Of a stretch of DNA of 64,000 nucleotides, positions 1 through 64,000 are shown piece by piece (within the stretch, counting starts at the first letter, position 1; every line of letters begins with the position of its first letter). The translations under genes and the position numbers were made by a program. The stretch spans positions 4,588,001 to 4,652,000 of the forward strand of contig JAPNXP010000007.1 of the NCBI GenBank assembly GCA_028753945.1. Reading direction: 5' to 3'. The notes beneath the pieces were generated by a model. The model made no database searches, was not told the DNA's origin, and worked only from the letters and a program-made list of their open reading frames with translations. This DNA comes from Hexactinellida sp. DTS-2022. Lineage: Eukaryota > Porifera > Hexactinellida.

Positions 1-1126
1 TACCGTTTAGGAATCTGAGGTGCCCTTTACCTAAAGAATGCTTGAGTACTCCAGCAGGTGAGAAGATACGGATTTCGTTAGTTGATAAGTCAGTAATTAT
101 GAAGTTTCCTCTCTTATCTATTCTGAAGAAGAAGGCTGATGTCATTTGTTGCTCTTGCCCTGCTAACTCTATCTTCCTCAGATAATTACCGTCTCTGTTG
201 TAGCAGTAGATTATATTCTGGGTTTGAGTTATAATATGGAGAGTATCTGCGTGTATAGCGATGTCAGTTGGTAATTCGATTTCTCCATAACTGAATTGTT
301 GAACAAATTGGAGATCTAAGTTAAATACTTGGATTCGTTGTGCATTCAAATCACAGACATACACGAATCCCGCTTCATAACACAATCCTGTTATTCCATT
401 AAAGCATCCTGGTGTAAGACCTCTGGAGCCAGTTTTCTTAATGAACTGTCCGGCTAGACTACACCTTAACAAACATTCTCTAGCTTCATCTGTCACAAAC
501 ACTCCTTCTGACACACAAATACCACGTGGCTCTTTCAAGTGGTCAGTTCCGAATGAACGCAAATATTCTCCTTCTATATTCATTACTTGAATACGACTGT
601 TACTAAAATCAGCTATGAAAACCTCATTCGTATTTCTATCGATTGATATTCCACTGGGATTAATAAACTCTCCATTTCTTCTACCACTCTTACACTTCTT
701 AAGAAAAGGATTTACTTTCCCCACATACTCTGGTATCAGTTCTATCAAATCAGTCTCTTCTATCGCTTTACGAATCTTACCAGAGAAACAACGAAACTCA
801 ACAAACTCCAGATTCTCTACTGCTACCTTCTCAGCTGTTCTCAACTCAATGTCTCTATCTAGCCTCTCTTTCATAGCGTCTAGGGACTGGCCTACTAAGT
901 TGCTAACCATTGTATCCTGAATGGTATTCCTTGTTATCCTCAGCTGACTAATCGCTTCCTCCAATTCCACATCCTATCGTGTCCCTCTTTGATCCTGGCA
1001 AGTCGGGACAGGAGCTGTCCTGCGTTCCTCGAGACTCCTTAACAGCTCTTCGAACGTGCGAAGTATCTCTAACTTAAGGGCTTCTAGCCTAGCGTCGATA
1101 GCGAATGCTTCTCTTGCAGCGGCCAT
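1..1126 (-). CDS. NHL-repeat protein, 3' end cut by the window; one in-frame stop near the start
   Basis: The minus strand reads open from the window edge up to an ATG at 1124-1126, except for one TAG at 974-976 (codon 51). The N-terminal part is charged and helical, like the coiled region ahead of NHL repeats. From about 560 down to 1 there are repeated NHL-type units with G-I-(C/S) and V-(F/T)-V/I-(T/A)-D cores, such as PSGISIDRNTNEVFIADFSN. NHL repeats build a beta-propeller used for protein or RNA binding, often in TRIM-type E3 ligases; no RING or B-box is visible here. The TAG could be a real nonsense mutation, a sequence error, or a sign that translation starts downstream (ATG near 910). 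The propeller frame stays open past the stop. Confidence 0.75.
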
Positions 1127-1159
1127 TTGGTATTAAGTTATTTGTCTAATAATTATGGG

Positions 1160-1310
1160 ATGTACACAACTTTAGAAAAATCTAAAATTATACCTGTGCC
1201 GACAACATGTTCTTTTGGAGGCACTATATTTTGTTGGGTGGTTGGTTGATTGATGGTGCCTCCATAAGAAAATGGTGTCTGCACAGGTGTAATTTTAGAT
1301 TTTACGTCAT
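1160..1310. repeat. MITE-like palindrome, CTGTGCCGAC family
   Basis: Two inverted arms carry AAATCTAAAATTA...CTGTGCCGACA and its complement around a short GGAGGCAC / GTGCCTCC core. The same design recurs at about 2470-2590 and 37160-37290. No coding capacity. Target-site duplication not resolved. Confidence 0.55.
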
Positions 1311-1690
1311 GCATCATCACCAAAAATGTGTTAAACCATTTCACAAAGGGTAAAGTTAAATTTATTTCGTAATTATTTGGAATAGTTAACTATTAATTCA
1401 GATACATTTCCCTATAATATTTGAATCCAGCACACTAAGTTATCCCCTATAAACAAATTGGAAGCGTCTTTATATGTAGTATGTCAAATACAGACGGTAT
1501 TAATTGTAATTTAATTTTTTAGTATATTTATTGTACATGCGTATTCTTGTATGAGGAAATTAACACACAATCTGACATTGTTAGGGAATATAATCTTATT
1601 CTCAATTAGAAAATAGAAGCCTACTCGATCTCACAAGTTGTATCAATATAATGATCACAAGTTGAAATAATAGAATTAGATATACCTTAT

Positions 1691-1837
1691 CAGGGGCGGC
1701 GGAAGCGATCAGGCCGGTCAGGTCATGGCCTGACCACTTTTATAAAGTGGCCAGGCCAATAGCCTTAACACGTATGTCACTAGTTCCGCCGGTCAAGCCA
1801 TGGCCTGACCACTTTATAACTGATTCCGCCGTCCCTG
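1691..1837. mobile_element. GC-rich MITE with 5-bp TSD (CAGGGGCGGCGGAAGC ends)
   Basis: This 147-bp palindromic element starts CAGGGGCGGCGGAAGC and ends with a diverged complement (TTCCGCCGTCCCTG). The flanking direct repeat is cttat (1686-1690 and 1838-1842). A sister copy at 38178-38325 has 5-bp repeats gaatg, which supports 5 bp for this family. It sits at the edge of the ACGCG-rich MITE at 1839-2404; the other copy of that MITE (62 kb) has the join without this insert. Confidence 0.75.
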
Positions 1838-1838
1838 C

Positions 1839-2404
1839 TTATTATAGGAAATTAACGCGCCATGAAATTAACGCGAAGGAAATTAACGCTCCATGAAATT
1901 AACGCGAATTGGAGCTGAACATTTTCAAATACATTAAATTAACGCGAATATATTTTAGAAAAAATTTCAGGATTATTAATCTCCTGATTAAATATTATTT
2001 ATTGTGCCCAAATAGTCTTCCAATCTACTTGATAGACATAGTACAGGTAAACCTCCCAAAGCGGCACCCATCGGGAGAATGATTTTGTGCCGCTTCTCGG
2101 AGGTTGCCGCTTTGGGAGGTTGCTCGTAAGGTAAAACTCCCAAAGCGGCACCCATCGGGAGAATGATTTTGTGCCGCTTCTCGGAGGTTGCCGCTACTCG
2201 GAGGTGCCGCTTTGGGAGGTTTACCTGTATATCCTTTCAACCTAGTTGCACATCTGAAAATATGTAGCTCGGATTTTGTCCATCCATTGTATAATCTTGA
2301 TAAATAGCAGGAAATTAACGCTCCATGAAATTATCGCGAAGGAAATTAACTCGATTTGGAGAAATTCGCGTTAATTTCATGGCGCGTTAATTTCCTATAA
2401 TAAG
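1839..2404. mobile_element. Palindromic MITE, ATTAACGCG family
   Basis: Both ends carry TTATTATAGGAAATTAACGC in inverted orientation, and the interior repeats GAAATTAACGCG motifs. A second, shorter copy lies at 62041-62411. The longer size here comes from a nested TA-flanked MITE (2044-2227). It is non-coding, and the superfamily is unresolved. Confidence 0.65.
2044..2227. mobile_element. TA-flanked MITE (CAGGTAAACCTCCCAAAGCG ends)
   Basis: Perfect inverted ends CAGGTAAACCTCCCAAAGCG are flanked by TA on both sides, as expected of the Tc1/mariner/pogo group. The interior is built from two near-identical AAGCGGCACCCATCGGGAGA units. The matching position in the 62-kb copy of the host repeat has a single TA and no insert, so the boundaries are secure. 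Confidence 0.8.
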
Positions 2405-2469
2405 GTAACACTTTCAATTGAATAGAAGTATTAGTAAACAAAGGAAATTAACAACTTAATCTGTGGAGA

Positions 2470-2590
2470 AGATACGTAGCAAAAATCTAAAATTACAGCT
2501 GTGCCGACTGCATGTTCCTTTGTAGGCACTATATTTTGGTGGTTTGTGGATTTATAATGCCTCCAAAATAAAATTTCCGATGGAAATCCG
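2470..2590. repeat. Second CTGTGCCGAC-family palindrome (one arm decayed)
   Basis: Carries AAAATCTAAAATTACAGCTG then TGCCGAC and a GGCAC / GTGCC-type core like the 1.2-kb and 37.2-kb copies; the right arm has diverged. Confidence 0.45.
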
Positions 2591-3007
2591 ACAGAACGAT
2601 TTAGAATTGTGCATTTTATAGTATACAACTATAGTAGGAATAAGCACGCAAAAATTAGTAGCGTCAAAGTTTTGGTGAACCACATAACGATTTCCAGCTT
2701 CATTTCAAGTTCATTTCACGGAGTTAGCCAATAAAATGAAGTTTATAGTTTTGTTAATTAACATAAAAAGTACCGCTTAAATTATTAAATATCCACTATA
2801 ACTCACTTGATAATGCGATGATAATAACAAGGAACGAACTTTTGTTGTTGTTGTTGTTGTTGTTTGGTATTGTTTTGTATGTGATATATTGATAACTCAA
2901 TGGGTTATATTTTAGATATTTTAGCTATAACTTTAAAATATATAGTAAGCAAAGTTTTCTCAATTTGTGGGTCTACAAAATTGGCTCAACAATCAGATTG
3001 CCTCAAC
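2591..3007. other. Gene-free AT-rich spacer with a short (GTT)n run
   Basis: No credible coding frame. A GTT microsatellite lies at about 2843-2862. The last 7 bases (3001-3007, cctcaac) are the left target-site duplication of the foldback element that follows. Confidence 0.5.
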
Positions 3008-4074
3008 CATAGCAATCTATACATAAGGCAATGGTACGCACACAAATTTCTGGACCAGGGATTAACTAGTATAGTCAACTAAATAGATGCAACTAAATTA
3101 TTCTTCGAAATAACTAATCCAGGGTGCTTCTACTTATATAATTGTTTTTTATAAAGGTAGTCATATACAAGACGCATATTTTTGAGCTGCCACTTGGGCG
3201 AAATGACGTCACTGTATTGTCTAATAGTCCAAATATGCCAAAACTTTGAACGCATGTAAAATGTTCAATTTCGCTTTTAAAAACAAATCGCTGTGACTAA
3301 CCCATGTAGGAGGCATTTACATAAAATATCTCAGAATCAATTATGGGATGTTTACACATTCCTCTGTTGCTATGGAAACGTGATTTCAATGCTTGAGGTC
3401 ATATCTCGAGAAGAAATATAGTCACAGCTTAGTCAATGGATCCAATTGATAGCCCGTCCTCAACTTCCTATTCAATGATAATACACTTCGATGCTCCATC
3501 TCCAACCAATTTTCTGAGAATTGTGATTATTGTAATATACATTCAAACGGTTATACACATTTTGCGAACAATTGGTTGGAGATAGAGCATCGAAATGTAT
3601 TATCTTTGAATAGGAAGTTGAGGACGGGCTATCAATTGAATCCATTAACTAAGCTGTAACTATATTTCTTCTCGAGATATGACCTCAAGCATTGAAATCA
3701 CGTGTCCATAGCAACAGAGGAATGTGTCAACATTCCATAATTGATTCTGAGATATTTTATGTAAAATGACTCTTAGATGGGTTAGTCACAGCGATTTGTT
3801 TTAAAAAGCGAAATTGAACATTTTACATGCGTTCAAAGTTTTGGCATATTTGGACTATTAGACAATACAGTGACGTCATTTCGCCCAAGTGGCAGCTCAA
3901 AAATATGCGTCTTGTATATGACTACCTTTATAAAAAACAATTATATAAGTAGAAGCACCCTGGATTAGTTATTTCGAAGAATAATTGAGTTGCATCTATT
4001 TAGTTGACTATACTAGTTAATCCCTGGTCCAGAAATTTGAGTGCGTACCATTGCCTTATGTATAGAATGCTATG
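3008..4074. mobile_element. 1.07-kb foldback element with 7-bp TSD
   Basis: Two arms of about 500 bp are inverted copies of each other around a loop near 3520-3570. The outer end reads CATAGCA(A/T)TCTATACATA, and a 7-bp direct repeat cctcaac flanks it (3001-3007, 4075-4081). It is non-coding. Inside each arm is a palindromic cassette (GGAATGTGTCAACATTCC at 3719-3736, mutated at 3345-3362) that also occurs in the 47-kb foldback and in the PIN transposon terminal repeats. The CAT...ATAAGG end and 7-bp duplication recall P-superfamily elements (7-8 bp), but that is only a suggestion. Confidence 0.8.
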
Positions 4075-4632
4075 CCTCAACTAACAAAACTAATATACGT
4101 ATTATTTATTTCAAAAGTTGATATTTGATATATAGTACAGTCATTTTATGAGAAAATAAGGCTGAACCTCGGACAAATTGCAACAGAAAATGTATGACCT
4201 GTTTTAAGTTCCTAGGGATATCCCATTTAACATATAAAAACTCTTAAGGAATCCAAGTAGGGGAAAGTAGTAAAATTGAGGTCGCCGATTTTATTCCCCT
4301 TTTGAAATCGCCGAAACTTCCCTGTTAGGATGAAATTTTAATTTCTTTTCTAATCTACTTATAATCACCAGATTTGAACTCCGCATTAAAATTTCAGTAA
4401 TTTAATATGTCATGCGACCATATTTGGAGCCATATTTCCCTGGCAACCCCAAAATATCTCAGGAATGTAACAACATTCCATTCCTTTTATAAAATTTCCT
4501 CCAATCGAGTGACACCTCTTTCGACTCCTCCCATCAATATGAGACTAACTAGACAAAATACAACTTTCGGAATTGTGAATTGGTCATATTCCTGTGAAAA
4601 GTATTCTAACGAAATAAAACTTATTCAAACTC

Positions 4633-5589
4633 TTAAATCGTGGAATCTTCTGATAGTTCAAACGAAACTTCTTCATCTAATTCAATGTGATTAGAATTGA
4701 TGCATCCTGCCCCTCTGCAATTCCCACATGCTGCCGAGCACTCCATTCCATGCTTTTTGCATGTACATCTTAAACTACTGCAATCTGACTGGTAGTTGCA
4801 TCTGATTACCCGTAAGAGTTCTTGAGGAGCTGGTGCCAAGTCAGTTTGTACAGGAACAAATTCTTTCATCTTAATCCATCCCCATTCTTCTGGTCGAATT
4901 TTATCGCCAAATCCCTTCCACTCCTGTATCTGGTAATAAACCCGAAGGCTGTGATACTTAGCTGCTGATGAAGTAGGGGGTAAACTCTGCGGTTGCACAT
5001 GTGAAGTGCTAGTTGCGGCCTTCTCGCAGAAACGCTTATATCGGAGCGAGTTGAGGTCCTCCCTATGGTTACCTTTATAAAGACACATCAGAGCATTTTC
5101 TCCTGCCTTTACGACATCTTTTATGGATGCTGACTCTGTGTCAAATACCTTGGCTTGTTCACGAAAATTGCTGTTGGTGTTAAATTGCTTAAGGGCAACT
5201 CCCTTCCCTATGCCATAGAGGTGGGAAGTAGTGTCGCAACCGAGGATAGCATGTAGGAAGAGGATGTGAGTACATATATCAGGTCCTAATTGCATCTTGA
5301 CAGCTTTCATATCCCATACACGTGGAATCTTTGTAGTCTTCTTAGGTTCAGGTCTGAAGAATATGTCATGCGACTCAAGATTGGTGTGGTAGATAAGTAG
5401 AATGATCAGATCCGTGTCATCTCCAATAAGAACGGTGGTGGTTGTAATCGCAGACTCCACAGATTTCTGAACGATGAGGAGATCTGCATCACCTGTTGCA
5501 TGAAATGTCTGGCAATTCACCTCTTGTAGGTAGTTACTAAGTAGTGTGATGAATCGTTGCTTGTTAGTTGTGTTTGCCAGAAATATCAA
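4633..5589 (-). CDS. PIN/FEN-like nuclease domain plus CXC cysteine-rich tail (ORF2 of transposon copy A)
   Basis: 318 residues. Acidic motifs typical of the PIN/XPG-FEN fold stand in order: TGDADLLIV (about 32-40), IGDDTDLIIL (55-64) and LHAILGCDTTSHLYGIGK (112-129), the last like the glycine-rich H2TH motif of flap nucleases. A cysteine-rich block (about 262-297; CNYQSDCSSLRCTCKKHGME onward) resembles a Tesmin/TSO1 CXC DNA-binding domain. There is no ATG; the frame opens with TTG and overlaps the end of ORF1 by 26 nt in the +1 frame. It is therefore probably made as a fusion with ORF1 by frameshifting, or the source copy already carried an indel. The nuclease role is inferred from motifs only. 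Confidence 0.8.
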   Translation of the reverse strand: MIFLANTTNKQRFITLLSNYLQEVNCQTFHATGDADLLIVQKSVESAITTTTVLIGDDTDLIILLIYHTNLESHDIFFRPEPKKTTKIPRVWDMKAVKMQLGPDICTHILFLHAILGCDTTSHLYGIGKGVALKQFNTNSNFREQAKVFDTESASIKDVVKAGENALMCLYKGNHREDLNSLRYKRFCEKAATSTSHVQPQSLPPTSSAAKYHSLRVYYQIQEWKGFGDKIRPEEWGWIKMKEFVPVQTDLAPAPQELLRVIRCNYQSDCSSLRCTCKKHGMECSAACGNCRGAGCINSNHIELDEEVSFELSEDSTI

Positions 5590-7660
5590 GAATATCTGAC
5601 AGAATCAAGCCATTAAGTGCTGAATCGACAATGAGATGAGTTCTTGCTGCTCGTGCAATGGCCTTACCAGTCATTATGTGCACCACTGCATTGGACGCGT
5701 AGATGAGCTCCAGCACTTCCTTAAGCCCTGATTCGGCATAAAGATGTCCAATACAGCCCAAGAAACTCATTTCCATGTGAAATCCTCCAAGACGCAAGAC
5801 TATTTTTCTCAAATCACTTCCCACAGGCTCTGTTACAATTATCATGAGAGCTTTCCACCAGAGTGGTTGGTCAAACGTTATAATAGGTATCACATCATGG
5901 CGGGCAGCATGCTCACACACAAACCTCAATGTAGAATAAATACAGGTAACATTAGTAGAATTCATGTCAATAACCGGGAGGAACATGACTGATGATTTTC
6001 CCGGGTGGGTACCATGATGTACAAATTGCATCATCCCTGACCATCCTGGCCTTGACGAGGCAAACAGGATAGACGTCTTCCAGAGAAGGTCAAGATCTGC
6101 CGTGGGATCTCGTGCTTTCATAAATATTAGCCTCCGGTATGTCACTTCAGTCATCCCAAGATTTTCTTCCCTGTGATATAAGATCGGAATTTGTCCTACC
6201 AAAGATATAGCATTCGAAGTAACCTGTACTCTGCGGATGGGTTTACTAGTCTTAATTGATGGAGTAATAGCAGCAATTATTCCCATTCCATGGAATGTAT
6301 TGTTGCCGTCCAGGGTTTGGATGTTATGATCTACATTGTCTGCAACATACTGTACAAAGCCAGTAGTATATCCAGGTATGTCAGTTCCAAGCGAGACAGC
6401 TGCATTTCTCCCAAACATCTGAACTTCCTGGTATGAGCAGCAGAATCCATGATGATGAAGGGTATCGATAAGGAAACGTGATGCGAAATGATGATGCAAT
6501 TGTACTCCCAACCCTATTTGTAGTGGAGCTAGAAGGACTCGTGGTCTGGATGCTTGCATCATCGCTTGCCCAATAGAAGCAGTTTTCATACGAACATCCT
6601 TCCCAACAATAATTCCCCTTAAGAAATGTCTGAGGCTTTCTGGAAGAAAATTCATGCACTCATCTTCAGACTTGAAAGATTCAGAACAAGGATAGACATC
6701 GTGAGATATTTGTACTTCTTTGATGTCTTCCATTAGAAGTTTTGCAGCAGTTTCAATTAATCTGATTTTTTCTGTTCTATGATCTGCTTTCTTGAGAGAA
6801 TAAAAGTCATGTAGGATAGCTTGGGTTGAGGTTATTAAGGTAACAACACTTTCCTTTCCTTTAATTTCAGTTAGGATCATCCTGTTGGCAAAGTGCTCCT
6901 TGAGTTTTTGTTTCAAGTGTTTGTAACCGTATCCTTGAAACCCTGAACCCTGAAGATTTTCCTCCATAAGGGAAATAAGATCGTTAATAGTGACCTGATC
7001 ATCATTTTCTTCTAGAAAGTTGACAACTTTCAGAAATGCATTATATCTTACATCGTCTTGTGGCCTTCCTAGTTTGGGTCTTTTGGATTTGAATTCGCTG
7101 ATCTGATGAATGGAAGGAATTTGCTTCCCGGTACGGAAATTGATACTGCACACCTGATGGTATAATGAATCTGCAGCATGCAAGTCATGCACATTTAGAA
7201 TACGGGACTGTACAGTAGCTGCCCATTCATCACTTCTTTCACGGCAGGTACTCAAAACAGTGTCTTTGAATTCGATTGTCCTTACTCTAAACACTTCATC
7301 ACAACTCTTCCTCTTACCCACAAATTTAACTGTATTCCCACAGAATAGACAGTCAGTAGCAAAGTGGAACTCTCCCACTGCTGAACGAAGTACATAGTTT
7401 TCAAGGAATGTAGTGGATTCGAGTTCTTTTTGCTTCTTTTGTTTGAATACTCTGGATATTTGCTGTGGATTACAATAATCCTTTCGACAATTTTCATGAA
7501 CTTGTTGTCCGGGTAATGAGTGAATTTGATCATTTCGAGCATCACTTGCACGGTTGATGCTGACACTCCCCTTTTCACCAATGGTAACTGAAGGCCGCCC
7601 TCCTTCTGTAGGTTTGCAACAAATTATGCATAGCGAACATCCTTCCATGCTAATTAGCAA
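5564..7660 (-). CDS. Transposon protein with N-terminal zinc-binding motifs (ORF1 of copy A)
   Basis: 698 residues, starting at ATG just inside the inner edge of the terminal repeat. Two putative zinc-binding blocks lie at the N-terminus: C8/C11/C14/C15 with H55, C58, C63, and C104/C107 with H168 and C171. Conserved-looking core segments follow: HHHFASRFLIDTL (389-401), VADNVDHNIQTLDG (439-452), TFHGMG (455-460), ITFDQPLW (594-601) and LGGFHMEMSFLG (624-635). I recall similar unnamed proteins in cnidarian and arthropod genomes with this core followed by the FEN-like block now in ORF2, so ORF1 and ORF2 look like two halves of one protein. The acidic residues of the core could be catalytic, but this is not demonstrable here. 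It differs from copy B at residue 674 (Thr versus Ala). Confidence 0.82.
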   Translation of the reverse strand: MLISMEGCSLCIICCKPTEGGRPSVTIGEKGSVSINRASDARNDQIHSLPGQQVHENCRKDYCNPQQISRVFKQKKQKELESTTFLENYVLRSAVGEFHFATDCLFCGNTVKFVGKRKSCDEVFRVRTIEFKDTVLSTCRERSDEWAATVQSRILNVHDLHAADSLYHQVCSINFRTGKQIPSIHQISEFKSKRPKLGRPQDDVRYNAFLKVVNFLEENDDQVTINDLISLMEENLQGSGFQGYGYKHLKQKLKEHFANRMILTEIKGKESVVTLITSTQAILHDFYSLKKADHRTEKIRLIETAAKLLMEDIKEVQISHDVYPCSESFKSEDECMNFLPESLRHFLRGIIVGKDVRMKTASIGQAMMQASRPRVLLAPLQIGLGVQLHHHFASRFLIDTLHHHGFCCSYQEVQMFGRNAAVSLGTDIPGYTTGFVQYVADNVDHNIQTLDGNNTFHGMGIIAAITPSIKTSKPIRRVQVTSNAISLVGQIPILYHREENLGMTEVTYRRLIFMKARDPTADLDLLWKTSILFASSRPGWSGMMQFVHHGTHPGKSSVMFLPVIDMNSTNVTCIYSTLRFVCEHAARHDVIPIITFDQPLWWKALMIIVTEPVGSDLRKIVLRLGGFHMEMSFLGCIGHLYAESGLKEVLELIYASNAVVHIMTGKAIARAARTHLIVDSALNGLILSDILDISGKHN

Positions 7661-8384
7661 AATTTCTGATTAATAACAATCTGCACCATGAATATCGTAC
7701 TACTTTTTTAAATAAGAAACTTTTTAAAGAAGGCTCAGATTAGCGAAATAAATAAGGAACCCGAGCCTCAAATTGAGTTAGGACTCCAAAAAACAAATGA
7801 CGTGTATACACAAGTCTAGATGTCTAGTTAGTCTCATATTGATGGGAGGAGTCGAAAGAGGTGTCACTCGATTGGAGGAAATTTTATAAAAGGAATGGAA
7901 TGTTGTTACATTCCTGAGATATTTTGGGGTTGCCAGGGAAATATGGCTCCAAATATGGTCGCATGACATATTAAATTACTGAAATTTTAATGCGGAGTTC
8001 AAATCTGGTGATTATAAGTAGATTAGAAAAGAAATTAAAATTTCATCCTAACAGGGAAGTTTCGGCGATTTCAAAAGGGGAATAAAATCGGCGACCTCAA
8101 TTTTACTACTTTCCCCTACTTGGATTCCTTAAGAGTTTTTATATGTTAAATGGGATACCCCTAGGAACTTAAAACAGGTCATACATTTTCTGTTGCAATT
8201 TGTCCGAGGTCATCTGATATTTTGACTGGACTAATAGTTTAATTTAATGTTTAATGTAAGTTGGTGTATTATGTATCTGGGTACATCTAATTTATATAAC
8301 ATCATATCAATAACTTATAAATATAGATATGTTTTCGTTTAGACCACAAAAATTAGAATATTTAATAGAAACCATTTATATAGT

Positions 8385-8510
8385 AAATCTTCGCTAATCT
8401 GATTCAAAATTTTGTGTTTCGATTAGTGAATTTGTTCGGATTAGTTGGAGTAATACATTTTCTGAGGAAGCACATTTGTAATGCATCATCTATAAAATAT
8501 AAACCTCGAT
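8385..8510. repeat. Decayed TA-MITE remnant (CGCTAATCYGA family)
   Basis: Contains TTCGCTAATCTGATTC and TTCGGATTAG, as in the better-kept copies at 18603-18933 and 30643-30914. Ends are not intact. Confidence 0.5.
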
Positions 8511-8726
8511 GATCCAACTTAAATTATTCAAACTTTTAACAGTCAATTAGTCATCATAAAGAGATAAGAATTTGAACTTTAAATTTAGATTATATTACTA
8601 TTCATAACTATCAATGATTATTTATCACAAAAACAATAACACGTGGGCCTACTGAAGTAAATATATTTATATAAATTAACACCTATCATTCTCATCTATC
8701 ATTCTCACTCAATCGTTATTATTTCT

Positions 8727-9992
8727 ATGGCATCTTTTATTGTGAGTTCGCAATCGAATCCAAACGAGCCTAAAAACGAATATTTGGAAACTATAAACGG
8801 GAAAAAGCGAACTGTTCATGAAGAATTTCAATCATACCATCTTCTATTAGAAGCTAAAGAATCTCAAATATGCACTCAATTAGATGGAATTTGTATTTCA
8901 GAAAATGACAAATTCCATGACTCGCTAGAACCAACAAGCGACATGATTCTATACCTTTCTTCTCAAGTTCAGAACTTACAACTTTGTTTCCAAGAAAAGA
9001 ACATGATGCATAATGTCGAATATTATATAGTTGGTTTGCTGCAAGTTTTAGAGGAGAAAAAGCGTTTGGAACAATCACCACCGATTCTTTCAATAAAACT
9101 TACTTTCGATACGAAATTAAGGGATATGCTCAACAGTTGTTGTACTATCGAACAAATAAGCGTTTTCCGTTATGACCCATATCCGGCTAAATTCCGTAAC
9201 AAACAAACTCCAAATGAATCAATTGAAGCTTTGGCTATTGACCCTGGATCAAACCGTTTATTCGCTTTAGTAAAAAGCACTGCTTCTTGCATTAAAATAT
9301 TCAATACAGACGAATTAACCGAAGTAGCAACATTCGCCGACCAAAAAATTATGTTTCCAAATAACCTGGCACTTTGTGGAGAATTTATTTTCATTGTTTG
9401 TGATCGATCTCTCTTGAAATTGACGAAACATCCACTAGCCGTGATTGAAATTGCTAATAGTCAATCAACATTTTCAGGTTTAGCTATAAACTTCATAATA
9501 CCAAGTGTTTATATTGGTATTGCTGAGAAATTAGTAATAAACGTTTTCGATATCGAACTTCGACAAATCAAGGTCATCCAATTGAAAACATCGGAGCAAA
9601 CTAAACATAGGAAACATACAAGAATTCAACACATTTGCATAGTGCAATCTGAGTTATATGTCTTGTTTTCAAACACAAACCATCCATTACAATCTTATAC
9701 CCTCAGTGGAGAAGTTTTGAGGTGTATTATTCCCGAAAGTTTACTGAAAGAAGGTCTAAAGTTTTGCTTTGATCATCATCTGAATATTTTCATCACTGAT
9801 CGAGACGCACATGAACTAAAAATGTTCACAAATGAAGGAATTATTGTCCATAAAATGGGTCATGAAGGTTGTACTCCTGGGAATTTTTCTTTCCCCAATG
9901 GCCTAGCTATTGATGATACGGGTAGTTTGTTTGTCACAGACGGAAAAGATAATGCCATGATGCAAAAGTTTGTTGTTAAAAGACCTTATTGA
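8727..9992 (+). CDS. NHL-repeat protein, complete and intronless
   Basis: 421 residues, opening at ATG in a favourable context after an AT-rich leader with TATA-like runs (8655-8675). Residues 1-150 are predicted helical and coiled (HEEFQSYHLLLEAKESQICT), with no RING or B-box. From about 165 onward it has NHL/beta-propeller units such as ALAIDPGSNRLFALV and the C-terminal FPNGLAIDDTGSLFVTDG. The role is presumably protein-protein or RNA binding; no catalytic domain is seen. It has the same architecture as the partial gene at 1-1126, so the two may be members of one local family. The frame is unbroken, making this one of the few intact host-like genes here. Confidence 0.85.
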   Translation: MASFIVSSQSNPNEPKNEYLETINGKKRTVHEEFQSYHLLLEAKESQICTQLDGICISENDKFHDSLEPTSDMILYLSSQVQNLQLCFQEKNMMHNVEYYIVGLLQVLEEKKRLEQSPPILSIKLTFDTKLRDMLNSCCTIEQISVFRYDPYPAKFRNKQTPNESIEALAIDPGSNRLFALVKSTASCIKIFNTDELTEVATFADQKIMFPNNLALCGEFIFIVCDRSLLKLTKHPLAVIEIANSQSTFSGLAINFIIPSVYIGIAEKLVINVFDIELRQIKVIQLKTSEQTKHRKHTRIQHICIVQSELYVLFSNTNHPLQSYTLSGEVLRCIIPESLLKEGLKFCFDHHLNIFITDRDAHELKMFTNEGIIVHKMGHEGCTPGNFSFPNGLAIDDTGSLFVTDGKDNAMMQKFVVKRPY

Positions 9993-10206
9993 GAGTTAAT
10001 AAGTAAATCTATTTATCCATATTCTTAACTACCAATGTATGTTATACTATTATAATTGATAAACTAATGCGTTCATTTGAATAATTAACATAATTATCAA
10101 ATTCCTGTGTTCTATTGTGATACGACTCAAATTCATATTTCTGATCATTAACAAGAAAACTTATATCCATGGTTATATACTATCAATAATTATAGTATTC
10201 TAATTA

Positions 10207-10380
10207 CAGTAGATGTCGGATATAAGCACACCGGTTATAAGAACATGTCGGATATAAGCACACTATTTTGGAAAACTGTTGCCATATACCCTATATAATT
10301 TATGTCGGTTATAAGAACATGCCGGTTATAAGCACATTAAGTACAGTTCCCGACAGTGTGCTTATAACCGGCATCCACTG
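10207..10380. mobile_element. TA-flanked MITE (ATAAGCAC family)
   Basis: Begins CAGTAGATGTCGGATATAAG and ends with the complement of CAGTGGATGCCGGTTATAAG, with TA on both sides (10205-06, 10381-82). The interior repeats GGTTATAAGAACATGYCGG. Partial relatives lie at 13453-13515 and 46660-46828. Confidence 0.8.
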
Positions 10381-10465
10381 TACTATTGTTATAATTAATA
10401 AACTACATAATCGTTAATTAACTGCCAAAATTAGTTTATATTTATAGTACTTCATGTATTCGCAT

Positions 10466-10931
10466 CAGAGCTGCAAATGGGTCACGAGCAGTGACCCATG
10501 ACCCATGTGACCCATGACCCACTGACCCATGGGTCAATGACCCATTCATGTTATCGTCTACCAATTATATATCCAATATTTTAACTTAGAAGTAACTATA
10601 ATGTAAATATAATTTAGTCTCACACAATCATGATACCAAGTTGTTTTTATAACCTTCTAGCACTACAGATACGGCTTCGATGGTCTATGGTAACATTGAA
10701 ATACGTTGAGACGTTATTATATGTCGAGAATTAAAGGCACTAAAATGCTTCTCGCTCTCTGATGACCTCTTATTACAAGTCTAATGATCTCTCTTACGTC
10801 TAGATAACTAATGAATCAAAGTATTGATGGGTCATGACCCATAGCGTGTGACCCATGACCCATTGACCCATCCCAAAAACGTGACCCATATGACCCATTG
10901 ACCCATGGATAACTGTCCATTTGCAGCTCTG
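10466..10931. mobile_element. hAT-type MITE with 8-bp TSD, built of TGACCCATGGGTCA repeats
   Basis: Ends are CAGAGCTGCAAATGG and its complement; the 8-bp duplication attcgcat is at 10458-10465 and 10932-10939. Arms are arrays of GTGACCCATGACCCA-like words, while the middle (about 10550-10820) is unique sequence. Confidence 0.85.
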
Positions 10932-11186
10932 ATTCGCATTTGTATAAGTTAGGGGAATTAAACATTGTAACTGTGTTCGTATTAACGAGAGTCCACTGTA
11001 CTATTAAGGTACAATTGTATATGAATTATTCATGCAACATGTGTTGTAAAGTATGTTAGTGTTTAAGCAAAAAATAAAGTTTTGATATTTTATTATAAAC
11101 TAATTCATAATCATAAAGTGTTTGAGTAAAACTAAAGAAAAACCACAAACTAACGTTCATAATTTGAAGATTAAATACACAAGTTA

Positions 11187-13243
11187 CTATTGCACTTCAG
11201 AATACATTTCTTCTAGAACTTTTGGAATCTCGTTTATAAACTCACTAGGATCTTCCATTAGCACTGTATCTACTTTCACAGTTAAATGCATCTTCCCTCT
11301 ATACGTCACAAACACAATGCAACACTAATATTGATAACAAATAACGCGACAAAAATATAATCCACACATGGTCAATTAATCCACAATTATGGTGGATTAG
11401 TTGAGCCTCCAAAGGAAAAATTTGGTGGCTTAAGAAAGATTTTTGGTGGCTAATGGCAACAAACTACCTAATTTGTCGAGCACTGCTAATTAGTGATAGT
11501 CCAATATCTTCCTTACATGTGACATGACTTCCTATTCGACTATAATACATTTCTTATGTCTAACTCTAACTGAAGTCGATAATTTGAGATTATTACTATT
11601 TATGGAAAAGGTGTGAACACCGCAAAACTCACATTCCACAAATATTTGAGATAAGGAAATATGACCAATGGACTCCCAAAAACATGACTTCCTATACGAC
11701 AATAATACATTTCCTGTGTCTAACATTAGCGGATTAAGAGATATCAATAAGACACAATGGACCCAAGTTCCAGGACCCGAGCTGGCAGCCTACAGTCCTT
11801 AATTAAAGTAGTCTATGATTATACTCTATAATGAAAAATATATGATTTATTGTTAAAATTGGGAGAGCAAAGAAAGTCTGTATTTTTGCAATTGCTTTCC
11901 AAAAAGGTGGAATTTGTATTGCAGCTAATCTATTTGCACCTAATTCATCTCTGTTGTTTTCGTCACAAAGACTTAAGATTACTTTCATTGTAGATAAACC
12001 ATCACAGAGAGAATGGTGAAACCTTAAAATATAATGAGAGGTAGAATATTTATTTTATACGTTTATGACGCTTGGCTTTTCTCAAGAAATTATTGTTTTA
12101 GTCCTCTTCAAAGATTTTTCGATACAAATAATATTGGCTAATACGAATTCCGGATAAAGCGAACACATTTTGACGGTCCCCTGGTGTTCGTACTAACGAG
12201 GTTCTACTGTACTTCGTAATTAGCTAAGATGTAAACCACTACCTTGGTATTTTGTTTTGTAATTTTCATGTCATATGTACAGGCCATTGCCATTATATCA
12301 AACTGAATTTAATAGTAAATATTACTCATTTTTTAGTGGGAAATCTTTCGTAAATTGTATATGAAATAATTTATTGTTAACCTACTTCATTATAGTATAA
12401 GAAATATCTTCACAGTTTGGGTCTGTAATAAAATAGTAATGCCAATTGGGTTTGTTTTTTGGAAGAGTAACTTTTTCGAGATTGCTGAAAAATATTTTAA
12501 TTGTGTTTTCATCTGTTAGATCAAGTTCAACTTCACTCGTTTGTTCTTCAATGTTAACTTCGCCTTCATATTCCCAAGTAGAAAATAATTTCCCTTCTCT
12601 GATAACTTAAAAAACACAGTATAAATACAGTCAACTCCGCTTAATAGAGCCACCGGTTAATATATTTCTCCGCTTAATGGGGCTAAAATTTCACAGGATT
12701 TATAAGACGGAATGACAATTTAGCTTAAAATATTTTCGGTTGATAGATTTCTCCCCATAATCGTGTCAAAGAAACCTGGTCCCGAGGTGACTCTATTAAG
12801 CGGAGTCAACTGTACTTATATAAATAATAAGTAAAATTTGTTCACAATTTGACGATCACGATTAAATTAGGATGGCCATATTCTGAAAACCTTCATTGAA
12901 AACGAAATTACATAATTGAACAATAAATATGCAAGGTGTCACAATAAATCTATTATTTACCATACCTATTTATTATATTTGCCAATATGGACATAGAAAT
13001 GTATAAATACCGAAAATAACCAAAGAAATCACCTATATTAAAATCAAAACTTCTAAATTGTACAATTCCGTTTAATTATCTGTCTTATCCATGGTTCATT
13101 TAATACAACCTAATACCTGTTTGAACTTTGGGAAATTAGCTTGACCTTTCTCATCTATTCCACTCAGAAGTTTGTCCCTTAGTGTATTTTTCCATTTTCC
13201 GATATCAATTTTTGAGTTGAACTTTAGTATCATGTTGTTATAA
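11187..13243 (-). CDS. WS/DGAT-type O-acyltransferase gene, several exons (incomplete or degraded)
   Basis: At least four minus-strand exons can be read. 13243-13117 encodes NMILKFNSKIDIGKWKNTLR and ends at a GT donor. 12605-12386 encodes EGKLFSTWEYEGEVNIEEQ and further residues, donor GTAGGT. 12022 to about 11806 opens in phase with the previous exon and gives KFHHSLCDG, the HHxxxDG active-site motif of wax-ester synthase/diacylglycerol acyltransferases, then a hydrophobic stretch. 11324-11187 encodes FVTYRGKMHLTVKVDTVLME and a stop, like the family's C-terminal domain. The family esterifies fatty acyl-CoA to alcohols or diacylglycerol at the endoplasmic reticulum. The first two exons do not join in phase, and sequence is missing between the last two, so small exons are unseen or the gene is damaged. 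Confidence 0.6.
11519..11745. repeat. Repeat related to the foldback family
   Basis: Two direct copies of ATGACTTCCTAT-CGAC-ATAATACATTTC (near 11523 and 11690) match the loop-proximal sequence of the foldback elements. It occupies the gap between the last two acyltransferase exons. Confidence 0.4.
12628..12812. mobile_element. TA-flanked MITE (CTTAATAGAG family)
   Basis: Ends CAGTCAACTCCGCTTAATAG and complement, TA on both sides. It lies just upstream of an acyltransferase exon acceptor, inside the intron. A shorter relative is at 30173-30274. Confidence 0.82.
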
Positions 13244-13359
13244 CTGAGATTTTTGGGCGTCTAGATCCAGTAGAAAAATTTTTCTTGGAAGTTTACAACT
13301 TTTGTACATGGGAGTCCTAATAATTGAATAAATATATGTGGATCAGTTTGTTTGTTCGT

Positions 13360-13361
13360 GT

Positions 13362-13393
<32 letters not shown>

Positions 13394-13425
13394 ATTGTTG
13401 TTGTTGTTGTTGTTGTTGTTGATGT
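13360..13425. repeat. (GTT)n microsatellite
   Basis: About 20 GTT units with a single GTTATT interruption. Confidence 0.9.
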
Positions 13426-15353
13426 TTTGGATATCAAGTATGCATAAACAGTACAGTGGATGCCGGTATAAGAACATCGTCGGGAACTGCATATAATGTT
13501 CTTATAACCGGCATGAAAAACTTTCGGTCTAATTTCAATTGATATTATGTCTTAACTCATCCATGGTTAACCAATCACTTACAACATTACGCGCGAATAA
13601 AACATAAAAATTTTATATATTCGAGCACAATCAAATAATATCTATTTTTGTTGTATAATTAATAATAATTTATTTTCATTTACTCAATTGTTTGCCTTTG
13701 GTACTTTTTGGGTCAGTATTACATTTATTTCTCGGCTTGTAGTTTGTTGGTCGATTTAGAAATAATTCCTATAAAATATTCAAAAGAACAAGCAAGGCTT
13801 ATTAAAATTTACGCGCCTAAAATTATTTGCGCCTAAATTAAGTATCAAAATTGGATACACTTCAACAACATAATACAACACATGATTTAAGTGAAGCATT
13901 TACAATTTTGAGATTTATAATATGAATACCTAAATTAATCTCTTTCTAACTGTTGTAACACATTTCGATTATACATGTGAACAAGAGTTATCCATTCCAA
14001 TCTACATTATCAGTTGCTACGTTATCTACTTACAGTTACGAATACTATGTCAGGCAACTCTTAAACTCGATGATAATTATTTGAGACACAATTATTTGAG
14101 AACCTATCAAACAATATGTTGTTACAACCATAATTAAAGGTAGTCATTGTAATAACATTTAATACAAATTAAAAGGTTTCCGATATTTTGGAGTTTACAG
14201 AAATATTTCCTTAGTAACAATAAGTGTGAGATGCTATTTCTCTGTCTACAGGGTTTTAAATGGATTGAATCGTTAGAATACATTTCTATTATTAATTCTA
14301 TAGAAAAGATATATAATATGGATTCAATATGGATGTATGTTGTGACGATGTTTCTATAAAATATTTGAAATGCTTTGAAGGAAACAAAAAAAAATAGTGA
14401 GATTATTGAAAGATAGGTTTCACAAAAAAATTGGTTATTTAGAATCCCATTTATTCATATCTAAATATGTTAGATGGTAACTATAGCAACATAGTCTGCA
14501 ATATAATCGAGGGTTAATTGTATTCTAATTTTGCTTCCCTAAAAACAAGAATAGCCAAAGATATGTCTCTATAGGTGTTTGGCGCACAAAAAGGTCAATT
14601 TTAAAATCACTGTGTTGAAAATGAGTGTATTTCTCAACTTAACGAATTCACCATTCACCAACTATTTTATCAATACGAATACTTTCCTGTATTCGTATTG
14701 ATTAAAATAGTTTAATTCCATTTAACCTACACCAACCCATAATTTGTACTTTTGAACAACTCACCATTTATAATGAAAATTTAAGACTTTTGAGTTCTAT
14801 AATTCATAATTAGTGGGACAGACATCAATATAATGAAACATAATTAGGTTAGTTGTTATTTCATAATTAGTTACTTGATCGGGGTAAACTTACTTTTTAA
14901 GGAAAACCCATTTCACCAAATTTACCAGTTCTATACAATTGTACAAGTTCAGGTCTTAAATTATTTGTTAATTGGGGATCATATAATAAATTCCTGACTG
15001 TTACACGTATATTTTATTCATTATTGAATTTAAAACTACCTATAATTTAATTGTTTTTTCTATTAGAAAATTACGGTTGAACGATCTATAATTATTTGAA
15101 CAAATCTAGGAGAGTTTAACATCCTTCTGTAATACTTTGGATGCATATTTCATTGTTATTTGTGGCTTTTATATTAATGTTGATATATATGGAATTCTAC
15201 TCATTAATTATATAGTGGTGTCTATTATATAATTCATATTCTCGATCCTATTTTGAGAAATCCATTGGAATATACATTGTTTCATAAATATATATATAAT
15301 GCATAGTGTAACACTCAATTAATTACTTAACAAGACTGTATTACTATAGACTC
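13426..15353. other. Gene-free AT-rich stretch
   Basis: No coding frame found. Holds a truncated ATAAGAAC-type MITE (13453-13515) and a near-perfect hairpin at about 14668-14720 with arms containing ATCAATACGAATAC and a short loop. Otherwise nothing recognised. Confidence 0.5.
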
Positions 15354-15504
15354 TCGTTAATACGAACACGGAGAAGGTGATTATCGGTCTAGGAGTACAA
15401 GGTTTAATTTATCTAGCCTATACTAATGCATGCAAGTGACTCCGGTTAGTACGAATAAGAACAAATTTCGACGGTTCCCTGGTGATCGTACTAACGAGAG
15501 TCTA
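15354..15504. mobile_element. TA-type MITE (TACGAAC family), eroded ends
   Basis: Inverted arms GACTCTCGTTAATACGAAC and CGTACTAACGAGAGTC. Fragments of the same family lie at about 10960-11005 and 12125-12215, and a fuller one at 60325-61674. Confidence 0.65.
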
Positions 15505-15834
15505 CAGCAATTAAACAATTAAATATTCAGTACTATTTAATACCATTTAGTTGTAAGAATTTGAAATGTAAGATTATTGGCTAAAAATATGATTTTTAAC
15601 TATCCGGAATTTGCAAGGAATGTTTGCAGATAAACGATTCAATATTTCTTACATATAATTTATTTGATTAATATTTGTTTAATTGTTATGATTTAATAAA
15701 ATTATGTAATATCGGTTATTTATATAATTATTATTTAGATATTATGTCTAATATCAAATTTAACTAAATTCTAGTTAATAATTCGTTATACAAATTATCC
15801 CTAGTAAATTTGATATAAGATCACTATAATCTAT
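15505..15834. other. AT-rich spacer
   Basis: No gene, repeat or regulatory signal recognised. Confidence 0.4.
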
Positions 15835-17181
15835 CTCTATATTAAAAGCGCAATTGTTGTGTGTGTGTGTGTGTGTGGTGTGTGTTTGTGTGTTTGTCCA
15901 GAATTAATAGGAAAGCCTACGAGTCCTAGAAAGCTGAAAATTGGCATACAGGGGTAATTTTGTACTGCGACAACGATTTATTGGTTTTCTAAGCGAAATA
16001 ACGGGATTATGACGTCATAAAGGCACATATTTGGGAATAACTCTTTCAGTTTTTATTCGATTCGCCCACAATTTTAGATGATAACACTACATACAATGAG
16101 ACACACGTGTTCCGATTTATGGGAATGTGACGTCACGTGGGAACTAATTTGGATTCAGCTCTTACACTTTTGGTTCAATCGATAAATAATTTTGTCACAT
16201 TATAAAACAGAATGTATTGCATGTCTCTAGAATGTTTTATAATTTTCGCATTTAATCTGAGCCAGGCAATAACAAAAATGTAACCTCCAATTGCTGCATC
16301 ATTGCATATATTGAGGTTTATGATTTAATCTTCACCTACAATATTTCCGAAATTGCATACTTGATTAATCCAGTTTGGCTTCCATCAGTTTATTTCTATT
16401 CGTGATGTATTTAGCTTACGTCAATGACATAAGTATAATATTAGAGTCCCTAATGCATTGTTTATTTATTACACCTATATTGGCTTCTATAATAAGACTA
16501 TCAATGGAACCTAGGATTTCTACTAGAAATGAATTAAGTCAAGTAATCTATGATTTTGTTTCTGCCTAACGATGAGATTTATTATGTTAATTATTGCTAT
16601 CAATTAAATTAAATAATTCACTAACCCAGCTCCTGCAAAATGAATTGTTTATGGTGAGATCTATAAATGTTTATTACTATTAAATCAAATATTTTGCAAC
16701 TCCTCTTTAAACCATTATTATGGAGAGATTACACCCAGAGTTAGTAAATTACTTTGCAATACAATTTACTGAAATAATTAATTGCGTATAATTTACCAAC
16801 CACATGTCTCAATTTAATTGAGCTAACAAGCTAACCTTTAATATAGCTGAACGAGCTACCCTTAAGAACTATTGAGCTATTAATTAACTAATAATTAATA
16901 ACTATTGAGCAATGAGAATAACTTACTCAACATAATTCCCCAAACAAATTACAGTAATCACAACCCAAAATGAATTTTAGGCACGCGTTATTAAGTCACA
17001 GTGTGTAATTCACTAGCCACAGGTGAACTCATTAGTAATATTATAGCTTTTTGGGAAGGGAAAGGCCGCGAAGCGGTCGTTAATTGTATCGCGTAGTGCC
17101 TAACACGAACGAACAAAAGTCGCGAAGCGACTTTTGTGAGAGAGTGATCCGTCGCGAAGCGACCGAGACCGAAGGGCTCGT
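15835..17181 (+). mobile_element. Helitron-like non-autonomous element
   Basis: The left end TCTATATTAAAAGCGCAATT followed by a GT-rich run matches the 5' TC start usual in Helitrons. The right part (17064-17181) is a string of hairpins, including CAAAAGTCGC-gaa-GCGACTTTTG, and ends GACCGAAGGGCTCGT, a tail shared with the elements at 18238, 40804, 55854 and 58021. It encodes no Rep/helicase. Family placement is tentative because the tail is CTCGT rather than the classical CTRR. Confidence 0.5.
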
Positions 17182-18238
17182 ATTATTAAATCTCGATTGT
17201 TGTTTGTGTGTGTGTTTGTGTGTTTGTCCGGATTGTATTAAAGTGATGGGGGACTAGAAACCGCAATTTATATTGGGATATAAACTAACTTTCAAATGTT
17301 ATAATAGGTTAACAAGTATGCTGAACACGAATTTCGCATTTACAAATTTCTAATACCGGTATGAATATTTATTGTTGTTGTTGACACAAATAAGAAACAA
17401 ATTAATGAAAATTTCAAAATCAACCTAGAAGTTTGCTTTCAACGGATATTATAGGTAAGCAAGTATGCTGAACACGAATATCGCGTTTATAAATTTCTGA
17501 TATTAATATTTGTTGTTGTTGTTTACACAAAATAGGTAAACAAATTAATGAAAATTCAAAATCAACCTAGAAGTTTGCTTTCAACGGGTATTATAGGTTA
17601 ATAAGTATGCTGAACACGAATTTCGCGTTTATAAATTTCTGATATTAATATTTGTTGTTGTTGTTTACACAAAATAGGTTAAAAAAATAATGAAAATTCA
17701 AAATCAACCTAGAAGTTAGCTTCCAACGGGTATTATAGGTAAACAAGTATGCCGAACACGAATTTCGCGTTTATAAATTTCTCATATTAATATTTGTTGT
17801 TGTTGTTTTCACAAAATAGGTAAACAAATTAATGAAAATTCAAAATCAACCTAGAAGTTAGCTTCCAACGGGTATTATAGGTAAACAAGTATGCTGAAGA
17901 CGAATTTCGCGTTTATAAATTTCTCATATTAATATTTGTTGTTGTTGTTTACAAAAATAGGAAAACAAATTGATTAAAAATACAAATCAACCTAGAAGTT
18001 AGCTTTCAACAGGTATAATAGGTAAACAAGTGTGCTTACCACGAAATTCGCATTTATAAATTTATAATATGAAAAAAAAGTTAAAACTATGGAAATTTTC
18101 TAAATGGATGTACATATATAACTCCCTTTCTGCCATTTTCCATGGTAGAAAGGGTGAGGAGTAAGGCCGCATAGCGGCCGTTAACTTGAGGTGCGTAGCA
18201 CCGATCCGTCGCAAAGCGACCGAGACCGAAGGGCTCGT
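17182..18238 (+). mobile_element. Helitron-like element carrying a ~141-bp tandem array
   Basis: Begins TATTATTAAATCTCGATTG plus a GT-rich run and ends with the hairpin-rich GAAGGGCTCGT tail. The interior is about six tandem units of roughly 141 bp, each with AACAAGTATGCTGAACACGA and a GTTGTTGTT run. The fuller sister copy is at 54666-55854. Confidence 0.6.
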
Positions 18239-18375
18239 TAGTTTTAATTAACTACGTAATATCAAATTGAATTTTTTTTGTTTGCTTCAAAATATGATTC
18301 ATTTTTTCAACAAAATATTTTTTATAGAAAAATCAAGAAAAATTGTTGTGCCACCAGTTATTTAGTATCCACAAT

Positions 18376-18500
18376 GGATCGTTGTTTGTCCAGAGCATTA
18401 AAGGAGCGAGCTCCTTTTTCAGAGCGCAAGGTGGAGCGCGCTCCTTTTAAATTTGAGGAGCGGAAGCTGGAGTGCGCTCCAAATTTTTAGGAGCCCGCTC
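18376..18500. repeat. GGAGCGCGCTCC palindrome cluster
   Basis: Starts CAGAGCATTAAAGGAGCG and repeats GGAGCGCGCTCC-type words. The cluster at 36627-36785 ends with the complement CGCTTAATGCTCTG. Possibly a hAT-type MITE; the second end is missing here. Confidence 0.45.
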
Positions 18501-18602
18501 CCTTTTCAAATATTACTTGGATGTTATATAGTATAAGAACTTAAGAAGGCAGAAGGAAATTGATTATGTAATTCAATATAACTAGTGAATTAACAGATAA
18601 TA

Positions 18603-18933
18603 CAGTACACCCTCGCTAATCCGACCCCGCTAATCCGAACCCTCGCTAATCCGAACTGGAGAAACTAAAATATTCTTCTAATAAATGTGGGAAAATGTCG
18701 AAATTGCAATGGAAGTATAAAAATAAGTCTCAGGAAAGTATTTTAAGGAGTACACTAGTAGATGTTTAGTGCGGATTAACAAGGTTTGTACAAGTTTGGT
18801 TCGGATTATCGAGATTCTCATTTATAGATGCCCATAGAAAATGCATTACTTCACTAATCCGAACGAATACACTAATCGGAACAGAAGATTTTTGAATCGG
18901 AACACCTCTGTTCGGATTAGCGAGGGTGTACTG
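18603..18933. mobile_element. TA-type MITE (CGCTAATCCGAAC family)
   Basis: Ends CAGTACACCCTCGCTAATCC and complement. TA is present on the left; the right flank reads ca, one substitution away. Other copies: 30643-30914 (TA both sides), 46840-47010 and 8385-8510. Confidence 0.75.
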
Positions 18934-18943
18934 CATATACGTA

Positions 18944-19127
18944 CAATGTTTTTTTAAAGGATTTGCTTAGAGGGCCCTACCAACAATTATAGGCCCTCAC
19001 CCCAACAATTAGACGCACTCACTCTACATTTCATGATATTGAGTACTTAGCGCGTTAAAAATTAGAGGCCCATTGAGAAAAATTAGAAGCCCATTTGGGC
19101 CTCTAATTTGGCTTAAAAAAAACACTG
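18944..19127. mobile_element. hAT-type MITE, 8-bp TSD tatacgta
   Basis: Inverted ends CAATGTTTTTTT / complement of CAGTGTTTTTTT, with tatacgta at 18936-18943 and 19128-19135. Arms contain GAGGCCC/GGGCCTC words. It directly follows the 18.6-kb MITE. Confidence 0.8.
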
Positions 19128-19190
19128 TATACGTATATGTTCCTTTTGATAGGAAATTGAGTTAGTTTTATCAATTTACTAAATCGTTAC

Positions 19191-19344
19191 TGTTATGATA
19201 AGTAGCAGCTTATTATTAGCCAACCATAGCGAACATACTTATTACTTAGTCGCTACTGGTTAGGGTACTCGTGAAGTATAGTAATCGAACTTAATTAGTA
19301 TTTCATTACAACTTACTTTATTACACTTCACTTAGTTCGTAACA
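19191..19344 (+). repeat. Left LTR (154 bp)
   Basis: Starts TGTTATGATAAGTAGCAGC and ends TTCGTAACA. Identical by eye to the right LTR, implying a recent insertion or later gene conversion. Confidence 0.92.
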
Positions 19345-19383
19345 TTAAATACTAATTAACTCGATAATCCATAATACTACCGA

Positions 19384-20676
19384 TTGCTGAATGGCTGGAC
19401 AATTCTCTATTCCCTCCTCCACGATGGTGAACGTATCGGAGACTGGAGACACCTGTTTAAAGCAGCAGTCACTAACTTATTAGCAGAAGAAAATGGACAG
19501 ATACGATCAATCCAACTACTCCCTGCGTATATCAATAGGAGACCGGCTGAAAGGGAGTTAATGAAGGATCTAGTTAAGAATGCTGATAACCTGGATAACG
19601 CACTAGACTGTCTAGAAAAGACACTCGACCCACCTGTCGATGCATTCATATCTATGCAACAACTCGGGAAGTTGCAGTGGGAGCCGGGTCAAGAGATAGA
19701 CGTTTCTTCTACGTCGCAAAAAGAAAAGCTGCCCAAGCTGAGACGGGAATGAAAGTCTTAGCTTTTATTTTGGCCTCTCAACTGCCAAGAGATACCCAGT
19801 TTAAAGTCAAAAACAGAGTCAGAGAAATCGTCGACGATCTCGACGGCGAACAAGGGAGAGATTTGATCCAGCGAGTGAAACGCGAACTTGTGGAGCATGG
19901 ACATACACTATCGAAAGGCAATCGGGATTTCGAAGAAATTGCCAAAGTTACGGTAGTGTCAAAATATGAAACCCCATCTGATCTGGCACCAACCGAGGAC
20001 GGCGATGACGCAGAAATAACACCTACTATACCTAACACTGTGTCCTATTCAAGGGGTTATAGAAGGGGGCAAGGTAGACCTTCTTCGAAGCGAAAAGAAG
20101 GCTGTTATATCTGCGGAGACAACCACTTTTGCAAATACTGCCCCCAGAAGAGATGTCCCGCATGTGGTCAAAAGAGGCATAAATTACAGGAATGTAAATC
20201 GAGCAAGTCGGGAAGGGACGGTCACAGGGTTTTCGTAGCAGGATCAGATCAAAGTATACCCGAACTGTCTGTCGTACTCTCTGTTAAGATTAACGGCAAC
20301 CCAGTCACAGTGATATTAGATTCGGGAGCAGGCCCGTCCGTTTAGACTAACGAAATATCTACAGGAGCATTCTAGTCAAATCTATGGACTCTCACAAGCA
20401 CCAGTAACCGTAATTGGGAGCGCTGACTTAACTGTCGATCTTGGGGACAACCAAGTCACTATGCAGAGATTTCAATTAACCGATGCAGGTTCAATACGCA
20501 TCTTAGGGAGAGACTTGTTGAGAAAGTTCGGAACTACAGAATTTGACTGGGAAACGCGGCGCGTGAGGTTAGGTAACCTGGAAAGAATCGATAGCTGCAA
20601 TCGAAGGAGGCGAACCACTGTCCCGCGCCACTGTTGCGCTCTTAGAAGTCAACCTATCCGAGGAAGCCTCTGGTAG
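19384..20676 (+). pseudogene. gag and protease part of the gypsy element (frameshifted)
   Basis: Readable blocks lie in successive frames: 19384-19752, 19677-20345 and 20461-20676. The second block has the nucleocapsid cysteine cluster (CYICGDNHFCKYCPQKRCPA, then CGQKRHKLQEC) and the aspartic protease signature VILDSGAGPSV. At least two frame breaks occur: one near 19680-19750, and a stop plus frame change at 20343-20460. Such polyproteins package and process retrotransposon RNA. They cannot be made as one chain from this copy. Confidence 0.8.
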
Positions 20677-20679
20677 ACA

Positions 20680-22508
20680 TCCGTTCTTAATCAACACAGC
20701 TCTACCCAACAGTCACAAAGAGAAAATCGACCGAGTACTAAACCAATACCAGGATGTCTTCGCGATTAATCCAAAAAAACCGGCTGTTACAAACAAGATA
20801 AAACACAAAATAGATACTCGAAATTCCAAACCTGTCAAATGCAAATTTCTGAGAGTCGCTCCTACAGTGGAACGAGAGATCAATGCACAGGTGCGTGAAA
20901 TGCTGGACAATGGAATTTGCAAACCTTCAACATCCCCATGGTCAAGCAGGGTAATTCTTGTCACGAAGAAAGATGGATCTATACGCTTCTGCATTGATTA
21001 CAGAAGCCTAAACGAAATCACTCGAAAAGACGCATACCCTATGCCAACTCCGAAAGATATTCTTGATAAAATGCACGGCGATAATTACTTCTCATTCCTT
21101 GACGGGGCCAGTGCATACTGGGCAATTGAGATGGATGAAGACGACAGGCAAAGGACAGCTTTTTCCACTCAACGAGGTCATTATGAAATGGTTAGAATGC
21201 CTTTCGGTCTGTGCAATAGCCAGGCTACGTACCAAAGACTGATGGATAACACTTTGGAAGGTATTGATGCAGCCGACCCTTATGTTGACGACACATGCGT
21301 TCACTCGCGGGATTTTGAAGACCATATGATCGACCTACGTCGTACTCTGGAGGCGTATAGAGGCAAGGATCCAATTACGACGGGATAAATGCAGATTCGG
21401 GTACCAGGTTGGTGAGTTCGTGGGTCACATCATCTCTGCAGAGGGTCATCGTCCGGCCCCAGCGACTGTCACTAGAATTTCCGAAGCTCCGCAGCCTAAA
21501 TGTAGAAGAGAGTTACAACGCTTTTTAAGCATGGTAAACTATTACCGTGAATACATTCCTCAGATGGCAAAGATAGCAGAACCACTATACGAATTGACAA
21601 GAAAGGACGTTGACTGGATATGGAACAATGCAGCCGAGACAGCTTTTCATAAATTAAAACTGTGTCTGGCAGATTATCCGACCTCGTTAGCCTTCCCTGA
21701 CTGGGATAAAGATTTTTACCTGCAAACTGATGCATCGGGGAGTGCTGTGGGCGCCGTATTATTGCAAAGAGACGGAGAGCGGCTAAGACCGATCGCATAT
21801 TTCTCATCAGGGCTGACGGAGTGCCAAAAAAAATATAGTGCAGGCGAAATAGAATGCTGGGCCTTAATTGCGGCGAGTCGCAAATTTCGGAAGTATCTCC
21901 AGGTCACCAATAATGTCCATTTCATCTTTGATCACAATCCCCTCCGTTGGCTTCGCCGCCAAAAAGATCCTAGATACAAGTTCGCAAGGTGGATTCAAGA
22001 ACTAGAAGCGTTTGACTACGAAGTACAATATGTTCAGGGGACTGCGAATAATGTTGCTGATTACCTCTCACTTCTAGACTCCGAAGTTGATCTGGATGTA
22101 TATACCGAAGATGAATACTTTGAAAGGCATATTTTCTCCATCTCTGATGGAGAACTGGAAATGAACAAGATACGTGGCGATCAACACTCTGACCCTGCAA
22201 TCTCCTTCGCTGTACGACAGCTGGAAGAAAATGGCTTTATCTTGCATGGCCGCTATAAAAGTCAGAGGGGCATGCACTTGAGACAAGGACTCCTCTACAG
22301 AGGCAGTAAACTCGTGGTGCCCAACTCGGTAAGAAGAGAAATTCTCACTATGGTTCACAACGCGGCCCACCCTGGAGTGACCAAAACCTGTGAGCTGGTC
22401 AAACGTCAGTTTTACTGGAAGGGAATGCATGAGGATATACATGATTTTTGTGAAGAATGTTTAGTCTGCCCCGTAACAAACGTAAGTGTTCTCCTAAAGA
22501 AGAGCTAA
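20680..22508 (+). pseudogene. Reverse transcriptase, RNase H and integrase zinc finger of the gypsy element (frameshifted)
   Basis: 20867-21388 carries RT motifs: YPMPTPKDIL, FSFLDGASAYWAIEMDE and the catalytic YVDD (VDDTC). The frame then shifts; 21420-22508 holds the RT thumb, RNase H (QTDASGSAVGAVL) and the integrase HHCC finger (H and H near NAAHPG, then CEECLVC). Breaks are at about 21380-21420 and 22490-22508. Confidence 0.85.
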
Positions 22509-23844
22509 TTCCGATAGAAGATCCATGCGAACCAAACCACATGGTCGCTTTCGACATCGCTACGCTTCCCTGGTCTAGCTCGCAGCACAGATATTTTATG
22601 ATAGCCACGGATTTATTCTCTAAATATATAGAGTTGATTCCTTTGAAAAATCAACTGGCAGGCAGCATCTGCCGAGGTCTCTTAGACGGATGGATTTTTA
22701 AGCACGACCACACCACATTATGCTTAGTGATCAAGGGCCCAATGCGAATGGTGCGGAAGTCAGGGCGCTACTGCACGACTACGGAATAGAGAAGAGACAC
22801 AGTACGCCCTACCATCCAGAGGGAGATGGGCAAGAAGAGAGGGGAATACAGACGGTCAAGCAAGTAATGCGATGTATGCTTGAAGATAGAGATCTAGATA
22901 GGGATGCATGGCCATCAGGGTTGCCGTGGGTATGGGAATCCTGTGGGAATTCCCACAGAATTCCCATATGGGATGGGAATGGGAAATTTTTTTAGCCTAT
23001 GGGAATTCCCACATGTGGGAATCCTATGGGAATTCCCATAGGATTATCAATAGAATTTCCACACATTCATATAGATCATATTACCAATAAAGCATAGTGT
23101 ACATTATGGTTGTAGACAAACCATAATGATTCATGAACACTATATAGGCGAATTCCCATACGTAGGAATCCTGTGTAAAATTGTAAATGCTATGGGATTT
23201 CCCACATGTGGGAATCCTGTGGGAATTCCCACATGTGGGAAATCCTATAGAAATCCCACATGTGGGAAATCCTATGGGAATTCCCACATGTGGGAATCCT
23301 ATGGGAATTCCCACAGAAATCCTGTGGGAATGGGATGGGAATGGGAATGAAAATTCCCTTCCCACGGCAACCCTGATGGCCATCCATTCTTCAAGAAGTT
23401 TCATATGAGATAAATTCAATGTACTGTACAAGTACGGGATACTCCCCTTTCAGAATCATGCATGGAACCGATCCACGGCAACTTGCTACTTCTAGCCTTC
23501 TGCTACAGAGCAAACCGTCACACATGTCTGTCGAGGACTGGTGCGAAGAGATGGGAAACCGTCAGACTGAGACAATAAGAAACGCCAGAACAAACCGCAA
23601 CGAGGCTCAGGAAAGAATGGAAAAAGGGTATGACATGGGGAAAATAACCACCAACGTGGAAACCGGTGACCTAGTGTTGCTAAAAAATCAGCCGAGGACA
23701 AGCGGTCTCGATCCTTGCTATGTAGGCCCTTATCCAGTGATCCACCGTAGAGGAGTTAACGTGGAACTAGAGAAGCGGAAATTAGTACACTTAAATCGTT
23801 GTAAAGTCTTCAAACAGCCCGAACAAAGTGACAGGAGCTATTGA
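22457..23844 (+). pseudogene. Integrase core and C-terminus of the gypsy element, split by a MITE
   Basis: Core DDE residues are visible across two frames: FDIATLPWS (first Asp), LSDQGPNANG (second Asp) and GQEERGIQTVKQ (Glu). The hAT MITE at 22916-23375 then cuts the frame. The C-terminal domain resumes after it and stays open from 23419 to 23844 (NVETGDLVLLKNQPR). It is inactive as it stands. Confidence 0.82.
22916..23375. mobile_element. hAT-type MITE nested in the gypsy integrase
   Basis: Ends CAGGGTTGCCGTGGG and complement, with 8-bp TSD atggccat (22908-22915, 23376-23383) fitting the hAT nTnnnnAn preference. The interior is arrays of GGGAATTCCCACATGTGGGA words. The terminus is close to that of the hAT at 47291-51700 (CAGGCTTGCCGT), so the two may share a transposase. 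Confidence 0.9.
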
Positions 23845-24078
23845 GCTGGACCCGGTAGCTATACGCCCTCCCCGGAACAACCTACCGAACCAACGACAGC
23901 TGACGAAAGCATAAAGCCAGATGACTGGTGCATCCATCATGAAGACGATGAAAATGGCACTAATTCAGATGTATTACCACTGCCAGTCCGTCAATGACTG
24001 TGAGACGGTCCCAGAGGAACAAGCGCAAACCTTGGAGATTCAGGGAGGGTGGACAAACTAATTCCGAGGAGGAAGTGA

Positions 24079-24232
24079 TGTTATGATAAGTAGCAGCTTA
24101 TTATTAGCCAACCATAGCGAACATACTTATTACTTAGTCGCTACTGGTTAGGGTACTCGTGAAGTATAGTAATCGAACTTAATTAGTATTTCATTACAAC
24201 TTACTTTATTACACTTCACTTAGTTCGTAACA
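24079..24232 (+). repeat. Right LTR (154 bp)
   Basis: Matches the left LTR base for base by eye; followed by ttac. Confidence 0.92.
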
Positions 24233-24266
24233 TTACCTTACACGTACAATTACATTATATATTATA

Positions 24267-24735
24267 CTAGCGCGCTTCGCTTGCTAGGTCGCTTCGCGGC
24301 AGAACACAATCACACACCAACGGCTTCGCGGTTGGTGTGTGGTTTATATACTCCAAATATTGATTATAAAGCGTAAATAGGCCTAAAATAGTAGAATTTA
24401 ACAATGAAATTTAGTGATTACGTCATCATGCGATAATGAGTAAGCATATTGGTGATCTGGTGTGACCACCGTGTCCGCATCATGAATGTACATGTTCTAT
24501 TAAATTTTCAGATTTTTATCTCTTAGAGTGCGCCAATTATGTGCGATTAAGTGACTTTTCAGGGTTCTAAAAATGTGACAATGACGTCATAATTTGTCGA
24601 GGTGTGAGAAATTTTGAGTAGAAAGTTAGAAACCTCAACTTGTTGGCGGGTGCCAAAAGTTACCCCTATATGCCAAAAATCTCATTTGGAAACCGTCCAC
24701 TTTCTTCAATCAACTCGTAACATACAAACAAATAT
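24267..24735 (-). mobile_element. Helitron-like element, 3' CTAG end on the minus strand
   Basis: Read on the minus strand it ends GCGAAGCGCGCTAG followed by TATAAT, the classical CTRR|T Helitron terminus, preceded by a hairpin (CACACACCAACGGC / complement around CGCGG). The related ends at 46528 (CTAG|TAAT) and 53727-54310 share the upstream body. The 5' TC end is not intact here. Confidence 0.6.
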
Positions 24736-24738
24736 ATA

Positions 24739-24839
24739 CAGTCAACATCCGGTAACTCGAACCCTCAGGGGAATGAAAAATCCGTTCGAGATAACGAATG
24801 TTCGAGTTAACGGGCATTCGAGTTACCGGATGTTGACTG
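24739..24839. mobile_element. TA-flanked MITE (TTCGAGTTA family)
   Basis: Ends CAGTCAACATCCGGTAACTC and complement, TA both sides. It abuts the Ginger-like element immediately to its right. Confidence 0.82.
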
Positions 24840-25317
24840 TATATATGTTACACGCAAATCGTGAAATTGCCTATTTCATGTATTGGGCAAACAAATTGCT
24901 CAATGCGGGTAATGGGCAATTGTATTGTCCATTTCATGTATTGAGCAATTTGTTTGCCCAATACATGAAATGGTCATTCAAGCATTACACACTTCACGAA
25001 ATGTGTAATGCTTTTTATATAAGTTGCACGCAATTCGTGAAATTGCCTATTTCATGTATTGGGCCACCAAATTGCTCAATGCGTGTAATAGGCAATTGTA
25101 TTTTCCATTTCATGGAATAGACATTAGGTCGCTCATTTCATGAAATGGTCATTCAAGTATTGCACACTTCATGAAATGTGCAATGCTGTTTATCTAACGA
25201 TTTCTAGAAAATTCCCCCCCCACCCCCAACCCCCTCATTAAATAGACATTAAAATTGGGTAGCACATGATATTATTTAAATAACACAACAATGTTGTCTA
25301 GCTGTTTTCAACTCGGA

Positions 25318-27123
25318 CTAATCTATATTGTCACATGATCCTTTCCCATGACAAGCGCTGTTGCATTTTAGCCCGGCCTTCAAACATGAACAACGTTTTG
25401 TTAAACAATTGCTCTTGCAATGACATCTACGAAATCCCTGACCACCACATATACTCTGTGCTTGAACAATTTCGCGAATCGATAATTCTCCATCTGGTAT
25501 ATCTTCTAACTTCATTCCTGTAAATTTAATAAACTCAATTTGATTTCTTGCTAGTCGGCCTCTTATTTTTGCACTTCTGGTTCCTATTCGATAACCTCTT
25601 TGATCAAATTCCAAAACAAGCCCAATAATATTTGGTGGATCACCTTTGCTCCGATCAAACTGGGATACAGGCACAGCAACACTATCACCGATACGAAGTG
25701 GACGGAGGGTGCAAGTACTGCGTGCAATCATTTTTCGCTTGTTTTTCAATACCTTTGCAAGCTTCTATTCGTGCACGTTTTGCCGGATGGCTTTCATTAC
25801 CACTAAGGCCCGAGTGTTGAGAATTTGAAACAGTTGTTGATGTAATTCTGGATCTTTTTCCTGTATTATATCACCAAAAATTGCTTCAGCACTGTTATGG
25901 TCTAGTGCAGTCGTGTTCGCTGGAAGTAGATGAGCAGTTTCATCGTCCATTGAAGTTGGGTCCATTGGAAGTAGATGAGCAGTTTCATCGTCCATTGAAG
26001 TTGGGGCCATTGGAAGTAGGTGAGCAGTTTCATCGTCCAGTGAAGTTGGGGCCATTGGAAGTGAATGAGTACTTTCATCATCAAGATTACCATCACCAGG
26101 CGAAACTATTGTTTCTGGATTATTAGAATTAATATCCCCGTTTTCAACTTCACAGATTTGAAGTTCAAGATCTTCTTCCAATATACCTGTACCTATTTTA
26201 TCAAGAAAATCTGTTGGCAGAATACTTTTCAATCCACACCGTGGTTTGTTACCAGTCAGTGCTTTATACGGTTCCATTCCGATTGTTTCATGAAATGAAG
26301 TGTTCATAGACCATTGCACAAAACGGATCCCATAGCTCCATTTGGATGTATTATTATCTCGCATCCAAGCCATCAATTAATTCTTCATATCACCATTGCT
26401 CCGCTCGACTGATCCTTGACTTTGGGGATGACGGGGACGTCCATTCACAAGAATAAGTTCTGGCCAAAGAGTTGAAAGTTCGTGAATCACTTGTCCCGTA
26501 AATTCACGACCATTATCTGATTGTAGGATATGTGGTGCACCAAAGTCTAGGAATATCAAAAGCAATTGATTTGCAACTTCTGTAGCTGTTTTTCTTTGTA
26601 GAGGACGAATAACATGGAATTTTGTTAGATATTCTATGTAGTGCAATATAAAACGGTAATTACCATCTTTGTTAGTTTGCATATCAACAAGATCCACCTG
26701 ACCACGTTCATTTAAGTCTTTCACTGTTAGAGGATGTATAACTACTCCAGAAGCAGTCTCTCGTCTTGATCTCTTCTCTGCACATCTTTCGCAACGTTTT
26801 ATATATTCCTGGACAAGGTAACGTGGGATATTGGCAAATTTATCTTGTATCTTTTTGTGAGTTTTCTTTTCACCTCCATGACCTGTTGCGATATGCATAG
26901 AAAAGATTACATTAATAACTTCCTCTTTTGTTGCCATATATTTTCCATTCCGTTTAGTAACCTTAGTAACAGATCCAATACTTACTAAGGAATAAACATT
27001 CAAAATATTGTAATCTTCTCTTGGAAGAGATCTGCCTGTTTTTCCTCTTCTTAATACATCGATAACATATTTTTCATAATTCTTATCCCATATAGTTTGA
27101 TTTTCTGCCACTATACCCTCCAT
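25318..27123 (-). pseudogene. Ginger/KRBA2-like integrase with CXC tail; one stop and two frameshifts
   Basis: The frame starts at 27123. An HHCC-type finger precedes the catalytic core, with DDE residues in VDLVDMQ, LQSDNGREF and SQGSVERSNG. A TAA at 26377-26379 interrupts, but the same frame continues with AWMRDNNTSKWSYGIRF. Residues near 25905-26060 form four 15-residue repeats (DDETAHLLPMAPTSM). Frame changes at about 25790 and 25745 precede a C-terminal block with PLRIGDSVAVPV and a cysteine cluster (RRCHCKSNCLTKRCSCLKAG) like a CXC domain. The integrase would insert the element; this copy needs its breaks bypassed. Similar proteins are annotated KRAB-A-domain-containing 2-like in animals. 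Confidence 0.82.
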
Positions 27124-27302
27124 ATCTAATATTAATCCACCAAAATGAAAAACGAAAGCATTGATATTTCCGGATTGAAATCATTTATAAATGAAGAATA
27201 CTTTTATATGCCTTGTATGTAATTATAAGCATTATTATAGATTGTGTTGAAAATTGATTATATTGAAGTAACGTGTTATTAGGACAACATTGTTATATTT
27301 AA

Positions 27303-27511
27303 TTAGTGGTGTTGAAAATTGATTATATTTGAAATACTTGCTAGAGAAATACTTGGAAGAGAATACTTGGAAGAGATTTCAATACTTGGAGAAATTATAT
27401 TTGAAATACTTGGTAGAATACTTGGAAATACTTGGTAGAAATACTTGGTACTTGGTAGAGAAATTATATTTGAAGTACTTGGTAGAGAAATACTTGGTAG
27501 AGATTTCATGA
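27303..27511. repeat. TACTTGG tandem array
   Basis: Irregular units of GAGAAATACTTGGTAGA-type sequence inside the Ginger-like element, between its gene and right terminal repeat. Confidence 0.7.
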
Positions 27512-27855
27512 AGTGTGCAATACTTGAATGACCATTTCATGAAATGAGCGACCTAATGTCTAATCCATGAAATGGACAATACAATTGCCCATTACCCGCA
27601 TTGAGCAATTTGTTTTCCCAATACATGAAATAGACAATTTCACGATTTGCGTGTAACATACTTGAATGACCATTTCATGAAATGAGCGACCTAATGTCTA
27701 TTCCATGAAATGGACAATACAATTGCCTATTTCCCGCATTGAGCAATTTGTTTGCCCAATACATGAAATAGGCAATTTCACGATTTGGGTGTAACATATA
27801 CACATATACACATATACACATACCCACGCAATGTGTTTTAATAGTATAGATGTTG

Positions 27856-28466
27856 TAGGCGAAATTGAGTACCAGGCGAGATTGAGTCTCAATCTCGCCT
27901 GAAACTCATTCTCGCCTAGATTGAGTACCAGGCGAGATTGAGTAATTCTTATATAGAAAATGTTTGAATAAATATTATGGGTTGTTAAAAATTAATTATA
28001 TCCAGATCTAATCCCGCTATTTGTTCACTTCCAAATGATAATACTAGATAAACAAGTATGCTGAATACGAATTTGACACTCACAAATTTATATTATGTCT
28101 ATTTATTGTTGTTATTTACAATATAGTAAAGACTTACAACTGGAATTTGAAAACGATTGACCCATTTACAAATTTATATTACCTACAAATATTTATTCTT
28201 GTTATTGTTCTTGTTGTTGTTATTGACAATATAGGTAACAAGTTTGTAGAATATTATAATTGAACTAGAGACTAGCTTAAGACGGTTATTTTAAGTAAAT
28301 TGCATATGCTAAATACGAATTTAGAATTAACTACAGTAGAGCCTCTGAACAACGGACACCTTGGGACCGGAACCGTTGTCCGTTATTTAGAGGTTGTCCG
28401 CTATTTGGAGTGTCCGTTATGGGAGGCTCCACTGTACTTGCAAATAAGGGCTGTTTGTTGTTTAAA
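27856..28466. repeat. Left arm of a large inverted repeat
   Basis: From AGGCGAAATTGAGTACCAGG to GGGCTGTTTGTTGTTT this matches, in reverse complement, 31965-32301 plus 36403-36464, with about 3.5 kb between the arms once the PIN insertion is removed. It differs from the right arm by a TA-flanked MITE (28334-28434) and a partial internal duplication. Arms contain AACAAGTATGCTGAATACGA, the same word as the Helitron-like tandem units. Confidence 0.75.
28334..28434. mobile_element. TA-flanked MITE (GGACAACCTC family), 101 bp
   Basis: Ends CAGTAGAGCCTC and complement of CAGTGGAGCCTC, TA both sides. The right arm of the inverted repeat (near 31981) has the unoccupied TA site. Confidence 0.88.
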
Positions 28467-30172
28467 GTTGGGGAATTAATTACTAAGAATAAGAGTGAGA
28501 TTTTAAATTATAACTAAGTAAGCAAACTAGTATAATATAGTTACGTATATAGATTAATATTGAAGACTTGACAAAATGAATACGAGTCCTTTTGTAAGTT
28601 AATTATATTGCGTGGTAAAGTGTAAATTATACATGATAATGAATTAAGTGGAATAGTTAAGTATTCCTTAGCAAAAGCGAACGAGATTATAGGCTCGTAA
28701 TAAATATTTTTCCTAATCTACTCGCGAATTCAAACCATTTCACTCAAGCCACCAGTTTAATCTCCAATACATCTAGTTTTCAATACATTCACTACATAAA
28801 CAGAACATAATTAATCGCGACACATTCTCAAATTAATGTTGAGTTTATTGATAGTTGGTTGTGTTGTTAGTTGGTTTAATTAATAGCTGGTCTTGCTGTT
28901 AAATCAGCTAATCAATATCACTAAGTTGAGAATGTATAGCGAGTAAATGAGTAATTACTGATTACGTTCCAATTATGTAGTAAATGTGTTTAAAACTTTA
29001 AATGTGCATCTATAAATTAACAATTACAAAGGCGTAGGCTCTGGTATAGTTGGTAGGGCCATGGCCATACAAATTTTTGCCAACTGAATCACTAATGTGC
29101 AATGGCTTCCCAATGTCACCGTAATGGACTAACCTATGGGCCCTACTAATCCCATTCCGAGACTACGTCAAACTCCGTATCTGGGAATTCTCCGAATCTA
29201 AGATGTTGACATTTTTCAGACTACTTTCTCAATATTGGAAAAATAGTGTAAAAATAACAATTGTTATAATATGCAACCAGAGATGGGGCCAAATCCCTAG
29301 GGAATTAGAGTATTAAAGATTTTAAGATTAATCCCAGTCCATTCAGAAGGGATTGGGAATTAATCAGAAAATCTCAAACTCAAGGTCAGTGTGTGGGAAT
29401 TAAGGAACTTCTAAATGATATTATTTCGAAACTGCTCTGAATTGGTGAATGGCAAATAGGACATGTTAATCCAAGTTATTTTATTTAATGCTGCAATCTA
29501 CACAAATTTGCATGTCTACAGGGTCTGAAAGTAATTTCGTTTCTCGTACCTTCAAACAAACATACAAATGTGTATTGTAATTATATGTAATATAAATTAT
29601 ATTATTGATAATAAATAATTATTTAGAAGCTTCATTATACTTTACTTTCACTAAGTAATATAATCTTTGGACAGGTGCGAAGTCAGCCCTAACTATAGTG
29701 GGTGTCAAGTGCGTAGGAGTAAGTTATAGCCAGCGACCCTAATGGGGGCTCAGCAGAAAACCTCTTACACACTAAGAGGCCTTGTTAAATGTAAATTCAG
29801 GAGCACTTTCTATAAAAAAGGTGCTATGTAACAACTGAAAAAGAAATAGCACAGTACATATATTGACTGTGAAAGCTAACTAATATGATTACATTCTTGA
29901 GCTTAGCTGTGGACGCAATTGCAATTGCATCTCTTACGAAAAAGAGCACAACCCTTAGTATATTGATTATCTTTCTTTTGGATACAAACAACTTGTGACC
30001 TTCAGATGTTCTATATTTTGAACAGCGATTTTATTTATATTGAGTCAAAGTAAAATCCATGTTAATTAAATATCTATTACTAAATAGCATTAATAATATT
30101 TCTAATACGTATTCTATTATTAGCTAATACATCATCATGTTTAAATAAAACACAAGATCTGAAAAGTACATA
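28467..30172. other. Gene-free interior of the inverted repeat, left half
   Basis: No reliable coding frame. About 29047-29165 resembles a GCGTAGGCTC/GGTAGGGCC palindromic MITE like 41529-41674. A GC-richer patch at 29680-29790 did not match any RNA gene I know. Otherwise AT-rich. Confidence 0.45.
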
Positions 30173-30274
30173 CAGTCAACTCAGCTTAATAGAGCCACCT
30201 CGGGACCAGTTTGTTTTGACCCGATTAAGCGGAGAAACCGATTAACCGGTGGCTCTATTAAGCGGAGTTGACTG
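30173..30274. mobile_element. TA-flanked MITE (CTTAATAGAG family), short form
   Basis: Ends CAGTCAACTCAGCTTAATAG and complement, TA both sides. It is the 102-bp version of the 185-bp element at 12628. Confidence 0.85.
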
Positions 30275-30359
30275 TATATCAACAAATATTGTGTTGAGTG
30301 AAAACATAAATATATTACAACTGTTATTGAATACTCACATTAGACACTACGATAATTAC

Positions 30360-30445
30360 TCACATTAGACACTACGATAATTTTTGTGAGTATGTGTCAC
30401 ACATACTCACAAAGAACTATTGTGCTTTTAATATAGAGATTATTG
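30360..30445 (-). repeat. Helitron-like 5' end
   Basis: On the minus strand it begins TCTATATTAAAAGCACAATA, matching the start of the 15.8-kb element, then a short GTGTGACACATACTCAC hairpin region. No 3' end found nearby. Confidence 0.4.
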
Positions 30446-30642
30446 TACAGAGATTATACTACAGTGTAGGACTCAGTATTATAAAGTATTACTCCATAAG
30501 TAGTCATTAACTAATACATTTCGAAATTTGGGCAAGTAGAAACAGTGTAGTTACAGAAAATATATAATGTGATCATTGTGGTGATGAGAAATGGATTTAT
30601 GATCATCTTTTCCAACAAATTCAGATATTTTTAATTAGCTTA

Positions 30643-30914
30643 CAGTACTTCCTCGCTAATCCCAACAAGAGGTGTTCCGATTCAAAAAATTCTGTTCCGA
30701 TTAGTGAATTCGTTCGGATTAGTGAAGTGTAAATACATTTTCTATTGGCCTCTATAGCATGAGATTCCAATAATTTGGATCAAACTTGTGCAAACCTTTT
30801 TAATCCAAACTAAACATGTAGTATACTACCTAAATAATTGTCTGAGACTTATTAATTTATAATTCCATTGTAATAATCGTTGGATCTCCTGTTCGGACTA
30901 GCGAGGATGTACTG
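30643..30914. mobile_element. TA-flanked MITE (CGCTAATCCGAAC family)
   Basis: Ends CAGTACTTCCTCGCTAATCC and complement of CAGTACATCCTCGC, TA both sides. Confidence 0.8.
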
Positions 30915-30993
30915 TAAGATAATTTCCAAATAATACTGCTGATTATCAACAGACCGGCTAACTGGTTACGAAATCTGGAACCGCTTAACTAAA

Positions 30994-31037
30994 CTTAACT
31001 GTTGCTATTAAATATCGATTTAATAGCAACAGTTAAG
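30994..31037. repeat. Perfect palindrome within a GGTTAAC-rich cluster
   Basis: Arms CTTAACTGTTGCTATTAAA and complement surround ATATCGAT. The surrounding 30930-31660 repeats GGTTAAC/GTTAACC and two CCAGCCTTG ends, suggesting overlapping MITEs whose duplications I could not resolve. Confidence 0.65.
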
Positions 31038-31761
31038 CGGTTAGCCAGCCGGTTAACAAATCCAGCCTTGTATAAACAATAGTTAAGGGTGAGGTTGGTT
31101 AACCGTTTGGGGCCACGGTTACGATTGTCTTCACACTACGATTAACCGGTTAACCGCCACTGAAAGTTTTAACAAAATATATAAACATTTCTCAGAAGAT
31201 ATCTAAATTGTAGTAACGGAAAAGACATTCTTTTAGCCAAGTACTCTATAAGTACAATTAACATACGTACAAGTTTATCACTTCAGATTACTTAACACTG
31301 TGTTGTCACCAAAATATATCATGTGACTATGGGTAATAAGTTACTAATAACTTAATAAGATAAACAATTATTATATTCTGAACAAAATGCGTGCAAATTC
31401 ACACTGTTATCCAAAAATTTGTACTTCTAATTGTAATATTAACATATCGGTTAACTGATCACTAAAATCCGTAACAGTTAACTGGATTAGCGGCTGTTAA
31501 CCGAATCCAGCCTTGATTTAATATTTTCTGAAGGACGAAATGTAGGTAAGGAATAAAAACAAAGCTGAACCTTACTAATTATGTAGTATAAATAAATGTT
31601 CTACTGTATTGATCAGCATGGACGGTTAACCGTGGCGAGAAATTGAATCGTAACCTTAGCCCCAGAATTTACCATTGAATAAAATATTGGGAACAACAAA
31701 ATACTCTCCCCTGACTTGAGGGTGGGGTCGACACCTCCATCCTGACGCTATACAGTAAGTG

Positions 31762-31897
31762 CATAGGCGTCGTAAATGCAAAGTCAACCCTTCGGGCAGC
31801 CAGGAAATTCCGGGTAATGTCCGGGTAAACTCCGGGTATAGTATTAGTAGCATAGGGGCAACCTTCCGGGCCTACCGGACGGGTTACGACGCCTATG
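31762..31897. mobile_element. hAT-type MITE, 8-bp TSD agtaagtg
   Basis: Ends CATAGGCGTCGTAA and complement; agtaagtg at 31754-31761 and 31898-31905. Confidence 0.8.
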
Positions 31898-32874
31898 AGT
31901 AAGTGGCTTAGAAATTAGTATGTATCTCAAATATAAGTGTCACTAAGTGTCTCTTTAACAACAAACAGCCCTTATTTGCAAGTAGTTAATTCTAAATTCG
32001 TATTCAGCATATGCAATTACTTAAAATAACCATCTAAAGCTAGTCTCTAGGCCGGTAAATTCTAATATTTTACAAACTTGTTTACCTATATTGTCAATAA
32101 CAACAACAAATAGACATAATATAAATTTGCGAGTGTCAAATTCGTATTCAGCATACTTGTTTACCTAGTATTATCATTTGGAAGTGAACAAATAGCGGGA
32201 TTAGATCTGGATATAATTAATTTTTAACAACCCATAATATTTATTCAAACATTTTTTATATAAGAATTACTCAATCTCGCCTGGTACTCAATCTCGACTA
32301 GTAGTCCAGTCAAAATATCAGATGACCTCGGACAAATTGCAACAGAAAATGTATGACCTGTTTTAAGTTCCTAGGGGTATCCCATTTAACATATAAAAAC
32401 TCTTAAGGAATCCAAGTAGGGGAAAGTAGTAAAATTGAGGTCGCCGATTTTATTCCCCTTTTGAAATCGCCGAAACTTCCCTGTTAGGATGAAATTTTAA
32501 TTTCTTTTCTAATCTACTTATAATCACCAGATTTGAACTCCGCATTAAAATTTCAGTAATTTAATATGTCATGCGACCATATTTGGAGCCATATTTCCCT
32601 GGCAACCCCAAAATATCTCAGGAATGTAACAACATTCCATTCCTTTTATAAAATTTCCTCCAATCGAGTGACACCTCTTTCGACTCCTCCCATCAATATG
32701 AGACTAACTAGACATCTAGACTTGTGTATACACGTCATTTGTTTTTTGGAGTCCTAACTCAATTTGAGGCTCGGGTTCCTTATTTATTTCGCTAATCTGA
32801 GCCTTCTTTAAAAAGTTTCTTATTTAAAAAAGTAGTACGATATTCATGGTGCAGATTGTTATTAATCAGAAATT

Positions 32875-34971
32875 TTGCTAATTAGCATGGAAGGATGTTC
32901 GCTATGCATAATTTGTTGCAAACCTACAGAAGGAGGGCGGCCTTCAGTTACCATTGGTGAAAAGGGGAGTGTCAGCATCAACCGTGCAAGTGATGCTCGA
33001 AATGATCAAATTCACTCATTACCCGGACAACAAGTTCATGAAAATTGTCGAAAGGATTATTGTAATCCACAGCAAATATCCAGAGTATTCAAACAAAAGA
33101 AGCAAAAAGAACTCGAATCCACTACATTCCTTGAAAACTATGTACTTCGTTCAGCAGTGGGAGAGTTCCACTTTGCTACTGACTGTCTATTCTGTGGGAA
33201 TACAGTTAAATTTGTGGGTAAGAGGAAGAGTTGTGATGAAGTGTTTAGAGTAAGGACAATCGAATTCAAAGACACTGTTTTGAGTACCTGCCGTGAAAGA
33301 AGTGATGAATGGGCAGCTACTGTACAGTCCCGTATTCTAAATGTGCATGACTTGCATGCTGCAGATTCATTATACCATCAGGTGTGCAGTATCAATTTCC
33401 GTACCGGGAAGCAAATTCCTTCCATTCATCAGATCAGCGAATTCAAATCCAAAAGACCCAAACTAGGAAGGCCACAAGACGATGTAAGATATAATGCATT
33501 TCTGAAAGTTGTCAACTTTCTAGAAGAAAATGATGATCAGGTCACTATTAACGATCTTATTTCCCTTATGGAGGAAAATCTTCAGGGTTCAGGGTTTCAA
33601 GGATACGGTTACAAACACTTGAAACAAAAACTCAAGGAGCACTTTGCCAACAGGATGATCCTAACTGAAATTAAAGGAAAGGAAAGTGTTGTTACCTTAA
33701 TAACCTCAACCCAAGCTATCCTACATGACTTTTATTCTCTCAAGAAAGCAGATCATAGAACAGAAAAAATCAGATTAATTGAAACTGCTGCAAAACTTCT
33801 AATGGAAGACATCAAAGAAGTACAAATATCTCACGATGTCTATCCTTGTTCTGAATCTTTCAAGTCTGAAGATGAGTGCATGAATTTTCTTCCAGAAAGC
33901 CTCAGACATTTCTTAAGGGGAATTATTGTTGGGAAGGATGTTCGTATGAAAACTGCTTCTATTGGGCAAGCGATGATGCAAGCATCCAGACCACGAGTCC
34001 TTCTAGCTCCACTACAAATAGGGTTGGGAGTACAATTGCATCATCATTTCGCATCACGTTTCCTTATCGATACCCTTCATCATCATGGATTCTGCTGCTC
34101 ATACCAGGAAGTTCAGATGTTTGGGAGAAATGCAGCTGTCTCGCTTGGAACTGACATACCTGGATATACTACTGGCTTTGTACAGTATGTTGCAGACAAT
34201 GTAGATCATAACATCCAAACCCTGGACGGCAACAATACATTCCATGGAATGGGAATAATTGCTGCTATTACTCCATCAATTAAGACTAGTAAACCCATCC
34301 GCAGAGTACAGGTTACTTCGAATGCTATATCTTTGGTAGGACAAATTCCGATCTTATATCACAGGGAAGAAAATCTTGGGATGACTGAAGTGACATACCG
34401 GAGGCTAATATTTATGAAAGCACGAGATCCCACGGCAGATCTTGACCTTCTCTGGAAGACGTCTATCCTGTTTGCCTCGTCAAGGCCAGGATGGTCAGGG
34501 ATGATGCAATTTGTACATCATGGTACCCACCCGGGAAAATCATCAGTCATGTTCCTCCCGGTTATTGACATGAATTCTACTAATGTTACCTGTATTTATT
34601 CTACATTGAGGTTTGTGTGTGAGCATGCTGCCCGCCATGATGTGATACCTATTATAACGTTTGACCAACCACTCTGGTGGAAAGCTCTCATGATAATTGT
34701 AACAGAGCCTGTGGGAAGTGATTTGAGAAAAATAGTCTTGCGTCTTGGAGGATTTCACATGGAAATGAGTTTCTTGGGCTGTATTGGACATCTTTATGCC
34801 GAATCAGGGCTTAAGGAAGTGCTGGAGCTCATCTACGCGTCCAATGCAGTGGTGCACATAATGACTGGTAAGGCCATTGCACGAGCAGCAAGAGCTCATC
34901 TCATTGTCGATTCAGCACTTAATGGCTTGATTCTGTCAGATATTCTTGATATTTCTGGCAAACACAACTAA
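32875..34971 (+). CDS. Transposon protein with N-terminal zinc-binding motifs (ORF1 of copy B)
   Basis: 698 residues, the same as ORF1 of copy A except Ala instead of Thr at residue 674. ATG lies about 160 bp inside the inner edge of the terminal repeat. Motifs and uncertainties are as for copy A. The frame terminates at TAA directly after SGKHN, 26 nt into ORF2. Confidence 0.82.
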   Translation: MLISMEGCSLCIICCKPTEGGRPSVTIGEKGSVSINRASDARNDQIHSLPGQQVHENCRKDYCNPQQISRVFKQKKQKELESTTFLENYVLRSAVGEFHFATDCLFCGNTVKFVGKRKSCDEVFRVRTIEFKDTVLSTCRERSDEWAATVQSRILNVHDLHAADSLYHQVCSINFRTGKQIPSIHQISEFKSKRPKLGRPQDDVRYNAFLKVVNFLEENDDQVTINDLISLMEENLQGSGFQGYGYKHLKQKLKEHFANRMILTEIKGKESVVTLITSTQAILHDFYSLKKADHRTEKIRLIETAAKLLMEDIKEVQISHDVYPCSESFKSEDECMNFLPESLRHFLRGIIVGKDVRMKTASIGQAMMQASRPRVLLAPLQIGLGVQLHHHFASRFLIDTLHHHGFCCSYQEVQMFGRNAAVSLGTDIPGYTTGFVQYVADNVDHNIQTLDGNNTFHGMGIIAAITPSIKTSKPIRRVQVTSNAISLVGQIPILYHREENLGMTEVTYRRLIFMKARDPTADLDLLWKTSILFASSRPGWSGMMQFVHHGTHPGKSSVMFLPVIDMNSTNVTCIYSTLRFVCEHAARHDVIPIITFDQPLWWKALMIIVTEPVGSDLRKIVLRLGGFHMEMSFLGCIGHLYAESGLKEVLELIYASNAVVHIMTGKAIARAARAHLIVDSALNGLILSDILDISGKHN

Positions 34972-35902
34972 CAAGCAACGATTCATCACACTACTTAGTA
35001 ACTACCTACAAGAGGTGAATTGCCAGACATTTCATGCAACAGGTGATGCAGATCTCCTCATCGTTCAGAAATCTGTGGAGTCTGCGATTACAACCACCAC
35101 CGTTCTTATTGGAGATGACACGGATCTGATCATTCTACTTATCTACCACACCAATCTTGAGTCGCATGACATATTCTTCAGACCTGAACCTAAGAAGACT
35201 ACAAAGATTCCACGTGTATGGGATATGAAAGCTGTCAAGATGCAATTAGGACCTGATATATGTACTCACATCCTCTTCCTACATGCTATCCTCGGTTGCG
35301 ACACTACTTCCCACCTCTATGGCATAGGGAAGGGAGTTGCCCTTAAGCAATTTAACACCAACAGCAATTTTCGTGAACAAGCCAAGGTATTTGACACAGA
35401 GTCAGCATCCATAAAAGATGTCGTAAAGGCAGGAGAAAATGCTCTGATGTGTCTTTATAAAGGTAACCATAGGGAGGACCTCAACTCGCTCCGATATAAG
35501 CGTTTCTGCGAGAAGGCCGCAACTAGCACTTCACATGTGCAACCGCAGAGTTTACCCCCTACTTCATCAGCAGCTAAGTATCACAGCCTTCGGGTTTATT
35601 ACCAGATACAGGAGTGGAAGGGATTTGGCGATAAAATTCGACCAGAAGAATGGGGATGGATTAAGATGAAAGAATTTGTTCCTGTACAAACTGACTTGGC
35701 ACCAGCTCCTCAAGAACTCTTACGGGTAATCAGATGCAACTACCAGTCAGATTGCAGTAGTTTAAGATGTACATGCAAAAAGCATGGAATGGAGTGCTCG
35801 GCAGCATGTGGGAATTGCAGAGGGGCAGGATGCATCAATTCTAATCACATTGAATTAGATGAAGAAGTTTCGTTTGAACTATCAGAAGATTCCACGATTT
35901 AA
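34946..35902 (+). CDS. PIN/FEN-like domain plus CXC tail (ORF2 of copy B)
   Basis: 318 residues, identical to ORF2 of copy A. It lies in the +1 frame relative to ORF1, with no ATG; the frame is open upstream only back to 34931, where a TGA precedes it, so expression requires joining to ORF1. The overlap (34931-34972) contains no obvious intron. The last residues are acidic (ELDEEVSFELSEDSTI). Confidence 0.8.
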   Translation: MIFLANTTNKQRFITLLSNYLQEVNCQTFHATGDADLLIVQKSVESAITTTTVLIGDDTDLIILLIYHTNLESHDIFFRPEPKKTTKIPRVWDMKAVKMQLGPDICTHILFLHAILGCDTTSHLYGIGKGVALKQFNTNSNFREQAKVFDTESASIKDVVKAGENALMCLYKGNHREDLNSLRYKRFCEKAATSTSHVQPQSLPPTSSAAKYHSLRVYYQIQEWKGFGDKIRPEEWGWIKMKEFVPVQTDLAPAPQELLRVIRCNYQSDCSSLRCTCKKHGMECSAACGNCRGAGCINSNHIELDEEVSFELSEDSTI

Positions 35903-36626
35903 GAGTTTGAATAAGTTTTATTTCGTTAGAATACTTTTCACAGGAATATGACCAATTCACAATTCCGAAAGTTGTATTTTGTCTAGTTAGTCTCATATTG
36001 ATGGGAGGAGTCGAAAGAGGTGTCACTCGATTGGAGGAAATTTTATAAAAGGAATGGAATGTTGTTACATTCCTGAGATATTTTGGGGTTGCCAGGGAAA
36101 TATGGCTCCAAATATGGTCGCATGACATATTAAATTACTGAAATTTTAATGCGGAGTTCAAATCTGGTGATTATAAGTAGATTAGAAAAGAAATTAAAAT
36201 TTCATCCTAACAGGGAAGTTTCGGCGATTTCAAAAGGGGAATAAAATCGGCGACCTCAATTTTACTACTTTCCCCTACTTGGATTCCTTAAGAGTTTTTA
36301 TATGTTAAATGGGATATCCCTAGGAACTTAAAACAGGTCATACATTTTCTGTTGCAATTTGTCCGAGGTTCAGCCTTATTTTCTCATAAAATGACTGTAC
36401 TATAGGCGAGAATGAGTTTCAGGCGAGATTGAGACTCAATCTCGCCTGGTACTCAATTTCGCCTGCGACATAGATAAACTAGGACACGTATAATTCGTAC
36501 GTAAATATTCATAGATGGTGTAATAATATAAGTCTCATGAGGTTTCCGTAGTTTTTAAGCGCAAATCAGAGTTAGTTATCTCTTTGTTTATTAAACACAT
36601 TTTGGTACATAAGAAATGAAGGTGCG

Positions 36627-36785
36627 CAAAGTGAGCGCGCTCCAATTTTTCAGGAGCGGGAGCGGAAGTGCGCTCCATTTTTTTCGGAGGAGCGAAAACA
36701 GGAGCGCCGCTCCTTTTTATGATTAGGAGCGCGGAGAGGGAGCGCGCTCCAAAAAATGAGGAACGCTTAATGCTCTGCTAAACAC
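36627..36785. repeat. GGAGCGCGCTCC palindrome cluster, second copy
   Basis: Repeated GAGCGCGCTCC words ending CGCTTAATGCTCTG; pairs with 18376-18500. Confidence 0.5.
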
Positions 36786-37159
36786 CAAAATTTTATTTAA
36801 CATTTGGATTCACCATAAGATTCTGCGTCTGCTGGGAGAAGAAAACTTTCACTAAAGGGTTTAATTTCTGCCATAAATAGGGGTTGAAATTTCTTTGTAT
36901 ACTCACACTTCAATTTCAGTAAAACTGTGAAATCTATTCCAATGTTTCAACTTGTAATAAATATATTGATTTAACTTGTTAAATCTTACTCTATTGTTTC
37001 AACTTGCGATAAATATATTGATTTAACTTATAAATTCCAGCTGGCTTCTATTTAATTGTAGTATTACTAATTTAATTTACTATGCAATGGATTAAATAAA
37101 ATTATATTATATAAGGAATTTGTTGACTTAACTCTCTCACCGTGGATAACATTGCTAAA
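36786..37159. other. AT-rich spacer with a short direct repeat
   Basis: TTCAACTTG(T/C)(A/G)ATAAATATAT recurs at about 36946 and 37000. No gene seen. Confidence 0.4.
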
Positions 37160-37290
37160 ATAAAAAATCCAAAATTGCAGCCTGTGCCGACGCATGTTCC
37201 TTTGGTGGCACTATATTTTGTTGTTTGTTTATTGATAGTGCCTCCAAATGAACATGCTGTCGGCACAGGCTGCAATTTAGGATTTTTTTT
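37160..37290. repeat. CTGTGCCGAC-family MITE, best-preserved copy
   Basis: Arms AAAAATCCAAAATTGCAGCC...TGTGCCGAC and complement, with a short loop. Related to 1160-1310 and 2470-2590. Confidence 0.6.
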
Positions 37291-38177
37291 CGCCAAGTCA
37301 TCAACGCTTCAAGGTGTCAGCTCTGGGCACGGTGCCCTGGCCAGAGCTTTATAGTCCATGGCCTGAAACTTGGCATGTAGGTGCGGTGTTACCGTCTAAT
37401 TAGCACCTGGGGTTACGATTTTTGATTGACAAATTTCGGACACATTTTTAACAGCTTTCAAAGAAATATAATATAAGGAATTTAATATAATAGGAATTTA
37501 ATATAATATTTAATATAATATAATATAAGGAATTTTACTGTGTCGACTATACTTTTAGTATAGTGGCCCAGTATTGAAATCACTGCCTTTATTGTATATT
37601 ATTTCTCCGTAGGCCAGAGCTTTATAGTTGATGGGTTGAAACTTGGCATGTAGTTACGATGGGTTCGTAGGTACTTGTGGTGTTGCTCGGCAATAGGAGC
37701 TCATATAAGCATCCGTAAGGTCTAGCCTCATCATATACTCCCCCTAACGAACTAGGTTTCGTAGCATTTGTATGCTCTCCATCTTGAAGTGGGAAGTTGT
37801 TAGGTAACAATTGAGGGCTCGTAGGTCTCGAATCATTCGATGGCCAATACTCCTCTTGGGAACTGTGAAAATAGTACTGAGGAATATCTCCCCCTTGGTC
37901 ACAATCCTTATGGTACCCTTGCTGATAAGCTTCTGGATCTGTGTCTATTAATGTTTCCTGGTCCTTGGAGACATATACTGGACCCAGTGCCGGATTTAGC
38001 TCTTTCGGCGCCCCACGCAAAAAAGTATCTTGGCGCCCCGCGTTTTCCATACCTGCCAACCTATTTAAGACATATCCCTGTACGAGGCACCTAGTCCCTC
38101 CTGTACATTGGCCAAAATCCCTGTACACCCCAAAAAATCTTTCTTGTAAAGGTGAAAACATTAATTTATATAGAATG

Positions 38178-38325
38178 CAGGGCCGGCGGAAGCAGTTATA
38201 AAGTGGTCAGGCCATGGCTTGACCGGCCTAACTAGTGACATAAGAGTGGTGGTGCTATTGGCCTGGCCACTTTATAAAGTGGTCAGGCCATGGCCTGAAG
38301 GGCCTGACCGCTTCCGCCGCCCCTG
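38178..38325. mobile_element. GC-rich MITE, 5-bp TSD gaatg
   Basis: 148 bp, CAGGGCCGGCGGAAGC to complement of CAGGGGCGGCGGAAGC, gaatg both sides. Sister of 1691-1837. Confidence 0.85.
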
Positions 38326-38589
38326 GAATGTACAGGGAATCACTGTATGATCATATAGGAACAGATTATTTACACAAAGAAAATGCTATATTTAGATGGT
38401 GTCGACATGTTTAGGTATTAATAGACTCACAATAAATAATATTTCCCTAGCTAAAAATCCCTGTACGGTCCAGCCAAAATGGTCAAAATCCCTGTACGGT
38501 TGGCAAGTATGAAGTTTTCCATCAAATACTAATTTATGTAAATTATAATTAATTTACTAATACGAAGGTGAATCTAGTCAATAGTTCTA

Positions 38590-39075
38590 TCACTGGAAAA
38601 TTGGTCCACGAAAAAATTGTTCCGGGGGACCAAAATTCCATGGAAAACTGGTCCTAGGACCATATTTCCATGGAATATTGGTCTCCCAGACCAATTTTTC
38701 GGGTAAAATTGGTCCGGTGGACCAAATTCCATGGAAAATGGTCCTAGCCTGGAATTTTGGTACGGGCGACCAATTTACCCTAAATAATTGGTCCGAGGGA
38801 CCAAAATTCTATGGAAAAATGGTCCTAGGAACAGTTTTCCATGGAGTTTTGGTCTCGGAGCAATTTTAAAGGGGCCCAATTTTCCAGTGACAGGCTTATT
38901 CATAAATCTTTTGGTCCCAATATGGCGAAAAATTGCATAGTCTAAAATTCAAGTAAATTCGGCAACTAAATAGACACAAACCTAGAGGGACCAATTTTCC
39001 ACAGAAGGACCAAATTTCCATGGAATTTTGGTATCCCCGAACCAATTTTCCAAGGGAACCAAATTTCCGTGACAA
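38590..39075. repeat. GGTCC/GGACC palindromic array
   Basis: Many copies of GGACCAAAATTCCATGG and complements; begins CACTGGAAAATTGGTCC and ends with a decayed complement. Probably a MITE of its own; the duplication is not clear. Confidence 0.6.
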
Positions 39076-40251
39076 TTCTAATAATCTGGGTACTATACTA
39101 GATAGTATAATAGTCAGTGAAACGTCAGAATTTGACTTGTCTAACTCTTATTTGACAATGCTAGTATTTAATTAAATTGATCAAGGGCATAAAATTTAAA
39201 GAACAAGATCTGAAAGTAAACAAATTAATCAAAGCTATTGTTACTCAAAGGAAATAAAAACAGAGCTAGAAATGGGGATCCAAACATTGCAGTTTAATTC
39301 AGTTTCCACAAAATGACCTAAATTTTTCGCCCCCTAAATCATGTCGCCCACGCGGTTGCTTGTGTTGCGTGTGCCTAAAGCCGGCCCTGACTGGACCCCT
39401 CACACTCTGTATCTGAACTAGTGGAGGTGGGGATGTGGTGGTAGTGGCATCCCGGAAACTGTTTCCACTGTCCACTCCTCCAGTAATCAGCCTCCAGTTC
39501 TGCCTGTGAGAGGAAAGTTGGTAGGCATATGTAGCCTCAAAATTATTGATACTTCCTGTTTGGGATCTCGGAGAGTACTTTGAAGTTCGCTGATTTGAGT
39601 AGTACCTCTGTTTGAGTAAGAAACAGGGGCGGGTGCACGAATGGGCTGCTTTCCCCGGAACTCAGAAGGGTTAGACGTAAGTGGTTTGTTCTTACTACCA
39701 CTATAACCTGGGGCGACGTTTAGATACCTCCTCTAAGACTTTTGAACCATGCATGTGTTCCTGAATCTGTTTTTCCAATGAAGGTCCAAATAATTTTCGC
39801 TGTCGACCCTCAAAATTGTTTGAGGCTAAGCACTCAAGATCCACGTTTATCTTCCTGATGACAGTGCGTCTACGTTCCTCTGTTACATAATTGGATGAAT
39901 TTCCAATTAGAGTAATTGCTGCTTCAATAATTCGCATTGAATCTGCAGCGGGGAAGTCTGAGTCTGAACTTAGTGAAGAAATAATCAATCCGTTCACCCA
40001 CACACCATACCTCGATAACGCAAGCTTGCTTCGTGCACATCAACCACTGGATCTAGGTTTAACTTAAGTTGTATTTACTGGTTTACTAACTATTTACTAA
40101 AGTAAGGATATATAGTTATAGTATGTGTGTGATGACGGGCTGACAGGAGTGCACTAGAGGGATCCTAGTGTAGGTGGGTTATGCTTAGTACCTGTGGTAG
40201 GAGAACGGCATGGCTCACTGGTAACTAGAACTGGAGTAGACCAGTTGTAGT

Positions 40252-40301
40252 GTGGTCGAGGGTTACCCTCCTGATGAGTCCTTGTGATAGGACGAAACCA
40301 C
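40252..40301 (+). ncRNA. Hammerhead ribozyme motif
   Basis: All core elements fold in place. Stem III GTGGT (40252-40256) pairs with ACCAC (40297-40301). The cleavage triplet is GUC, ending at C40257. Stem I is GAGGG-tta-CCCTC (40258-40270). Then come the invariant CTGATGA (40271-40277), stem II GTCC/GGAC with an 8-nt loop (40278-40293), and invariant GAAA (40294-40297). Topology is the circularly permuted form with an open stem III. Hammerheads in animal genomes are associated with Penelope-like elements and small retrozymes; here no second copy or retroelement gene lies on the same strand nearby. Self-cleavage is predicted, not shown. Confidence 0.8.
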
Positions 40302-40679
40302 TTCCACCACATGTCGTATCCCGGTGGGTGTGAGATACATTTACGGTGTCTCATGCTCACCACATGTGTAATAACTTACTAATAAGCCTAATCTAGTGTG
40401 TAGTCCGACGTATGAGTACTAGAAGCGTCATCGACGTACTTTTAACATTAAACTACTAATATAATTTCTTTAATCACTGCACATATGAGGTTTGGTGATT
40501 GCCTACTGACTCCACCTGCACGATTTCAGTTTAGTTAGTTCTATTAGTGATTTATTAATAGCATACAGATATGCCTATTGCATAAGTTTAGATATTTAGA
40601 TATTTGATATGTTAACTTCATATAAATTCCTATTTGAACTAGACAAATCTTTTCTCTATTCTGTTTTCCATCTTATGGT
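40302..40679. other. Spacer after the ribozyme
   Basis: GC-richer for about 80 bp (GGTGGGTGTGAGATAC, CTCACCACATGTG), then AT-rich. No gene. Confidence 0.4.
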
Positions 40680-40804
40680 GGGTAAGGCCGCGAAGCGGCC
40701 GTTAAATTGTATTACGTAGCGTCTACCACGAACGAACAAAGGTCGCTAAGCGACCTTTGTGAGAGAGTGATCCGTCGCGAAGCGACCGAGACCGAAGGGC
40801 TCGT
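40680..40804 (+). repeat. Helitron-like hairpin tail
   Basis: GGCCGCGAAGCGGCC and AAAGGTCGC-taa-GCGACCTTT hairpins ending GAAGGGCTCGT, closely matching 17064-17181. Confidence 0.65.
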
Positions 40805-41201
40805 GCTCTATTAAAATTTCAGTTTTTATCTCATTGAGGGTGTGATTAATTTAATGTATAATGAGCGAATATATAAATTTTAAGGCTTCTGAGAATGTGA
40901 GAATGGCGTCATAACTTGGCGAGGAGTGGAAAATTTGGCCAAAAAGTTACCCCTATATGCATGCCAAAGCTCAGATTTTGAAACCGTCCAGCATATTCAA
41001 TACACTCAGAACATATAAACAAATAAAATTTATGAATGAATGGTAAAGTTAGTTTTTTTAAACCTTTAATATGTTTTCACCCCCCCCCCAAATGTGAATC
41101 CTCTATGATGCATTCAAAAATTTGTTTCCACCTGAATTAGAATAACTACGTTACATATTTCCATATAGTATTATAATTGTACGGTATTATTTTTGATAAA
41201 G
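40805..41201. other. Fragment of the CTAG-type Helitron body plus poly-C run
   Basis: 40805-41030 is similar to 24480-24720 (GTTACCCCTATATG, AAACCGTCCA). A C10 run lies near 41081. No gene. Confidence 0.45.
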
Positions 41202-41300
41202 CAGGGCTGGCGGAAGCAGTTACAAAGTAGTCAGGACATGGGTTGACCGGCCTAACTAGTGACGAAAGAGTGTTCAGGTTATTGGCCTGGTCACTTCCAT
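41202..41300. repeat. Truncated GC-rich 5-bp-TSD MITE
   Basis: CAGGGCTGGCGGAAGCAGTT start like 38178, losing similarity after GGCCTGGTCAC. Confidence 0.6.
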
Positions 41301-41528
41301 TGGTCGTGTTTAGTCTCTACTGTAAAATTGGTATGTTGGTAATATTATTAATTTTACGTAAAACAGAGGAAGTAATTGAATCCACCATTGAGTTATTAAA
41401 TTAGTTTAGAACAGCACATTAATTATTCAGTTTGTACCGTCTCTTACTGATATGTGATTCCCCACGTGGCTGTACCTCTTGAATACACAGCTTGTGATCT
41501 GTACATAGAACAGCTCATATGCATATTG

Positions 41529-41674
41529 CAGGGGCGTATACTCGGGATGGGGATTGCCCGGATTGGTAGGGCCATTTATGCTAACTTGCATCATACTTAA
41601 TAGAAGATGATGGCTCTTGACAAATTATTGGTAGGGCCATGGCCTCACCAACCCTACCGGAGCCTACGCCTATG
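41529..41674. mobile_element. MITE with 5-bp TSD tattg
   Basis: Starts CAGGGGCGTATACTCGGG and ends complementary to CATAGGCGTAGGCTCCGG; tattg at 41524-41528 and 41675-41679. Confidence 0.8.
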
Positions 41675-42477
41675 TATTGTATGGAATAATCCTGTTGTAC
41701 AGTATAGGAATAGCAAAATTCATATTATGAAGAAATTCTACAATTTCAAGTGCACGCGAATTAAATCAAATCCAACAACAACCCAATTTACGAAAATATT
41801 AATCAGTACACCACTCAAAAGCATTAACAGCTGAGAACTGTGATTTTGAAGCAAACTGTTTCCAAACTTCCAAAAGTGAGTTTGAATTTTATTTCTTTAT
41901 TTGTAAATGAATTATTTCGCAATTTAATTTCATTGATTAAATATTTTATGTCATGTTAATCATTAGTAGTATACGCTGGAGATTATAATTACTAATCTGC
42001 TACCGGGATCCTCGCAATTCTACATACTGCAGAACAATAGAACTTAGTTAATACGAAAACGGTTAGTACAATTTTTGGTTAATACGTACACTATTTCAGT
42101 CCCAATCAAAGCCTCTTCAATGCAAATTACACCGTTTAATAAATTACGAATTTCCGATGAGGAGTACAATTATACTTGGTAATCCTCAGACTAATAATAT
42201 CATAGGTACTTTGGCTTACACCTTGTTATCTCAGGTCGTAACCTATTACCTGTACTTTTTAGTATTTACGTTTACTATTTCTACTTTCATCATTGGTATT
42301 GAACTTGCAAAGCTATAATTGTTGTCTGACTGTGGTAACCATTGCGCATCGCTTAAAATTGAGTCATTAATACAGTCGGATTAGTCAATTCCGAGGCCCT
42401 GCGATAATATTAAATGATTCTCACCTTCATGGTGTTTTTTCATTCTCTCCCCAAACGTCAAAATAATAAATATAATT
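41675..42477. other. Gene-free AT-rich stretch
   Basis: Near 42040-42110 short TTAATACG motifs hint at a decayed TACGAAC-type MITE. No gene recognised. Confidence 0.4.
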
Positions 42478-43020
42478 CAGGAATTAAGTGCTAATTATCT
42501 TATTATCTCAAAAATTATTGAATTTAGGCCTAGAAAATGTATTATCAATGAATAGGAAGTTACCTATTGCGGATAGATCAGTACTAGCCTAGTTTACATG
42601 AAATAAATAGTTTTTTAGTTATGGCTGATTTTAGGAGATATACATTTCCCTGGCAACCGAGGAATGTGTCAACATTCCATTTATAATTTCGATATATTTC
42701 ATTTAACTAGTTAAGGGCATCATCATGTTCCAATTTTGAACATTTATAACGCGTCTAACTATGTTAAAAGCGGGCTATAAAAACACGATAATACCCACCA
42801 AAAATAGCGATTACGTAATCAAATGATGACATAGCTCAATTCTGAAGGATGCTATGTATACCTTGATACCATGTTCCTATATAGTTATAGAACATTTATG
42901 AGGTCTATCACTACTAGTTATTTAGATAACGATAAATAACCTATTTATCAATAGCCTTCCTTTATTCCATGGTCCAGTTTCACAAAGTTGGTGCATAGGC
43001 CTAATATAACGTAGGTCACG
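42478..43020. repeat. Single arm of the 47-kb-type foldback element, directly upstream of the NLR gene
   Basis: Matches one arm of 47444-51005 from the loop (GGCCTAGAAAATGTATTATC) to the exact outer tip (CGTAGGTCACG at 43020). It carries GGAATGTGTCAACATTCC at 42661-42678. The NLR start codon is only 65 bp further on, so this arm is likely to contribute its promoter or leader. Confidence 0.75.
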
Positions 43021-43084
43021 TTATATCATAATATTATTGAAACTATTTCATAATATATTATAGTATCTCAAATTATAGGTTAAA

Positions 43085-46000
43085 ATGTCGAAAGAGAATT
43101 TTGAAGAATTAAAGTTTTGGAATGAACTCGTTTCATCGCTAACCCCAGATGATGTGAATCAATTACAGACTATCCTAGGCGTACCGTACGGGATAGTCGA
43201 TAGAACAGGAACAAACCCATTAGATTCCCTATTTTCCTTGAAAAACGAATTCAAAGAATTCCGAACATCATTATTCCACAAAGCTCTACGCAACATAGGT
43301 AGAACAGATCTAATACATGTCGCAAAACAAGTATCATGGTTGAAAGTTGAGTCTCATGAGCAAACATCAAGAGAGACTGCCCCAACAGTTGAATCGTTCG
43401 TAGCACTACTCAGAACTGAAGTAGAAGCCCAACAATGGAAACTAATTACTGGAAATGAATTGGGTGATAAAGGAACATCGAAAATAAATTTCGAAACAGC
43501 ATTTAGATTGTCCATAGAAGGAGGCTTAATTAACCCAGATTTGGAATACCTGTGTAGCATGATAAAAACATTGGATCGAGAGGATCTAGCCGTTAGAATT
43601 GAAAAACACGCCTCAGAATTCAAAGGAATGAATAAGAATGAATTTCATAACAGATTAATTGATGAACTGGAAAGTGACGAGAAGGAGGGAAAAAACAAAT
43701 GGGTCAGTCAACTGAGAGAATACGTTAAGCTACAACACAAAAAAGTGAATATCTTGCTAGATAATGATGAGAACGTCCTGTTAGAATCAGTATACATTCC
43801 TCTGACTGTGGTGAAGGAGGAACTAGTTCAAATAAAAGTTGCAGATGAAACTACCCTTAATGAAATAGCATTACTGCGATCCATGAGCGATACAAATAAA
43901 ACATTGGAAACTGTAGACTTTATTTCGCTGGTTTCCTCGCATGATCCGAATGAACCTGAAGTGCTATGTTTAATAGGTAACCCTGGAAGTGGAAAAACAT
44001 TCTTGTGTAAATACATAGCGCTACTGTACGGCAAGTCTGAACTAATTAACTTCTCATATGTCCTGTCAGTTCCCTGTCTTAGCGAGGAGTGGCATCAGAT
44101 GGAGAAGACCAGACAGGAAGGTGAACTTGAAATTGAGGAGGAGTTCATTCAAAAGTGGTTGTCCCTTGGAATGCCTGTCGGGATTAAATGGACCAAATCT
44201 CTGATTAAGCACCTAACTAAATCAGGAGGGGAGGGTCTGCTAGTGATTATAGATGGGGCTGATGAGTTTATCAAGGACGTCCCATTCAAGTCTACCCTCC
44301 TGTATTCCCTGCTGCAGAAGCGTAGTCTCCACAGATGCACAATCATATTGACCAGCAGACCCGGTGCCTGGAGCGAACTGAGAGAGACACACGGTCAGGG
44401 ATTTAAAGTCGACGCTAATTTTCAGGTGCTCGGGTTTTCGCCATCAGACAGAGACTTGTACTTTAAAAAGCGAATAAGCACGAAAGATAAACTGCGTGAC
44501 ACGAAAAAGTTATTCTTCCTGCACGACGAAATAAACCAACTGTCTCTGGTGCCTGTTAACGCAAGTCTTTTCACATCTCTCTTCAACGAGACTGTCGACA
44601 TTCTTTCCCAAACACTGACAAGCCTTTACCGGAATTAATTGTGTACATCATACGACGCCAGCTGTCTCGAATGGGACTGAAGCGGTTAGCAAAGGTCCGA
44701 GTTTTGTCCAAATTCCACCCATCCATCCTGAGGTGTATTGGTCGAATAGCAGAGGAGGCCGCTGAGGGAATCTTCCATCGAGAGCTGACCTCTCGAGAGG
44801 AAGACATTACCATTGAGGTAGGCGACAATGAATACGTAACTGAAAGACTAGGCCTCATGCAGGTGCATGTTAAAGTGCTGAAACTAGGACAGAGAGTCAA
44901 TGTTTGGATGTTTGCACATCTTACTCTTCAGGAGTACATGGCCGCTGTGTACTTTGACAACCGAAATTGGGTGCAAGGATGTATAATAATGAGATTTATC
45001 GTTAGTTCTGACGATGTGTTTGCCATGTACAAAATGGTTGTGCGCTTCATATGTGGCCTCTTAGTAGATCGAACATCTTGTCTAATTCCCATTATCTGTC
45101 GTAACCTGACACTACAACCAATGTCATTAGTCGAACAGCCTATGTTTTATCAGTTGTACTATAACAATGCCCTCTTTAATGTCTCCGATTGGATTCCATT
45201 TTCTAATTTCTATCTCCTCTTATCCACTATCATTATCGAGACTAACTCTCAATTGATGGAAGAATACTTCCATTGCTTCAGAAATATGTTACCAGAGTAT
45301 TTGTACTTCTATTTTAGGGAATCTGTTTCTCCCAATGAATGGCACTGTTTTATACTCTCACTGAATTACGTCAGCAACATACAGATACTACATATAAACC
45401 TATCTCTGATAAGTTCAATTCAACTCGATTCACTCCTCCATCAGCTCTCATCCTGCTCCCTCAGTTATTTAGCACTACACTTCTTCGAACAAGATTATCA
45501 ATCGATACAGCCCTACACTACACTACTCAACTCAACTGCTATTTCAATTCAATATAAGATTTATATCGACCTAGAAAAGTGTAAATCGTCAAATATTCAG
45601 CATTCTAAACCTCTCTTTTCATCACACAATGAATTCATTGGTAGTATAAGGTTGAGAGAATCGACATTATCAAATCAATTCCTCACACAACTGTTCAATC
45701 AGTTCACTTGTTTTGAGTACTTGGGTTATGGAACTGAAACTGATGCGTCTGATTGGTTAATTATTGAGTCATTAATCACTCACAATAGTCAAATTAAGGG
45801 ACTGTACATAGAGGACTTTGAAAACTATCTGTCTCTTACACCAGAATTACTGTCAGGCCTATCTTCGCTTCATGACGTAGCATGGATCTCAGAAGACCCA
45901 TACGGGATCCTACCATGCTTACTGAATATCAGCAGTCTCACCTACTTATGTTTGTTTCCAGTATCTGAAGAAAATCTACACGTAAGAGAAGAATATGCTT

Positions 46001-46488
46001 ACCAACTGATACAGATATTGAGCAACAACAGGACTTCAATAAAATACTTAGCCTTTTGTGCTGTAGACATAGTCGGACTTAACAGCTGGACTAGCTTGCT
46101 AACTTCAATTGAATGCTGTCATAATATAGTTTCGTTATCGCTGTTTGCTTCTCCACTAAGCTCTGATGACATCGGCTACTGGTTTACTGCAATACGCTAT
46201 CTCCAGGCTTTATCAGTGTTGCTTCTAATTGGTATCCCCTTAGAAGACACGGGATTAAAGACACTGTGCCAGAGCTTACTCCGTCATCCTGCTATTAGGA
46301 GGTTAATGCTACGCGAATGCTCCCTAACCTCTGACTCGTGTGAGCTTGTCTCAATGCTCATACATACCCTCCCTTACATGAGACAGCTGGACTTAGTCAT
46401 ATCTGAACTCTCACAACCAGACTCCAGCAAACTAGAGGGTCTCATGCAGACAGCTGAACTATTTTATGTCAAGATTGACTTTGATTAA
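43085..46488 (+). CDS. NLR protein: tandem DED-like, NACHT, winged-helix and LRR-like regions; one frameshift
   Basis: The first part (43085-44638, 517 residues) has two death-effector-like domains (about 8-85 and 100-180, each ending with a DED-style R-x-DL: IGRTDLI, LDREDLA), then a NACHT ATPase with Walker A GNPGSGKT (299-305) and Walker B LLVIIDGADEF (385-395). A TAA at 44636 ends the frame. The NACHT C-terminal region continues at once in another frame (44641-46488, no ATG; YIIRRQLSRMG onward) through degenerate leucine-rich segments such as SLLRHPAIRRLMLRECSLT. A single missing base at about 44628-44632 accounts for the shift. These are cytosolic innate-immune sensors in animals. Either a recent pseudogene or a sequence error; everything else is well kept and intronless. 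Confidence 0.85.
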
Positions 46489-46527
46489 TTTGATTTGAAA
46501 TAAATTATGTGTTTGTTTAATCTATTA

Positions 46528-46655
46528 CTAGCGCGCGTCGCTTGCAAGGTCGCTTCGCGGCAGAACACACTATTTAGGCCTATTTACGCTGTATAATCAA
46601 TATTATGAATGTATTGGAATTGTGAAAACATGTTTAGAGAAGTGTTTGGGTAGTA
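46528..46655 (-). repeat. Helitron-like 3' end (CTAG)
   Basis: Minus strand ends CTTGCAAGCGACGCGCGCTAG less its first base; CTAG is followed by TAATAG. It shares CTGCCGCGAAGCGACC with 24267-24735. Confidence 0.55.
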
Positions 46656-46659
46656 CATT

Positions 46660-46828
46660 AGATGTCGAATATAAGCACACCGGTTATAAGAACATATCGG
46701 ATCTAAGAACACCATTTGGAAAACGGTTGACATTAACCCTATATAATTTATATCAGTTATAAGAACATGCCAGTTATAAGCACATTAAGTGCAGTTCCCG
46801 ACGATGTGCTTATACCCGGCATCCAACG
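46660..46828. repeat. Eroded ATAAGCAC-family TA MITE
   Basis: GATGTCGAATATAAGCAC to GTGCTTATACCCGGCATCC; parallel to 10207-10380 but with degraded tips. Confidence 0.65.
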
Positions 46829-46839
46829 TACCATGTTAA

Positions 46840-47010
46840 ATGTTTAGTTTGGATTTAAAAGCTTTGGACTTGTTTGGTTTGGATTATCAGGATCTCATTA
46901 TAGAGGCTTATATAATCGTATTACTTGACTATTCCATACGAATTCACAAATCGGAACAGAATTTTTTGAATCGGAACACCTCTCTTCCGGATAGCGAGGG
47001 TGTACTGTAT
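46840..47010. repeat. Right part of a CGCTAATCCGAAC-family MITE
   Basis: Ends CCGGATAGCGAGGGTGTACTG then TA (one base over shown as motif GGATAGCGAGGGTGTACTG); left tip missing. Confidence 0.55.
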
Positions 47011-47074
47011 TTGGATTTATTTGAATGAACGAATCGGAGGTCATGAGCATGTTTATAGAAAGCAGCGGGCCGGA

Positions 47075-47131
47075 TCATTTCGCCTCGCGGGCCAGATCTG
47101 GCCCGCGGGCCGGGGGTTGCCGATCCCTGAC
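47075..47131. repeat. Lone hAT-type end
   Basis: GGCCCGCGGGCCGGGGGTTG then CCGATCCCTG, i.e. the complement of a CAGGGATCGGCAACCC terminus common in hAT elements. No partner end found. Confidence 0.5.
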
Positions 47132-48254
47132 CTAAAGTGTATCACTAGGAATTTTCCCTATAATTATTTGTTTGTCTGTTTTCTATTTTATGAAATTCTT
47201 TTGAGACTACTTGAGTGAAACATGAAGAGAGTTTATGTTTCTGGTCAGGGTTCTAAAAAATGAGTGTAAAGATTAAGGCGCCTTAATTTTCAGGCTTGCC
47301 GTGGATATGGATATCCATGGAGATCTCCATGGATGGATATCGAGTTTTTGTCATATCCATGGATATTGTGGATATCCATTTCAAATTAACTTCGAAAATA
47401 TTTCAAACCAGGGTTCTAAAAAATGAGTGAAAATTAAGTAGCCCGTGACCTACGTTATATAAGGCCTATGCACCACCTTTGTGAAACTGGACCATGGAAT
47501 AAAGGAAGGCTATTGATAAATAGGTTATTTATCGTTATCTAAATAACTAGTAGTGATAAACCTCATAAATGTTCTATAACTATATAGGAAAATGGTATCA
47601 AGGTATACATAGCACCCTTCAGAATTGAGCTATGTCCTCATTTGATTACGTAATCGCTATTTTTGGTGGGTATTATTGTGTTTTATAGCCTGCTTTTAAT
47701 ATAGTTAGACGAGTTATAAATGTTCAAAATTGGAACATGATGATGTCCCATAGCTAGTTGAGTGAAATTTATCGAAATTATAAATGGAATGTTGACACAT
47801 TCCTCGGTTGCCAGGGAAATGCTATTTTCTTAAAATGAGCCATAACTCAAAAACTATCGATTTTATGTAAACTATGCTAGAACTGATCTATCCGCAATTG
47901 GTAACTTCCTATTAATTGATAATACATTTTCTAGGCCTGGATAATGAGTGTATTACCATATAAAGAATTAAGTGCTAATAATCTCATTATCTCAAATATT
48001 ATTGAAGTTAGGCCTAGAAAATGTATTATCAATGAATAGGAAGTTACCTTTTGCGGATAGATCAGTACTAGCCTAGTTTACATAAAATTGATAGTTTTTG
48101 AGTTATGGCTCATTTTAGGAAATATACATTTCCCTGGCAACCGAAGGAATGTGCTAACATTCCATTTATAATTTAGATATATTTCATTTAACTAGTTATG
48201 GGCATCATCATGTTCCAATTTTGAACATTTATAACTCTTCTAACTATGTTGAAA

Positions 48255-49540
48255 GGGAAAATTTCAAAAATACTCAACTTTTTTCAAAATTTCCAAATAT
48301 ACTCAACAATACTCAACTAATTTGTAAATTTACTCAAGTTTTTCCAAATATACTCCAGTTTTATTGGATTATTCCAAATATACTCAAGTTTTATTGGATT
48401 ATTCCAAATATACTCAAGTTTTATTGGATTATTCCAAATATACTCAAGTTTTATTGGAACATTCCAAATATGCTCAAGTTTTATAGGACTATTGAAACTA
48501 GTATGGAGATCCTAAACACAAATATTTATTTGTACAAGCTGCTCGTCTGCTCTACGCGCGTCCTTCCAACTTGTACTCGGGCCTGCGGCCCTCGCTTGTA
48601 TTTCAAGCATGTTCCTTTTCAAATTAAATGTCGTTCTTGATGAGTGGCCCCTAGCTGTCTATGTATATCCGTGGATCTTAGCTACATGTTTTATAGAGTA
48701 AATAATTTAGATATTTATGCTAATTTGAACAGATAATTTTCTAGATATTAAGATATTAAAGCTTGTCCGTGTATAATAATATACCAACTCCAAATATAAA
48801 ATTAAATATCACTAAGAAACTGTACCAGTGGACCCCTAACTTTGGGAAGTGGAGAAGTTATTGAATTGATTGATAATAATTTGATATCAAATAACACAAT
48901 GGAATGTTAGAAATGTATGGTAGACAGATAGAACCCAAATAACTGATTAGATGCCTGAACTTCCTCTCGACCAATTAGATTACTGTTTCAGTATTCTATA
49001 ATGCACACTAAACAATTGACAGACACTAAAGCATTCAATTATACTAATTGAATGCTAGCTCTGTTAATCCATACTGGAACAACCCTCGAATTTAATTGGC
49101 TAAAGGTTTTGACACCTTTTGTGATGGAAGATGTGAAAAGTTTTTTAGATATTGAACTTGTTTGTACATACAGTATTCCCTACTCCCCTACTCAATTTCA
49201 AGTCTGTAGCTTTTACCAGTTCCTCAATCAATTCTGAACAAACAAACAAACAAACAAACAAACACAAAAACATTGTGATTTAATATATAAGATAGACCAA
49301 ATATAGCCTTTCTAAACTTGAGTAGATTTGTGAATTTACAGAAAAGTTGAGTAGATTTGGAATTTATTGAAAAAACTTGAGCAGAATTGGAATTATTTTG
49401 AAAAACTTGAGTAGAATTGGAATTATTTTGAAAAACTTGAGTAGATTCGGAAATATTTAGTTTTAAATTTGAGTGTCAGTAAAAAGTTGAGTATATTTGG
49501 AAATTTTTTAATAAAACTTGAGTATTTTTGGAATTTTCCC
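48255..49540. mobile_element. MULE-like non-autonomous element in the foldback arm, ~10-bp TSD
   Basis: Ends GGGAAAATTTCAAAAATACT and complement of GGGAAAATTCCAAAAATACT, flanked by tatgttgaaa / tatgttaaaa (48245-48254, 49541-49550). The arms consist of tandem units: about 33 bp on the left (48350-48490) and 30 bp on the right (49310-49520). The middle includes a minus-strand Helitron-like fragment at about 49050-49290 with an (AAAC)n run. The 9-10-bp duplication and GGG start suggest the Mutator group. Confidence 0.75.
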
Positions 49541-50008
49541 TATGTTAAAAGCAGGCTATAAAAACACGATAATACCCACCAAAAATAGCGATTACGTAAT
49601 CAAATGATGACATTGCTCAATTCTGAAGGGTGCTATGTATACCTTGATACCATTTTCCTATATAGTTATAGGACATTTATGAGGTCTATCCTCAGGGCCG
49701 TCGAGAGCGCGAGCGGGCCCCCCGGGTCAAAATTTTGGGTTCGGGCCCCCTCTGATATTTTTTTCCGTTATCGTGAAGTGAATAAACTAAACGCAAACTA
49801 TCGCATTCGTATTATATATATTTTAATTATTAAATAAATTAAATCCTATTTACTCATATTTTTAGGAATTTTCAAATAACCTTTAGCTATATAGCTATAG
49901 AGTTTATGATATACAATTTATTTTGGCACCAGATTTATGTTAATAAGAGGACATCACAGTTTGTGACTTATTGTTCTAAACAGTGAAAGAAACAAAAAGG
50001 TTGTTAGC

Positions 50009-50604
50009 CAGGTTATCATCCAGGCGTGCGCGACGCGCCTCTAGCAGGCCCGTAGCACGCCAACATTTATTGGTGCGGCACAGTGACGTAACCATATTTA
50101 TTATAAACATACATGAATCTTTTCTTCTTTATACGCGCTTAGACTCTATGTTTTTAGTTACTCCACTAAGGGAAATTCATAAATTCAATAATACTAATAA
50201 AATTTTATAGTCTTTATTGAAGAGTAGCAAGAGTTGCTACTTGGAAAAGAATATAATGGTTACAAATACGATATTATAATAATGGTTACGAACAGTTTGG
50301 CGGTGGCAGCAGCACACAGTTGTGTTTACCAATACCATTATGCCGCTCCTATAGTTGTCGGTGACTTAAATGTGTTCCCGAATATTTGTGTGGTCACTAA
50401 AATTATTGGTGCGGCCATGGCCGCACCTGCCGCACCTGCTCCTACGGCCCTGTCTAGGCGCTTAATTTTGAAAGAAAATTTTTTAGGTGCTCGAAAATCG
50501 AGAGGTGCTACCATAGCGTTATACAAATTGAGTATTTTAGGCGCTTGTGAGCGAGCTCAAACTTAATCTAGGCGCGGAGAAAGATTTTCCTGGGTAAAAG
50601 CCTG
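50009..50604. mobile_element. hAT-type MITE inside hAT-C (hAT-D)
   Basis: CAGGTTATCATCCAGGCG to complement of CAGGCTTTTACCCAGG; flanks ttgttagc / tgttagcc share 7 bases. Same family as 52551-52727, which shows the undivided interior. Confidence 0.75.
50045..50452. mobile_element. Innermost element: MITE with 5-bp TSD tctag
   Basis: CAGGCCCGTAGCACGCC to complement of CAGGGCCGTAGGAGCAGG; tctag at 50040-50044 and 50453-50457. GGTGCGGC/GCCGCACC arms around an AT-rich centre. In the 52.6-kb relative the two sides are contiguous (GCCTCTAGGCGCG as complement). Confidence 0.8.
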
Positions 50605-52550
50605 TGTTAGCCTATTTACGCTTGGCTGTCGTTTGGATCGGATCCCGTACCTGAGTTAGTTATGGAAAATTATATAACTGTTACAAAGTAAGTCAGGACC
50701 GGGTTTCTAGGAAGGATTAAATAACCAAGGTATTACTCTACCCAGCGATGTCTGTATTTACCTTGACTTATCTACCTAATAGAGCCTATAAATCCCATGT
50801 ATACCTTCACAGACAGAATTTCTCGGGCCCCCTCGGGCCCCGGGCCCCGGGGTAATTAACCCGCCTACCCCCCCCTCTCGACGGCCCTGTCTATCCTACT
50901 AGTTATTTAGATAACGATAAATAACATATTTATCAATAGCCTTCCTTTAATCCATGGTCCAGTTTCACAAAGTTGGTGCATAGGCCTTATATAACGTAGG
51001 TCACGAGTAGCCTTAGTTTTTTTTTGTCCTACCCTCAATTGGTTTACACACCTAATTTATTTCATCTAATAAAATTATTTACTAGCCTTATTATTCTAGG
51101 AGGTGATTTTGACCTTTAGTGACGTCAAAAAGGTAAAAATAGTAACCGAATCGAATTTTCTTTCACATTTGGAAACAAAGTATATTTGGGAATGCTAATA
51201 CAAGAAATGTGGACTTTGTTATATTTCCTGAGATTGACCTGTCTATCTCCTTAATTTTTTCACGTCACTCCTGAATATTTACTTGCCAGTTGCCATGATT
51301 TTTATTTTGGCTCTTTCGGTAATCCTACTTGCTATACTTTTAGCTCATTAATTAACCATAGAAGAGACAAAAAATTCCAAAAATTAGTCTCGATGGACTC
51401 TTCAAAAAGCTAGGATTTGTTATCGAACCCAATAATCTACGGGAAGCCATCAATAATGACCCAGAAAGAGATGTTTTGAGGATGATAGCGATATTGACGA
51501 ACTTTGATTATATAGTACAACATTCAGTTGATAAATAATAAATATACATAAATTATAGGACCTAAATCTTCTGGATATTTTGTTGATATTAGGTGTTAGA
51601 AATATATCAATATTCAATGGATATCCATGGATATCCACAAAAAATGGTCTGGATATGGATATGGATATGGATGCGATTTTTAATCTCTACGGCAAGCCTG
51701 TTAATTTTGGTCGTTCATATCTACTCGCCATATATTTTTTTCGTCCGAGCTCCAATTGATTTACTAGCCTTATTTTTTTTTCGATCCTACCCCAATTGGT
51801 TTACTCGCCAAACTTTTTTTCCGGTCATACCCCAATTGGTTTACTCGCCTTAGATTTTTTTCAGTCATAGCCCAATTGCTTTACTCATCATATAACAACC
51901 TTTAATCCATTTAAGTATGAATAAATGTTGATTAGCCACAATTTTTCAAATTATACTTTGCACAATTACTGTTTACTATATGTAAAACACCATTATTAGC
52001 TTTTTCCTTATTAGAGATTTTTAATAAAATATTACACCTTTGCCACTAATTGGGTTAATTAATTAAGACTTCAAAAAAGCACTTGTTTCGAATATCTATT
52101 GTTCACCAAATATTTACACGCCCTAATTTACTTTCCTTAAGTTTTACACGCCTTAATTTTTTCCATCTAATAAATTTATAAACTAGCCTTAATTTTTTTT
52201 CTGGCACCCAATGAATAATTTTACTCGCCTTAATTTTTATATTTCGCTTTTTTCATTTATCATACTCGCCATACTATTTTTTCTTAAAATTAAAAAAATC
52301 AAGGCTTATGGCGAGTAAAAAATTAAGGCGTGTAAAACCCTGTTTCTGGTTATGTAGAACGAGTAGAAATAACTACAATATTATTAAGTCATATTAACCA
52401 TATACATTTTGTCTAACAGTAATGTCAAAAATGAGGTAAATGTCATTTCCGAACCCAAATTTATCAAGATGCAATTTACTACTCCAATTTGGCCCCGGCA
52501 CATACTTTTGAACCGGGGCCCCCAAACCTTAGCTACGCCACTGTCACGAG

Positions 52551-52727
52551 CAGGCTTTCATCCAGGTAAAAAAAATTTACGCGGCTAGTTTAAGTTTGAG
52601 CTCGCTTACACTCGCCTAAAATACTCAATTTGTATTACATATATAGGAATCTTTCGCGCGCCTAGAAAAGTTTTCTTTCAAAATTACGCGCCTAGAGGCG
52701 CGTCGCGTACGCCTTGATGAAACTCTG
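52551..52727. mobile_element. hAT-type MITE (hAT-D family, uninterrupted), TSD gtcacgag
   Basis: CAGGCTTTCATCCAGG to complement of CAGAGTTTCATCAAGGCG; gtcacgag at 52543-52550 and 52728-52735. 177 bp. Confidence 0.85.
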
Positions 52728-53080
52728 GTCACGAGTCACCACGTATCATCAAATCAGACTCGGTGGCTCGTGTTACCGATTTGTCTAGAGTCAGATGACT
52801 CGGTAAATCGATTTGTAAAGATGAAAATCCCTAAATATATCAAATAACAGCCTTGAACAGAAAGTTTCCGACTCAATACTAGTAGCCAAGTTATGAATTC
52901 ACAAGATTTGTACTAGAATAAATAATATTTAAATCAGGGCTATCCAATATAATAGTTGTATGATCCTAAAGTCCTTATTTTATGCGCATAAACATTGGTT
53001 TTAATCATGTAGAAACTAATACAAAATATTTTAGAATAATTGGGACAAATTTGGGTTTTAAGCGGAGTCGACAGTATGTG
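52728..53080. other. Gene-free spacer
   Basis: Contains a short GACTCGGT / ACCGAT inverted motif near 52760-52810; nothing else recognised. Confidence 0.4.
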
Positions 53081-53726
53081 TATATGTTATGTCGATTTTG
53101 TCAAATAGTCGATTTTACTAAATCAACATCCAAAATGTCGATTTTGTAAAATCAACATACAAACTTAAGTTTAATTTGTAAAATAGTTGATTTTATAAAA
53201 TCGACATTTTTAATTAGTTGAATATGTAAATCGACATTTCAGAATGTCGATTTTATAAAATCAACATTCTTAATTAGTTGATTTTGTAAAATCGACATTT
53301 CAGAATGTCGATTTTACAAAATCAACTAATTAGAAATGTCGATTTTACAAAATCAACTAATAAAAAATGTTGATTTCATAAAATCGACATTTCAGAATGT
53401 CGATTTTTCAAAATCAACTAATTAGAAATGTCGATTTTACAAATCAACTAATAAAAAATGTTGATTTTATAAAATCGACATATTTTATTCGTTGATTTTG
53501 CAAAATCACCCTGGAATATTTTTTCATTCTAGTAAAAAATTTCATTTTGCTAAAAAAATTCTTCATACAAGTCGGTATATACTTGGATGAAGCGAATTCT
53601 GAACAAAAAGCAATAAAACCTAGGCCTTATCCGAGTAATATAGCTAAAGTCGAATTGTTTTAGTTCCGTTGATTCATGTTGATTTTGTAAAATCAACATT
53701 AGACAAAATCGACATAACATATATAT
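53081..53726. repeat. Array of palindromic TCGATTTTRTAAAATCRACATT units with inverted ends
   Basis: About 15-20 self-complementary units of roughly 20-30 bp (53085-53510), bounded by GTTATGTCGATTTTGTC on the left and its complement near 53705-53722. It behaves like a MITE whose arms expanded; flanks are tat/atat. No spacers or cas-like genes. Confidence 0.7.
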
Positions 53727-54310
53727 TTGTTTGTATGTTCCGAGTTGATTGAAGAAACTGGTCGGTTTCCAAATCTGATTTTTGGCATATAGGGGTAATA
53801 TTTGGCACCCGACAACAACTTCTGGTTTCCACTCAGAATTACTCATACCTCGCCAAGAAGTGATTTTCACATTTTGAGAAGCTTGAAAAGTCATTTAACC
53901 GCACATAATTCGTGCCTTCTATGAGATAAAATCTGAAAATTTAATAGAACATGCACACTAGTTATGCGAACATGTTGGTCACACCAGATTTCCAATATGC
54001 TTACTCATTATCTTATGATGACGCGATCATTTAAATTTCGCATTGTTAAATTTACTATTATAGGCCTATTTACGCTTTGTAAGTTTATTATTAATGTTAG
54101 AAGTACACGGGCGTCGCACGGCTCTGAAAAATCTCCGGCCAAACAGTTAAAGTGGTCCGGCCAAATCCGGACCGTCCGATATAATATAGTAGAATATATT
54201 AAAAACTGGTCCGGCCATGGCCGGACCAGCCGGACCGCGTGCTACGCCTATGAAGTATATAAACCACACACCAACCGCAAAGCGATTGGTGTGTGGTTGT
54301 GTCTGCCGCG
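53727..54310 (+). mobile_element. Helitron-like element (CTAG family) interrupted by a MITE
   Basis: Reverse-complement relative of 24290-24735: GGCATATAGGGGTAAT..., GCCTATTTACGCTTTG..., hairpin CACACACCAACCGC / complement, then CTGCCGCGAAGCGACC. The terminal CTAG is lost. Confidence 0.55.
54106..54252. mobile_element. MITE with 5-bp TSD aagta
   Basis: CACGGGCGTCGCACGGC to complement of CATAGGCGTAGCACGCGG; aagta at 54101-54105 and 54253-54257. The 24.3-kb relative of the host repeat lacks it. Confidence 0.82.
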
Positions 54311-54665
54311 AAGCGACCTGTTTGCATGAGATTTTGAGGCACTTGTATATAGGTGAACCAAAGATACACATCTACCATGAGATTTTGAGGCACCTTGAGA
54401 TTCGGAGGCATTATACTGATTACTAATATTGATTACTCAATGACGCATATTAAGTTGCATTCCAATAAGGTGCAATTATGAATTCTGATTTCCTTATATG
54501 TATTATTTTTGACTGTATATTTAAAATTCCAAGCAAATAAACGAGTCTTGATATGTGTACAATTTTGAGATATTTGCAAATTAAGCATTTGTTTAAGCAA
54601 AACTAAATATGTGGAATTAAGTACATTTTGAAGCACATAACCATAAAGAGATTGGTAACGTGAAA
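54311..54665. other. Gene-free AT-rich spacer
   Basis: Short direct repeat CATGAGATTTTGAGGCAC at about 54325 and 54377. No gene. Confidence 0.45.
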
Positions 54666-55854
54666 TCTATATTATTAAATCTCGATTGTTGTTTGTGTGT
54701 TTGTGTGTTTGTCCGGATTATATTAAAGTGATGGGGGATAAGAAACCGCAATTAATATTGGGATATAAACTAACTTTCAAATGTTATAATAGGTAAACAA
54801 ATGTTATAATAGGTAAACAAGTATGCTGAACACGAATTTCGCGTTTATAAATTTCTCATATTAATATTTATTGTTGTTGTTGACACAAATAAGTAAACAA
54901 ATTGATGAAAATTCAAAATCAACCTAGAAGTTTGCTTTCAACGGGGATTATAGGTAAGCAAGTATGTTGAACACGAATTTCGCATTTAGAAATTTTTAAT
55001 ATGAATATTTGTTGTTGTTGTTGACACAAATATGTAAACAAATTAATGAAAATTCAAAATCAACCCAGAAGTTAACTTCCAATGGGTATTATAGGTTAAC
55101 AAGTATGCTGAACACGAATTTAGCATTTACAAATTTCTAATATGATTATTTATTGTTGTTGTTGACACAAATATGTAAACAAATTAATGAAAATTCAAAA
55201 TCAACCCAGAAGTTAGCTTCCAATGGGATTATAGGTTAACAAGTATGCTGAACACGAATTTAGCATTTACAAATTTCTAATATGAATATTTATTGTTGTT
55301 GTTTACACAAATATGTAAACAAATTAATGAAAATTCAAAATCAACCCAGAAGTTAGCTTCCAATGGGTATATAGGTTAACAAGTATGCTGAACACGAATT
55401 TCGCATTTATAAATTTATAATATTAATATTTGTTGTTGTTGTTTACAAAAATAGGAAAACAAATTGATGAAATTCAAAATCAACCTAGAAGTTAGCTTTC
55501 ACCGGGTATTATAGGTAAAAAGTATGCTGATCACGAATTTTGCGTTTACAATTTTCTAATATGAATATTTATTGTTGTTGTTTACACAAAATAGGTAAAC
55601 AAATTAATGAAAATTTATAGTGAACCTAGAAGTTTGCTTTCAAGGGGTATTATTATTAAACAAGTATGCTGTACACGAATTTCGCATATATAATTTTAGA
55701 ATATGAAAAACAAGTTGAAAAATTGAAATCTTTTATAGGGATCTATATAACGTCCCTTTCCATGGCAGAAAGGGTGAGGAGTAAGGCTGCATAGCGTTAA
55801 CTTGAGGTGCGTAGCACCGATCTGTCGCAAAGCGACCGAGACCGAAGGGCTCGT
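54666..55854 (+). mobile_element. Helitron-like element with ~140-bp tandem array (full-length sister of 17.2 kb)
   Basis: Starts TCTATATTATTAAATCTCGA, then a GT-rich run, seven units of about 140 bp with AACAAGTATGCTGAACACGA, and the tail GTGCGTAGCAC hairpin, GTCGCAAAGCGAC hairpin and GAAGGGCTCGT. Non-coding. Confidence 0.65.
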
Positions 55855-55976
55855 ATATAATAAATTGATTCGAGTTATATAATGTAAACTGGAATCTGTT
55901 CTTTATCTTCTCCACACGTCTTCGAGGGACAATAAGTCATTGAAATTACTGGCTCGTAATGAACATCAAAGTTTTT

Positions 55977-58827
55977 TTAATATAACGATGAGTCAGTACC
56001 AGGTTTAGCTCGAAGTAAACTCCATTTTATACTGTTGCTAAATTTACTCTGTAGAAATCTATCACGATAGCAGTCATTTGCGAAATATATATCAGCATTC
56101 AAAATTGCAGACGCGGCCATTATTTCAATGTCTCCTGCCCATGCGCCATCCAAGTGCGTAATTTTTTCGTTGAGATAGTATTTTAAAGGTGTATAACCAG
56201 ATTGCTTTAAATACCATCCTAGTTGAGTAGTACCTTCGCTGGCAATGAAGGATGCTATTATGGCTCTAAGCTCACGGTAGCTATTTTGGCTTCCTGTTAT
56301 CATTTGGGAGAGGCAGCGAAATAAGCAATTTCCGTCTCCAATAATAGGCTCGCTCTCCCAAGGCTGGTAATCCGAAAGCGGTTGGTTTATAAGTTGACAG
56401 GGTTGCGAGCTGACGGAGTGAAATGTTAGGCCGAGCATTGCACATTTCTCACGCTGCCAAACTTCGTCTATTACATTGATTTTTGGGTTAGCTATGAACT
56501 TTGGTTGCGGGTATTCTGGATGTTTGGGAAAGGTATCCCATAACAGAGTGTTGAGGTATTTCAGTGCCTATTAAAATGTGCAAAAAAATCAAAGCTGGTC
56601 ATTGGCGACACAATATGATCTATGGTCTTTTTCCAGCAGGGCTGGACGCGTTTTGAATTGAAAGTAGTATTGAAATAATAATCGATTAAATTGAATTTCT
56701 ACATTTTGCAAAAGTTATTCTCTCACACCCAACAAGTTTTATACAGCCTTTAAGGTTAGTATTCTAAATGTACTGTTTGTTTCAAACGAATCCCTTAGTT
56801 TCAGAAAATTGATTTCTCATTGTTTATTAGGATCATATGAATTGTACATAGTAAGTTAGTAACTTACCACTCCATATACAACTTTCTCAGTATATTTGAC
56901 TGCTAACGAGTCTCCAAATTGAGTATAAATGTCCAATGTCCAGTTTAATAATTCTTCTCGAATAGCTCTTTTCTATAAAAGGAATTAAATGGACTCGGAC
57001 AGGATCGAGTCTGCTGCAGACTCGTTAACATTTAATCTATGCGCATCGAACAAAGAAATTTCCTCGAGAGGTTGTTGCTCAGGTAGAAGGAATTCATCAC
57101 CTAGTCTATCTATCTCCATGTTTTCAGTTGAGGATTGGAATTCAGCATAGATTGTCTCCTCCAGTGCAATATCTTCATCAGGGTTTGCAATTATATTATT
57201 CATAGCAAACAGGAGATCCTCATATCCTGATTCCCTTCCCCACATAACTTTAAACGGGGTGTATCCATGTGTTTTCTTTTTTGTACTGTTCATGGTAATA
57301 AGCGCAGATTAAGAAGCACAGACCAATGTTTGCCTGTCTCAAGTGCCATTTTAGTCAACTTCCTATATATTACAGGTGTAAGAATTAACTACTGCAAATT
57401 ACTGCACTATTCAAAATATCTGGTCGGATTTATCAAAATATTCTTACGTTTTTAGAATCTTGTTATGTGCCTCAACTAAACCATTTGCCTGGGGTGATAG
57501 GCACGGGTACTGCGATTATCAATATTGAGATTGTGACTGAATTATGGAATATCTAAATTATATTATGTATATTTCACAATCAATACAACTTAGAAATAAA
57601 GTTACATAACGCACTTTGCTAGTAAACTCCTTTCCTTGGTCATGTTGGATTATTTTTGGAATTCCAACATCAAGATAGATATTCTGGAGTTGGTGAATGA
57701 TTTCTTGTGATGTTTTTGTTTTTAGAGGTCTCGCTATGATATACTTGCTTAAATAACAAACAGTTACGAGAATATGTTTAAAACCTTCTTCACTAATAGT
57801 GAGATCACTAATGAGATCCATTCATATATGCAGCCATGGGCGTTCAGTGGGTGGTATTGGCTGGAGTTTCTTTTGAGGCTGTGGTGGTAAAGAAGCCGTT
57901 AGTTGACATACCTCGCAAGTTCTCACCTTAAGAAATTTATTTACATAAGACTATATACATAAATAGTATTTAGGGGCTATATTAGTTGGGGTTTACATCC
58001 CAACTCTAATTTATATGGAACGAGCCCTTCGATTTCTGTTGCTTTGCGACGGATAGGTGCTACGCACCTCAAGTTAACGGCCGCTATGTGGCCTTACTTA
58101 TAACCCTTTCTACCATGTAGGATGTATATACACTCCTTTCTTCTATTTTCCATAGATTTAAGTTGTTTAACAATAATCCCAGTTGAAAGCCAACTTCTAG
58201 GTTGATTTTGATTTTCTTTAATTTTTCAACCTATTTTTGTAAACAACAACAAAAAATATTCATATTAGAAATTTAGAAATGCGAAATTCCCCATGTCTGT
58301 AAATTTGTATAGCCAAACAAACAAACAAACAAAGAAACAAACAAAGAAAGAAATACCAAATACAAAAAGTTGTTGATATTTTTCTTAGATATTCAAACTT
58401 GTTTCTAGATAGGATATTCCCTACTAAACCTCTGTACGGGTCGTATGCGAGTCCCGCACACGCCCCGAATCTATTGGTGATTGACACATTCCCCCGTCCC
58501 GCGCAGACTTGAAAGAAGCAAAATTTCAAGTCTGTAGCTCTTACCAGTTCCTCAATCAATTCGGATAAACAAACAAACAACAAAAACAAAAAATCATTTG
58601 AGTTTTAGTATATAAGATACGTATATAAATTACAATTTTTAGAAAACTTACATAATCAGTAACTTCTGCACACATTCCCTTCCAGGTGAAACGTTGTTGT
58701 AAAGCGCTGTAGGTTGAATTGATGCCGGAATGACCCACTTGGTCATGGAAACGATTGAGGATTCCAGAAATTTCCTCTCTTGTAGAAACCTCCACATCAA
58801 ATTCTTTTCCATCAAGATTTAGTTTCT
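55977..58827 (-). pseudogene. Multi-exon integrase plus OTU cysteine-protease gene (Ginger-like), damaged
   Basis: Minus-strand exons with GT-AG borders: 58827-58648 (integrase finger, RFHDQVGHSGINSTYSALQQ), 57926-57615 (VRTCEVCQL, then the core to HDQGKEFTSK; TGA at 57822-57824), 57536-57448 (FSHNLNIDNRSTRAYHP then QANGLVEAHNK after a 1-nt break), about 57362-56985 (HGYTPFKVMWGRES, 1-nt break near 57295), 56972-56868 and 56567-55977. The last exon holds an OTU-type protease start, IIGDGNCLFRCLSQMI, with catalytic Asp-Gly-Asn-Cys; a downstream catalytic His is not evident. Integrases with OTU domains have, as I recall, been reported in Ginger-type transposons. No terminal repeats were located. 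Alternatively this is a domesticated gene now decaying. Confidence 0.72.
58015..58612 (-). mobile_element. Helitron-like insertion in the first intron of the integrase-OTU gene
   Basis: Minus strand begins TCTTATATACTAAAACTCAA and ends ATCGAAGGGCTCGT (58021), passing through one GTATGCTG-type unit region and the CGTAGCAC hairpin. It carries AAAC/AAAG microsatellites (58318-58350). Confidence 0.55.
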
Positions 58828-59321
58828 AAATATACATACATTACATTAGGACTTTTAGAATTGATTTTGTATTTATTAATGGAGTGAAAATAATTCTAGG
58901 AACATGATCAGTACTTTACCAATCTACATCTCAATAATTTTAATCAAAAATTTGGACATACCTAATTTACGGAACGGAACGGAACAGTTCCGTAATTTGT
59001 TGATGCCTAATTTACGGAACGGAACGATTGATAGTTTAATTACAAAATAATATTGTGATTAATTTGCGTTTGTATACTTTTAAAGTTCATCACATTCATA
59101 TACGTAGTACGTACTAAGATTTGTATGCTTTTAACACATTTGACTACATGTCTATTTGATATATTTGTATACTTTTAACACATTGACTTACATGTCTATT
59201 TGATATATTTGTATATTTTAACACATTGATTTTATTGTATATATTGTGATTGATTCATATACTTTAACACATCGATAAAATTTTACAAATACGTACCTAC
59301 TTGTATCCAGTATAAGGAAAT
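58828..59321. other. AT-rich region between the two transposase-like genes
   Basis: Contains ACGGAACGGAACG...CGTTCCG palindromes (58968-59030) and repeated TTTGTATACTTTTAACACAT motifs (59080-59230). The genes on either side diverge from here, so promoters may lie within it; none was identified with confidence. Confidence 0.45.
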
Positions 59322-59553
59322 ATGTCATTTCGGAACTTAAAATTATGGAATCACCACAACCATATGCTATTCGCTACACAACATATAACCCTCAAGATTA
59401 GTCAGGAAGCAGCTAATCTGCTTCTCAGAATATCTTTTGAAGATACGATAGCACTACCTCCCGTAAAGCCCAAAGCTGGCAATGTGTTCATTTTTTCGAA
59501 CAAAGATTCTAAAGGTAATGAGAAACAATTACTAATTAGGTATATTAATACTA

Positions 59554-59834
59554 CAGTCAACTCCCGTTATATCGAAGTTGAAGGGACCCTCTAAATTACT
59601 TCGATATAACCGGACTTCGGTATAAGAGAATTCGATATATGCGGACAATAATTAATTGCTTTACTGGTCATGGGGATAATAATTACCTCGATATAAGCGG
59701 AATTTCGATATATCCAGTTCGATAAAACCGGACTTAATTGTACTCAAATTCAATATAAAAGATTTGGGGAATTAACTGAATTCGATATAACAGGTATTTT
59801 GAATAACCGAGTTCGTTATAACGGGAGTTCACTG
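59554..59834. mobile_element. TA-flanked MITE (TTCGATATAA family) in MULE intron 1
   Basis: Ends CAGTCAACTCCCGTTATATC and complement of CAGTGAACTCCCGTTATAAC, TA both sides; interior repeats TTCGATATAA. It ends 25 bp before the exon 2 acceptor. Confidence 0.82.
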
Positions 59835-60324
59835 TAGATATACTATTTCTATTGTTTAGATGATTGGAAGTCGGATCAATATCGATGGGCAAATAATGGT
59901 GTCATTAAACTTCCTCGATCTAGATCAATCGTTCTAAAAAGTTATTATTCTATTGATACACCTGAAGCGAAGGACGTTCAAATGGTTTTACTATACATGC
60001 GTATGTGCTACTTGACAATGAAGATAAAGTAAGTAATATAAATACTGGGGGTACTAGGCTCCAGCCCTAACCTTTACAGGATAATAATATTACATACACG
60101 TAGGTTTTAATTCAGTACATTGGAGATGAAAACATATCCGAAGATTTCCCTCATGGCAAACAATGCCTGCAAACAATGCCCTTCCTCATTGAAATTGATA
60201 GCAGAGAAAGTCTCATATACTGACCCAGCTAAACTGTACAAATCAGAAATTGCAGCAATGAACTGCAACCCCTCTCTATCAAGAGTTATGAAACCCAGGG
60301 ATATCAAACAGGTAAATTCAATTA

Positions 60325-61674
60325 CAGTAGAACCTCGTTAGTACGAACACATTTAATACGAATTTCCGAATAAGACGAACAAACAGATCCACAAATCAAG
60401 TCCCTACAATGCCTATTGAATGGGTAATACTCCGGTTAATACGAACTCCGGATAAAGCGAACGAAATTCAGGCGCTGATCCAGGATTTCTTTAAGGAGGG
60501 TGGTAATCACTCAGCTGGGGGTCTGGGCAGGGACGTTGCCAGCTTTTTCACCTAGGGGGGCATAGAATTTGCCTGGGGGTGGAAACATTCTATTGGTGTA
60601 AGATGTAGTTGTTTACGTTACCAAAAACTAGGCGATGAGGTTGAAACTTTTTAATTTAATGTTCTGCAAAATATGAATTGTAGCCTTTCAAAAATCTAAA
60701 AATTAACAAAATTTTTGCAACCCTAGGTAATACTACAGCTTAAAAACTACTAGCTTTAATGACAGTTCTAAGTCAATTTTGACAGGTAACATGTCTAATG
60801 TAAAAGGTGTATTGGGTTTGTAAAACAGTTGATTAGATGTCAGTACCAAAATTTCCAAAATAACTAGGAATATCCTAAACACTCAACTAGATTACTAACA
60901 GATCATTCTTGTCAACAGTACAGGGATTTCAACTACACGTATTTGGTTTTTCTGTACAGACTTACAGGATGTAATAAATTTGTATATGAATTGCTTCTTT
61001 GGAAAAATTATTGATTGTTTGTCGAATAATACCTTAAAATCCCTAAACCCTAATATTTATAAGTTTGTTTTGTGTAAATTAATACCCTATTCAAGCGTAC
61101 AGAGATTCACTGTATATATATCAAACTGAGTAAGTCTAAATAACATGATCGCGTGTATTTGTTGAAAAATATAATACAAAGAATTGGGTTGTGTAATTCA
61201 TTTCTGTATAAGTGTAGATCTACATTTTAGACGAGAGAGCGGAGGGAGCGAGTAAAATATTTTGGTGTCCAAGGATCTTTGCCAATGTACAAGGGAAAAT
61301 TGGATCCTCGTGTACAGGGATGGATCAGAGGAATGAAATAGTTAACAAATCTTTTACCAGGTGGGGGGCATTGCTCCGGGGCGAGGATTTTTACCAGGGG
61401 TGGCATAGCCTCGGTGCGAGGATTTATAAGGGGGCCATTGTCCCCCTATGCCCCCCCGTGGCGACTTACCTGGGTTTGGGGGGTGCATTGTTCTGCCCTC
61501 CAGTGGATTCCATTTCGAAAAATATTTCTTATTTAAATTATTCTTAAATTTTTCTTTACTCTGATATTGTTAATAGAGAGCTAAGGGGGTGGCTAGCCAC
61601 CCCATCCACCCCCCCTGGATCAGCGCCTGAAATTTTTACCGTCCGTTGGTATTCGTATTAACGAGGTTCCACTA
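60325..61674. mobile_element. TA-flanked MITE (TACGAAC family) in MULE intron 3, split by another element
   Basis: CAGTAGAACCTCGTTAGTAC to complement of (C/T)AGTGGAACCTCGTTAATAC, TA both sides. Begins 14 bp after the splice donor. Own sequence is about 190 bp; the rest is the nested element. Confidence 0.8.
60469..61629. mobile_element. 1.16-kb element with 5-bp TSD aaatt nested in the TACGAAC MITE
   Basis: CAGGCGCTGATCCAGGAT to complement of CAGGCGCTGATCCAGG; aaatt at 60464-60468 and 61630-61634. Non-coding; contains GC-rich sub-blocks (60530-60600, 61360-61500) that may be further nested insertions. Confidence 0.78.
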
Positions 61675-62040
61675 TACCAGGTTTTTAACTTTGCATCCTT
61701 GCTAGGCACAAAAATACTCATAATTCTGTAAACTTCTTTCCGCCATCCATAAATGTTAACACTGCGCTTTTATAGCATGAATTGGAATAGAAAAAAGTTA
61801 TAGAAGGATGACCAATATTTATTTCATTTGTGTTAAGGTACGAAACATTAAGATGACTATTAATAAACAGAACAGAATTTCTCATGATGCTTTATACAAT
61901 ATACATGAAATTGCTTATGATTTACTAGATTTCGTGTGGACGATCCAGACTTATCCAGATCTAATAGTTGTTTGTGGGATGAAGGACATTATGGATCAAA
62001 TGGATCGCATCTTGCAAATAGAGTCACAGTAAAAACAGTT

Positions 62041-62411
62041 ACCTTATTATAGGAAATTATCGCGCCATGAAATTAACGCGAATTTCTCCAAATCGCGTTA
62101 ATTTCATGGAGCGTTAATTTCGATGACCTTAATTTCCTGCTATTTAGCAAAATTATACAATGGATGGACAAACTTCCGATCTACATATTTTCAGATGTGC
62201 AACTAGTTTGAAAGGATATACCATGTCTAGCAAGTAGATTGAAGCCTATTTGGGCACAATAATGGTATTCAATCAGGAGATTAATAATCCTGAAATTTTT
62301 TATAAAATTTATTCGCGTTACGTAATTTCATATATTTGAAAATGTTCAGCTCCAATTCGCGTTAATTTCATGGAGCGTTAATTTCCTTCGCGTTAATTAC
62401 ATATAATACGG
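62041..62411. mobile_element. ATTAACGCG-family MITE inserted in MULE coding sequence
   Basis: TTATTATAGGAAATTATCGC start and GCGTTAATTACATATAATA end, inverted; second copy of 1839-2404 without nested inserts. It separates the exon ending ILQIESQ from the one beginning FSYDTTFNLG. Confidence 0.72.
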
Positions 62412-64000
62412 TATTCTCATATGATACCACATTCAACCTTGGAGATTTCTTCGTATCTCCGCTTCTCTTTCGGCACACGATCTTTAAAGAGTCTCCAGTA
62501 ATTCCAGGACTATTTTTAATACATGAACGGAAGCTACAAAAAAACCATGAGATCCTGTTTGAAATGGCCGCTATTAAAGTTTCAGCACTTACACAAAGAG
62601 TATTTCCAATAGTGACTGACGAAGAAAAAGGAATTGTAAATGCGATTTGAAAATTTCTTCCCAATTCAATCAGACTCCGCTGCTGGAACCACATTTTCAG
62701 AAGTGCACGATACTGGTGCAGGAATCATAACATCAACCGTAATCAAGTTCAAATATTCATTTCTGACATGAAAGATCTCTTCCACAAGCCTTCTCATGAT
62801 GCTTACGAGGCTGAGCTTGAAAAACGTACTGCGAACTGGATCAATCCAATTCTTCAATATTACTTGAAGAATATACATCCAGAAATTCATAAATCTATTG
62901 GCCGGTGGATACTAGAGAAAGAAGGTGTATATTGTCCATTCAGTGGAGTACTTACGAATCAGTCTGAAAGCTTTAACATGGTCTTGAAAAGTTTGCAACA
63001 ATGGAAAGAAGTTCCAGTAGATTGTATCCTCTTATCATTTTACCTCCTTCAATCACTTTTTATGAATGAAATTAAAAGAGGTTTTGCTAATCAAGGCAAT
63101 TATCACCTTCATACACAATTTCTCTTTATGATGGAGGAGGCTGACATCTCAGAGCCTGCATTCATATGTGTATCTCCTCAAGAGATTGTCAATCGTATCA
63201 GAGAAAAGGGTATTGTTGCTTACACTGCAACTGATGACGTTCGATTGTCAGAACAGCTGGAAGTGAAATTAGGATACCAGAAGCCCCACTCCTCTCTAAC
63301 CCAAATTGAAAGAGCACATATAATACTACACTCAGGAAACATCTCATTTGATCCCAAGCTACATTTATTCAATGTTATTGGTTCTGGCAACCGCCCATAT
63401 GTTGTCCGCCTATTCCCACGGGAGATGTGTAGTTGCCCTTCAAGTGGGATATGTTATCACATCATAGCTGTAAAAATAAGCATTGGTAGCGAAACTAGTG
63501 TTACGAAGCATCAGAAATTAAATTTGACAATGTTTCGTAAAAGAACTCGCATTCGTAAAGATAAAACATCAGGAAGGGAGAGAGCACGAAAGATGGACGT
63601 AGATGAGAACCAGATAAAAATGGATATCCCAGCATATTTTCTACTTGACCTAACACCTGAAAATATATGCTCAATTCAAATACTACTCAAGAACGTCTGG
63701 TGGATTCTAGTTCGGAAAATTCTAATATATATTCCATTTCACCTGTACAATAAACCCACAAGATGCAAAACAAGAAGATAATTCATCCCCATTCAAACAA
63801 TCAGTTCCTCACGTCAACATACTAGATACGAAAGAAGACAATTCTTCTCAATACTCGCATTCTCTATTTCTATGTGATAATATTTCCGATACCTCCTCAA
63901 CTGAAAATATGAGTGAAAGTGAATCCCTCAATTTAACTTATAAACAGGGAAACGAGACACATACACCCACTCTTCAATATGAGTGTAAGAAAAATGAGCT

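Follow-up and report, generated by a model that had tools for sequence, protein, structure and literature searches.

The two DNA transposon copies found in the window, as the whole 64,000-nucleotide stretch of Hexactinellida sp. DTS-2022 DNA analysed here is called, are twin internally deleted elements that, to judge from their sequences, are probably non-autonomous and dependent on a helper. The feature is real, and it most likely consists of deletion derivatives of a known superfamily and not of an undescribed transposon. Placed by its described features, the family very probably belongs to the Academ superfamily and, within it, to the nuclease-bearing AcademX lineage. The initial annotation had described a DNA transposon of recent mobility that codes for a PIN/FEN-like nuclease followed by a CXC tail, and this is supported; its tentative reading as an undescribed element without a named superfamily is probably mistaken, since the combination of a DDE transposase, an extra nuclease and a 3- or 4-bp target site duplication (TSD) fits AcademX. 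The coordinates of all features are collected in Table 1.

Table 1. Coordinates of the two window copies, their parts and related host-genome elements (window positions unless a contig is given)
Feature	Position	Strand	Remarks
Copy A, DNA transposon of 4,101 bp with an internal deletion	4133..8233	- (coding strand)	Pairwise copy comparison, end/TSD analysis
Copy B, identical to copy A but for one base and oriented the other way	32302..36402	+ (coding strand)	
TSD ATA, copy A left	4130..4132		Uninterrupted paralogous sites exist
TSD ATA, copy A right	8234..8236		
TSD TAG, copy B left	32299..32301		Uninterrupted paralogous sites exist
TSD TAG, copy B right	36403..36405		
Terminal inverted repeat on the left of copy A (element 1-423)	4133..4555	+	TAGTACAGTCA end
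Terminal inverted repeat on the right of copy A (element 3689-4101)	7821..8233	-	TAGTCCAGTCA end
Copy A ORF1, 694 aa	5564..7648	-	N-terminal Cys/His region and predicted first part of DDE core
Copy A deletion junction, element 1452/1453	5584..5585		Lacks 1,429 bp that L031 has (~475-480 residues)
Copy A 3′ coding remnant, other frame	4633..5604	-	C-terminal half of predicted FEN-like nuclease and C-terminus
Copy A CXC-type cysteine block	4702..4800	-	One conserved Cys is Tyr; coordinates hand-counted
Copy B ORF1	32887..34971	+	As copy A except one residue (T/A); coordinates hand-converted
Copy B deletion junction	34950..34951		Coordinates hand-converted
Copy B 3′ coding remnant, other frame	34931..35902	+	Coordinates hand-converted
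L046 sister element	G000 C1:5694000-5702000, about 1620-7561		327-bp TIRs (97%); DUF6589 and FEN-like protein
L050, broken DUF6589/GCDTTS element	G000 C18:4499500-4506500, about 20-6520		Inverted-repeat pieces 98-99%
L047, foldback non-autonomous element, ~0.9 kb	G000 C5:3099100-3100400		
L048, foldback non-autonomous element (MITE), ~0.9 kb	G000 C6:1334300-1335400		

The comparison of the two elements confirms what had been reported of their coordinates, their length, their opposite orientation, their ends and their TSDs. Both copies start with TAGTACAGTCA and finish, in reverse complement, with TAGTCCAGTCA, an end type that is written TAGT(A/C)CAGTCA, and they differ by a single substitution (T/C at element position 1509), which changes one residue (T/A). 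Element positions 34-423 match positions 3689-4078 at 389 of 390 bases, and the outer parts of the terminal inverted repeats (TIRs) are unequal (33 and 23 bp), which gives a TIR length of approximately 413-423 bp, close to the ~415 bp noted before. In a scripted test of 13 loci, four of which had one end only, an exact 3-bp TSD is present, more often than chance would give, at seven of the nine loci with two coordinates; the remaining two (L043 and L044) are fragments in which the low coordinate is not the element end. With this result, the expectation that the ends and the 3-bp TSD are conserved across genome copies held. Further 3-bp TSDs can be read by eye at L045 (GCA), L050 (TAG) and the MITE L048 (GTG).

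The flanks immediately outside the ends differ between copies A and B. For the empty-site queries, the two flanks were joined, one TSD copy was removed, and the product was matched against the repeats of the host genome. The query of copy B is matched at 100% over positions 1-217, crossing the junction at 150, at C18:2521700 and C1:1618619 (40 places scored out of 278 candidates), and the junction of the copy A query is spanned in 3 of 41 rows, at 93, 86 and 86% identity. The existence of uninterrupted paralogous sites for both copies therefore indicates real insertions into older repeats. The near identity of the twins and their distance of 28 kb would also suit a segmental duplication, or else a product of misassembly, in place of two insertions, a reading that has next to no probability given the different direct flanks, the different TSDs and the uninterrupted paralogous copies of each site; the first and last of these rule out an assembly duplication. 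The flanks of copy B are a repeat that is present at all 40 scored places of the search, one of which likewise lies inside the window, at about 27850-28060 (C16:4615850-4616060). The left flank of copy A (window about 3983-4074) belongs to another repeat, the first 92 bases of which are 99-100% identical at many scored places.

On the coding strand, an open stretch of 701 codons (694 aa from the ATG) has the terminus ...DILDISGKHN before its stop, and a second open stretch of 323 codons lies in a different frame. ORF1 of copy A retains two Asp motifs and an FH motif and is ended early by the frame shift that follows a deletion, and the 3′ remnant retains the motifs GDADLLIV, GDDTDL and GCDTTS. 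The PIN/FEN-like motifs and the CXC block recognised earlier are indeed present in the coding translation, with one conserved cysteine of the block replaced by tyrosine (CNYQSDC in the window copies versus CNCQSDC in L031). Because the two stretches occupy different frames flanking the deletion, the single protein of 1,016 aa proposed in the initial annotation is ruled out, and only the single residue by which its two versions were said to differ stands.

The deletion is defined by related elements of the host genome. L031 (C18; 5,571 bp; TSD TTA) contains 1,429 additional bases at element position 1452/1453, L034-L036 (68% identity to the window element) contain about 1.45 kb at the same junction, and L035 has a single open frame that spans the segment missing from the window copies and continues on both sides of it. 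When the window protein is compared with the L035 read-through, the match ends at residue 682 and restarts at 1157. An intron at the junction is ruled out because L035 reads through and the window copies lack approximately 475 residues of the protein. The deletion takes out the counterparts of E797, E873, D1098 and D1137 (numbering of relative P0001). Since copies A and B are both internally deleted and frame-shifted, neither encodes the whole protein. It is highly improbable that ORF1 and the 3′ ORF are two working proteins of an autonomous element: both stretches are open and nearly identical in A and B, but the deletion removes the proposed third catalytic residue of the DDE core as well as two acidic residues of the nuclease, and the second stretch lies in another frame and has lost one CXC cysteine. 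As probable non-autonomous elements, copies A and B have the deletion in common, and the deleted form has therefore moved at least once, or has been copied at least once when its source did. Another internal gap, from element position 2169 to about 2903-2908, is common to L032, L033 and L040; deletion derivatives have therefore arisen more than once, and this one too has multiplied.

The search of the assembly for further copies, as the initial annotation had suggested, was performed with the element as the query (112.4 Mb, 18 contigs) and yields 96 matching rows from 40 scored out of 266 candidates. None of the host-genome copies seen of the window's own subfamily is intact, and L031 has stops and frame shifts. 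L045, a host-genome relative with ends TAGTCGGGTCA, contains an intact ORF of 1,463 aa inside TIRs of ~440 bp (88.7%). In a protein search with the L035 read-through (1,471 aa), 329 proteins are matched at E ≤ 0.001, and among the 120 matches listed, 102 are 1,380-1,600 aa in length. Named full-length sources among the matches listed are the coral Porites and the molluscs Mytilus, Littorina and Mercenaria; the named sponge match listed, from Dysidea avara, is a 977-aa partial protein that is 74% identical over 66% of the query. At locus L037 (reverse complement, ~1160-3420), reverse-transcriptase-like and gag-like frames lie beside a broken relative of the element; judged by eye, they are probably an LTR retroelement.

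Structural modelling predicts that the full-length relative (~1,480 aa) has a P/hAT/RAG-like DDE core of the RNase H fold with a helical insertion. The core of ORF1, for which no role had been given, is accordingly predicted to be the first part of a DDE/RNase H-fold transposase. In the Foldseek search with the DDE-region model, unrelated membrane proteins come first (best E 0.067), and RAG1 and Transib are among the weak rows. D869 and E873 are invariant in the alignment of 67 full-length proteins of the window type (A2), a similar D/E pair, D895/E899, is invariant in the sister alignment A4, and the RNase H structural match ends ~40 residues past the D869/E873 motif. From these observations we infer that E873 (P0001) is the third catalytic residue, and E797 is dropped in its favour.

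The same full-length relative is predicted, again from its model, to carry a nuclease of the FEN1/EXO1/XPG fold. Of the rows returned by a PDB profile search, five are weak matches to EXO1 and one is unrelated. In comparison with the FEN1/EXO1/XPG 5′-nucleases, the domain is part of a transposase polyprotein, has 12% identity and is known from its predicted fold. The N-terminal Cys/His region and the C-terminal CXC block are read from the sequence alone; among the papers listed by a literature search on transposons and Tesmin or CXC domains, none deals with a transposon-encoded CXC protein at the title and abstract level.

The Pfam comparison proposed for the two window ORFs gives no family match for ORF1, DUF6589 included, and a DUF7826 match under the cutoff (E 0.01) for ORF2. 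DUF6589 (PF20231; curated cutoff 27 bits) reaches its cutoff in one of six scanned full-length relatives of the window type (P0116, 27.8 bits; P0001, 26.4; P0015, 17.6; P0053, 15.9; no match in P0003 and P0084) and scores 17.4 bits in L045. Among proteins of a sister type, the scores are 39.2 bits for L046, 37.2 for P0122, 30.9 for P0129, 27.7 for P0124 and 17.5 for P0176, with no match in P0138, P0142, P0150, P0175 and P0181. The family exceeds its cutoff at six places in the host genome and has no match in 14 control genomes. The L046-type proteins found number 61, and their consensus contains the FEN motifs. The L046 translation shows no cysteine block of the CXC kind. The profiles of the window type and the L046 type (67 versus 21 sequences) align over 1,321 columns with 19% identity (probability 100, E 4.6e-80). 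L051 is a broken second copy of the L046 element. L050 also exceeds the DUF6589 cutoff, and its ends are TAGTAGGGCAG. The foldback elements L047 and L048, with ends TAGTCTGGTC or TAATCTGGTC, are almost entirely inverted repeat (88%) and were matched in the TIR interior at ~70-73%. The host genome has at least 23 places of this TIR-interior kind (70-76%); two of the three that were fetched are foldback elements, and L049 is not.

Several named superfamilies were compared with the element. TSDs are 8 bp long in the P element and in hAT (Hermes) and 5 bp in Transib/RAG1, and the P element has an N-terminal THAP domain. The window element differs from all of these by its 3-bp TSD, its FEN-like nuclease and its CXC tail. 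Pfam finds neither a THAP nor a BED zinc finger in the L035 read-through (E ≤ 10) or in six full-length relatives (E ≤ 1), and the 3-bp TSD and the absence of THAP rule against the P element. PIF/Harbinger elements have 3-bp TSDs of the form TWA; the TSDs observed here include TAG, CAA and GCA, which contradict a TA-type or TWA target duplication and speak against this superfamily. The ends of CMC (CACTA/Chapaev) elements start with CAC, whereas those found here are TAGTMCAGTCA or TAGTCGGGTCA. The nuclease of AcademX is of the XPG type, and Academ and AcademX are reportedly treated in Repbase and by Kapitonov and Jurka in 2010 and Kojima in 2020. Among the papers listed by the literature search, which covered works other than the primary Academ papers, none on transposons pairs Academ with XPG and none treats the movement of Academ elements.

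Three features of AcademX are present here, namely the 3-bp TSD, the predicted nuclease beside the transposase and the predicted DDD/E core, and the features tested for the P element, Harbinger and CMC are absent; the element is therefore filed as AcademX-like. In the sources cited here, Academ is a superfamily of DDD/E transposases (PMC9587614), the TSDs are 3 or 4 bp in AcademX and 9 or 10 bp in AcademH, which the author connects with the nuclease of the one and the helicase of the other (PMC10045372), and 100 curated Academ consensi of bivalves have a mean length of 5,565 bp (PMC10294476). AcademX, as described there, is likewise a DDD/E transposon of ~5.6 kb with an extra nuclease and a 3-bp TSD, from which the window copies differ as deletion derivatives of 4.1 kb. 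AcademH belongs to the same superfamily but has a helicase and the longer TSDs; no helicase family is detected in the L035 read-through (E ≤ 10) or in six full-length relatives (E ≤ 1). An unnamed superfamily of DDE transposases with a FEN-like nuclease, standing apart from Academ and sharing its TSD length and nuclease by coincidence, would account for the lack of any Pfam family match in the full-length read-through and for a sole link (near or above the cutoff among relatives) to DUF6589, a family of "unknown function" that no paper in the literature searched mentions. It is nevertheless unlikely, because AcademX is described as uniting TSDs of 3 or 4 bp with a nuclease within a DDD/E superfamily, and because the element size and the occurrence in bivalves (Mytilus, Mercenaria) fit Academ.

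For an AcademX-like element, a full-length transposase supplied in trans by another copy would bind the TIRs, and its DDE core would cleave both element ends in a cut-and-paste reaction. The two points at which the element is then joined to the target would lie 3 nt apart, and gap filling by the host would generate the 3-bp TSD. The FEN-like domain would probably trim single-stranded flaps at the excised ends or at the donor gap. DNA binding would fall to the CXC block and the N-terminal Cys/His region. The deletion would most likely have arisen when gap repair of a full-length copy was interrupted, the deleted form being mobilised, or copied as its source moved, at least once afterwards; the junction has no evident microhomology by eye, and an origin by gap repair is neither supported nor excluded by it. 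More tentatively, and with rather less than even likelihood, a P-element/RAG-like DDE transposase and a FEN1-type flap nuclease might work in one chain with the nuclease as an obligatory part of cut-and-paste: staggered cleavage at the ends would leave a 5′ flap, the removal of which would set the unusual 3-bp duplication, and a CXC-bearing lineage extending from sponges to molluscs would still be moving deleted copies in the host genome.

Academ-type elements are widespread and little-studied cut-and-paste transposons. The near-identical recent insertions, the intact full-length relative and the two sister lineages make the role of a flap nuclease within a transposase testable. The remaining interest lies in how a DDE transposase and a FEN nuclease are paired, a combination that is still little understood and for which an intact relative is at hand, and a link of DUF6589 to such a pairing would give meaning to proteins now called "uncharacterised".
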